A model generated the notes under the pieces. That model was not told where the DNA came from. It saw only the letters and a list, made by a program, of their open reading frames with translations, and did not search any database. The translations under genes were made by a program, and so were the position numbers. 41,251 bases of DNA, from the NCBI GenBank assembly GCA_947631405.1, contig CANRLC010000018.1, forward strand, positions 1-41,251, written 5' to 3'. Within the stretch, counting starts at the first letter, position 1. The number at the start of each line of letters is the position of its first letter. This stretch comes from an uncultured Clostridia bacterium. Lineage in GTDB: Bacteria > Bacillota > Clostridia > Christensenellales > Aristaeellaceae. Below are positions 1-41,251 of this stretch, one piece after another.

Positions 1-39
1 ACACAATGGCCAAGTGTCGGATAGGAACGGCAAAATTTT

Positions 40-243
40 TTGCACTTCTATTGCTTCTTTATCACACATAAGCAAAAGCTGAGGGGTTGTCATCGCCTAG
101 AGACGATGCGTTCACAGAGATCAGGAGTAGTTACCATAATCGCAGGAATTTCTCAACGAACGAGCGCAAGTCAAGAGGAACATATCGTGAAGAAAATGTC
201 GGCTATCGTTCTGGCCATCGCTCAAAATATGGGAGGGATATGA
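40..243 (+). CDS. Doubtful small ORF, possible gene remnant
   Basis: An open frame of 67 codons from a TTG at 40, or 45 codons from the ATG at 106, ends in a TGA at 241-243 that overlaps the tandem ATGs of the next gene, as in translational coupling. The C-terminal part reads like a plausible alpha/beta segment (VVTIIAGIS followed by an amphipathic helix), but I recognise no family and see no good ribosome site. It could be the tail of a decayed gene or chance. Sequence here is richer in A/T than most of the window. Confidence 0.2.
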   Translation: MHFYCFFITHKQKLRGCHRLETMRSQRSGVVTIIAGISQRTSASQEEHIVKKMSAIVLAIAQNMGGI

Positions 244-1496
244 TGAAAAGGCTTATCAAGGGAATACTCGTCATGGCTTTGATCGTTCTTCCAGCTCATG
301 ATTGCTATGGAGAAATGCTCTCCATCCGTGAATTGGCCAAACAAGAAAATACGCGGCTTGAATGGAATCAAACCTACGAGGCGCACGGAAGGACAATTCA
401 GGTCAATGTTCCGATCATCATCCCGGAGGTAGATCGCTTCCCAATCATACAAGTCAGCGCATGGATGGGATCTGAGTGTGTCGAAAATCTTGAATTGTCA
501 AAAGCGCCGGATCAAACAAACGCCGGCATTGGAATCTTCTATGAGGATGCAGCTATTCTTTCATACTTAGACGAAAATCATATATCCGGTGAAGCGGCCA
601 CGGTTTATCATGTTGATCCAGAAAAGGGTGACCAGGCCATGCTGCAGGTGTTCCATCGAGATCCTCTTGCTCAACGCCTTGGAAATTGGTGGTATACAAG
701 CGATTGTTATTATCCATATGAAATTTCCTCGGAAGCTGTCTTTGCCGAAGATAACGAACTGTCTCTTGCGGATGCGGAAAATGCACTGCAAAAGTTACTC
801 ACATACTACTATGGGGATGCCTGTTCAGATGCCCAGATGGACTATGTGGAGATTCGTGGACGTGCGAGAAAGAAAACCGGTAAAAGGCTAAACGACTTGG
901 GCGATTATAAAAAGGATTATCCTAAAGGAACCTATTTCCTTCATTACCGGCAAAAGATGGAAGGCATTCCCATTTATCTGGATATCGGCAGCAAGATGCT
1001 GACAACCGACCAAACAAAGGTCAGTCAGGATGTCGCTCTGAAATGGCAAAGAATCCCCAGTTTGAGCGACGTCAATACCTTTGAATTTATGGATGATTCT
1101 TCCTTCTTTTGGAATGCTGTCCTATTCAAAGAAAAGGACGTCCTTGAGCAGGATGTTCCGCTGGCATCGCCCGACGAGATCATTGCCAAACTTGAACGGG
1201 AGATTTCAGAAGGTCGGTTGCGCAACGTATATGCGCTGCGATTGGGTTATGTCTGCTACCTAGACGAAAACTCCCCTGATACATACACCCTATATCCCGC
1301 ATGGATTTGCGATTGCATTTACGCGGAATCTCCAAAGCAAGAAATCGAAATTCCCGTTTTTTCTGACGCATTCCGGGACAATTACTGCTATGAACAGATA
1401 ATTATTGATGCGCAGACGTGCGAACTTCAGGCAGGATGGATTGCCGAAGATAAAGGATTTTTTCATTCTGTTCCGATCACTTGGGATGGGGTTTAA
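243..1496 (+). CDS. Exported protein of unknown function
   Basis: A protein of 417 residues, not assigned to a family. The start is one of two tandem ATGs (240 and 243); 243 is preferred because GGGAGG at 231-236 is then about 6 bases upstream. The first 25 residues form a signal peptide (KRLIKG, a hydrophobic core, then CYG-E), with no proper lipobox. The rest is hydrophilic and rich in Asp/Glu and aromatic residues, with no further membrane segment. Near the C terminus a stretch of the form YxLYPAWxC followed by YEQIIIDAQT resembles the last lobe of YycH/PepSY-like exported proteins of Clostridia (inference, weak). It lies 28 bases before a sigma-factor gene, so it may be an envelope sensor or target linked to that sigma factor. 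Base composition is clearly less G/C-rich than the genes after 2400. Confidence 0.7.
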   Translation: MKRLIKGILVMALIVLPAHDCYGEMLSIRELAKQENTRLEWNQTYEAHGRTIQVNVPIIIPEVDRFPIIQVSAWMGSECVENLELSKAPDQTNAGIGIFYEDAAILSYLDENHISGEAATVYHVDPEKGDQAMLQVFHRDPLAQRLGNWWYTSDCYYPYEISSEAVFAEDNELSLADAENALQKLLTYYYGDACSDAQMDYVEIRGRARKKTGKRLNDLGDYKKDYPKGTYFLHYRQKMEGIPIYLDIGSKMLTTDQTKVSQDVALKWQRIPSLSDVNTFEFMDDSSFFWNAVLFKEKDVLEQDVPLASPDEIIAKLEREISEGRLRNVYALRLGYVCYLDENSPDTYTLYPAWICDCIYAESPKQEIEIPVFSDAFRDNYCYEQIIIDAQTCELQAGWIAEDKGFFHSVPITWDGV

Positions 1497-1524
1497 TACA
1501 AACGATCACCGAAGTTGGAACGTT

Positions 1525-2061
1525 ATGAGCGACCACGATGTTGAAAACCGGTTGATTCAGATGAAACCCATTCTATTTGGCATAGCAGGAAGGGTTTTCT
1601 CCTGCTATGCCGACCGTCAGGACGCCGTGCAGGTGTGCCTGTGCAGGGCATGGCAATTCAGAAAAAATGTCAAAAATCCAGACTCCTTTGAAGTGTGGCT
1701 CGTGCGCGTCATGAAAAATGTCTGCGTGGACATGTGCCGAAAGAACGCCCAGTGCGTGCCGCTCATCGAAGGAACGCCTGCCATCGCCGACGGCGGCGAT
1801 GCCATGTGCCGCTGGATTGAGGCCGACGCACTCTACGGCGCGCTGCGTGCGCTTCCCGCCGAACGCCGTGCGATCGTCTGCGGCCACTTCATCGAAGGCC
1901 GGACGCTCCGCGAACTGTCCGAAATGTCAGGTGTCTGCATGGGCTGTAGGACTACAATACATCTTGGACACCGAGAGAAAAAAAGAATAGAAGGATGCAG
2001 TCGGATCTGTTATCATGATGCTGCGAAATCAATGACAGAAAGGAGACTGCGTCCTTCATGA
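1525..2061 (+). pseudogene. ECF-type sigma factor truncated by an IS insertion
   Basis: From the ATG at 1525 the product starts MSDHDVENRLIQMKP and shows the ECF sigma plan. Region 2 covers roughly residues 5-75 (helices around FSCYADRQDAVQVCLCRAW and FEVWLVRVMKNVCVDMCRK). A region 4 start follows (ALRALPAERRAIVCGHFIEG, then TLRELSEMSGV). The recognition helix is lost: from about 1945 the frame runs into the left end of an IS481-like element and its last 39 codons are IS-derived. No remainder of region 4 appears after the element at 2322, so the gene was broken and its 3' end lost. An in-frame ATG at 1486 overlaps the upstream stop codon, but the start at 1525 fits family length better. The product probably cannot bind a -35 element. 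Confidence 0.75.
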
Positions 2062-2322
2062 GCAAAAGGTTAATACAGGACATGCGCTACAGGCAATAGC
2101 TGATCCGTCCCTACACGCCGCGCCATAACGGCAAGGTCGAGCGCAGCCACCGCGAAGACCAGAAGCGCTTCTACAAGAAACGCCGCTTTTACTCCCTCGC
2201 AGACTTTGGACAACAGCTCTCCGACCACCAAATCAACTCCAACCGCCGCCCCATGCGTCCTCTTCACTGGGCATCCCCCAGCGACTTTCTCTCTAACTTC
2301 CCTGTCCAAGATGATTGTACAC
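1945..2322 (+). mobile_element. Internally deleted IS481-like element
   Basis: The ends form an imperfect inverted repeat: CTACAATACATCTTGGACA at 1952-1970 matches, reversed, GTACAATCATCTTGGACA from 2303-2320. Outer bases TGT (1945) and ACA (2320-2322) are assumed as the tips, because IS481 relatives end TGT...ACA. Inside are the first 13 codons of a transposase (ATG at 2058) fused to its last 75 or so codons, so most of the gene, including the first catalytic Asp residues, is deleted. Such an element cannot move by itself but could be moved by a full copy. No target duplication is evident, consistent with a deletion on the right side. Confidence 0.75.
2058..2322 (+). pseudogene. DDE transposase remnant (IS481/IS3-like)
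   Basis: The frame begins MSKRLIQDMRYRQ, hits an amber codon at 2097-2099, and continues in the same frame with LIRPYTPRHNGKVERSHRED and a tail containing FYSLADFGQQL and RPMRPLHWASPSDFL. The second part is the typical C-terminal end of the rve-type integrase core (RPYTPRHNGKVER with the final catalytic Glu). About two thirds of the protein is missing at the junction. The reading frame continues into the right inverted repeat. The short upstream piece also looks like a transposase N terminus. Confidence 0.8.
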
Positions 2323-2364
2323 TTTTTTCTTTTTTCCCGCCGCGATTTGCCCGCGCGGGAACGC

Positions 2365-2394
2365 TTGCCCAAAGGGCGCAAGGCGTGATACAAT
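2365..2394 (+). promoter_or_regulatory. Sigma-A-type promoter for the nuclease/SNF2 genes
   Basis: TTGCCC at 2365-2370 and TACAAT at 2389-2394 are 18 bases apart, 22 bases before the start codon at 2416. The promoter lies just outside the IS remnant. Confidence 0.55.
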
Positions 2395-2415
2395 AAAGGA
2401 ATGGAGGCGAGGACG

Positions 2416-2793
2416 ATGGCGGAGCGGGCGACGGGCGAGCGGGTCGTCGAGGCGCTGAGGACGGTGCGCTGCGGCGCGGCCTGCTCGGAGGAGGCGCTGC
2501 ACGCGCTGGCGGCGCAGGCGCTCGCCGACGCCGGGCTGTGCGCGCGCCACGAGGCGCGGCTCGCGCCGCGCTGCCGCATCGACTTTCTGGTGGACGGCGT
2601 GGGCGTGGAGATCAAGAAAAACCGGCCCGCGCCGGGCGCGCTGCGCGCGCAGCTCGCGCGCTACGCCGCCTGCGCGCAGATCGAGGAGCTGGTCGTCGTC
2701 GCGCCGCGCGCGGTTGGGCTGCCCAAGAGCATCGGCGGCAAGCGCGTGACGATGATGGGGCTGGAGCGCCTGTGGGGCATCAGCCTGCCGTAA
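2416..2793 (+). CDS. Small PD-(D/E)XK (RecB-like) nuclease-fold protein
   Basis: A protein of 125 residues. The ATG at 2416 is chosen over 2401 because GGAGG at 2403-2407 is then 8 bases upstream and the promoter -10 ends at 2394. The active-site pattern of the PD-(D/E)XK superfamily is visible: Glu46, Asp56 (RIDF), Glu65-x-Lys67 (VEIKK), and a QxxxY motif at 79-83 (QLARY) as in RecB-type nucleases. This is close to the minimum size for the fold, with no other domain. It is followed after 40 bases by an SNF2 helicase. Small stand-alone nucleases next to SNF2 proteins are common in phages and mobile regions. Function as a DNA nuclease partner is inferred; the exact family is not recognised. 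Confidence 0.6.
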   Translation: MAERATGERVVEALRTVRCGAACSEEALHALAAQALADAGLCARHEARLAPRCRIDFLVDGVGVEIKKNRPAPGALRAQLARYAACAQIEELVVVAPRAVGLPKSIGGKRVTMMGLERLWGISLP

Positions 2794-2833
2794 GCGACGC
2801 CATACACGCGGAGAGAAAGGAAACGCACGAGGG

Positions 2834-4576
2834 ATGAACGAACCGCTCGCAACCGACCGGGCGCTGCCGGGCTATTTGATGGACGCGCCCGCACGCGGGC
2901 ATATCTACGGCACGCTCTCCTACAACCGGCACAGCAAGTGCTGGACGATCAAGGGCGAGCCGTGCGTGATCGAGCTGGCGACGCGCCTGTTCCCGGGCAG
3001 CGCGCGGCGGCGCGGGGAGGCGCGCTTCACGGCGAACCGGCGCATCATCGGCGACGTCAACTGGCTGATGCTGCGCTATCCGCTGGAGGTCGCCGCGCGC
3101 GACCGCGCGCTGTGGGCGACGGCGCTTTCACAGGCGCGGGAGCACGCCATCGCGCGCGAGCGGGCGGCAAACCTGCCGCTGCGCAGCACGCCGCCGGAGG
3201 GGACGTTCTGCGGGACGCTGCGCGACTTCCAGAAGGAGGGGCTGTCGTTCCTGCTGGGCAATCCGCGCGCGCTGCTGGCGGATGAGATGGGTCTGGGCAA
3301 GACGGTGCAGGCGCTCGCGTGTCTGGCGAGCACGGGCGAACTGCCCGCGCTGCTGGTGGTGCCCCCGCACCTGACGCGCAACTGGGTGTCGGAGACGCGG
3401 CGGTTTCTGCGCGTGAACGGGCGGGAGCCGCGCGTTTACACGCTCACGGGGCTGAAGCCCTACCCGCTGCCGGAGGCGGACGTGTACATCATCCACTATC
3501 TGCTGCTGCGCGGCTGGAAGGAGGCGCTGCCGCGGATGGGCTTTCGCGCGGTGGTCTTCGACGAGATTCAGGAGCTGCGCCGCACGGGAACCGAGAAGTA
3601 TTCGGCGGCGAGCCTGCTGGCCGAGGGCTGCGAGCGGGTGATCGGGCTGTCGGGCACGCCGATCTACAACCGGGGCGCGGAGATCTGGAACGTGGTGAAC
3701 ATCCTCGACATGCACTGCCTGGGCGACTGGGAGAGCTTCACGCGCCAGTGGTGCGACGGCTACGGCAACCACATCGTGCGCGACCCCGCGCTGCTGGGCG
3801 CGCATCTGCGGCGCGAAGGGCTGATGCTGCGCAGAACGAAGGCCGAAGTGCTGCGCGAGCTGCCGCCCAAGCGGCGTCTGGTGCAGGAGATCGACCTCGA
3901 CGACCGGGTCTACCGCGAGCTGATGCGCCCGGTGATGGAGCTGCTGGGCAGCCTGAGCGCGCTGCACCCGGAGGCGCGCGAGCGCGCGCTGCTGGAGGAG
4001 CAGATCGGGCGCGGCGAGCGGCAGGCGACGGGCGTGGCGAAGGCGCCGTTCGTGGCGGCATTCGTGCGCGCGCTGCTGGATAACGGCGAGCGCGTGCTGC
4101 TCTTCGCGCATCACCACGCGGTGATGGACGCCTACCGCGCGGAGCTTTCCGCGTATCGCCCGGCGTTCATCACGGGCCGGGAGACGACGCAGCAGAAGGA
4201 CGCGTCCGTCGCGCGCTTCATGGGCGGGGGAACGGATCTGTGCGTGATCTCGCTGCGCTCGGCGGCGGGCCTCAATTTGCAGCGGGCGAGCTGCGTGGTC
4301 TTTGGCGAACTGGACTGGTCGCCCGCCGTCCATTCGCAGGCGGAGGATCGCGCGCACCGCATCGGGCAGGAGGACTCGATCCTGTGCTACTATCTGGTCG
4401 CGCCGCAGGGATCCGACCGCGACATGCAGGACGCGCTGGGCCTCAAGGTGAGCCAGTTCGTGGGATTGATGGGCGACCGCGCGCCGGATATGGCCAGCGT
4501 GCAGTCCTCGCAGCTCGCGGCGCGGGCGCACATCGGGCGGCTGCTCGCGCAGTACGAGGCGCAGCAAAAGAAGTGA
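2834..4576 (+). CDS. SNF2-family DNA helicase/translocase
   Basis: A 580-residue superfamily 2 ATPase of the SNF2 type, expected to move along double-stranded DNA using ATP. Visible motifs are Q/I (FQKEGLSFLL, then DEMGLGKT at about 150-157), motif Ia (LLVVPPHLTRNW), motif II as DEIQ at about 242-245, motif III (LSGTP), the second lobe (VLLFAHHHAVM), motif V (SLRSAAGLNLQ) and motif VI (AEDRAHRIGQ at about 505-513). The first 130 residues look like the N-terminal region of SMARCAL1/phage-type SNF2 proteins. There is no fused nuclease domain; the RecB-like protein encoded just upstream may supply it. It is shorter than HepA/RapA (over 900 residues). The ABC exporter starts 28 bases downstream and may be in the same transcript. 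Confidence 0.9.
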   Translation: MNEPLATDRALPGYLMDAPARGHIYGTLSYNRHSKCWTIKGEPCVIELATRLFPGSARRRGEARFTANRRIIGDVNWLMLRYPLEVAARDRALWATALSQAREHAIARERAANLPLRSTPPEGTFCGTLRDFQKEGLSFLLGNPRALLADEMGLGKTVQALACLASTGELPALLVVPPHLTRNWVSETRRFLRVNGREPRVYTLTGLKPYPLPEADVYIIHYLLLRGWKEALPRMGFRAVVFDEIQELRRTGTEKYSAASLLAEGCERVIGLSGTPIYNRGAEIWNVVNILDMHCLGDWESFTRQWCDGYGNHIVRDPALLGAHLRREGLMLRRTKAEVLRELPPKRRLVQEIDLDDRVYRELMRPVMELLGSLSALHPEARERALLEEQIGRGERQATGVAKAPFVAAFVRALLDNGERVLLFAHHHAVMDAYRAELSAYRPAFITGRETTQQKDASVARFMGGGTDLCVISLRSAAGLNLQRASCVVFGELDWSPAVHSQAEDRAHRIGQEDSILCYYLVAPQGSDRDMQDALGLKVSQFVGLMGDRAPDMASVQSSQLAARAHIGRLLAQYEAQQKK

Positions 4577-4604
4577 CAAAGGCTTTCCAAAGGAGGGGAG
4601 GACG

Positions 4605-6341
4605 TTGGGCAAATACCGTGCGTCGGTGCGCAGGCATCTTTCCTGCTTTTTGCTCGCGCCGCTGTTCATGGTGCTGGAGGCGTGCGGCGAGTTCATCCTG
4701 CCGTACATCAACGCGAACATCATCAATATCGGCGCGGCGAACGGCGACATCCCGTACATCCTGAAAAACGGGCTGTACATGGCGCTGATCGCGCTTGTCA
4801 TGCTCTCGACGGGCGTGCTGGGCGCGAACTTCGCCATCCGCGGCGCGTCGAGATTGGCCGCCGACGTGCGGCGGAACGTGTTCGCGCAGATTCAGCGCTT
4901 TTCCTTCGGCGAGATCGACGCCTTCTCGACCGGGTCGCTCATCACGCGCATCACCAACGACGTGACGCAGATTCAGAATTTCACCCAGACGCTGCTGCGC
5001 GGCATGTTCCGCAGCCCCGTGATGATCGTGGGCGCGCTGGCGATGTCCTTTGCGATGCGGCCCGATCTCGCGTGGGTCATCCTCGCGGTGGTGGCGCTGC
5101 TGGCGGCGGCCATCGCCGCGATCCTGATCGTCGCCTCGCCGCGCTACACGCGCATGCAGCGCCAGCTCGACCTGCTCAACGGGCGCATCGGCGAGACGAT
5201 CACGGCGGAGCGCGTCGTGAAGGCGTTCGTGCGCGAGGTGCACGAGAAGCGCCGCTTTGCCGAGGTGAACGAGGCGCTCGTGGAGCGCAGCGTCGCCGCG
5301 CTCAAGATGATGCTGCTCGTGCAGCCCGCCTCCGCCGTCGCCATCAACGCGACGACGCTGGCGGTCGTGTTCTTTTCCGGGCGGCAGATCATGGTCGGCG
5401 GCATGGAGCTGGGCACGCTCACCGCGTTCATCACCTACCTGTCGCAGGTGCTCACCGGCCTCAACTTCTTGGCGAACATCGTGCTGCAGGGCGCGCGCGC
5501 CGCGGCGAGCGACCGGCGCATCGGCGAGGTGCTTGCGGCCAGCCCGTCCATCGACGAGCGGGACGCCGAACCGGGCAACGCGGTGACGCGCGGCGGGGTC
5601 GAGTTTGAAGGCGTCTCCTTCCGCTATTTCAAGGGCAGCGCCGAACAGGTGCTCTCGGATGTGAATCTGCGCATCGAGCCGGGCGAGTTCGTGGGCGTGA
5701 TCGGCTCCACGGGCAGCGGCAAATCGACGCTTGTCTCGCTCATCCCGCGCCTGTACGACCCGGACGAGGGCCGCGTGCTGGTGGACGGCGTGGACGTGCG
5801 GCGCATCCCGCTCGCAAAGCTGCGCGGCAGCGTGGCGATGGTGTTGCAAAAGAACACGCTCTTCTCCGGCACCATCGCGGAAAACCTGCGCTGGGGCGAC
5901 GAAAACGCCACCCAAGAGGAGATCGAGCGCGCGGCGCGCGTGGCGCAGGCGGACGGCTTTGTGCGCGCGCTGCCGGAGGGATATGAATCCCCGGTGGAGC
6001 GCGGCGGCGCGAACCTCTCCGGCGGGCAGAAGCAGCGGCTGTGCATCGCGCGGGCGCTGCTGCGCAAGCCGAAGATCCTGATCCTCGACGACTCCACCAG
6101 CGCGCTGGACACCGCGACCGACGCGGCGCTGCGCCGCGCGCTGCGCGAGGAGCTGCCGGGCGTGACCAAGATCATCATCGCCCAGCGCATCACGTCGGTG
6201 TGGGACGCGGACAAGATCGTCGTGCTGGACGGCGGGCGCGTGGTCGGCGTGGGCGGGCACGAGGAGCTGCTGCAAAGCTGCCCGACCTACGCGGAGATCT
6301 GCGATTCGCAGCGGGACAGAGAGGAGGCGCGCCGTGGATAA
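4605..6341 (+). CDS. ABC exporter half-transporter, degenerate-site subunit
   Basis: A 578-residue type IV ABC exporter subunit: an N-terminal six-helix membrane domain (about 1-310) followed by an ATPase domain. It starts at TTG 4605 with AGGAGGGGAG just upstream. The ATPase shows Walker A GSTGSGKST (about 366), signature LSGGQ (about 471) and Walker B ILILDDSTSALD (about 490-500), where the usual catalytic Glu is replaced by Asp. The stop codon overlaps the GTG start of a second exporter subunit by 8 bases. In heterodimeric exporters such as TM287/288 and BmrCD one subunit carries this Asp and makes a non-hydrolysing site, so the two proteins very likely form a heterodimer. The substrate (drug, peptide or lipid) cannot be read from the sequence. 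Confidence 0.93.
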   Translation: MGKYRASVRRHLSCFLLAPLFMVLEACGEFILPYINANIINIGAANGDIPYILKNGLYMALIALVMLSTGVLGANFAIRGASRLAADVRRNVFAQIQRFSFGEIDAFSTGSLITRITNDVTQIQNFTQTLLRGMFRSPVMIVGALAMSFAMRPDLAWVILAVVALLAAAIAAILIVASPRYTRMQRQLDLLNGRIGETITAERVVKAFVREVHEKRRFAEVNEALVERSVAALKMMLLVQPASAVAINATTLAVVFFSGRQIMVGGMELGTLTAFITYLSQVLTGLNFLANIVLQGARAAASDRRIGEVLAASPSIDERDAEPGNAVTRGGVEFEGVSFRYFKGSAEQVLSDVNLRIEPGEFVGVIGSTGSGKSTLVSLIPRLYDPDEGRVLVDGVDVRRIPLAKLRGSVAMVLQKNTLFSGTIAENLRWGDENATQEEIERAARVAQADGFVRALPEGYESPVERGGANLSGGQKQRLCIARALLRKPKILILDDSTSALDTATDAALRRALREELPGVTKIIIAQRITSVWDADKIVVLDGGRVVGVGGHEELLQSCPTYAEICDSQRDREEARRG

Positions 6342-8223
6342 GGCGGAAAGGCTCTCGCGCCTGCGGGCGCGTTACGGCGGCGCGAAGGCGGACGGCCCGC
6401 GCCGCAAGGAGATGGGCATGCCCGGCCGCGCCGGGCGCGACGGCGCGATGGGCGCCACGGGCCGGCCCAAGGAGCTGCGCCGGACGGTGGCGCGGCTGAT
6501 GCGCTATCTGGGCCGCGAGCGGTTGATGCTGTGTCTGGCGCTCGCGTGTACGGTGCTGTGTACGGTGAGCACGCTGGCGGCGGGCTACATGCTGCGCCCG
6601 ATCATGAACCGATTCCTCTACTACGACCCGGCGCAGAGCGATTTGGCGCCCCGCGTCGCCGCGCTCACCCGCGCGCTCGCGGGGATGGCGGCGGTGTACG
6701 CGGTGTCGGTGGCGACGCAGTACGCGCAGACGCGGCTGATGCTCACGGTCTCCCAGCGCTCGCTGCGGCGCATGCGGCAGGAGCTGTTTGACAAGCTGCA
6801 AACGCTGCCCATCCGCTACTTTGACACCCACCCCGCGGGCGACGTGATGAGCCGCTTCACCAACGACGTGGACTCCGTGGGCGAGATGCTCAACACCACG
6901 CTCATCCAGATCGTCTCCGGCGGCATCACGATCGCGGGCACCGTCGCGCTGATGCTCTACACCAGCCCCATTTTGGGCGGCATCACGCTGGTGATGACCC
7001 CGGTGCTCACGCTCATCAGCAAGGCGATCATCAGCCGGGGGCGCGGCGCATACGCGCGCCAGCAGCGCAACCTCGGCATGCTCAACGGCTACGCGGAGGA
7101 GATCATCTCCGGGCAGAAGGTCGTCAAGGCGTTCAGCCACGAGGGCGTCGCCGAGGAGGAGTTCGGCCTGCTCAACGACGAGCTGTGCCGCTCGCAGATC
7201 GCCGCGCAGTTCCGCGCGTCGATCATGGGGCCGGTGACGCACCAGCTCTGCTCGTTGACCTATGCGCTGACCGCGTGCGTGGGCGGCATCCTCGTGGTCA
7301 CGCGCGGCTTTGACATCGGCGGGCTGACGGTCGTCGTCAACTACACGCGCCAGTTCAACCGCCCGATCAACGAGATCTCGATGCAGATGAACACGGTCTT
7401 CGCGGCGCTGGCGGGCGCGGAGCGCGTCTTTCAAGTGCTGGACGAGCGCCCCGAGACGGACGCGCCGGACGCGCTGCGCCCGCAGACGCTCTCCGGCAAC
7501 GTGGTGGTCGAGCATGTGAGCTTCGGCTACGAGCCGGGCGTGCCCGTGCTGCACGATCTGTCCTTCTACGCGAAGCCAGGCCAGAGGATCGCCTTCGTCG
7601 GCTCCACGGGCGCGGGCAAGACGACCGTGACCAACCTGCTCTCGCGCTTTTACGACATCGAGGAGGGCCGCATCACCATCGACGGCCTACCCATCGAGCG
7701 CATCGCGCGGGACGCGCTGCGCGCCAACATCGCGATGGTGCTGCAGGACACGCATCTGTTTACCGGCACCGTGCGCGAGAACATCCGCTACGGACGCCTC
7801 GATGCCACGGACGAGGAGGTCGAGCAGGCGGCGCGCGCCGCGTCGGCGCACGGGTTCATCATGCGGCTGGAGCGCGGCTACGACACCGAGCTGACCGGCG
7901 ACGGCGCGAACCTGTCGCAGGGGCAGCGCCAGCTGCTAGCGATCGCCCGGGCGGCGATCAGCCGCGCGCCGATCCTCGTGCTCGACGAGGCGACCAGCTC
8001 CGTGGACACGCGCACGGAGCGCGCGATCGAGCGCGGCATGGATTCGCTGATGCAGGGCCGCACGACGTTCGTCATCGCGCACCGGCTCTCCACCGTGCGC
8101 AAGGCGAACGCGATCATGGTGCTGGAAAAGGGCCGCATCGTCGAGCGCGGCACGCACGAAGAGCTGCTGCAGGCGGGCGGACGGTACGCGGATCTGTATA
8201 ATGAAATCGTGGAGCTGGATTAG
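6334..8223 (+). CDS. ABC exporter half-transporter, catalytic subunit
   Basis: A 629-residue partner of the preceding subunit, starting at GTG 6334 behind GAGGAGG (6321-6327). A basic N-terminal extension of about 45 residues comes first and includes six consecutive Gly-X-Y triplets (GMPGRAGRDGAMGATGRP). Six membrane helices (about 65-350) and an ATPase domain follow. Walker A is GSTGAGKTT (about 423), the signature is LSQGQ (about 527) and Walker B is ILVLDEATSSVD with the catalytic Glu intact. A standard Glu here and Asp in the partner, with the altered LSQGQ signature, is the known pattern for asymmetric exporters of the YheI/YheH, LmrCD and TM287/288 type. The gene ends 216 bases before trkA. 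Confidence 0.93.
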   Translation: MDKAERLSRLRARYGGAKADGPRRKEMGMPGRAGRDGAMGATGRPKELRRTVARLMRYLGRERLMLCLALACTVLCTVSTLAAGYMLRPIMNRFLYYDPAQSDLAPRVAALTRALAGMAAVYAVSVATQYAQTRLMLTVSQRSLRRMRQELFDKLQTLPIRYFDTHPAGDVMSRFTNDVDSVGEMLNTTLIQIVSGGITIAGTVALMLYTSPILGGITLVMTPVLTLISKAIISRGRGAYARQQRNLGMLNGYAEEIISGQKVVKAFSHEGVAEEEFGLLNDELCRSQIAAQFRASIMGPVTHQLCSLTYALTACVGGILVVTRGFDIGGLTVVVNYTRQFNRPINEISMQMNTVFAALAGAERVFQVLDERPETDAPDALRPQTLSGNVVVEHVSFGYEPGVPVLHDLSFYAKPGQRIAFVGSTGAGKTTVTNLLSRFYDIEEGRITIDGLPIERIARDALRANIAMVLQDTHLFTGTVRENIRYGRLDATDEEVEQAARAASAHGFIMRLERGYDTELTGDGANLSQGQRQLLAIARAAISRAPILVLDEATSSVDTRTERAIERGMDSLMQGRTTFVIAHRLSTVRKANAIMVLEKGRIVERGTHEELLQAGGRYADLYNEIVELD

Positions 8224-8261
8224 TTTTTCCAAAGCGCGATCGCAGCGCCAGCTTCTTCCGC

Positions 8262-8291
8262 TTGACGCGCGCGGGGCGGCGGGTGTACAAT
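8262..8291 (+). promoter_or_regulatory. Candidate upstream promoter for trkA
   Basis: TTGACG at 8262-8267 and TACAAT at 8286-8291 with an 18-base spacer, about 150 bases before the trkA start. It is probably a second, weaker start for the potassium operon. Confidence 0.45.
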
Positions 8292-8359
8292 GCGCGGGCC
8301 GATGAAAGCGGCGAAAGGAGCGCGCCACACGCCCCGGGCCTACGCCGCATCGCGCCCGG

Positions 8360-8388
8360 TTGACACGCCGCCGGGCGGGCGATATAAT
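8360..8388 (+). promoter_or_regulatory. Perfect sigma-A promoter for trkA-trkH
   Basis: TTGACA at 8360-8365 and TATAAT at 8383-8388 are separated by exactly 17 bases, both hexamers matching consensus. The start codon at 8440 follows 51 bases after the -10. Constitutive high expression is expected unless a repressor acts. Confidence 0.85.
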
Positions 8389-8439
8389 GAAGTCATTCGG
8401 CAGCAGACGCGCGCGGCAGGCGCGGGATGGAGGAAGGAC

Positions 8440-9828
8440 ATGCAGGAGAAAAAGAAACGCGCGGACAGCCTGCGCATCATCATTGTGGGCTGCGGCAAGG
8501 TCGGACACGCGCTGACCGAGCAGCTTGCGCGCGAGGGGCACGACGTGACCGTCGTGGACACCAACGAGAACGTCATCCGCGGCGTGTCCGAGGTCTTCGA
8601 CGTCATGGGCATCCGCGGCAACGGCGCGAGCATGAGCGTGCTCGACGAGGCGGGCATCCGGCAGGCGGATCTCGTCATCGCCGTGACCGGGTCGGACGAA
8701 CTCAACCTGCTGTGCTGCACCGTCGCCAAGAAGGTCGGCGGGGAGCTTTCCGCGATCGCGCGCGTGCGCAATCCCGATTACAGCGAGGAGCTGCCGTACC
8801 TGCGCCAGCAGCTCGGCCTGACCATGATCGTCAACCCCGAATGGGAGGCCGCGCGCGAGATCTCCCGGCTGCTCTCCCGGCCGGAGGCGCTGACCGTGAA
8901 CGCGTTCGCCAAGGGGCACGCGGAGCTGGTCAGCCTGCGCATCCCGGAGGGTAACCGCCTCGACGGGCGCAGCGTGCGGGAGCTGAGCACGATCTTCCGC
9001 TTCGATTTCCTCGTGTGCGCCGTCGAGCGGGAGGGCGTGGTCGTCATCCCGGACGGCGCGTATCGCCTGCGCGCCGGGGACGACGTGACGATTATCGCCT
9101 CGCGCCGGGACGTCCATCGCATCTTCGAGAGCATCGACATGCGCAGCAAGGCCGTCAAAAGCTGCATGATTATCGGCGGCGGCAAGTCCTCGTATTATCT
9201 GGCGCGCCAGCTGCTCGACCAGAAGGTGGACGTCAAGATCATCGAGGCCAACCGCGCGCGCTGCGAGGAGCTGAGCGCACTGCTGCCCAGCGCGCAGGTC
9301 GTCTGCGGGGACGGCGGCGACGAGGCGCTGCTGCGCGAGGAGGGCATCTCCTCCGCCGAGGCGTTCGTCGCGCTGACGGGTCTGGACGAGGAGAACATCC
9401 TGCTGACGCTGTTCGCCAAGCGCGTGCCGGGCCTGAAGACCATCACCAAGATCAACCGCATCACCTTCAGCGACGTCATCGATTCGCTGAAGCTCGGCAG
9501 CGTCGTCTATCCCAAGAACATCACCGCCGAGACGATCATCGCCTATGTGCGCGCCAAGCAAAACTCCATCGGCAGCAACGTCGAGACGCTGTATCACATG
9601 TTCGACAACCGCGTCGAGGCCATCGAGTTCCATGTCAGCGGCGATTCGCCCGTCATCGGCATCCCCCTGATGGATCTGCGGCGCAAGGACGGCCTGCTCA
9701 TCGCCTGCATCAACCGGGGCGGCAAGATCATCTTCCCGCGCGGGCAGGATATGATTATGCAGGGCGACACCGTCATCGTCGTCACCACCCACACGGGCTT
9801 TGGCGACCTGAGCGACATTCTAGCCTGA
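8440..9828 (+). CDS. trkA: Trk potassium uptake regulatory subunit TrkA
   Basis: A peripheral NAD(H)/ATP-binding gating ring protein of 462 residues that controls the TrkH channel. It contains two RCK units in tandem. The first nucleotide fold begins VGCGKVGHALTEQLA with Asp at the end of beta-2 (VVDTNENV) and is followed by a TrkA_C domain (about 140-225). A second fold begins IIGGGKSSYYLARQLL (about 232) with a second TrkA_C domain at the end (about 375-460). ATG 8440 is chosen because GGAGGAAGG lies 5-8 bases upstream. An in-frame start at 8290 would run through the promoter. TrkH follows after 22 bases in one operon. Length and domain order are typical of full-length double-RCK TrkA. Confidence 0.95.
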   Translation: MQEKKKRADSLRIIIVGCGKVGHALTEQLAREGHDVTVVDTNENVIRGVSEVFDVMGIRGNGASMSVLDEAGIRQADLVIAVTGSDELNLLCCTVAKKVGGELSAIARVRNPDYSEELPYLRQQLGLTMIVNPEWEAAREISRLLSRPEALTVNAFAKGHAELVSLRIPEGNRLDGRSVRELSTIFRFDFLVCAVEREGVVVIPDGAYRLRAGDDVTIIASRRDVHRIFESIDMRSKAVKSCMIIGGGKSSYYLARQLLDQKVDVKIIEANRARCEELSALLPSAQVVCGDGGDEALLREEGISSAEAFVALTGLDEENILLTLFAKRVPGLKTITKINRITFSDVIDSLKLGSVVYPKNITAETIIAYVRAKQNSIGSNVETLYHMFDNRVEAIEFHVSGDSPVIGIPLMDLRRKDGLLIACINRGGKIIFPRGQDMIMQGDTVIVVTTHTGFGDLSDILA

Positions 9829-9850
9829 GCGCAGGCGTTCGAGGAGACAT

Positions 9851-11344
9851 ATGAACATCGCGAGCATCGCATACATCTTGGGCTGGATCCTCAACATCGA
9901 GGCCGCCTTCATGCTCCTGCCGGTCGGCGCGTCCGTGATCTACCGGGAGACGGAGGGCGTCTGCTATGGCGCGGCGATCGTGCTATGCCTGCTGTGCGGG
10001 TTCCTGCTCACGCACAGGCGGCCGCGCAACCCCAGCTTCTACGCGCGCGAGGGATTCGTCGCCACGTCGCTGGGGTGGATCGTGATGAGCGTATTCGGCT
10101 GCCTGCCGTTCGTGTTCACGGGCGAGATCCCGAGCTTTGTGGACGCGCTCTTTGAGACCGTCTCCGGCTTCACGACGACGGGCGCCAGCATCCTGCCCGA
10201 CGTGGAGGCGATGAGCCGCTGTTCGCTGCTCTGGCGCAGCTTTACGCACTGGATCGGAGGCATGGGTGTGCTGGTGTTTCTGCTGGCCGTGCTGCCGATG
10301 GTCGGCGGCACGAACATGCACCTGATGCGCGCGGAAAGCCCCGGCCCGTCCGTGGGCAAGCTGGTGCCCAAGGTACGCTACACGGCGCAAATCCTCTACC
10401 GGGTGTATCTGGCGCTGACGGCGATGGAGTTTCTGCTGCTGCTCGTCTGCGGCATGAGCGCGTTTGAGGCGCTGTGTACCGCGTTCGGCACCGCCGGAAC
10501 GGGCGGCTTCGGCGTCAAGTCCGACTCGATCGCGGGCTATTCCCCGGCCATCCAATGGGTGGTCACGATCTTCATGATCGTCTTCGGCGTGAACTTCAAC
10601 GTCTATTTTCTCATCCTGATGGGCAAGCTGCGGCAGGCGGCGCGCTGCGAGGAGATGCGCTGGTATCTGGGCATCATCGCCTGCGCGACGCTGCTGATCT
10701 TCGCCAACACCTACGATCTGGCGCTGACGGCGGAAAACAACCTGCGCAACGCGGCGTTTCAGGTCGCCTCGATCATCACGACGACGGGCTTCGCCACGGT
10801 GGACTTCGACCTGTGGCCGGAGTTTTCGCGGCTCATCCTCGTGTTGCTGATGTTTGTGGGCGCGTGCGCGGGCAGCACGGGCGGCGGCCTCAAGGTGTCC
10901 CGCTGGGTGATCGCGGGCAAGTCCGTCGCGCGCGGGCTGGCCTCTGCGCTGCACCCGCGCTCGGTGCGCCGCATCCACTTCGAGGAGAAGGATGTGGACG
11001 ACGACACGCTCTCCAACGTATGCCTGTACTTCATCGTGGTGATCTTCGTCTTCACCGCGTCGTTGATGCTCGTATCGCTGGAAAACAAGGACTTGGTCAG
11101 CACGTTCACGGCGGTCGCCGCGACGTTCAACAACATCGGCCCGGGCCTCGGCGTGGTCGGCCCGACGCAGAACTTCGCCTCGTTTTCGCCGCTCTCAAAG
11201 CTCGTGCTGATCGTCGATATGCTCGCCGGACGCTTGGAGCTGTTCCCGCTTCTGATGCTCTTCTATCCGCCGCTCTGGCGCGAGGCGAAGAGCGATTTCG
11301 ACCGCCGTCGCCGCCGCCGCGCCTCCGCCGGGCTGGGCGAGTGA
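9851..11344 (+). CDS. trkH: Trk potassium uptake channel TrkH
   Basis: A 497-residue membrane protein of the Trk/Ktr/HKT superfamily that lets K+ into the cell; TrkA gates it. All four pore-loop filters are visible: SGFTTTGASI, GTAGTGGFG, IITTTGFATVD and NNIGPGLG. Between them lie paired membrane helices, and the N-terminal two extra helices (MNIASIAYILGWIL onward) give the ten-helix TrkH plan rather than the shorter KtrB. The start has GAGGAG 5 bases upstream. The product ends with a basic cytoplasmic tail (DRRRRRR). It is the last gene of the trkAH operon, followed by the tRNA promoter. Confidence 0.95.
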   Translation: MNIASIAYILGWILNIEAAFMLLPVGASVIYRETEGVCYGAAIVLCLLCGFLLTHRRPRNPSFYAREGFVATSLGWIVMSVFGCLPFVFTGEIPSFVDALFETVSGFTTTGASILPDVEAMSRCSLLWRSFTHWIGGMGVLVFLLAVLPMVGGTNMHLMRAESPGPSVGKLVPKVRYTAQILYRVYLALTAMEFLLLLVCGMSAFEALCTAFGTAGTGGFGVKSDSIAGYSPAIQWVVTIFMIVFGVNFNVYFLILMGKLRQAARCEEMRWYLGIIACATLLIFANTYDLALTAENNLRNAAFQVASIITTTGFATVDFDLWPEFSRLILVLLMFVGACAGSTGGGLKVSRWVIAGKSVARGLASALHPRSVRRIHFEEKDVDDDTLSNVCLYFIVVIFVFTASLMLVSLENKDLVSTFTAVAATFNNIGPGLGVVGPTQNFASFSPLSKLVLIVDMLAGRLELFPLLMLFYPPLWREAKSDFDRRRRRRASAGLGE

Positions 11345-11348
11345 GGTC

Positions 11349-11377
11349 TTGACTTGCGTTCCCAAATCGGGTATACT
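11349..11377 (+). promoter_or_regulatory. tRNA-Leu promoter
   Basis: TTGACT at 11349-11354 and TATACT at 11372-11377 with a 17-base spacer, 12 bases before the mature tRNA 5' end. Confidence 0.8.
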
Positions 11378-11389
11378 AGCATCTGCCGG

Positions 11390-11475
11390 GCCGGTGTGAT
11401 GGAATGGCAGACGTGACGGACTCAAAATCCGTTGGTGGCAACACCGTGTGGGTTCGACCCCCACCACCGGCACCA
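11390..11475 (+). tRNA. tRNA-Leu (anticodon CAA)
   Basis: An 86-base tRNA. The acceptor stem GCCGGTG (11390-11396) pairs with CACCGGC (11465-11471), followed by A and an encoded CCA (11473-11475). The anticodon loop is CTCAAAA, giving anticodon CAA, which reads UUG. A long class II variable arm (GGTGGCAACACC region) and the T-loop TTCGACC are present, as expected for leucine. Confidence 0.97.
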
Positions 11476-11500
11476 CGTCGTCGCGGACTCCGTATCGTTC

Positions 11501-11538
11501 GCGGCGGCGCTTTTTTGCTGCGCAAAAAGCGCTGCCGC
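11501..11538 (+). terminator. Hairpin after tRNA-Leu
   Basis: GCGGC and GCGCTTTTT in the left arm pair with AAAAAGCGC and GCCGC in the right arm, with one mismatch, 26 bases after the tRNA. It is a plausible terminator or processing structure, but the T-run lies within the left arm rather than after the stem, so termination is not certain. Confidence 0.45.
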
Positions 11539-11565
11539 TCGCTCACTCCGTCGCTCCTCCTTTAT

Positions 11566-11596
11566 CCCTCGAAAAACGCTGCGCGTTTTTCGAGGG
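11566..11596. repeat. Perfect 14-bp inverted repeat
   Basis: CCCTCGAAAAACGC at 11566-11579 is perfectly complementary to 11583-11596 with a 3-base loop. It lies between the tRNA and the AT-rich YdjM-like gene and marks the compositional border. It may act as a terminator or be a junction scar. Confidence 0.6.
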
Positions 11597-11630
11597 AGTT
11601 ACGGTGTAGCAGAAGACAGCAAAATAAGTT

Positions 11631-11690
11631 ATCACCCAATCTTACGATGATAGAAACATATAGCTTCTTTTATGCTTAAGATTGGGTGAT
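11631..11690 (-). terminator. Inverted repeat downstream of the YdjM-like gene
   Basis: ATCACCCAATCTTA at 11631-11644 is the perfect complement of TAAGATTGGGTGAT at 11677-11690, giving a 14-bp stem around a 32-base AT-rich loop, 20 bases past the gene's stop codon. The large loop is unusual for an intrinsic terminator; a protein-binding or recombination site is an alternative. Confidence 0.45.
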
Positions 11691-11709
11691 ATTTCGGAAT
11701 AACTATAAT

Positions 11710-12318
11710 TCAAAGCATCTGAAAAATGTACAGAGTCATTATAAATACTCCACCAGCGAGGAATAATTCGTTGCCCAATTGATTCGCATAGCAAACCTTG
11801 AAACAGATACCACCTTCACGAGGATAAAACAATCGAATTGGGCTTTTGTTGAAGAGATCGAGGATCAGATGTGACCCATATCCTATTGCAAAAGCTAGGC
11901 CGATGCCGGGTTCAATCAAAACAACTGAAATTGAAAATAATGTCCAAGCCAATGCTGAATGGGTTTTATCTCTGTGCTTGCTGTGTTCTCCAATCACAGT
12001 AAGGATAAAGAAAAGCGCTAGCCCAATCACAGACATCTGCCAATGATTAGCGATACTCGGTATGACATATCCACCAGAAAGAAAATCACTCAACAGCACG
12101 CTTATTGAAATGACGATGGCCAAAATCTCCCCATACAGCGCATCCATTGATGCGTTCTTAGCATATTTGTTGCTTCTGTCAATCTTAACATCAATATCGG
12201 CCATGACTCCGCCAATACTTCCGCCCACAGTCGCGATGGCTAATTCAGACACGTTTTTCGGCTGCATAAGAACAAATGCAGTTGCAATTCCGGCTGCGAT
12301 ATGTGTTTTTCCCATCAT
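11710..12318 (-). CDS. YdjM-like membrane-bound metal-dependent hydrolase
   Basis: A 202-residue membrane protein of the YdjM/DUF457 family of putative metal-dependent hydrolases. Conserved features are the N-terminal MGKTHIAAGIA, an acidic loop (MADIDVKIDRSNK), the central HSKHRDKTHS histidine cluster and GYGSHLILDLFN near the C terminus. These His/Asp residues are the presumed metal ligands. Four to five hydrophobic segments are seen. AAGGAG lies about 11 bases upstream of the tandem ATGs at 12318/12315. The gene is much richer in A/T than its neighbours and sits next to a tRNA gene, which suggests acquisition. E. coli ydjM is LexA-controlled, but I found no clear SOS box here. A candidate -10 TATAAT occurs upstream on the minus strand. 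Biochemical function is unknown. Confidence 0.85.
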   Translation of the reverse strand: MMGKTHIAAGIATAFVLMQPKNVSELAIATVGGSIGGVMADIDVKIDRSNKYAKNASMDALYGEILAIVISISVLLSDFLSGGYVIPSIANHWQMSVIGLALFFILTVIGEHSKHRDKTHSALAWTLFSISVVLIEPGIGLAFAIGYGSHLILDLFNKSPIRLFYPREGGICFKVCYANQLGNELFLAGGVFIMTLYIFQML

Positions 12319-12447
12319 AGCGCATCAATCTCCTTGCTATAGTATCTTAGCCAGATTCATTCTTTTCTCATGGATTATACAGGGATAGAACATTTTGGAA
12401 TTAGAAAATAATGTAGCCATCTCAATAATGCAGCAGCGCGCACCAGT

Positions 12448-13092
12448 TTACGCTCCCTCCACGATCTTCCCGTCTACCGTCACGGTGACCACATGCAGGG
12501 GCTGGGGTTTACCGCTTGCGCGCAGGGCGCGGCGGACGGCGGCCTCAAGACCGCCGCAGCAGGGCACCTCCATGTGCGCGACCGTCACGGCGGCGATGTC
12601 GTTGGCGAGGAGGATCTCCGAGAGCTTTTCGCTGTAGTCGACGCCGTCGAGCTTGGGGCAGCCGATCAGGGTTACGCGGCCCTGCATGAGGGTTTCGTGC
12701 ATCGCCGCGAAGGCGTAGGCGGTGCAGTCAGCGGCGATGAGCAGATGCGCGCCGTCAAAGTATGGGGCGCGGGTCGACGCGAGCTTTAGCTGTACGGGCC
12801 AGTTTGTCCGCCGCAGGGCGCGCCCAGCGTCTGCAGGGCGGCCATCCGCCCTCCGCGCGTTCGCGCGATGCTTGGCCATGGCCTGCGCGTCATAGGTAGC
12901 GGCCTCCCGTTCCTCGAAGCGGATCGCGCCCGTGGGACATTCGGGCAGGCAGTCGCCCATCCCGTCGCAATAGTCGTCGCGAACGAGCGTCGCCTTGCCT
13001 TTGATGAGCGCGAGAGCGCCCTCATGGCAGGCGTTCACGCAACGGCCGCACCCGTCGCATTTGTCCCGGTCGATGCGGATGATCCTTCTCAT
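12448..13092 (-). CDS. Two-cluster 4Fe-4S ferredoxin-like protein
   Basis: A protein of 214 residues with an N-terminal bacterial ferredoxin domain: CDGCGRCVNAC (about 12-22) and CDGMGDCLPECP (about 42-53). In the second motif the spacing CxxxxCxxxC differs from the usual CxxCxxC. A C-terminal region of about 110 residues carries further conserved Cys (AADCTAYAF, IGCPKLDG and PCCGGLE). This architecture is a clostridial 'ATP-binding/4Fe-4S' protein group of unknown role, probably electron transfer or a redox sensor. AAAGGAGG precedes the ATG. It starts 22 bases after the methylase stop on the same strand, so it may be cotranscribed with the restriction-modification genes, although nothing in its sequence suggests a direct role there. 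Confidence 0.85.
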   Translation of the reverse strand: MRRIIRIDRDKCDGCGRCVNACHEGALALIKGKATLVRDDYCDGMGDCLPECPTGAIRFEEREAATYDAQAMAKHRANARRADGRPADAGRALRRTNWPVQLKLASTRAPYFDGAHLLIAADCTAYAFAAMHETLMQGRVTLIGCPKLDGVDYSEKLSEILLANDIAAVTVAHMEVPCCGGLEAAVRRALRASGKPQPLHVVTVTVDGKIVEGA

Positions 13093-13114
13093 AGTGATCC
13101 TCCTTTGTTCTTCT

Positions 13115-14638
13115 TCATTCCCCGTATCTCTCGCACAGCCGGCTGAGCGCCTCGCAGGGGACGCGCGCCAGCTCGCGCGGCTCGATCTTGCGCAGGCCGC
13201 CGCCGTAGACGCGGCCCTCGTCGTCGATGTCCGCCGCGCCGATGGCGCGCAGCGCCTCCCAGACCTCGACGACGGCCTCGGGATGCGCGTCGAGCACGCG
13301 CTGCAGCGCGCCCTTGGGATAGAGGCCGAGGTACGAATTGGTGGCGACGGCCTCCGACAGATTCAGGATGAAGCGGAGCGACGCCCTGCCCGAGCCGTCG
13401 CGCCCCATGTAGGAGCAGAGGAAGCGCGTCGCGTCGCGCTGCTCCTGCGCATACCAGCGCTTGCGGTTGCGGCAGAGGTACTTGCCGCTCGTGCCCGGCA
13501 CGCCCGTCTGCAAGTAGCGCCACAGGGCGGGATAGCGCGCCTCGATCTCGGCCTCGTCGAGATCGCAGTCGAGCAGGTAGAGCTGGGGATCGAGCAGGGG
13601 ATCGCCGGATGCGTCGCGCTCGATGCGATCCACACGCAGGAAGCGGGGGCTGGGCAGCACCGGGCGAAAGAGCGCGCGGGGAAGGCCCAGCGCCTCGAGC
13701 TGCACGCGGGTGAGCACGAAGAAGCGGTTGTCCCCGGTGGCCAGACCGCGCTTGATGGCGAAGAAATCGCCGATGGACGGCAGGCTTCGCTCGGCCTCGC
13801 GGCTGGCCTTTTGGGGGAAGCGCGTCCACTTCGGCTCGGCGAGCAGCACGCTCGCGAGCACGCGCCGGGAAAGGCGCGGCGATCTGTGCGTGCCGTCGAA
13901 GGAGAACTCGACGTCGTAGTCCGGCGGCGGCGTCTCGTTGACGAACCACACCACGCAGGAGGAGACCAGCGCGTCGTCGAACTTGGAGTTCTCCGGGTCG
14001 TAGCGGTGGATGCGCAGCAGACGTACCCGCCGCAGCAGGTACGCCTTGATCGCGTTGCCGTAGTTGACGTCCATGAACTCGCTGGGCAGCAGCCATCCGC
14101 AGACGGCGCCGGGCGCGAGCCACTTGTGCGCCAGCAGCAGAAAGTAGCAATACAGCCCCGAGAGGCTGGAGAGATCGACGCCCGTCTCCTCGCGCACTTG
14201 GGCGCGCAGCGCGGCCTTGGTCTCGGCGGGGATGTAGTGATGGCGGACGTAGGGCGGGTTGGTCAGCACGAAATTGTAGCGCGCGTCGGGCGACAGGCGG
14301 GTGAAGTCGCCGGGGAGCAGGGCGAGCTGTTCCTCGCCCCACACGGCGCGCGCGCCGCGCAGATAGGCGGGATCCAGCTCGACGCCGGTCGCGCGCGCCA
14401 GCGCGCGGCCCTCCCGTTCCGCCTCCTGCGCGAGGGCCGAAAAGATCGCGCCGGTGCCGATGGCCGGCTCCAGAAACGCGATCGGCTCGCCGCGCAGCAG
14501 GGACAGGCCGTAGGACGCCATCTCCCGCGCGAGCGGAAAGGGCGTGGCGAACTGGCCCAGCTTGCGGCGCTGCGCGAGGCCCTTTTCCCGGTCGATCTGC
14601 GCCTGTATCGACGCGCGCCTTGCTTCCTGCATGCTCAA
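13115..14638 (-). CDS. N6-adenine DNA methyltransferase of a XamI-type R-M system
   Basis: A 507-residue class I adenine methyltransferase. The N terminus has LGQFATPFPLAREMASYG, typical of gamma-type N6-adenine methylases. Motif I is FLEPAIGTGAIFSAL (SAM binding) and motif IV is LTNPPYVRHHY (catalytic NPPY). The C-terminal half (from about 230) is likely the target-recognition domain. It starts at a TTG (14638) whose bases overlap the TGA of the restriction gene, so translation is coupled; an in-frame ATG at 14632 is the alternative start. The methyltransferase protects the host genome at the sequence cut by the neighbouring enzyme. Specificity cannot be read directly; XamI itself recognises GTCGAC. 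Confidence 0.9.
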   Translation of the reverse strand: MSMQEARRASIQAQIDREKGLAQRRKLGQFATPFPLAREMASYGLSLLRGEPIAFLEPAIGTGAIFSALAQEAEREGRALARATGVELDPAYLRGARAVWGEEQLALLPGDFTRLSPDARYNFVLTNPPYVRHHYIPAETKAALRAQVREETGVDLSSLSGLYCYFLLLAHKWLAPGAVCGWLLPSEFMDVNYGNAIKAYLLRRVRLLRIHRYDPENSKFDDALVSSCVVWFVNETPPPDYDVEFSFDGTHRSPRLSRRVLASVLLAEPKWTRFPQKASREAERSLPSIGDFFAIKRGLATGDNRFFVLTRVQLEALGLPRALFRPVLPSPRFLRVDRIERDASGDPLLDPQLYLLDCDLDEAEIEARYPALWRYLQTGVPGTSGKYLCRNRKRWYAQEQRDATRFLCSYMGRDGSGRASLRFILNLSEAVATNSYLGLYPKGALQRVLDAHPEAVVEVWEALRAIGAADIDDEGRVYGGGLRKIEPRELARVPCEALSRLCERYGE

Positions 14639-15600
14639 ATACCCAGCTTCTCAAAATCGCTCATGCGGTGTTCCCAGATCCAGTCGATGCCCTCGGCCGC
14701 CTCGTAATGCAGATAGCGCAGGTCGAAATAGCCGCACAAAAAGAGCGTGTAGGACGCCCGCCCGCCGTAGGTGCTGCGAATCTGCTGCATCTTGGCGGCC
14801 TCCTCCTTGCGGCGCTTGTTCACGTTCGCGTAGTCGCCGGCCGATTGCGCCTCGATGAGCAGCGGCAGATCGCTCGCGCGCGCGGTGGGCGGCATGATCG
14901 CCACGTCCACCGGGATGTTCACCTCGCGGCCGCGCGTGCCCGCGACGAAGACAGGGACGTTCGTGTGGAAGGAGAAGGTTCCGGGAGCCATCTCGTCAAA
15001 GCGGACGCTGCGCTCGTCGAGGCGATAGCCCTTCTTTTGCAGCATCGCCGAGATCGCGCCGAGCTGGCGCTTCTCCTGCGCGTAGCGGATGACCGGGTCG
15101 GCGACCGCGCCGCACACCCGGTCGGCGATGATCGTCGAGGTGCGCAGCAGCTCCGCCGCGTCCGGCGAGCGCTTGTTCGTCAGCCACGGGAAGAGGTCGG
15201 GATCGGCCATGCGGCGCAGGATGTCGCAGATGCTTTGAAGCTCCTGCGTGAGCTGCTCCTCGTTCATGCGCGCGCTGACGCGGGGCTTGTCCGCGTCCTC
15301 CATGCTGTGGACGAGGTTTTTGGAGACGTCCGCCAGACCCACCAGCCGGTCGCGGGCGATCGGCGGGCAGGTGACCATCCGCAGGATGGGCAGCACCTCG
15401 GGGTGCTCGCGCAGCAGCTCGGGCGAGAGGTCTTGCAGGTAGTTCGTGCGCTGAAGCGCGGTCTCCACGTTGCCGATCGTCGCGATGCGCGTCTCGCGGA
15501 ACGCCTTGGGCGCAAAGTCCATGAACCACGCGTTGTATTGCGCAACGGATTCCTTGACGTCCTGCTGCCACAGGTGCGGCTTGTCCAGATTGATGCCCAT
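14635..15600 (-). CDS. XamI-family type II restriction endonuclease
   Basis: A 321-residue protein whose whole length matches my memory of the XamI restriction family. It starts MGINLDKPHLWQQDV, contains SPELLREHPEVLPILRM, TCPPIARDRLVGLADVSKNL and RVCGAVADPVIRYAQEKRQL, and ends with a conserved block NIPVDVAIMPP ... LPLLIEAQSAGD, then NVNKRRKEEAAKM and FLCGYFDLRYLHYEAAEGID. The D-x(n)-E-x-Q arrangement (DVAIMPP ... LIEAQ) fits a PD-(D/E)XK-like active site with Gln in place of Lys. AAAGGAG lies 5-10 bases before ATG 15600. It is the first gene of the R-M operon and is followed by the methylase with overlapping stop and start. Having the endonuclease first is a slightly unusual order that needs tight control. 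Confidence 0.87.
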   Translation of the reverse strand: MGINLDKPHLWQQDVKESVAQYNAWFMDFAPKAFRETRIATIGNVETALQRTNYLQDLSPELLREHPEVLPILRMVTCPPIARDRLVGLADVSKNLVHSMEDADKPRVSARMNEEQLTQELQSICDILRRMADPDLFPWLTNKRSPDAAELLRTSTIIADRVCGAVADPVIRYAQEKRQLGAISAMLQKKGYRLDERSVRFDEMAPGTFSFHTNVPVFVAGTRGREVNIPVDVAIMPPTARASDLPLLIEAQSAGDYANVNKRRKEEAAKMQQIRSTYGGRASYTLFLCGYFDLRYLHYEAAEGIDWIWEHRMSDFEKLGI

Positions 15601-15646
15601 GGCTTACTCCTTTCGCGCGCTGCGCCTTGGGGTGTATGGGTACGCA

Positions 15647-15673
15647 AAGCGGCGGATCATCGACCCGCCGCTT
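15647..15673 (-). terminator. Terminator hairpin after bipA
   Basis: AAGCGGCGG at 15647-15655 pairs with CCGCCGCTT at 15665-15673, four bases beyond the bipA stop codon on the minus strand, followed by a short T-run. It separates bipA from the restriction operon. Confidence 0.6.
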
Positions 15674-15677
15674 GCCA

Positions 15678-17516
<1,839 letters not shown>

Positions 17517-17601
17517 GGGAGCGACCTTCTTTCTTCATCTTGCGCGGGGCGGCGGGCGTTTGGCCGCCGCGCGGGGGATTGGGGGAAAAGCGCGGCCCGC
17601 G

Positions 17602-19206
17602 CTAGGCGTTTCGGGACGCGGTTTCGGCAAGCGTTAAGCCCTCGTTGTGCTCTATGGCCCAGCGGATCGACCACTCGTTTTCAAACAGGATGACGTCGCG
17701 GTCGCGGCCGTCCTGCGCGAGGGAGGAGGTGCTGGAGAGCTTGAGGTTTTCCAGCGGGCAGGGGGATTGCACGACCCAGCGCACGAAGCGGTAGGGCAGC
17801 GCCTCGCGGCGCACCTCGGCGTTATACTCGGTGCGCAGGCGGTGCTCCAGCACCTCGAATTGCAGCACGCCCACGACGCCGACGATGATCTCCTCGAAGC
17901 CGACGCCGGGCCGCTTGAAGGTCTGGATGGCGCCCTCCTCGCTCAGCTGCAGCACGCCTTTGACGAACGCCTTGCGCTTTAAGCTATCCACGCTCGTGAC
18001 GCGGGCGAAGAACTCCGGCGCGAACACGGGGATGCCCGCGAAGCGCCGATGCTTTCCGGTGCATAGCGTGTCGCCCAGCGCGAAGACGCCGGGGTCGAAC
18101 AGGCCGATGATGTCGCCGGGATAGGCGTCCTCGACGCTCTCGCGCTCGTCGGCCATGAACTGCTGCGGCTGCTTGAGCTGCAGCGGCTTGTTCGTGCCGC
18201 TGTGCCAGACGGTCATGCCCTTGGTGAACACGCCGGAGCAGACGCGCATGAAGGCGAGTCTGTCGCGGTGGGCGGGGTTCATGTTGGCCTGTATCTTGAA
18301 GATAAAGCCTGAAAAGTCCGGGTCGGTCGGCTCGACGGGGCCTTGGTCGCTCTCGCGCGGCGCGGGCGGCGTCGAGTATTGCAAAAAGCGGGTGAGGAAC
18401 GGCTCCACGCCGAAATTGGTGATCGCGGAGCCGAAGAACATCGGCGTCAATTCGCCCGCGCGCACCTGCTCAAGATCGAACGCGTCGCCCGCGACGTCCA
18501 GCAGGTCGATCTCGTCGAGCAGGCGTCCATGCAGCCGCTCGCCGAGCAGCTCCGGCAGGCGCGGATCGTCCAGCGGCACGTCCTGCTTTTCCACGCGCGT
18601 GCGCCCGTGATCGCCCGTCTCGTAGAGCTCGACCATGCGCGTATCGCGGTGGTAGACGCCCTTGAAGTCGCCGTCCGTGCCGATGGGCCAGTTGACCGGG
18701 CAGGCGCGGATGCCGAGCACCTGTTCCATCTCTTCCATGAGGGAGAACGGGTCCTTGCTCGCGCGATCCATCTTGTTGACGAAGGTGAAGATGGGGATGT
18801 TGCGCAGGCGGCAGACCTTGAACAGCTTGATCGTCTGCGCCTCGACGCCCTTGGCGGCGTCGATCAGCATCACGGCGCTGTCCGCCGCGACGAGCACGCG
18901 ATAGGTGTCCTCGGAGAAATCCTGATGGCCCGGCGTGTCGAGGATGTTGATGTGGAAGCCGTCGAACTCGAATTGCATCGCCGAGGAGGTGACCGAGATG
19001 CCGCGCTGCTTCTCGATCTCCATCCAGTCGCTGGTGGCGTGCTTGTCGCTCTTGCGCGCCTTGACCGCGCCCGCGGTGCGGATCGCGCCGGAGTAGAGGA
19101 GAAGCTTTTCGGTCAGCGTCGTCTTGCCCGCGTCCGGGTGGGAGATGATCGCAAACGTCCTGCGCCGCGCGGTCTCCCTGACGAGGGCATCGTTGTTTTC
19201 CGGCAT
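17602..19206 (-). CDS. prfC: Peptide chain release factor 3
   Basis: A 534-residue GTPase that removes RF1/RF2 from the ribosome after termination. G1 is SHPDAGKTTLTEKLL, then KQRGISVTSS (switch I), DTPGHQDFSEDTYR (G3), FVNKMDR (G4) and the RF3-specific C-terminal parts (GVVGVLQFEVLEHRLRTEY). Start ATG 19206 has GGAGGAGACGAC directly upstream; in-frame codons further upstream cross the promoter and are not coding. Transcription starts from TTTTCA-N17-TATACT (19253-19281). The promoter and leader are nearly duplicated in front of the ABC operon at 22396. Confidence 0.96.
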   Translation of the reverse strand: MPENNDALVRETARRRTFAIISHPDAGKTTLTEKLLLYSGAIRTAGAVKARKSDKHATSDWMEIEKQRGISVTSSAMQFEFDGFHINILDTPGHQDFSEDTYRVLVAADSAVMLIDAAKGVEAQTIKLFKVCRLRNIPIFTFVNKMDRASKDPFSLMEEMEQVLGIRACPVNWPIGTDGDFKGVYHRDTRMVELYETGDHGRTRVEKQDVPLDDPRLPELLGERLHGRLLDEIDLLDVAGDAFDLEQVRAGELTPMFFGSAITNFGVEPFLTRFLQYSTPPAPRESDQGPVEPTDPDFSGFIFKIQANMNPAHRDRLAFMRVCSGVFTKGMTVWHSGTNKPLQLKQPQQFMADERESVEDAYPGDIIGLFDPGVFALGDTLCTGKHRRFAGIPVFAPEFFARVTSVDSLKRKAFVKGVLQLSEEGAIQTFKRPGVGFEEIIVGVVGVLQFEVLEHRLRTEYNAEVRREALPYRFVRWVVQSPCPLENLKLSSTSSLAQDGRDRDVILFENEWSIRWAIEHNEGLTLAETASRNA

Positions 19207-19252
19207 GTCGTCTCCTCCTTGCGCGCGTATTCGCACAGCACTGCGACTATCA

Positions 19253-19281
19253 AGTATACCACAATAAGCCCCGAATGAAAA
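19253..19281 (-). promoter_or_regulatory. prfC promoter with conserved leader
   Basis: On the minus strand TTTTCA (19276-19281), 17 bases, TATACT (19253-19258). The leader then contains TGTGCGAATACGC (19225-19237) and AAGGAGG. The same layout is found at 22416-22470. Confidence 0.75.
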
Positions 19282-19347
19282 GCGCAAAACTGTCCAAAAA
19301 CTTCGGCACGGGGCGCGGGAGGATGCCAAAGGGGAGATCAAAAAGGT

Positions 19348-19371
19348 CTTCCTCCCCCGAAAGGGAGGAAG
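19348..19371 (-). terminator. Hairpin upstream of prfC
   Basis: CTTCCTCCC (19348-19356) pairs with GGGAGGAAG (19363-19371). It lies after the ABC permease gene and its repeat element, and before the prfC promoter, so it probably ends ABC-operon transcripts. Confidence 0.45.
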
Positions 19372-19388
19372 AATGCGGCGCATCGCCT

Positions 19389-19579
19389 ATACTATTCTCA
19401 AATCAAATCATATTCATGGTGAACCCGCCCGGGATCGCTTCGCTTCCGGGCTGCATTTTACAATCGCTTCGCGATTTGGGGAACGTTGGGGCTACCGCCC
19501 CAAACCCTGTCTGGGGACATTGTCCCCAGACCCCATCCTGTGCTTCGCACCATATGATGGTTTTATCTGAGAAAAGTAT
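19389..19579 (-). repeat. Stop-codon-docked structured repeat, copy 1
   Basis: A 191-bp unit with imperfect terminal inverted repeats of 23 bp (ATACTATTCTCAAATCAAAT at the left, ATACTTTTCTCAGATAAAAC from the right end reversed; 19 of 23 match). It holds a chain of hairpins: GCCCGG...CCGGGC, AATCGC-TTC-GCGATT, TTGGGGC-TACC-GCCCCAA, a 9-bp stem TCTGGGGAC/GTCCCCAGA at 19510-19530, and a nested stem CCATC...GTGC-TTC-GCAC...GATGG. The right end, at 19579, is the last A of the ABC permease stop codon TAA. A second copy is at 39130-39414 and a miniature at 28748-28790. It encodes no protein, so it is MITE-like or a structured 3' UTR module. Confidence 0.8.
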
Positions 19580-21711
19580 TATACCTCCTCCCGCAGGGCG
19601 CTCGCGAGATCGATGGAGACGGCGCGGCGGGCGGCGAGCGCGTAGGCCAGCTGCGCACAGAAGAACAGGAACAGAAGCAAGCACGCGACGGGCCGAACGG
19701 GGGCGACGGCCCAATAATCCGCCCAGCGCATCCCTGCGCTGCGCATCAGCGGCACGAGCGCTGCCGCCGCGCCGAGCAGGGCAAGCAGAGCGGGCCGCGC
19801 GACGAGCAGCGCGCCTTCCAGCGCGAGGGAGACGCGCAGCTCTTGCGGCGTCATTCCCAGAGCCAGCAGGCGCGAAAACTCCCCCGCGCGCGTGGCCGAA
19901 AAGCCGAGCGCCGCAAAGAACACGCTCGCCATCCCGACCAGCGCGGGCAGCGCGCAGAAGGCCGACAGCGCGAGATCGTAGGCGCGCAGGATACGCGCGT
20001 TTTGCGCCTCCAGAAGCGGGCGCTGTTCGAGGGCCGCGTCCGGCAGCAGCGCCGCAAGTTCGGCGGCAAGCGCGCCGGTTTCCCCGGCGCTCTCGGCGAC
20101 GGCGCAGAGCGTCACCGCGTCCTGCGGCGCGCGCGGCACGCCCAAGGCGGCGTACAGCGCGGCGGATACGACGATTACGGGCGCGTCGCCGTCGTATTCC
20201 TCGCGCAGCGGCGGCGCGGTCTCGCAAAGCCCGGCCACGGGCAGATCGAGCGCAAGCCCCCGCAGCTCGACGCGCAGCGATTTTGCGTCCCCGCGCAGGC
20301 AGGAAACATAGGTTGGGTCGTAAAACGGGCTGTGCAGGCTATCCCGGACGGCGTTGACGATCACCGCGCCGCCCGCGCCCGCAGAGCCGGTCTCCCGCGC
20401 GTATTCCGAAAAGCTTTCGTCGTCCAGCACGAGCAGCGGCGCATGCAGCGCAAAGACGCCGTCCTCCGCTTGCGCGCCCGTGACGGCGGGCAGGCCGCCC
20501 GCGGCGAGCAGCGCGTCGCTTTGCGCGTCCCACGGCAGGCGCAAAAGGGCGTTGTCCACGCGCTGGTAGGCGGTCAGGCGCGCCGCACCGGGGAGCGCGC
20601 GCAGGCCGTCCGGCTCGGCGAAGGCGGGCAGCGTTTCGCCTTCCACGCGCGCCATCACGTCCCACACGGAGGCGTAGCGCTCGAAGTAGGTGCGCCGGGT
20701 GCTCAGGCCGCCGAGCGCCAGCAGCGAGGAGAAAAACGAAAAGGAAAACAGCGCGAGGGCAAAGGCAAACGTGGCCGCGCGCAGCGCGTTACGGTTTGCA
20801 TAGCGCGCACGCGAGGCGAGCAGCCCCAAAGGCCCAAACAGCCTCTCGCAGAGCGTCGCGCGGGGGAGCCGCTCGGGGCCGAGAAGGCGCGCGCCCGCGA
20901 CGGTCTCGGCCAAGGAGAAGCGGGCGAGGCGGCGCGCGGCCAAGCGCGCGCCGAGCAGCAGCGTGAGCAGGATGAGCGCCGCCGCGGCGAGCAGCGCCGG
21001 TGGATGGAGCGCGAAGCGGGCGGGCGTTTCGATGCCGGCGCTCTGCGACAGCCGGGCGGACGCGCCGACCACCGCGGCGGAAAGCGCGACGCCGCACGCA
21101 AGCCCGACCGCGGCCGGAGGCAGGCACAGGAGAAGCGCGTCGCGCACGAGCAGGCGGCGAAGCTGGCGGGGCGTTGCGCCGAGGCTTTCCAGCAGCGCGA
21201 GCGGGCGCGCGGCGTTGGATGCGCAGACCAGCAGCGCCGCGCGCAGCAGCGCGGCGAGCGCGGCGGCGCACAGCAGCGCGACCGCGCCCAACGACAGCAG
21301 CAAAGCGGACGGCTGCGGATCGGAGGGGTCGAGGACGAGCAGCGCCGAGAGCAGCGCGTCGTGCGCGACCGCCGCGTCCGCGGGCAGGCCCAGCGCGGCG
21401 GCGATCTGCCGTCCCTCGACGTAGGCGCGCGAGGCGGGGGAAAAGCGAATATCGATAAAGCCGCCGCCCTCGCCGGGCACGGCGGAGGAGACGTGCGCGA
21501 AGCCGCGAATCCGATCGAGCGTCGCCTCGTCCGGCTCCGTCATCAGGCGGATATGCCAGTCGCCCTCCTCCTGCGCGACGCGCATCAGGGCGTCGCCCCA
21601 CGCGTTTGCGAACAGGCTGACGATGAGGCCGAGCATCAGTGCGGCAAACAGGCTCACGGCGGCGAGGGTCGCGCGCTCGGCGCGGCGCTCTCCAAGCAGA
21701 CGGATGCGCAC
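19579..21711 (-). CDS. ABC transporter permease, FtsX/MacB-type
   Basis: A 710-residue membrane protein. An N-terminal helix (about 13-38) is followed by a short extracytoplasmic part, then a cluster of three or four helices around 135-275 (first FtsX-like unit). A helix at about 305-330 comes next, then a large extracytoplasmic domain (about 335-555), and a second FtsX-like unit of three helices at about 565-700. This is the duplicated FtsX layout of type VII ABC systems that act on envelope proteins, lipids or peptides rather than carrying solutes through a channel. It starts at GTG 21711, 4 bases after the ATPase stop, with GCGGGGGTGA as ribosome site. Its stop codon TAA forms the first base of a repeat element. 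Substrate unknown. Confidence 0.85.
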   Translation of the reverse strand: MRIRLLGERRAERATLAAVSLFAALMLGLIVSLFANAWGDALMRVAQEEGDWHIRLMTEPDEATLDRIRGFAHVSSAVPGEGGGFIDIRFSPASRAYVEGRQIAAALGLPADAAVAHDALLSALLVLDPSDPQPSALLLSLGAVALLCAAALAALLRAALLVCASNAARPLALLESLGATPRQLRRLLVRDALLLCLPPAAVGLACGVALSAAVVGASARLSQSAGIETPARFALHPPALLAAAALILLTLLLGARLAARRLARFSLAETVAGARLLGPERLPRATLCERLFGPLGLLASRARYANRNALRAATFAFALALFSFSFFSSLLALGGLSTRRTYFERYASVWDVMARVEGETLPAFAEPDGLRALPGAARLTAYQRVDNALLRLPWDAQSDALLAAGGLPAVTGAQAEDGVFALHAPLLVLDDESFSEYARETGSAGAGGAVIVNAVRDSLHSPFYDPTYVSCLRGDAKSLRVELRGLALDLPVAGLCETAPPLREEYDGDAPVIVVSAALYAALGVPRAPQDAVTLCAVAESAGETGALAAELAALLPDAALEQRPLLEAQNARILRAYDLALSAFCALPALVGMASVFFAALGFSATRAGEFSRLLALGMTPQELRVSLALEGALLVARPALLALLGAAAALVPLMRSAGMRWADYWAVAPVRPVACLLLFLFFCAQLAYALAARRAVSIDLASALREEV

Positions 21712-21715
21712 GCGA

Positions 21716-22396
21716 TCACCCCCGCCTTTCGTCGCCGACGAGGCGGCCGTCCGAGAGCGTCAGCACGCGATCCGCCTGCATCGCCAGCGATTCGTCGTGC
21801 GTGACGAGCAGCACGGTCTGCTGCAGCGCACGGCTTTGGGCGCGCAGCAGGTCGATCAGATCGCACGCGCCCCGCCGGTCGAGGCGGCCCGTCGGCTCGT
21901 CGGCCAGCAGCAGCGCGGGCTGGGTGAGCAGCGCGCGGGCGACGGCGACGCGCTGCTGTTCGCCGCCGGACAGCTGCGAGGGCAGGCGATCCAGCTTGTC
22001 CTCGATGTTCAGCAAGCGCGTCACGCGCGCGAACAGATCGGTCTCGGCCTCGCGCCGGTCAAGGCGTAGGGGCAGCAGCAGGTTTTCCCGCGCCGTCAGC
22101 GTCGGGATGAGGTTGTAGGACTGATACACCATCGCCACGCGCCTACGGCGAAAGAGTGCCGAGCGCGTCCTGTCCAGCGTGGCGAGATCGGTTCCTTCCA
22201 CGCACACGCGCCCGGAGGTCGGCTTGTCCACGCCGGCGATCAGATGCAGCAGCGTGGATTTCCCGGAGCCGGACGCGCCCACGATGGCGACGAACGCGCC
22301 GCGCTCCACCCGCAGGCTGACGCCACGCAGCGCCTCCACGCGCGTTTCGCCCCGGCCATAGGTCTTGACGACGTTCTCGCAGGTCAGTATCTCCAT
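21716..22396 (-). CDS. ABC transporter ATPase, LolD/MacB-type
   Basis: A 226-residue ATPase of the MacB/LolD/FtsE class that powers the permease encoded directly after it. It shows Walker A GASGSGKST (40-48), the Q-loop in VYQSYNLIPTLTARENL, signature LSGGEQQRVAVARAL (about 143), Walker B LLLADEPTGRLD with the class-typical TGxLD, and the H-loop VTHDESLA. ATG 22396 is preceded by AAGGAGGG. In-frame codons further upstream lie within the leader. It is expressed from TTTTCA-N17-TATAAT. The nearby membrane XRE regulator and LCP proteins hint at envelope stress or antimicrobial peptides as context, which is only an inference. Confidence 0.93.
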   Translation of the reverse strand: MEILTCENVVKTYGRGETRVEALRGVSLRVERGAFVAIVGASGSGKSTLLHLIAGVDKPTSGRVCVEGTDLATLDRTRSALFRRRRVAMVYQSYNLIPTLTARENLLLPLRLDRREAETDLFARVTRLLNIEDKLDRLPSQLSGGEQQRVAVARALLTQPALLLADEPTGRLDRRGACDLIDLLRAQSRALQQTVLLVTHDESLAMQADRVLTLSDGRLVGDERRG

Positions 22397-22441
22397 GATT
22401 GGCCCTCCTTCGCGGGCGTATTCGCACAATAATGATAATCC

Positions 22442-22470
22442 ATTATACCATTACAAGCCTCATTTGAAAA
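22442..22470 (-). promoter_or_regulatory. Promoter of the MacB-type ABC operon
   Basis: TTTTCA (22465-22470), 17 bases, TATAAT (22442-22447) on the minus strand. The leader TGTGCGAATACGC (22416-22428) and AAGGAGG repeat the prfC arrangement. Confidence 0.8.
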
Positions 22471-22489
22471 GCGCAGGGCCGCAAAAACG

Positions 22490-22533
22490 CCCCTCCCGCG
22501 CATACAGCCTTTGGGCCGCACGCGCGGGAGGGG
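22490..22533 (-). terminator. Terminator hairpin after the XRE regulator
   Basis: CCCCTCCCGCGC (22490-22501) is the perfect complement of GCGCGGGAGGGG (22522-22533), a 12-bp stem with a 20-base loop between the XRE gene and the ABC promoter. No long T-run follows. Confidence 0.6.
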
Positions 22534-22559
22534 TTCATGCGATTTTCTCGGTCAACGCA

Positions 22560-23540
22560 TCAGTTCTTCTCCCATTCCAGCAGCAGGTTGCACAGGCACA
22601 TGACCACGGCGAACAGGATCCCCGCGATCGGCCAGACGACCCATGTGGTCTCCCAATCGCACGTCAGGAAGCTCCAGCCGAGATAAGCGCTCGTGGCGAC
22701 CAGCCAGTAGATCGTGGAGACGGTCTTCTTGACGCGGCTCTTTCTCGTGTCGCGCAGCGCATAGTCGCCCTCCTTGAGGAGCTTTTGCATGCTCGCCCAG
22801 CGGACGCCCGCGAGGATGAAGAGCGTCGCCCCGATGCCCGCCAGCAGCATCGTGACGGCCAGCATAAGCACCATGAAAAACTCCCGCTCCGTGGCCATGC
22901 TCGCAAAGAGCGGGATGGGGGCGAGGACGCACAGGCACGCGGCGGCGACATTGGTTTTGACGTATGCGGGCCGATACGCCTTCCGCTTTTCCCTGACCAT
23001 GCCGTCCACGCCGTACTCCGCTTCAAACGGCTCCTTGTCGATGAACGCATACGGGACGTTTTGCATGCCGCAGGAGACGTAGATCGCGACGGCGGCGGCG
23101 ACGAGGAGCAAAAGCGCGGCCAGCCCCGCGCCCGCGGCCAAGTTTTCGGAGACGGCCGGCGCCGGGCTTTCCGCCGCCGCCGATAAGAGGAGCAGCGGGA
23201 TCGCCGCGACGACGCATAAAAGCGTGGCGGCGGAAATGCGTCTGGCCGCCTTTTCTCTCCACGCCAGATAGTCGTTTGCAAGGACGAGGGAAACCCGCCT
23301 TACGCTCGCGCGATCCGCGTCGTCCGCAAATTCCTCGTCCTCGATCTCATCTTTAAGAAGGTAATCCGTCGTGACGCCAAAGAGCCTGCTCAGCGCCAGA
23401 ATCCTTTCCAGATCCGGCGCGGTCTGCGCGCCCTCCCACTTGGACACCGCCTGCCGGGATACCTGCATCTTCTCCGCAAGCTCTTCCTGAGACCAGCCGT
23501 TCTTCTTGCGCAAATTCGTGATTTTGTCCGCCAAGATCAT
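22560..23540 (-). CDS. XRE-family regulator with six membrane segments
   Basis: A 326-residue protein. Residues 1-65 form a classic XRE helix-turn-helix (KITNLRKKNGWSQEELAEKM, then VSRQAVSKWEGAQTAPDL). An acidic linker (64-77) follows, then six hydrophobic segments at about 103-121, 136-156, 197-215, 221-245, 274-292 and 299-321. The regulator is thus anchored in the membrane and probably senses an envelope or membrane signal. Such proteins are frequent in Clostridia and often sit beside ABC exporters, as here. GGAGG precedes ATG 23540. A weak -10 (TAAGAT) lies upstream on the minus strand. The target genes are unknown; the adjacent ABC operon is the obvious candidate. Confidence 0.85.
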   Translation of the reverse strand: MILADKITNLRKKNGWSQEELAEKMQVSRQAVSKWEGAQTAPDLERILALSRLFGVTTDYLLKDEIEDEEFADDADRASVRRVSLVLANDYLAWREKAARRISAATLLCVVAAIPLLLLSAAAESPAPAVSENLAAGAGLAALLLLVAAAVAIYVSCGMQNVPYAFIDKEPFEAEYGVDGMVREKRKAYRPAYVKTNVAAACLCVLAPIPLFASMATEREFFMVLMLAVTMLLAGIGATLFILAGVRWASMQKLLKEGDYALRDTRKSRVKKTVSTIYWLVATSAYLGWSFLTCDWETTWVVWPIAGILFAVVMCLCNLLLEWEKN

Positions 23541-23679
23541 GCCGCTTTTCCTCCGCTTTCATTTGTCGGTGGCCCGAGCGGCCGCCGCTGAGAGGATCTT
23601 AGCGCATTTTGCGATTGCGCGCCACCAAACGGCGGCTTGAAATGTGTCAACCGCAGGTTGCGGGAGGGGTGATTTTCGC

Positions 23680-24549
23680 TTAAAACCCTGTGTTTTCTTC
23701 CTCCCCGCGCAAAAACGCCGCGTACAGCTTTGCGTTTTCCGCCCAGTCGGCGTCCACGATGGAGCTGCCGTGTACGGTGGCGTACTGGAACGTGCCCTCG
23801 GCGGGCAGCGACAGGGTCTCGACCTCGGCGTCCCGCAAGGAGAGTGCCGACAGGCCCAGCGAGACGAGCGTGGGCAGCGAGGCGTCGGTCTTGATCTCCT
23901 CGAGCGCCGCGGCGGCAAAGGCGGTCATCTCCGAGACCGACCAGCCGGAGACCTTCTCGGCGATCGCGCTGAGCACCTCCTGCGCCTTGCCCGTGCGCGC
24001 GCGGTCGCCGCCGCCCATGTAGCGATCCTTGACGTAGGCGTACAGCCCCGTGCCGTCGAGCGTCTGCTTGCCGGGGCCGGGGATGTGCCCGGTCATGCCG
24101 CGCCGCTCGAGGGACGCATATTCGCTTGAGCTGATCTCGACCTCCACGCCGCCCAGCGCGTTGATAAGGCGCTTGAAGCCCTGCATGCCGATGGCAAAGT
24201 ACGCGTCGATGTCGATGCCGAGCGTCTGCTCGACGGTCGCGACCATCGTCTCAAAGTCCGATTTGCGCACGACCTGATTGAGCTTGCTCTGCTTCCCGTC
24301 GGGCATGGTGACGTAGCTGTCGCGCATGATCGTCGCGATCAGGATGCGGCCGTTCGCGCGGTCGAGCGTGAGGATCGCGTTCGTGTCGCTAAACGAGGAG
24401 CCGATCCGCTCGTCTCCCCAGAAGTCAAAACCCAGCAGCAGGATGTGCGTGACGTCCTGCAAGGGCGCGGCGGCCTCCTCGGCGAGCGCAGCGCACGGGG
24501 CGAGCGCGAGCAGCAGGCAGAGCGCAAGAAGGAAAAAGCGTCTTTTCAT
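23680..24549 (-). CDS. LytR-CpsA-Psr (LCP) protein, divergent paralogue
   Basis: A 289-residue secreted LCP-domain protein. LCP enzymes move wall polymers from lipid carriers to peptidoglycan. It starts at ATG 24549 behind GGGAGG, with a signal peptide ending around CAALA-EE. LCP landmarks are ILLLGFDFWGDE, FSDTNAILTLD, IATIMRDSYVTMP and KLNQVV. The C-terminal arginine motif is altered: where the neighbour has YARIRYLDSDFGRTARQRRL this protein has YAYVKDRYMGGGDRARTGKA, losing part of the phosphate-binding Arg set. It may therefore bind ligand without full transferase activity. It lies 21 bases after the canonical paralogue and is surely cotranscribed. Confidence 0.87.
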   Translation of the reverse strand: MKRRFFLLALCLLLALAPCAALAEEAAAPLQDVTHILLLGFDFWGDERIGSSFSDTNAILTLDRANGRILIATIMRDSYVTMPDGKQSKLNQVVRKSDFETMVATVEQTLGIDIDAYFAIGMQGFKRLINALGGVEVEISSSEYASLERRGMTGHIPGPGKQTLDGTGLYAYVKDRYMGGGDRARTGKAQEVLSAIAEKVSGWSVSEMTAFAAAALEEIKTDASLPTLVSLGLSALSLRDAEVETLSLPAEGTFQYATVHGSSIVDADWAENAKLYAAFLRGEEENTGF

Positions 24550-24570
24550 AGGGCCTCCCAAGATGGTGTT

Positions 24571-25473
24571 TTAGGGTTCTGCGTAGATGAATTCGTGCAG
24601 CAGGCGGGCCGTCTCGTTGGCGTCAAAGAGCACCTTGGAGACGCCGCCGCCGCTGTCGTAGCTGAAATCGGCGGGCAGGGAAAGCTCCTCGGGCGGCGTC
24701 TCGCCCTGCATCACGGCGCGGCCGAGGCGCAGCAGCTCCAGCGACGTCAGGTTCGTGGAGACGCACGAGAGCGCCTTGACGAAGAGCTGCGCCTGCTCCG
24801 CGAGCGAAAAGCCGCGCACCTTCTCCAGCGCCGAGCCGAGCAGCCTGCGCTGGCGCGCGGTGCGGCCAAAGTCGCTGTCGAGGTAGCGGATGCGCGCGTA
24901 GGCCAGCGCTTGCGCGCCGTTGAGCGTCGCCGTCTGCGCGCCCGATGCGAGCGGCGGCGGCGCGGTGCTGCCGTAGACCTCGCGGGAGCGCTGGTTGATG
25001 ACGCGCACCTCCGCCGCTGTCAGCGGCACGGACACGCCGCCGATCCAGTCGACCAGCTCGCTCAGGCCGTAGAAATTGACCGAGAGATAGCGCGTCAGGT
25101 TCATGTGAAAGAGCTGGTTGATCGTCTTCATCAGCAGGTTGGGGCCGCCGTAGCTGTGCGCGGCGTTGAGCTTGTGATGCCCGCTCATGCCGGGGATGGT
25201 CACCCACATGTCCCGTGCGAGCGAGGACAGGCGCAGCCGCCCCTCTTCGTCGATGGAGCAGATCATCATCGTGTCGGAGCGCGCGGCGTTGGCGACGTCC
25301 TGCCGGGTGTCGGTGCCGATGAGCAGCACGTTGACGACGCTCGCGTCCAGATCCTGCGCGGGGCACAGGTCGTCGTCGTCCACGTCCACGCGGTAGGCCG
25401 CCAGCGCGCGCGGCGCGAGCAGCAGCGTAAGCAGCAGCGCCGCCGCCGCAACGCGCATCGCATGTCTGCTCAT
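24571..25473 (-). CDS. LytR-CpsA-Psr (LCP) glycopolymer transferase
   Basis: A 300-residue LCP protein with all key motifs: LLIGTDTRQDVANAARSDTM (first Asp/Arg set), SLARDMWVTIPG, HKLNAAHSYGG, FYGLSELVDWIGGVSV and YARIRYLDSDFGRTARQRRL. These residues bind the pyrophosphate of the polyprenyl-linked polymer. The N terminus looks like a cleavable signal (LLLAPRALA-AYRV) rather than the usual long-lived anchor helix. ATG 25473 is chosen because GGGAGG precedes it; an upstream in-frame start would overlap the promoter. It is expressed from TTGAAA-N17-TATAAT and heads a two-gene LCP operon. Confidence 0.92.
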   Translation of the reverse strand: MSRHAMRVAAAALLLTLLLAPRALAAYRVDVDDDDLCPAQDLDASVVNVLLIGTDTRQDVANAARSDTMMICSIDEEGRLRLSSLARDMWVTIPGMSGHHKLNAAHSYGGPNLLMKTINQLFHMNLTRYLSVNFYGLSELVDWIGGVSVPLTAAEVRVINQRSREVYGSTAPPPLASGAQTATLNGAQALAYARIRYLDSDFGRTARQRRLLGSALEKVRGFSLAEQAQLFVKALSCVSTNLTSLELLRLGRAVMQGETPPEELSLPADFSYDSGGGVSKVLFDANETARLLHEFIYAEP

Positions 25474-25513
25474 GGGGCCGCCTCCCTTCCGCGTTTGATG
25501 TGTGTATGTGTCT

Positions 25514-25542
25514 ATTATACGGCCTGCGGCGCGCTTTTTCAA
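25514..25542 (-). promoter_or_regulatory. LCP operon promoter
   Basis: On the minus strand TTGAAA (25537-25542), 17 bases, TATAAT (25514-25519), 41 bases before the start codon. It is divergent from the cobalamin-operon promoter 45 bases away. Confidence 0.8.
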
Positions 25543-25586
25543 CGGCGGACGCGCGTTTTTGTTCGCTTTACAGAAATTACCGGCGG

Positions 25587-25616
25587 TTGACAGAAGGGGC
25601 CGCGCGCGTGTATAAT
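25587..25616 (+). promoter_or_regulatory. Promoter of the cobalamin riboswitch transcript
   Basis: TTGACA at 25587-25592 and TATAAT at 25611-25616, 18-base spacer, directly ahead of the riboswitch. Confidence 0.85.
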
Positions 25617-25635
25617 CGCCTTGACAGATGTACAG

Positions 25636-25812
25636 TAGTCACAGGTGCGCAGCGATGCGCAGCGCAAAGCGCTACGGGAAGCGGATGAAAGCTCCGCACT
25701 ATCCCAGTAACCGTGAAGCGGACAAGGGAACATGCGCCCTGCGGCGCGGCCACTGACGGCAGTCGGGAAGGCGTTCCTGCGGAGGATGCCAAGTCGGGAG
25801 ACCTGCCTGTGA
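25636..25812 (+). ncRNA. Cobalamin riboswitch
   Basis: The leader has the order of conserved cobalamin-aptamer pieces: ACAGGTGC near the 5' end, CTACGGGAA, GGATGAAAGCTCC, GGCCACTG, TCGGGAAGGC and the B12 box GCCAAGTCGGGAGACCTGCC at 25788-25807. It lies between a strong promoter and btuF. When adenosylcobalamin or another corrinoid is bound, expression of the importer should fall. Boundaries are approximate because the outer P1 pairing was set by eye. Confidence 0.93.
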
Positions 25813-25855
25813 TCGGGATGGATGGCTTCCCCTGGGGTTGGGACAGCGACACGGC

Positions 25856-25924
25856 GCGCCCGCATGCGCGGGCTTGTTGCGTTCGCTCTCTTTTCCGCGG
25901 GGCCGGAAAAGGGGGCGCTTTTTT
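25856..25924 (+). terminator. Riboswitch expression platform/terminator
   Basis: GCGCCC (25856-25861) can pair with GGGCGC (25913-25918), which is followed by TTTTTT (25919-25924). Two local hairpins, CCCGC-ATGC-GCGGG and TTTTCC...GGAAAA, lie inside. The position, 45 bases before btuF, fits a regulated intrinsic terminator. Confidence 0.6.
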
Positions 25925-25968
25925 CTCCCTCCGCTGCCGTCTGTCGATGAACGAAGGAGGGAAAAACG

Positions 25969-26871
25969 ATGAAAAAGATTTGGATGACGGCCCTGCTGCT
26001 GGCGCTCCTTGCGCTGCCCGCGCTGGGCGAGGGGCTGACCGTGACGGACATGATGGGCCGCGAGATCGCGCTGGACGCGCCGCTCACGCGCGTGGTCGCG
26101 CTGCAGCCGTCCGACGCGGAGATTCTGGACGCGCTCGGCGCGCTTGACGTGCTGGTGGGGCGCGGAACCTATGTAGATTATCCGGAAAGCGTGCTCTCGC
26201 TTCCTGTGGTCGGCTCCGGCGCGGAGACGAACGTCGAGCAGATTCTCGCGCTCGAGCCGCAGGCGGTGTTCATGACCGCGATGTCGCAGACCGAGGAGCA
26301 GGTCGCGGCGCTGGAGGCCGCGGGCGTCGCGGTGATCGTGACGGACGCCGCGGACATCGCCGGGGTATACGACGCGGTGCGTTTGATCGGCGCGGCGACA
26401 GGGAAGGACGCGCAGGCGGAGACGGTGGTCGCCGATATGCAATCGGCCTTTGACGACATCGCCGCGCAGGCCGCGGGCGGCGGCAAGACGGTCTACTTTG
26501 AGATCAGTCCGCTCGTCTACGGCCTGTGGACGGCGGGCAGCGGCACCTTCATGGACGAGCTGGCGGCGATGTGCGGCCTGACCAACGTCTTTGGAGACCT
26601 CGAGGGCTGGCAAAGCGTCTCCTCCGAGCAGGTGATCGCGGCCGACCCGGACATGATCGTCACCACGACGAACTACCCGGTGGACGGCGTGGAGCCGCTG
26701 GAGGAGATCAAGGGCCGCGAGGGCTGGCAGGAGATGCGCGCCGTGCAGAGCGGGCGCGTCTACCTCGCCGACAACAACATCATGACGCGGCCCAGCCCGC
26801 GGCTGGTGGAGGCCGCGCAGGCGCTCCTGCAGCTCGTGCTGGACGAGACCGCCGGGGACGAGGCGGCCTGA
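25969..26871 (+). CDS. btuF: Cobalamin-type substrate-binding protein BtuF
   Basis: A 300-residue class III periplasmic-type binding protein (BtuF/FhuD fold) for vitamin B12 or another corrinoid, inferred from the riboswitch upstream and the btuC-btuD genes downstream. It has a signal peptide MKKIWMTALLLALLALPALG, then TVTDMMGREIALDAPLTRVV, the typical first strand of this fold. Other family marks are VEQILALEPQAVFM and VSSEQVIAADPDMIVTT. No Cys follows the signal, so the usual lipoprotein anchor of Gram-positive binding proteins is absent. AAGGAGGG precedes ATG 25969. A hairpin plus T-run separates it from btuC. Confidence 0.88.
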   Translation: MKKIWMTALLLALLALPALGEGLTVTDMMGREIALDAPLTRVVALQPSDAEILDALGALDVLVGRGTYVDYPESVLSLPVVGSGAETNVEQILALEPQAVFMTAMSQTEEQVAALEAAGVAVIVTDAADIAGVYDAVRLIGAATGKDAQAETVVADMQSAFDDIAAQAAGGGKTVYFEISPLVYGLWTAGSGTFMDELAAMCGLTNVFGDLEGWQSVSSEQVIAADPDMIVTTTNYPVDGVEPLEEIKGREGWQEMRAVQSGRVYLADNNIMTRPSPRLVEAAQALLQLVLDETAGDEAA

Positions 26872-26880
26872 CCGGCGGCG

Positions 26881-26917
26881 GACGGGGCGGCCCCGCGCCC
26901 CGTCATCCCATTTTTTT
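26881..26917 (+). terminator. Hairpin between btuF and btuC
   Basis: GACGGGGC (26881-26888) pairs with GCCCCGTC (26897-26904), followed after six bases by a run of seven T. It probably acts as a partial terminator that makes btuF more abundant than btuCD. A second T-run at 26932-26939 precedes the btuC ribosome site. Confidence 0.65.
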
Positions 26918-26964
26918 GAAGTTTGCCGGGCTTTTTTTTGACAAGCTGTGAAAGGGGGCTTTCC

Positions 26965-27993
26965 ATGCGCAGAGACGGCTTTGGCGCGGCGCGGCTGGCG
27001 TTCTTTGCGCTGCTCACGCTGGCGGTGATGCTCGTGTGCGTCTGCGTGGGCAGCGTGAGCCTGCCGCTCGCGGAGACGGCGAAAACGATCGTGCGCGCGG
27101 CGCTGGGCAGGGAAACGTCGGGCATGACCGCGTCCATCGTGCTGCGGGTGCGCCTGCCGCGCGTGCTGTGTACGGCGCTGACGGGCGCGTCGCTGTCGCT
27201 GTGCGGCGCGGCGATGCAGGGGCTGCTGCGCAACCCGCTGGCCGACGGCTCGACGCTGGGCGTCTCCTCGGGCGCGTCGCTGGGCGCGGTGACGGCGATC
27301 CTGTTCGGCGTGACGCTGCCGGGCCTGCCCGTCGGCGGCACGATGGCGATGGCGATGCTCTTCGCGTTCCTGTCGCTGTGCCTGCTGCTCGCGCTCGCGC
27401 TCGCGCTCGACCGCACGCTGGCCACGGGCACGATCATCCTGATCGGCGTCGTGTTCTCGATGTTCGTCTCCGCGCTGCTCAGCCTGCTCGTCACCTTCGC
27501 GGGGGAGCGGCTGCGCACCGTCACCTTCTGGACGATGGGGTCGATGGCCTCCGCCAGCTATTCATCAGCGCTGACGCTCTCTGTCGCGCTGCTCGCATGC
27601 GGCGGCGCGCTGTTCTCGCAATCGCGCGCGCTCGACGCCTTTGCGCTGGGCGAGGAGCGCGCCCTGCACCTCGGCGTGAACGTGCGCCGCGTGAAGCTGA
27701 CCGTGATGATCGCCGTCTGCGCGCTGATCGGCGTGTGCGTCTCCATCGGCGGGGGGATCGGCTTCGTGGGGCTGGTGACGCCGCACATGGCGCGCAGGCT
27801 CGTCGGCGCGAGCCACCGCCGCCTGCTGCCCGCGTGCCTGTTCGGCGGCGCGGTCTTCCTTCTGCTCTCCGACCTCGCCGCGCGCACGCTGCTCTCCCCG
27901 CTGGAGCTGCCCGTGGGCGTGGTCACGTCGCTGATCGGCGCGGTCGCGTTCGTCGCGATCCTGCTGCGCGGCAGAGGGGAGGCGGCGGAATGA
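26965..27993 (+). CDS. btuC: Corrinoid ABC transporter permease BtuC
   Basis: A 342-residue FecCD/BtuC-type permease with about ten membrane helices. Family marks are RLPRVLCTALTGASLSLCGA, MQGLLRNPLADGSTLGVSSG, LGVNVRRVKL and the coupling-helix region GGGIGFVGLVTPHMARRLVG. The start is ATG 26965 behind AAAGGGGG. The stop overlaps the btuD start by four bases (ATGA), indicating coupled translation. It forms a dimeric channel with two BtuD subunits. Iron-siderophore permeases are close relatives; the cobalamin riboswitch upstream decides the assignment. Confidence 0.92.
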   Translation: MRRDGFGAARLAFFALLTLAVMLVCVCVGSVSLPLAETAKTIVRAALGRETSGMTASIVLRVRLPRVLCTALTGASLSLCGAAMQGLLRNPLADGSTLGVSSGASLGAVTAILFGVTLPGLPVGGTMAMAMLFAFLSLCLLLALALALDRTLATGTIILIGVVFSMFVSALLSLLVTFAGERLRTVTFWTMGSMASASYSSALTLSVALLACGGALFSQSRALDAFALGEERALHLGVNVRRVKLTVMIAVCALIGVCVSIGGGIGFVGLVTPHMARRLVGASHRRLLPACLFGGAVFLLLSDLAARTLLSPLELPVGVVTSLIGAVAFVAILLRGRGEAAE

Positions 27994-28748
27994 ATCTAAC
28001 GGCGAAGGACATCCGCGTGCGCGCGGGCGGAAAGGAGATCGTCCGCGGGGCGTCGTTTGCGCTCACGGACGGCGATTGGCTGATGATCGTCGGGCCGAAC
28101 GGCGCGGGGAAGACGACGCTCGTGCGCGCGCTGTGCGGCGGCGTCCCCTGCGAGGGCGAGGCGACGATCGACGGCGAGGCGCTTAGCGCGATGCGTCCGG
28201 CCCTGCGCGCGCGGCGCGTGGGCCTGCTCGACCAGCAGACGGGCGTGACGTATGCCTTCTCGGTCGAGGAGGTCGTGCGGCTGGGGCGCTACGCCTATCG
28301 CGGCGGCGCGTTCGGGCGGGGCGACGCGGACGGCGAGCGTCTCGTGGAGGAAGCGCTTCATGCGACGGGGCTTTATGACAAGCGCCGCCAGAGCATGCTG
28401 ACGCTCTCCGGCGGCGAGCGCCAGCGCGCGTTTCTGGCGCAAGCGCTCTGTCAGGATCCCAGCGTGCTCATCCTCGACGAGCCGGGGAACCACCTCGATC
28501 TGGCGTATCAAAGGCAGCTCTACGCGCTGCTGGACGATTGGCGGCGGCGGCCCGGGAAGGCCGTGATCTCCGTGATGCACGATCTGGCGCTGGCGCGGCG
28601 CTACGGCACGCGCGTGCTGCTGATGGAGCGCGGCGCGGGCAGCTTTGGAACGCCGCGCGAGGTGCTGACGCGCGAGGCGCTTTCGCGCGCGTTTGGGATG
28701 GACGTCTGCGCGTGGATGCGGGATGTGTATGGAGCATGGGAAGCGTAA
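27990..28748 (+). CDS. btuD: Corrinoid ABC transporter ATPase BtuD
   Basis: A 252-residue ATPase of the FepC/BtuD class. It shows Walker A GPNGAGKTT, a Q-loop region GLLDQQTGVTYAFSVEEVV, signature LSGGERQRAFLAQAL, Walker B VLILDEPGNHLD with Gly-Asn in place of the more usual Thr-Asn, D-loop HLDLAYQ and H-loop VMHDLALA. It drives B12 uptake through BtuC. It starts at ATG 27990, overlapping btuC. Its stop codon TAA (28746-28748) forms the first base of a 43-bp miniature of the structured repeat, which also ends the convergent beta-glucosidase gene. Confidence 0.93.
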   Translation: MNLTAKDIRVRAGGKEIVRGASFALTDGDWLMIVGPNGAGKTTLVRALCGGVPCEGEATIDGEALSAMRPALRARRVGLLDQQTGVTYAFSVEEVVRLGRYAYRGGAFGRGDADGERLVEEALHATGLYDKRRQSMLTLSGGERQRAFLAQALCQDPSVLILDEPGNHLDLAYQRQLYALLDDWRRRPGKAVISVMHDLALARRYGTRVLLMERGAGSFGTPREVLTREALSRAFGMDVCAWMRDVYGAWEA

Positions 28749-28790
28749 TGCTTTTCAGGATGGGGTCTGGGGACATTGTCCCCAGACCCC
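28748..28790. repeat. Miniature stop-codon-docked repeat / bidirectional terminator
   Basis: From the last A of the btuD stop codon the sequence is ATGCTTTTCAGGATGGG, matching the right end of the large repeat (ATACTTTTC then CAGGATGGGG). A 13-bp stem GGGGTCTGGGGAC/GTCCCCAGACCCC (28762-28774 and 28778-28790) follows. The stem's last base is the last base of the beta-glucosidase stop codon TAG on the other strand. It fills the entire gap between two convergent genes and should end transcription both ways. Confidence 0.75.
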
Positions 28791-30151
28791 TACAGGTTTT
28801 CCCCGTTGCTCTCGATCACGGAGCGATACCATTCGGCGCTATCCTTCACGGTGCGCTTCTGGGTCGCGTAATCGACGTAGATCAGGCCAAAGCGCTCGTT
28901 GTAGCCCTGACCCCACTCGAAGTTGTCCATCAGCGACCAGACGAAGTAGCCCGCCGCGTCCACGCCGTCCTCGGCGGCGCGCTTGTAGGCGCGCAGGTAG
29001 CGGCGCATGTAGTCCACGCGGTTTGGGTCGTGTACCTTGCCGTCCAGCGAGACGGCGTCGTGGCAGGACATGCCGTTTTCCGTGATGAAGAACGGCGTCT
29101 TGTAGCGCTCGTACAGGAAGCGCGGTCCCCAGTAGAGCGCGTCCGGCGCGATCGTCCACTGGATCGCCGTCTTCGGCGCGCCGGGCGGGGGCGGCACCTG
29201 CTCCCAGCCGCGCGCGTTGTCCGCCGCGCGAACGACGTGCCCGCTGTAGATGTTCTGCGCGTAGAACTCCAGCGGCTGATGGATGACTGCAAGGTCGCCC
29301 TCCCAGCCGCGCGGCAGGTATTGCCCGTAGAGCGACAGGCCCTGCTCGGGATAGTGCCCCAGCATCGCGGGATCGCTCCACCACGACACGTTTCGCGCCC
29401 AAAGCTGCGGATCGTCGGGCACTTCAAAGTAGCAGCGGCGCGCCGCCTCGACGTCCGCAGGGCTTTCGCTCGCGGGGATGCAGGCGTCTGCGCAGGGCGC
29501 GTAGCCCACGCGCGCGCCGTGTACCGTCTCGTGCAGCATGCGCGCAGAGAGGCCGTGGGCGAGCAGCACGTTGTGCGCCATCGGCACGACGGTGCTCGGC
29601 GGCAGGCGAACGCCCGGGGCCTGCACGCCAAAGGCGTAGCCCATGCCGATAAAGCACTGCGGCTCGTTGAAGGTGATGAAGTCCTTCACCCGATCGCCGT
29701 AGCGCTTGGCGATCAGTTCTGCGTAGTCGAGGAACCACTTGGGGCTGTCCGGGTTTTCCCAGCCGCCGCGCGCTTGCAGGGCGCAGGGATAATCCCAGTG
29801 GAACAGCGTCGCAAACGGGCGAATGCCGTGGGCGAGCAGCTCGTCGATCAGCCGGTCGTAGAAGTCGAGGCCCTTTTCGTTCGCCGCGCCCGTGCCCTCG
29901 GGCAGAAGACGGGGCCACGCGATGGAGAAGCGATAGTTGCGGATGCCCATCCCCGCCATCAGCGCGACGTCCTCGCGGTAGCGGTGATAGTGGTCGCAGG
30001 CGACGTCGCCCGTGTGATCCATGAAGACCTTGCCCGGCGTGTGCGCAAAGCGATCCCAGACGGATTCGCCGCGCCCATCCTCCTGCGCCGCGCCCTCGAT
30101 CTGGTAGGACGAGGTCGCCGCGCCCCAGATGAAGTCCTTGCGGAAGCTCAT
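28790..30151 (-). CDS. Family 1 beta-glucosidase (GH1)
   Basis: A 453-residue cytoplasmic glycoside hydrolase without a signal peptide, hydrolysing beta-glucosides such as cellobiose to glucose. GH1 marks are FIWGAATSSYQIEGA at the N terminus, RFSIAWPRLLPEG, the acid/base Glu163 in TFNEPQ, the nucleophile Glu358 in ITENG, and SLMDNFEWGQGYNERFGL. No 6-phosphate-specific signature was evident, and import here is by an ABC system, so unphosphorylated sugar is the likely substrate. ATG 30151 has GGGAGG upstream; longer in-frame extensions cross the promoter TTGCCA-N17-TATACT. It is part of the beta-glucoside region to its right. Confidence 0.93.
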   Translation of the reverse strand: MSFRKDFIWGAATSSYQIEGAAQEDGRGESVWDRFAHTPGKVFMDHTGDVACDHYHRYREDVALMAGMGIRNYRFSIAWPRLLPEGTGAANEKGLDFYDRLIDELLAHGIRPFATLFHWDYPCALQARGGWENPDSPKWFLDYAELIAKRYGDRVKDFITFNEPQCFIGMGYAFGVQAPGVRLPPSTVVPMAHNVLLAHGLSARMLHETVHGARVGYAPCADACIPASESPADVEAARRCYFEVPDDPQLWARNVSWWSDPAMLGHYPEQGLSLYGQYLPRGWEGDLAVIHQPLEFYAQNIYSGHVVRAADNARGWEQVPPPPGAPKTAIQWTIAPDALYWGPRFLYERYKTPFFITENGMSCHDAVSLDGKVHDPNRVDYMRRYLRAYKRAAEDGVDAAGYFVWSLMDNFEWGQGYNERFGLIYVDYATQKRTVKDSAEWYRSVIESNGENL

Positions 30152-30213
30152 AGGGTATTCCTCCCAAGTGTGAAGTCGTGCGTGCCCGGCGCAGACCGCC
30201 GGAAGTCGCAAAC

Positions 30214-30242
30214 AGTATACACCGCGCGCGGCGCGTTGGCAA
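30214..30242 (-). promoter_or_regulatory. Beta-glucosidase promoter
   Basis: On the minus strand TTGCCA (30237-30242), 17 bases, TATACT (30214-30219). I found no good LacI-type operator beside it. Confidence 0.65.
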
Positions 30243-30251
30243 GCGGGGGAA

Positions 30252-30629
30252 AGCAAACTTTTTCTTTTGCCACAAGGGGATGCGGGGCTTTGCCCCGCCG
30301 CCCCACCAAAGGGCTTTCCGGTCGCCCCTTGGAAACCTTCGGCCCCCAAACTTAGAGGGTTGTAAAAGCTTTTGAAGATTACGAAAGATAGCGTGATGAC
30401 TTTTTTGACAGATTAAAGGGGCCGCCTTTCGGCGGCCCCTCAGCTTGTCGAAAACCCCTGTCCTACATCAAAAGCCATTTTGATTTAATTAAAAAACCAA
30501 GCAATCACTGAAGAATAGGATTGTCTTTTCTCCCCCTCCGGGGGGAGAAAAGGCTTCTTTGACAGACTGAGGGGCTGCCTTTCGGCGGCCCCTTTTTGGA
30601 AACCCTTTGCGTTGCGCGCGGGGGAAGGA
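30252..30629. repeat. Gene-free stretch with repeated GC hairpins
   Basis: This gap between the permease operon and the beta-glucosidase gene holds several stems. GCGGGGC-TTT-GCCCCGC is at 30282-30298. AGGGGCCGCC-TTTC-GGCGGCCCCT is at 30417-30440. CTTTTCTCCCC/GGGGAGAAAAG is at 30525-30552. AGGGGCTGCC-TTTC-GGCGGCCCCT is at 30570-30593, followed by TTTTT on the plus strand. The second and fourth are near-identical and share the upstream TTTGACAGA, so they are two copies of one small repeat. They probably end the permease transcript on the minus strand. Confidence 0.65.
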
Positions 30630-32111
30630 TTACTCCTTCACGCCGCCGACGGCCACGCCCGCGATGATGTACTTGCTGAAGCAGAAGTAGATCACCAGCA
30701 GCGGCAGGGCGGTCATGGTCAGGCCCAGATAGATGGAGCCGTACTCGGTGCGGTAGATGTCGCCGCGCAGCTCCTGCACCATCATAGGCAGGGTCTTCTT
30801 CGAGGAATCCGTCAACAGCATCAACGGCGTGAGGTAGTTGTTCCACGAACCGATCATCGCCATGATGCCCATGGTCGCCATCGCGGGCACCATGATCGGC
30901 ATGATGATCGTGTTATAGGTGCGGAACTCGCCCGCGCCGTCGATGCGCGCCGCCTCGACCAGCGAGATCTGGAAATTGGCCTCCAGATATTGCTTGAAGA
31001 AGAATACGGTGCTCGCCGCCGCGATGGACGGGATGATGAGCGGCAGGAAGCTGTTGACCCAGTGCAGCTGATACATGAACATGTAGAAGCCCGTGCCGGT
31101 GACCTGTCCCGGAATCATGATGATCGCGAGGATGATGCTGTACAGCAGCTTGCTGCCCTTGAACTTATACACCGTCAGGCCGTAAGCGGTCAGCGCGGAG
31201 AAGTACACGCTCATCAGCGTGGAGCCGAAGGCGATGATCGCGCTGTTGCGGAAGCCCAGCCAGACGTTGAAGTCCTTCGACTCCAGCACGCGCCAGTTGT
31301 AGGAAAGGAAGCGGCTGGGAAGGAGGCTGACGGACTGCTGAATCTGGTTGCTGTTGCGCGTAGAGTTCACGATCATAATCCAGAACGGCAGCAGAGACAG
31401 GATGCTCAGCAGCGTGCAGAGGATGTAGACCATGGTGCGCTTCGTGTTCTGCACGTTGGTGATATTGAGGAACAACGCGAGGAACGGCATGACCAGAAGC
31501 GGCAGCATTATGGGCAGGTTAAACTCGGCGTTGCCATAGGGCAGCGCGATCGGGAACGCGCGCAGGCGCAGCACTGTGAAAACGATGAGCAGGCCCGCGA
31601 TCAGGTTCGCGATGCTCGAGAGGGTGAAGTATTTGCTCGCAGGGCGCTCCCCACCCGCAAGGAATAGCAGCAGCGACACCACCAGCAGCACAGCGGCGAT
31701 CTTGATGTTCAGATAGTAGCTGTCAAAGTTCGCCTGATAGGTCTTGTACTGGTTGATGACCGTCTGGTCGAGCTCAAGCTCCGCGGGCAGCTTGCTCGGC
31801 AGCAGCGAGTAGGAGAGGCCCTCGTTGCCGGAAGCGTTGGCGGCGGCTTCCTGCTCGGCGATCAGTTCGTCGAGCTTTTGCTGCTCCTTGTCGATCTTTT
31901 CCTGATCCTTGGCAAGGGCGTCGGCGTCGCGCCCGGCTTCCTTGTGGCGGTCCAGATTGGCCTGCGCGCGCTCGACGCGCTCCTGCTGCTTCTCGATGTC
32001 GGCCGACATCGAGGCGGCGGAGTTGTCGTCAAAGTGCGCGATCGGCAGGAACATGAAGACGAGGGAGAGAAGGGTCAATACCGCGAAAGCGATGCGGACG
32101 TTCTTCTTCAT
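30630..32111 (-). CDS. Sugar ABC permease (MalG-type) with large N-terminal extension
   Basis: A protein of 493 residues, whereas MalG-type permeases have about 280. The core (about 224-493) has six helices and the EAA loop EAARIDGAGEFRTYNTIIMP (386-405), which contacts the ATPase. The first 222 residues are extra: a helix at 6-24, a charged coiled coil at about 37-92 (EKQQERVERAQANLDRHKE and following), then helices at about 135-153, 162-182 and 198-217. The coiled coil would lie outside the membrane. The start overlaps the upstream permease stop by four bases. No ATPase gene is present, so a shared MsiK-type ATPase encoded elsewhere is assumed. The stop is followed by GC hairpins. Confidence 0.9.
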   Translation of the reverse strand: MKKNVRIAFAVLTLLSLVFMFLPIAHFDDNSAASMSADIEKQQERVERAQANLDRHKEAGRDADALAKDQEKIDKEQQKLDELIAEQEAAANASGNEGLSYSLLPSKLPAELELDQTVINQYKTYQANFDSYYLNIKIAAVLLVVSLLLFLAGGERPASKYFTLSSIANLIAGLLIVFTVLRLRAFPIALPYGNAEFNLPIMLPLLVMPFLALFLNITNVQNTKRTMVYILCTLLSILSLLPFWIMIVNSTRNSNQIQQSVSLLPSRFLSYNWRVLESKDFNVWLGFRNSAIIAFGSTLMSVYFSALTAYGLTVYKFKGSKLLYSIILAIIMIPGQVTGTGFYMFMYQLHWVNSFLPLIIPSIAAASTVFFFKQYLEANFQISLVEAARIDGAGEFRTYNTIIMPIMVPAMATMGIMAMIGSWNNYLTPLMLLTDSSKKTLPMMVQELRGDIYRTEYGSIYLGLTMTALPLLVIYFCFSKYIIAGVAVGGVKE

Positions 32112-33076
32112 TTCTTCTTCGCCCCCTTATCGCGATCCTTCATCGCCTGAGACAGCAGGAAGGAGCAGACTACGATGATGCCAAACAGGATGATGGACGC
32201 CGCGCTTGCGTAGTTGAAGTTATGCGAGCCGGTAAAGCCTTGGCTGTAAATGAACCGGGCGACGGTGTCCGTGGTGTTGTTCGGGTTGCCCTGCGTCATC
32301 AGCTGCGGGATGTCGAACATGGTCAGGCCGCCGACCAGCGAGGTGACCAGGTTGTAGAGCAGGATGGGCTTGATGAGCGGCAGCGTGATCTTCCAGAAGA
32401 TCTGGCGGCTGCTGCACCCGTCCACGAGGCCCGCCTCGAACAGCGCCGGGTTGATGCCCATGATGCCCGCGATCATGATGATCATCGTATTGCCGTACCA
32501 CATCCACCACTGGATGAAGCTGATGATGCCGCGGGACGCCGCCGTCGAACGGAAAAATTCAAACGGAAGATTCAGAAGGCCAAACTGTTGCAGCAGCGTG
32601 TTCACCGGAGCGATCGGATAGGAGAACAGCGAGAAGAACAGGATAGCGATCGTTGTTGCCGTGATGATGTTCGGCATGAAGATCAGCATCTTGAACGCGC
32701 CTTGTCCGCGCAGACGCATCTGCCCGCTGGTGAACCAGCTGGCCAGAATGAGCGCCATCGAGATCTGCGGCACAAAGTTGAACAGCCAGATCACGATGGT
32801 GTTGCCAAACGCGCGCCAATAGCTGACGAACAGATTGGAGCTGGGATCGAAGAACAGCTTGAAGTTGTCCCAGCCGATCAGATTGTTGTCAAGAATTTTC
32901 TCCCAACCGATGGCGTCCGTAAACGCCGTGCGGAAGGTGAAGAAGATCGGATAAAGCTGGAAAACCAGAAAAACGATAAAGAACGGCGCTACGAACAGAT
33001 AGCCGTAATGATCGTAGCTGACGCCCTTGCGCTTCTTTTTGGGACTCGCTTGCGCGGTCGCGGGAGCCTTTTGCAT
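32108..33076 (-). CDS. Sugar ABC permease (MalF/UgpA-type)
   Basis: A 322-residue permease with six helices. The short basic N terminus (KKKRKGVSYDHYGYLFVAPF) leads into the first helix. The EAA loop is EAGLVDGCSSRQIFWKITLP (about 220-239). It pairs with the extended MalG-type protein encoded next and works with the upstream binding protein. GTGGAGG precedes ATG 33076. A strong hairpin at 33161-33202 separates it from the binding-protein gene, so it is made in lower amount. Confidence 0.93.
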   Translation of the reverse strand: MQKAPATAQASPKKKRKGVSYDHYGYLFVAPFFIVFLVFQLYPIFFTFRTAFTDAIGWEKILDNNLIGWDNFKLFFDPSSNLFVSYWRAFGNTIVIWLFNFVPQISMALILASWFTSGQMRLRGQGAFKMLIFMPNIITATTIAILFFSLFSYPIAPVNTLLQQFGLLNLPFEFFRSTAASRGIISFIQWWMWYGNTMIIMIAGIMGINPALFEAGLVDGCSSRQIFWKITLPLIKPILLYNLVTSLVGGLTMFDIPQLMTQGNPNNTTDTVARFIYSQGFTGSHNFNYASAASIILFGIIVVCSFLLSQAMKDRDKGAKKK

Positions 33077-33160
33077 ACCTCCACCCCTTTTACAGGTTAC
33101 TTTTCACCCCATCAGGGGCGTTTGCCCGGCGGCGTGTCCTCCGGCAGGTGGATAAGGAAG

Positions 33161-33202
33161 GGGGCTGCCCCCGCCCCGGCTTGCGGCGCTGGGGGCAGCC
33201 CC
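33161..33202 (-). terminator. Attenuating hairpin between binding-protein and permease genes
   Basis: GGGGCTGCCCCC (33161-33172) and GGGGGCAGCCCC (33191-33202) are perfect 12-base complements around an 18-base loop, 13 bases past the binding-protein stop. No T-run follows, so mRNA 3'-end protection or partial termination is likely. Confidence 0.65.
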
Positions 33203-33215
33203 GAAGAGACGTTGA

Positions 33216-34580
33216 TTACTCGACCACGAGGTCGGAGAACTGCGTCTTCACAGCGGCCTTGAAGTCCGCGATCGCGGTGTCAAGGTCCTTCTCGCCCTTG
33301 GTGTAGGGCGTGACGCACTGGGTATCGAACAGGCTGTTGATCGTCTCGTCGTAACGGGACATGATCGCGCCGTTGGCGAGGTTGGCCGCCTCGGCGAAGA
33401 TCTGATAGTGCGCCTGGCCGCCCAGGAACGGGTTGGCGTCGTCGATGTCGTCGTTCAGAACCTTCTCAACGACCGCGTTGCTGGAGACGAAGTCGCCAGA
33501 GTCAACAGCGATCTTGTAGAGGGTATCCTCGTCCAGCGTGAGGACGCGGATGAGCTCCTTCATCGCAGCGAGCTTGGTCTCGTCAGCGGTCTTGACCTTC
33601 GCGGCGTTCGCGCCGACCCAGGTGCCGCCCCAGCTGTAGCCGACAGGGCCGGCGACCATGCGCCAGTCACCGTAGGTGCCGCCGGTGGCGTCGCTCTGCG
33701 CCTTCATCTCTTCCTCGGTCATGCCGTCGGCAATACCGGAAGCGCAGTTGGGCTTCAGGGTGTAGTGCAGGCCCCAAGTCGGCAGGAAGAAGCACAGGGT
33801 CGGGAGCTCGCCGCGCATGCCGGCGTACCAAGTCTCGGACCAGGTGCTGCCCTTGTGCGTGAGGTCGTCCTCTTCCATGGTCTTCAGCATGTCGAGGTAA
33901 TCGTAGAGCTGATCGTCGATGACGAGCTTGCCGTCCACGACCCAGCCCTCGGCGCGCTGATACTGATAGGCGTTCCAGATGTCGCCGCCGCAGATGACCA
34001 TCTTGACCTCGCCGTTGGAGGCGTCCTTCAGCTCCTCAGCGGTCTCGACGAAGGTATCCCAGTCGGCGACCTTCTCCTGCATTTCCTCAGGAGTGGTCAC
34101 GCCCAGATACTGCTCGGCGAGGGAAGCGCGATACATGAGCGCGCCCGGGGTGGACTGCCACGCAAGGCCCTTCTGCACGCCAGCTTCGTTCTGGCCGATC
34201 TGGAGCATCGCGGGGATGCAGGAAGCGAAGTCGTCAGCAGTGAAGCCGAGGTCGAGCAGGTCGGCAGTGTAATCGCTGTCAACATACTTCTTGACATACG
34301 CGGCTTCCAGCGCGAAGACGTCGGGCGCCTCAGCGGCGTCGGGGGTGGCGGCCATCATGCTGTCCACCTTCTGGGTGTACTGATTGCCGTCGTTCGGGTA
34401 GATCTGATACTCGATCTTGATGTTCGGATGGGTGGGCGTGAAATACTTCTGAATCAGCCCATCGATCTCATCGGAGAACGACCAGACCACCAGGGTGACC
34501 GTCTCATCCTCGGCAACGGCGAAGCTCATCGTGCTCATGAGCAGGACCGCAGCGAGGACCAGGGAGAGAAGTTTCTTCAT
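33216..34580 (-). CDS. Extracellular sugar-binding protein of an ABC importer
   Basis: A 454-residue family 1 solute-binding protein. It has a signal peptide MKKLLSLVLAAVLLMSTMSF then AVA-EDETV, with cleavage predicted after AVA and no lipobox Cys. The mature start TLVVWSFSDEIDGLIQKYF is the usual first strand and helix of the UgpB/MalE group. Context (LacI regulator, two permeases, GH1 and GH94 enzymes) points to cello-oligosaccharides or another beta-glucoside. AAAGGAGG precedes ATG 34580. A TATAAT at 34685-34690 is the only promoter-like feature seen upstream; no clear -35 is present. How the protein stays at the cell surface without a lipid anchor is unclear. Confidence 0.92.
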   Translation of the reverse strand: MKKLLSLVLAAVLLMSTMSFAVAEDETVTLVVWSFSDEIDGLIQKYFTPTHPNIKIEYQIYPNDGNQYTQKVDSMMAATPDAAEAPDVFALEAAYVKKYVDSDYTADLLDLGFTADDFASCIPAMLQIGQNEAGVQKGLAWQSTPGALMYRASLAEQYLGVTTPEEMQEKVADWDTFVETAEELKDASNGEVKMVICGGDIWNAYQYQRAEGWVVDGKLVIDDQLYDYLDMLKTMEEDDLTHKGSTWSETWYAGMRGELPTLCFFLPTWGLHYTLKPNCASGIADGMTEEEMKAQSDATGGTYGDWRMVAGPVGYSWGGTWVGANAAKVKTADETKLAAMKELIRVLTLDEDTLYKIAVDSGDFVSSNAVVEKVLNDDIDDANPFLGGQAHYQIFAEAANLANGAIMSRYDETINSLFDTQCVTPYTKGEKDLDTAIADFKAAVKTQFSDLVVE

Positions 34581-34622
34581 GGGGATCCTCCTTTTTTTAT
34601 TGCGGCGAACCGCTATTTCTCA

Positions 34623-34690
34623 TACACCGCGCGCAGCGGTGTAAAAGACGAAAGAATGGGATAATCGCGATAGGGTGTCGACAAATTATA
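34623..34690 (-). promoter_or_regulatory. Leader of the sugar ABC operon
   Basis: A -10-like TATAAT on the minus strand (34685-34690) is followed downstream by an inverted repeat TACACCG/CGGTGTA (34637-34643 and 34623-34629, 7-base loop). The -35 region is C-rich and poor, suggesting activation or a different start. No LacI-type palindrome like those at 35.8-36.1 kb was found here. Confidence 0.4.
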
Positions 34691-34722
34691 GGGGGGAATT
34701 TTGGAAAATTTGGGGGGCGCCG

Positions 34723-35745
34723 TCAGACCTCCACGGGCGGCGGCACGATGGTCTCGCCGGGGATGAGGCGGCAGGGGATGGAGATGATCTCCGGGAAGGT
34801 GGTGCGCGGCTGCTCGATCAGGTGGACGAGCTGCCGGGCGGCCTCCTGCCCGATGCGCCGGGTGTCCTGCTCCACGGTGGTAAGGCTGGGCTTGCACATT
34901 TGCAGCAGCGGCACGCCGTCAAACCCGGCGACGGAGACGTCCTGCGGGATGCGCAGGCCATGCGCGCGGATGGCGTCCATGCCGCCCAGCGCCGCGTAAT
35001 CGTCGCTCATCAGGATGCAGGTTGGCCTCGGCTCCAGCGCGAGCAGGCGCTCGACGGCCTTGCGCGTGGCGGCGGGGTCGTGATACCAGCCGGGCACGAG
35101 GTATTCCTCCGGCACGGAGACATTGGCCTCGCGCATCGTGCGCAGGAAGCTGGTGAGGCGGATGTCGGTCACGGCGGCGTCTGAGCCGTACACATAGGCG
35201 ATGCGCCGGTGCCCGAGGGACAGCGCGTATTGCGTGAGTTCCACCATACCGCGGCGGTTTTCGCTCTGCACGCAGGTGCGGTTGTGAAAGAGATGATCGA
35301 TGGTGACCACGGGCAGATCGCTGGAGATCAGCTCCACCGTCTCCGGATCCTCGAAATGGCAACAGACGAGGCAGACGCCGTCCACGTTGCGGTAGCGGCA
35401 GTGCTCCAGATAGGTCATCTGTACGCGGCGCATGCGGTTGGTGATAAAGAGGATATCGTAGCCGCGACGCTCGGCCTCGGTCTTGAAGGCGTTGAGCACG
35501 GGGGCGAAGTAGCTGTGCGTAAAGCCGCTGTCGCTGTCGTCGCTGTACAGCACGCCAAGATTGAAGGTGCGCCCGATCTTGAGGCCGCGCGCGATGGCGT
35601 TGGGGCGGTAGCCCAGCCGCTCGGCGGCGGCGCGCACCTGCTCGCGGGTCTCCTTACTCACGTCGGGGTAGTCGTTGAGGGCCTTGCTCACGGTGGAGAC
35701 GGACAGGCCGCACTCAGCGGAAAGCTGCTTGATGGTGATGGCCAA
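34723..35745 (-). CDS. LacI-family transcriptional regulator
   Basis: A 340-residue repressor. The DNA-binding head is IKQLSAECGLSVSTVSKALN followed by the hinge helix YRPNAIARGLK, with the LacI recognition residues in SVSTVSKALN. The sugar-binding domain follows (LGVLYSDDSDSGFTHSYFAP through PSLTTVEQDTRRIGQEAAR). The start is a TTG at 35745 with GGTGGAG upstream; in-frame codons further upstream lie in the leader. It is transcribed from TTGCAA-N17-TATAAT (35823-35851), with an operator at 35802-35815 between promoter and gene, so autoregulation is likely. It probably controls GH94 and the ABC operon in response to cellobiose or glucose derivatives (inference). Confidence 0.93.
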   Translation of the reverse strand: MAITIKQLSAECGLSVSTVSKALNDYPDVSKETREQVRAAAERLGYRPNAIARGLKIGRTFNLGVLYSDDSDSGFTHSYFAPVLNAFKTEAERRGYDILFITNRMRRVQMTYLEHCRYRNVDGVCLVCCHFEDPETVELISSDLPVVTIDHLFHNRTCVQSENRRGMVELTQYALSLGHRRIAYVYGSDAAVTDIRLTSFLRTMREANVSVPEEYLVPGWYHDPAATRKAVERLLALEPRPTCILMSDDYAALGGMDAIRAHGLRIPQDVSVAGFDGVPLLQMCKPSLTTVEQDTRRIGQEAARQLVHLIEQPRTTFPEIISIPCRLIPGETIVPPPVEV

Positions 35746-35801
35746 GTCTCCACCGCCTTTATAGGGGGTCGGGCGCGGTAACGCCGCGCGCGCCAAAAAC
35801 G

Positions 35802-35815
35802 CTAAAACGGTTTCG
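35802..35815. promoter_or_regulatory. LacI-type operator O1
   Basis: CTAAAACGGTTTCG matches the family consensus CGAAAACGTTTTCG at 12 of 14 positions and lies just downstream of the lacI -10. Confidence 0.65.
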
Positions 35816-35822
35816 CGTTCTT

Positions 35823-35851
35823 ATTATAGCGGCATTTGACCAAATTTGCAA
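35823..35851 (-). promoter_or_regulatory. lacI promoter
   Basis: On the minus strand TTGCAA (35846-35851), 17 bases, TATAAT (35823-35828). Confidence 0.8.
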
Positions 35852-35977
35852 CCCCTTTTTGAAAAATGAAGTGAAATTTTTCTAAACCGTCCCGCGCGCG
35901 ATTGGCGGTTTTGTGGAATGGGCGCGCCCGCGGGGGCGCCTTTGGCGGCCCGGCAGCGCAACGAATGGGAAGCGCAT

Positions 35978-35991
35978 CGAATACGTTTTCG
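35978..35991. promoter_or_regulatory. LacI-type operator O2
   Basis: CGAATACGTTTTCG matches CGAAAACGTTTTCG at 13 of 14 positions. It lies between the two divergent promoters, about 85 bases upstream of the GH94 -35, and could allow looping with O1 and O3. Confidence 0.75.
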
Positions 35992-36074
35992 CTTCCTAAC
36001 GCCGATTCGCAGCCGGACGGGGCGGCGCGGGCACGGCTTTTTGTCAAAAATGGGAAAAAACTCCGAATTTCTTC

Positions 36075-36103
36075 TTGATTTTTCGCCCGGTATCGGCTAT
36101 ATT
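36075..36103 (+). promoter_or_regulatory. Promoter of the GH94 phosphorylase gene
   Basis: TTGATT (36075-36080), 17 bases, TATATT (36098-36103). Confidence 0.75.
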
Positions 36104-36134
36104 GTTAGGGTAGAGTACACAGAGCGCCCGCAAA

Positions 36135-36148
36135 CGAAATCGTTTTAA
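36135..36148. promoter_or_regulatory. LacI-type operator O3
   Basis: CGAAATCGTTTTAA matches the consensus at 11 of 14 positions, about 30 bases after the GH94 -10, a position suited to blocking RNA polymerase. Confidence 0.65.
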
Positions 36149-36195
36149 GGCACAAAAATGCGCGATTCCATTTCAAAACGGCAGGAGGTCATCCC

Positions 36196-38628
36196 ATGGA
36201 GTACGGTCATTTCGACGACGCGCGGCGTGAGTTCGTCATCACGCGGCCCGACACGCCTTCCCCGTGGATCAACTATCTGGGGAGCGAGGCGTTCTTCACG
36301 CTCATGAGCAACACGAGCGGCGGCTACAGCTTCTACCGCGACGCGCGGATGCTGCGCCTGACGCGCTACCGCTACAACAACGTCCCCACGGACGCGGGCG
36401 GGCAGTATTTCTACATTAAGGACAGCGACAGCGTGTGGACGCCGGGCTGGATGCCGGTGCGCGCCGCGCTGGATAGCTACGAGTGCCGCCACGGGCTGGG
36501 GTATACCCGCATCACGGGCGAAAAGGGCGGCCTGCGCGCGACGGAGACGGCGATGGTGCCGCGCGGCCAGAACGCGCTGGTGACGAAGCTGGAACTCACC
36601 AACACCTCCGATAAGGCGAAGGACGTGTCGGTCTTCAGCTTTGTGGAATTCTGCCTGTGGAACGCGCAGGACGACTCCACCAACTTCCAGCGCAATTTCT
36701 CCACCGGCGAGGTGGAGATCGAGGGCAGCGCGATCTACCACAAGACGGAGTACCGCGAGCGCCGCAACCACTACGCGGTCTACGCGGTGAACGCGCCGCT
36801 GGCGGGCTTTGATACCGACCGCGACTCGTTCCTCGGCGCGTATCGCGGCTTCGACGATCCGCAGGCGGTCAAAGAGGGCCAAAGCCGCGACAGCGTCGCC
36901 AGCGGCTGGGCGCCCATCGGCAGCCACCATGTGAAGGCGAAGCTGGCCCCGGGCGAGCGCGCTTGCTTCATCTTCGTGTTGGGCTATTGCGAGAATAAAG
37001 AAGAAGAGAAGTTCGTCGCGCCTGGCGTCATCAACAAGGCCCCGGCCAAGGCGCTCCTCTCCGCCTTTGAGACGGAGGCGCAGTTTGACGCGGCGCTCGA
37101 GCAGCTGCGCGTCTATTGGGAAGACCTGCTCTCCACTTATCAGGTGCAAAGCGGCGACGAGCGGGTGGATCGCATGGTCAACATCTGGAACCAGTACCAG
37201 TGCATGGTCACCTTCAACATGTCCCGCTCGGCGAGCTACTACGAGTCGGGCATCGGCCGCGGCATGGGCTTCCGCGATTCCTCGCAGGATCTGCTGGGGT
37301 TCGTGCATCTCATCCCGTCCCGCGCGCGCGAGCGCCTGCTGGACATCGCCGCGACGCAGTTCGAGGACGGCAGCGCCTATCACCAGTATCAGCCGCTGAC
37401 CAAGCGCGGCAACTTCGACATCGGCTCCGGCTTCAACGACGACCCGCTCTGGCTGATCTTCGGCGCGGCGGCGTATGTGAAGGAGACGGGCGACCGTTCC
37501 ATCCTCTCGGAGATGGTGCCCTTTGACAACGACGAGAGCAAGGCGCAGCCGCTGATGGAGCATTTGAAGCGCTCCTTCCACTACACGCTCGATCACCTCG
37601 GCCCGCACGGCCTGCCGCTGATCGGCCGCGCGGACTGGAACGACTGCCTGAACCTCAACTGCTTCAGCTCCACCCCGGGCGAGAGCTTCCAGACCACGGC
37701 GAACTACGAGTCCGGCGTGGCGGAGTCGCTGTTCATCGCGGGCATGTTCGTGGGCGTCTGCCCGGATTACGAGGCGCTGTGCAACCTCTACGGCTGGCAG
37801 GAGGAGGCCGCCTCCGTCGCCCCGGTGAAGGCCGCGATGGAGAAGGCCGTGCTCACCCACGGCTGGGACGGCGCGTGGTTCCTGCGCGCCTACGACGCCT
37901 ACGGCCACAAGGTCGGCAGCAGCGAGTGCGACGAGGGGCAGATCTACATCGAGCCGCAGGGCTTCCTCGTCATGGCGGGCGTCGGCGTCGAGGGCGGACA
38001 GGCGCAAAGGGCGCTCGACTCCGTGCGCGAGCGGCTGCTCGGCGAGCACGGCGTGGCGATCCTGACGCCGCCGTATACGCGCTACCATCTGGAGCTGGGC
38101 GAGGTCAGCTCCTACCCGCCGGGATACAAGGAGAACGGCGGCATCTTCTGCCACAACAACCCGTGGATCACGCTGGCCGAGGCGACGCTGGGCCACGGCG
38201 GCCGCGCGTTCGACATCTACCGCCGCACCTGCCCGGCGTACATCGCCGATCAGAAGCTGCACCACACCGAGCCGTATGTCTACAGCCAGATGGTCGCCGG
38301 CCCCTACGCGCCGCGCTCCGGTCAGGCGAAGAATAGCTGGCTGACGGGCACCGCCGCGTGGAGCTTCTACGCGATCTCGCAGGGCATCCTCGGCGTGAAG
38401 CCGGAGTATGAGGGCCTCAAGATCGATCCGTGCCTGCCCAAGGAGCTGACCGATCTGACCATCCGCCGCCGCTTCCGCGGGAGCGACTATGTGATTCACG
38501 TCGTCAACCGCGCGGGCGACGAGAAGGGCCGCATCCGCCTGACGCTCGACGGCAAGCCGCTCGACGGGCAGATCGTCCCGGCGTTCGCGCAGGGCGGCAC
38601 GCACACGGTCGAGGCCGTGATCGAGTAA
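36196..38628 (+). CDS. Cellobiose phosphorylase (GH94)
   Basis: An 810-residue cytoplasmic enzyme that splits cellobiose with phosphate into glucose 1-phosphate and glucose. Family marks are the N-terminal [80 protein letters not shown], the catalytic region [16 protein letters not shown] (Asp480 to Asp483) and the C-terminal [16 protein letters not shown] with [13 protein letters not shown]. Length is as for known cellobiose phosphorylases and shorter than cellodextrin phosphorylases (about 980). GGAGG precedes the ATG. Controlled by the divergent LacI protein through O2 and O3. A perfect 12-bp hairpin follows the stop. Confidence 0.93.
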
Positions 38629-38644
38629 CGTTCAAGCGACAGAA

Positions 38645-38672
38645 GGCCGCCGCCCCACTCGGGGCGGCGGCC
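38645..38672. terminator. Hairpin between GH94 and flavodoxin genes
   Basis: GGCCGCCGCCCC (38645-38656) pairs perfectly with GGGGCGGCGGCC (38661-38672) across a 4-base loop. It serves two convergent genes; T-runs are short. Confidence 0.7.
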
Positions 38673-38677
38673 AAGCT

Positions 38678-39091
38678 TTACCCCCGCAGCGCCTGTCCCA
38701 GCGCGCGGCAGGCGTCCAGCGCCGCGCCGTCCGGCGCGTCCTGACAGATCACGCTTTCGCAGGCCAGCTCCGCGCCGCAGGCGCGGCAATCCTCCTCCCA
38801 CGCGCGCATCCATTCGCCGTCGCCCCAGCCATAGGAGCCGAACAGCGCGACGCGCTTGCCCGCCAGATGCGGCTTGCAGCGCTCGAACACCGGCGCGAAC
38901 TCGCTCTCTTCCAGCTGCTCCGTGCCCATCGACGGGCAGCCGAACGCCAGCGCGCCGTAGTCGCCCGCGCGCTCCGCGTCAAACTCGGCGGCGGTCACGG
39001 CGCTCACGCCCGCGCCCTCGGCGACGGCCTGCGCCATCTGCTGTGTGTTGCCCGTGCCGCTCCAATAGACGACGGCGATCTTCTCTTCCAT
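38678..39091 (-). CDS. Flavodoxin
   Basis: A 137-residue short-chain flavodoxin, an FMN-binding electron carrier used when iron is scarce. The phosphate-binding loop WSGTGNTQQMA (10-20) and the later loops GCPSMGTEQLEES and GSYGWGDGEW (both contact the FMN ring) are clear. GAGGAGG lies 9 bases before ATG 39091. The upstream neighbour on the same strand is a DUF3793 gene with metal-type operators, separated by the second copy of the structured repeat, whose outer end lies 38 bases from this start codon. Whether the gene has its own promoter is unclear. Confidence 0.93.
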   Translation of the reverse strand: MEEKIAVVYWSGTGNTQQMAQAVAEGAGVSAVTAAEFDAERAGDYGALAFGCPSMGTEQLEESEFAPVFERCKPHLAGKRVALFGSYGWGDGEWMRAWEEDCRACGAELACESVICQDAPDGAALDACRALGQALRG

Positions 39092-39129
39092 CCAGACGTC
39101 CTCCTCGTTTCTTCTATTTCTGTTACCTC

Positions 39130-39414
39130 ATACTATCCTCAAATCAAACCATATTCATGGTGAACCCGCCCGGGACTTCGCTACCGGGCTACTTTTTGTA
39201 ATCGCTTCGCGATTTGGGGGTACGTTGGGGCTACCGATCCGGGGAACTCGCATAGTCGCGAGCTGCGCTCGCTCATTGCGATTCCCCGCGTTCCGCCTGC
39301 CTGCTTCCGCCACAGGCGGCGGCAGGCTTCAGCGCCAAACCCTGTCTGGGGACATTGTCCCCAGACCCCATCCTGTGCTTCGCACCATAGGATGGTTTTA
39401 TCTGAGAAAAGTAT
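39130..39414 (-). repeat. Stop-codon-docked structured repeat, copy 2 with 98-bp insert
   Basis: The same terminal inverted repeats (ATACTATCCTC... and ...GAGAAAAGTAT) and hairpins as copy 1. Base changes are compatible with pairing: the last stem is a perfect CCATCCT/AGGATGG here. A segment of about 98 bp (39237-39334) interrupts the loop of the TTGGGGC hairpin and itself forms stems (GGGGAA...TTCCCC; GCCTGCC...GGCAGGC). The 9-bp stem recurs at 39345-39365. The right end, 39414, is the last A of the DUF3793 stop codon TGA. Confidence 0.8.
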
Positions 39415-39974
39415 CATGCCGACGCGGGGACGGCCAGCGCCCGCAGCGGCACGCCCGCGCCGTAGAGCCTGCGATACGCCCGCGTGCAGCGCTCATAGCG
39501 TGCGAAGAGCCGCTGCGCCTCGCTTGCGTCCCCGTAGCATTTCCAGCAGCCGCAGCACACGCAGTCGCGGCCCCCGTGCTCGATAAAGCCGATCACGTCC
39601 CGCAGCGGATAGCCTAGAAACAGGCCGATCTCGTGCGGAAACTCGCCGCCCCGCGCCACGCGCGCAAACAGCGTACACAGCGCATCCTCCACGCGCAGGG
39701 AGCGATAGCCCCTCCGGCGCAAAAATGCCGCCTCCGGTTCGCTGCACAGCATCCGCTGCACGAGCGCCTCGCGGTAGAGATAGCACAGCGCGCGCCTGCG
39801 CGCGATCGGCACGATGCGCAGCGCCAGCCCGCGCGCTCGCAGCAGGCGGGAGAGGCGCGCGGCGTCGGCGTAGAGGCGATCCCATCGCGGCGAGACGAGC
39901 GTGAACAGGCTCGCCGCCTTCAGCCGCGCCAGCGTCGGCGCGCAGTGCTCCACGAGCGCGGGTTCCAGTTCCAT
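39414..39974 (-). CDS. DUF3793 family protein
   Basis: A 186-residue cytoplasmic protein of a clostridial family of unknown function. Family marks are HCAPTLARLKAASLFTL near the N terminus, FPHEIGLFLGYPLRDVIGFI and the Cys-rich CVCCGCWKCYGD near the C terminus. In Clostridia it is often found beside flavodoxin and iron-uptake genes, as here. CGGAGG precedes ATG 39974. A palindrome GTTAG-N6-CTAAT lies 17-32 bases upstream of the start and a perfect version GTTAG-N6-CTAAC at 40113-40128, so control by a DtxR/Fur-type metal repressor is likely (inference). The family is also rich in Arg here, reflecting the GC bias. Confidence 0.87.
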   Translation of the reverse strand: MELEPALVEHCAPTLARLKAASLFTLVSPRWDRLYADAARLSRLLRARGLALRIVPIARRRALCYLYREALVQRMLCSEPEAAFLRRRGYRSLRVEDALCTLFARVARGGEFPHEIGLFLGYPLRDVIGFIEHGGRDCVCCGCWKCYGDASEAQRLFARYERCTRAYRRLYGAGVPLRALAVPASA

Positions 39975-39990
39975 CGAGCGGCCTCCGATA

Positions 39991-40006
39991 ATTAGAAAAT
40001 ACTAAC
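39991..40006. promoter_or_regulatory. Candidate metal-repressor operator, proximal
   Basis: ATTAG-N6-CTAAC, directly upstream of the DUF3793 ribosome site, same arm spacing as the distal site. Confidence 0.5.
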
Positions 40007-40019
40007 ATCTGGGATAAAG

Positions 40020-40093
40020 GCATTCCTCCGCCGCACGGCGTCCGACGCTTGCAGGATGCGCCGCACGGCGAAGGAATATGCGGCAAAGCCGCA
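40020..40093. repeat. Hairpin-rich spacer between the two operators
   Basis: GCATTCCTCCGCCG (40020-40033) can pair with CGGCGAAGGAATATGC (40066-40081) with two bulged bases. An 11-base direct repeat GCCGCACGGCG occurs at 40030-40040 and 40060-40070. TGCGGC-AAA-GCCGCA follows at 40079-40093. No gene is seen in 39975-40339. Confidence 0.5.
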
Positions 40094-40110
40094 GCGACAG
40101 GAAGGGTTTT

Positions 40111-40130
40111 GAGTTAGATAACTCTAACTC
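40111..40130. promoter_or_regulatory. Candidate metal-repressor operator, distal
   Basis: GAGTTAGA-TAAC-TCTAACTC, a perfect 8-bp-arm palindrome containing GTTAG-N6-CTAAC. It is an AT-rich island in GC-rich DNA, resembling DtxR/MntR-class sites. Confidence 0.55.
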
Positions 40131-40242
40131 ACGGGAATAGATTACACGATTTTTGCGCCGCTGTCAAGGGCGAACGCAAACTTTTTTGAAGAGGACGAGA
40201 GGTTTTGCCGCACGGAGCCGCGCGAAAAGCGGCAAAATGTGG

Positions 40243-40248
40243 TACAAT
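40243..40248 (+). promoter_or_regulatory. Candidate -10 for the CCA-adding enzyme gene
   Basis: TACAAT at 40243-40248, 92 bases before the start; no convincing -35 hexamer. Confidence 0.3.
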
Positions 40249-40339
40249 AAATCATCGCGCGCCCGGAACTGAAGGTCGAGCGCATCAGATACGAGGCGAC
40301 GCGCGTGCTGCGCGGGAAGAACGAGACGGGAGGCGGCCT

Positions 40340-41251
40340 GTGACCGGAATCGTCGTGGCGCCGGAGGCGGCGCGGGTGATGCGCGCGCTGCGCGGCGCGA
40401 GTTTTTCCGCGTATGCCGTGGGCGGCTGCGTGCGCGACAGCCTGCTGGGCCTCGCGCCGAGCGACTGGGACGTGTGTACGAGCGCGCGGCCGGAGCGGGT
40501 CGTCGCGCTCTTTGGCGAGTCGCGCTGCCTGCTCACCGGGCTTCGCCACGGCACGGTGACGGTGCGCGAGGGCGGCGCGCTCGTCGAGGTGACGACGTTT
40601 CGCGCCGAGGGCGCGTACAGCGACGGACGCCATCCCGACCGGGTGGATTTCATCGGCGACGTGTACGGCGACCTCGCCCGGCGGGATTTCACCGTGAACG
40701 CGATGGCCTATTGCGACGAGGAGGGGCTGATCGACCCCTTCGGCGGGCGGGAAGATCTGCGCCGCCGCGTGCTGCGCGCGGTGGGCGAGGCGCGCGAGCG
40801 CTTTGCCGAGGATGCGCTGCGCATCCTGCGGCTGTTCCGCTTCGGCGCGCGGCTGGGCTTTTCGCTGGATGCGGCCACGCGCGAAGCGGCGCTGGCGCTG
40901 TGCGACACGCTGCGCCGGGTGTCCGCCGAGCGGATCGTGGGCGAGCTATCGAAGCTCTTGCCCTGCCCGGACGCGGAACAGTACCTGCCGGAGCCGCTGC
41001 TGCGCGCGTGCCTGCCGCAGGCCGCGGCGGGCGGCGGGGAGGCGGTCGCCTTTCGCCTGCGGGCGCTGCGCGCGCTGCCGCCGGAGCTGCCTGTGCGTCT
41101 CGCGGCACTGCTGGGAGCCTGCGAGGCGTGCGACGCCTGCGGGGCGTGCGACACCGGCGAGGCCGCGCGCGAGGCGGCGCTGCGGGCGCGCGAGGCGCTG
41201 GTACAGGCGCGCTGGCCGGGGACGCTTTGCGACGAGGTCGCCCTGCTGGTG
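40340..41251 (+). CDS. cca: CCA tRNA nucleotidyltransferase, 3' part outside window
   Basis: An incomplete class II nucleotidyltransferase, 304 codons to the window edge with no stop. GTG 40340 has GGGAGG (40328-40333) 6 bases upstream. Motif A is YAVGGCVRDSLLGLAPSDWD with the metal-binding Asp42-x-Asp44; then HGTVTV, the RRDFTVNAMAY motif, DPFGGREDLRRRVLRAVG and EDALRILRLFRFGARLGF (nucleotide-selecting region). It adds or repairs the CCA end of tRNA; the tRNA-Leu in this window has CCA encoded, so repair is the likely main role here. Poly(A) polymerase is a close relative and cannot be fully excluded without the C terminus. Confidence 0.92.
   Translation, partial: MTGIVVAPEAARVMRALRGASFSAYAVGGCVRDSLLGLAPSDWDVCTSARPERVVALFGESRCLLTGLRHGTVTVREGGALVEVTTFRAEGAYSDGRHPDRVDFIGDVYGDLARRDFTVNAMAYCDEEGLIDPFGGREDLRRRVLRAVGEARERFAEDALRILRLFRFGARLGFSLDAATREAALALCDTLRRVSAERIVGELSKLLPCPDAEQYLPEPLLRACLPQAAAGGGEAVAFRLRALRALPPELPVRLAALLGACEACDACGACDTGEAAREAALRAREALVQARWPGTLCDEVALLV

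Follow-up and report, generated by a model that had tools for sequence, protein, structure and literature searches.

Hairpin-rich, MITE-like elements of uncultured Clostridia, often placed directly behind stop codons

Why should copies of one small repeat abut the stop codons of unrelated genes? The question is raised by a stretch of 41,251 nucleotides from an uncultured Clostridia bacterium (positions 1 to 41,251 of contig CANRLC010000018.1, assembly GCA_947631405.1), hereafter the window, in which an earlier note had described three elements lying directly behind stop codons, with the first A of each being the final A of the stop. All three were located at these places, and the shared A is indeed the last letter of the stop codon. 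The element itself starts with the T that follows, which shifts the true bounds of the two full copies to 19390-19578 and 39131-39413. The features are as follows.

19390..19578, minus strand: full element, short form, 189 bp, its head docked on the permease gene
19579..19581, minus strand: TAA stop of the FtsX-type permease gene, also the head-side target copy
19387..19389, minus strand: tail-side target copy of the short form, now TAG when read with the element, two of its three bases agreeing with TAA
19557..19578, minus strand: head terminal inverted repeat of the short form
19390..19411, minus strand: tail terminal inverted repeat of the short form
19509..19531, minus strand: central hairpin (stem II) of the short form
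39131..39413, minus strand: full element, long form, 283 bp, its head docked on the DUF3793 gene
39414..39416, minus strand: TGA stop of the DUF3793 gene, also the head-side target copy
39128..39130, minus strand: tail-side target copy TGA of the long form, an exact duplication
39237..39333, no strand assigned: extra 97-bp module within the long form, boundaries set by eye
28749..28789, plus strand: remnant, 41 bp, the head TGCTTTTC joined to the central hairpin
28746..28748, plus strand: TAA stop of the ABC ATPase gene, adjoining the remnant
28790..28792, minus strand: TAG stop of the converging GH1 gene, at the far end of the remnant

The outer 23 bases of both full copies form inverted repeats with four mismatches in each, matching the 23-bp imperfect terminal repeats of the earlier description. 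For the family as a whole, the ends are inverted repeats of about 20 bp (TACTTTTCTCAG.../...GAGAATAGTA), and an element end together with its target reads TNA-TACTNTTCTCA; the docked copy at locus L018 reads TAG-TACTTTTC. The 41-bp remnant is an internally deleted copy, eight head bases being fused to the central hairpin, and it occupies the entire gap between the converging ABC ATPase (assigned by Pfam) and GH1 genes. Its hairpin loop carries ATT in place of AAT, as though it had been flipped, and like the deleted copies at L031, L060, and L081 it amounts nearly to the central hairpin alone, all of these still being found beside stop codons. Stretches similar to the 97-bp module occur in 36 fetched loci, and inside the elements of relatives (L144, L167, and L176 among the loci) the module is found facing either way, much as would be expected of one small repeat that inserts into another. 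Among the surroundings, the gene behind the short copy (17602-19206) carries release factor 3 domains, for which no connection to docking is claimed, and a cobalamin riboswitch (25626-25824) lies upstream of three plus-strand genes ending with the ABC ATPase gene. In an Rfam search of the window at the gathering threshold, just this riboswitch and a tRNA were found, and no curated RNA family matched the element.

The earlier note had offered either a mobile element or a lineage-specific 3' UTR or terminator module, and had proposed looking for a target duplication, which was found. In a fresh family of nearly identical 195-bp elements from a genome of the same genus (G026), an exact 3-bp TNA repeat flanks 25/25 scored copies (TCA 9, TAA 8, TGA 4, and TTA 4), and a second family in that genome has the exact duplication in 4/6 copies; a diverged G026 copy (L097) is without it and fails the stricter end pattern used for the 25-copy count. 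In the window's genome, the duplication is exact in 18 of the 43 older copies with both ends, the long window copy having TCA on the plus strand on both sides (TGA when read with the element). Its absence in the remaining 25, including the match of two bases in three at the short window copy (TTA/CTA on the plus strand, TAA/TAG with the element), is attributed to age. In a length test in which many copies were counted in both orientations, exact direct matches peaked at length three with 30/68 rows (shuffle mean 8.9, maximum 19) and numbered 1, 0, and 0 at lengths 4, 5, and 6; the duplication signal is thus specific to length three.

Element-free relatives of a docked locus were found as well. 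The DUF3793 gene is present in 20/29 genomes, and the same sequence behind it in relatives, which the earlier note had set against its own reading, was absent within 300 nt in 19/19 relatives having the gene. Seven of these 19 hold the family elsewhere, and the absence is weak evidence in the other twelve because their genomes lack any family match. Moreover, the gene after DUF3793 begins, as read by eye, like the window's flavodoxin gene beyond the element in seven of the 19. Since DUF3793 orthologs and a flavodoxin-like neighbour thus occur without the element, it appears to have inserted into a conserved gene pair, a comparison made at the level of genes, these relatives being too diverged to display a single-TNA empty site. 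The stop of the window's DUF3793 gene falls at the stop position of the orthologs; for the permease protein, a single match covered most of the length, at 39% identity.

A BLAST search of the window's genome (2.28 Mb in 68 contigs, 94% complete) with the short form yielded at least 43 matches, of which three are short (40/154 first-look candidates scored); the genome has the central hairpin at 92 places (up to two mismatches) and the head pattern at 54 (up to three mismatches; at least two are tail ends). Given that a reversed-pattern control gave 0 places and that 36/65 scored heads lie exactly on stops, the head pattern is not a matter of chance. Full scored copies measure 181 to 363 bp, too short to encode a transposase, and the copies of this genome diverge by about 11% from their consensus. 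Among the 60 genomes searched, 17 gave matches (the window's own included), 16 of them in the genus and one outside. When genome contigs were scanned for degenerate ends, 52 stretches were recovered, 33 of them from one MAG, CAMFCQ01 (which is G026), and the others chiefly from MAGs that carry the labels Clostridia, Clostridiales, Oscillospiraceae, or Ruminococcaceae; 18 of the non-CAMFCQ01 stretches were checked for end pairs, and the single-ended matches L193 and L195 are probably chance. The scans for family ends in viral contigs gave 0 matches. In other MAGs, L171, L177, L186, L190, and L205 have similar ends with very different interiors, as a wider set of TNA-flanked small elements. In short, a genus of uncultured Clostridia carries a hairpin-rich family, about 180 to 360 bp long in its full copies, that shows these features of a MITE: short and non-coding, with terminal inverted repeats, a target duplication of fixed length, and a high copy number.

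MITEs can outlive the partner that moves them. Searches for an autonomous partner with PF01609 and PF05598 (seven genomes) and with PF00665 and PF13586 (five genomes) gave 7, 5, 4, and 3 matches, respectively, none of which was bounded by family ends in the fetched flanks, though in draft genomes this is weak evidence. An IS5-type transposase beside two G026 copies was rejected as the partner, as it has different ends.

How general is the docking on stop codons? With genes called by a codon-usage gene caller trained on the fetched stretches, 36/65 scored heads adjoin a called gene's stop codon exactly, or 38/65 when one base is allowed for small indels. After two heads (L016 plus and L035 minus) were dropped as the other ends of already listed copies, there remained 63 scored copies, 37 of them docked by the head (35 exactly, two with one-base indels), 17 no more than 80 nt downstream of a stop on the same strand, and nine elsewhere. 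L010, for which the head and tail consensus tied, was left out of the counts, though docked. Only three copies (L016, L041, and L066) are docked by the tail. The neighbouring genes converge at 28 of the 63 copies, are tandem in the sense direction at 19 and in the antisense direction at four, and are divergent at none, with 12 copies having no called gene on the tail side; element-free gene pairs of the same stretches were tandem in 97 and 94 cases, divergent in 44, and converging in 29. Orientation is therefore biased, both for head- against tail-docked copies (37 vs 3, P = 2e-8) and for tandem sense against antisense copies (19 vs 4, P = 0.003). In a looser set drawn from relatives and the named MAGs, 7/21 end pairs were docked, six of them by the head; at least four of the 21 pairs are probably due to chance (L185 at 381, and L193 three times).

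The 35 exactly docked stops comprise 20 TAA, 14 TGA, and one TAG, against 96, 185, and 26, respectively, for 307 other stops. That the element supplies the stop codon as a rule was considered and rejected: the stop lies outside the element and varies among TAA, TGA, and TAG, and that of DUF3793 matches its orthologs. Separately, two frames were seen to end within an element, at L055 (651 codons with the stop at +16, not accepted by the gene caller) and at L033 (the copy near 3051, with a deleted head); both use the element's own TAA, a route by which the repeat could alter protein ends. As for the flanks, the G+C fractions at positions -5 and -4 are 0.31/0.71 for docked sites, 0.24/0.76 for fresh sites, 0.46/0.67 for other stops, and 0.43/0.50 for the undocked sites of the window's genome, docked and fresh sites both favouring A/T at -5 and G/C at -4.

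How much of this docking needs explaining depends on the TNA sites that are open to the element. Two nulls were built on our home-made gene caller, with eroded remnants left unmasked. In the TNA null, which takes oriented sites in intergenic DNA and at stops, optionally weighted by the flank preference of fresh sites, stops make up 7.5% of the open oriented sites, or 10.5% when weighted, as compared with the 37/63 docked copies seen (P = 1e-20). In the strict null, limited to the stop plus 80 nt, 35% docking is expected, or 43% when weighted, and 37/54 (69%) was seen (P = 1e-4 against the weighted share). Hence the target rule together with survival behind genes explains most of the docking peak and leaves a modest excess. 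The suggestion that the element targets stop codons therefore goes too far. Docking in the window's genome does exceed both nulls, but the sites used are TNA, a class of four triplets that includes TAA and TGA, and the fresh family is not significantly enriched at stops.

We propose that the family consists of non-autonomous, MITE-like transposable elements that are moved by a DDE-type transposase acting in trans, use TNA as the target, are lost from genes and promoters, and are retained where they serve as sense-strand 3' hairpins, a reading to which we assign a probability of about 0.72. Here, the trans-acting enzyme, probably a DDE transposase, would make a 3-base staggered cut at TNA, from which the duplication would follow. 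TAA and TGA stops are themselves TNA sites, and an insertion there would spare both the frame and the stop and would leave a second stop copy on the far side; the gene would keep its end because the stop codon is what gets duplicated. With insertions in coding DNA or promoters presumably lost, the survivors would be those behind genes, where the stop codon would be the first harmless TNA. In the window's genome, the surplus right at the stop and the single preferred direction would then most likely reflect retention of copies that act as a putative sense-strand 3' hairpin of the docked gene, a hairpin that might protect the 3' end of the mRNA or serve in attenuation.

Alternatively, terminating ribosomes, release factors, or transcription termination might guide the transposase to the ends of coding sequences. 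Such targeting would account for docking above the strict null in the window's genome, for the head facing the gene in 37/40 docked copies, and for docked copies in relatives with diverged interiors too. In addition, docked and undocked copies are equally far from the consensus (medians 0.116 and 0.110, P = 0.88), which does not favour slow filtering; retention predicts that docked copies are older, and the equal divergence counts against it. The freshest insertions, however, say otherwise. In G026, with both families counted, 4/31 copies are docked, which does not differ significantly from the weighted null (P = 0.16) or in the strict test (P = 0.82) and differs from the window's genome (P = 2e-5); one more copy in G026 abuts the stop of a frame of 165 codons, which the gene caller did not accept. 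Insignificant docking in a fresh family argues against a stop-reading transposase. Moreover, when the 25 fresh duplications are read on the head strand, 12 have the form TRA and 13 the form TYA, so that transposition shows neither a strand nor a stop preference, and these two observations together point to retention over targeting, which we consider unlikely. More doubtful still is its boldest form, in which transposition linked to the termination of translation or of transcription would deliver the element head-first to the stop of expressed genes, with the stop as the duplicated target and the element becoming a structured 3' UTR. If true, such coupling would amount to a stop-codon-safe spread of a mobile element in a dense genome.

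The hairpins bear on the retention reading. As RNA of the gene's strand, both full copies in the window are much more stable than shuffled sequences (z -6.2 and -7.0), and a comparison of the two strands in 29 copies of the window's genome favours the sense strand in 23. An alignment of 13 of 25 sequences from several species, picked for clean ends, was used to examine 16 of the 40 pairs predicted by RNAalifold, taken from outside the inverted ends and the misaligned centre. The 16 pairs, in four well-aligned helices, were formed in 98% of cells, and changes on both sides were found in 20 cells as compared with 6.9 in shuffles (0/500 as high) and 0-1 for slid partners. These changes represent few events, because they fall largely on one split, that between the window's own genome and its relatives, and the covariation term of RNAalifold is small (-1.24 of -30.95). 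From the alignment, then, the stems appear to have been kept by compensatory changes, with few independent events. Of the 92 central hairpins, 78 lay in fetched stretches. A gene on the same strand precedes 66 of these 78, and 38 of the 66 begin 30-49 nt behind its stop. Among 32 hairpins without a recognised head, several retain a stop codon just ahead of the remnant. The fold and the hairpin positions fit retention as a putative 3' hairpin.

Sense-strand hairpins right behind genes, many of them at a similar distance, would also fit a 3' UTR or terminator module that is specific to the lineage and was passed down together with its genes. Yet the host genes are unrelated, the target is duplicated, and the relatives of the DUF3793 locus are element-free, seven of them with a flavodoxin-like next gene. 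A role as intrinsic terminator was likewise rejected for the short copy: a search for an intrinsic terminator (a hairpin with a T-run) found no terminator-like site within 19390-19578, such sites sitting beyond the element at 19347-19373. The hairpin at 19347-19373 lies just past the short copy's tail, so that the element may have come to stand between the permease gene and the terminator of that gene. We hold an inherited module to be highly improbable and take it as refuted for the element's origin, though it may describe a later use. Of the two options in the earlier note, it is thus the mobile element that stands, given the inverted ends, the 3-bp duplication, the many copies, and the element-free DUF3793 orthologs.

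A less easily dismissed account, to which we grant a real if minor chance, holds that the target rule and the loss of harmful copies suffice for a functionless element, with the residual excess arising from unmodelled features of the sites. It is helped by the 35-43% docking expected from TNA and a location behind genes alone, and by the flank preference that docked sites share with fresh ones. Still, it leaves unexplained why both orientation biases exist when fresh insertions are strand-neutral, why the structure would be kept by compensatory changes, and why the undocked sites of the same genome lack the flank preference. Retention as a putative 3' hairpin remains our preferred reading.

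On this reading, a duplicated target that contains stop codons would give a mobile element a simple route into gene-dense bacterial genomes, operons included, that leaves the genes intact. The family also offers a testable system for asking whether repeats such as REP, BOX, and MITE come to lie behind genes through targeting, through selection against harm, or through use as 3' hairpins, one genus having fresh and old families side by side.

With respect to known systems, a group II intron is reportedly inserted in the stop codon of an Azotobacter groEL gene, which resembles the present case in its stop-codon insertion and differs in splicing and in being much longer. The IS1031 group of the IS5 family makes a 3-bp TNA duplication, the same in target length and sequence as found here. 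We do not file the element under this group: the duplication fits, but no IS5-type transposase was found between the ends, nor an IS1031-group transposase with ends like those of the present family, and the likeness rests on the target, not on end sequences. The bacterial MITEs RUP, Correia, and MITEAba12 are described as short, non-coding, and mainly intergenic, with inverted ends, a target duplication, and many copies (PMC2229807, PMC6382973, PMC10969869), all of which holds for the present family. Set against those descriptions, it differs in its 3-bp TNA target, its G+C-rich chain of hairpins, and the lack of a partner transposase in our searches, and more than half of its scored copies in the window's genome are head-docked on a stop.

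The earlier note knew of no described family with this placement, which can be upheld only in part. Our search of open-licence papers found no report of a stop codon duplicated as the target of a small element, but the placement is not wholly unprecedented, given that GTAG REPs and pneumococcal BOX repeats can supply the stops of adjacent genes (PMC3733652, PMC3049150). REPs, including the GTAG-tagged ones, are 20-40 bp palindromes behind genes, mostly in unidirectional or convergent gaps, with some ends supplying a TAG stop (PMC3733652). The present family is like them in its placement behind genes, its unidirectional and convergent gaps, its palindromic character, and its association with stop codons. 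It is unlike them in its size of about 180-360 bp, its inverted ends, its TNA duplication, and a stop codon that lies outside the element, and it is accordingly not a REP in the sense of a 20-40 bp palindrome without long inverted ends. In one genome of Streptococcus pneumoniae, 36 genes run into a BOX and terminate at a stop codon within it (PMC3049150); where BOX supplies the stop, in the present family it is the host's own stop that is the target and gets duplicated.
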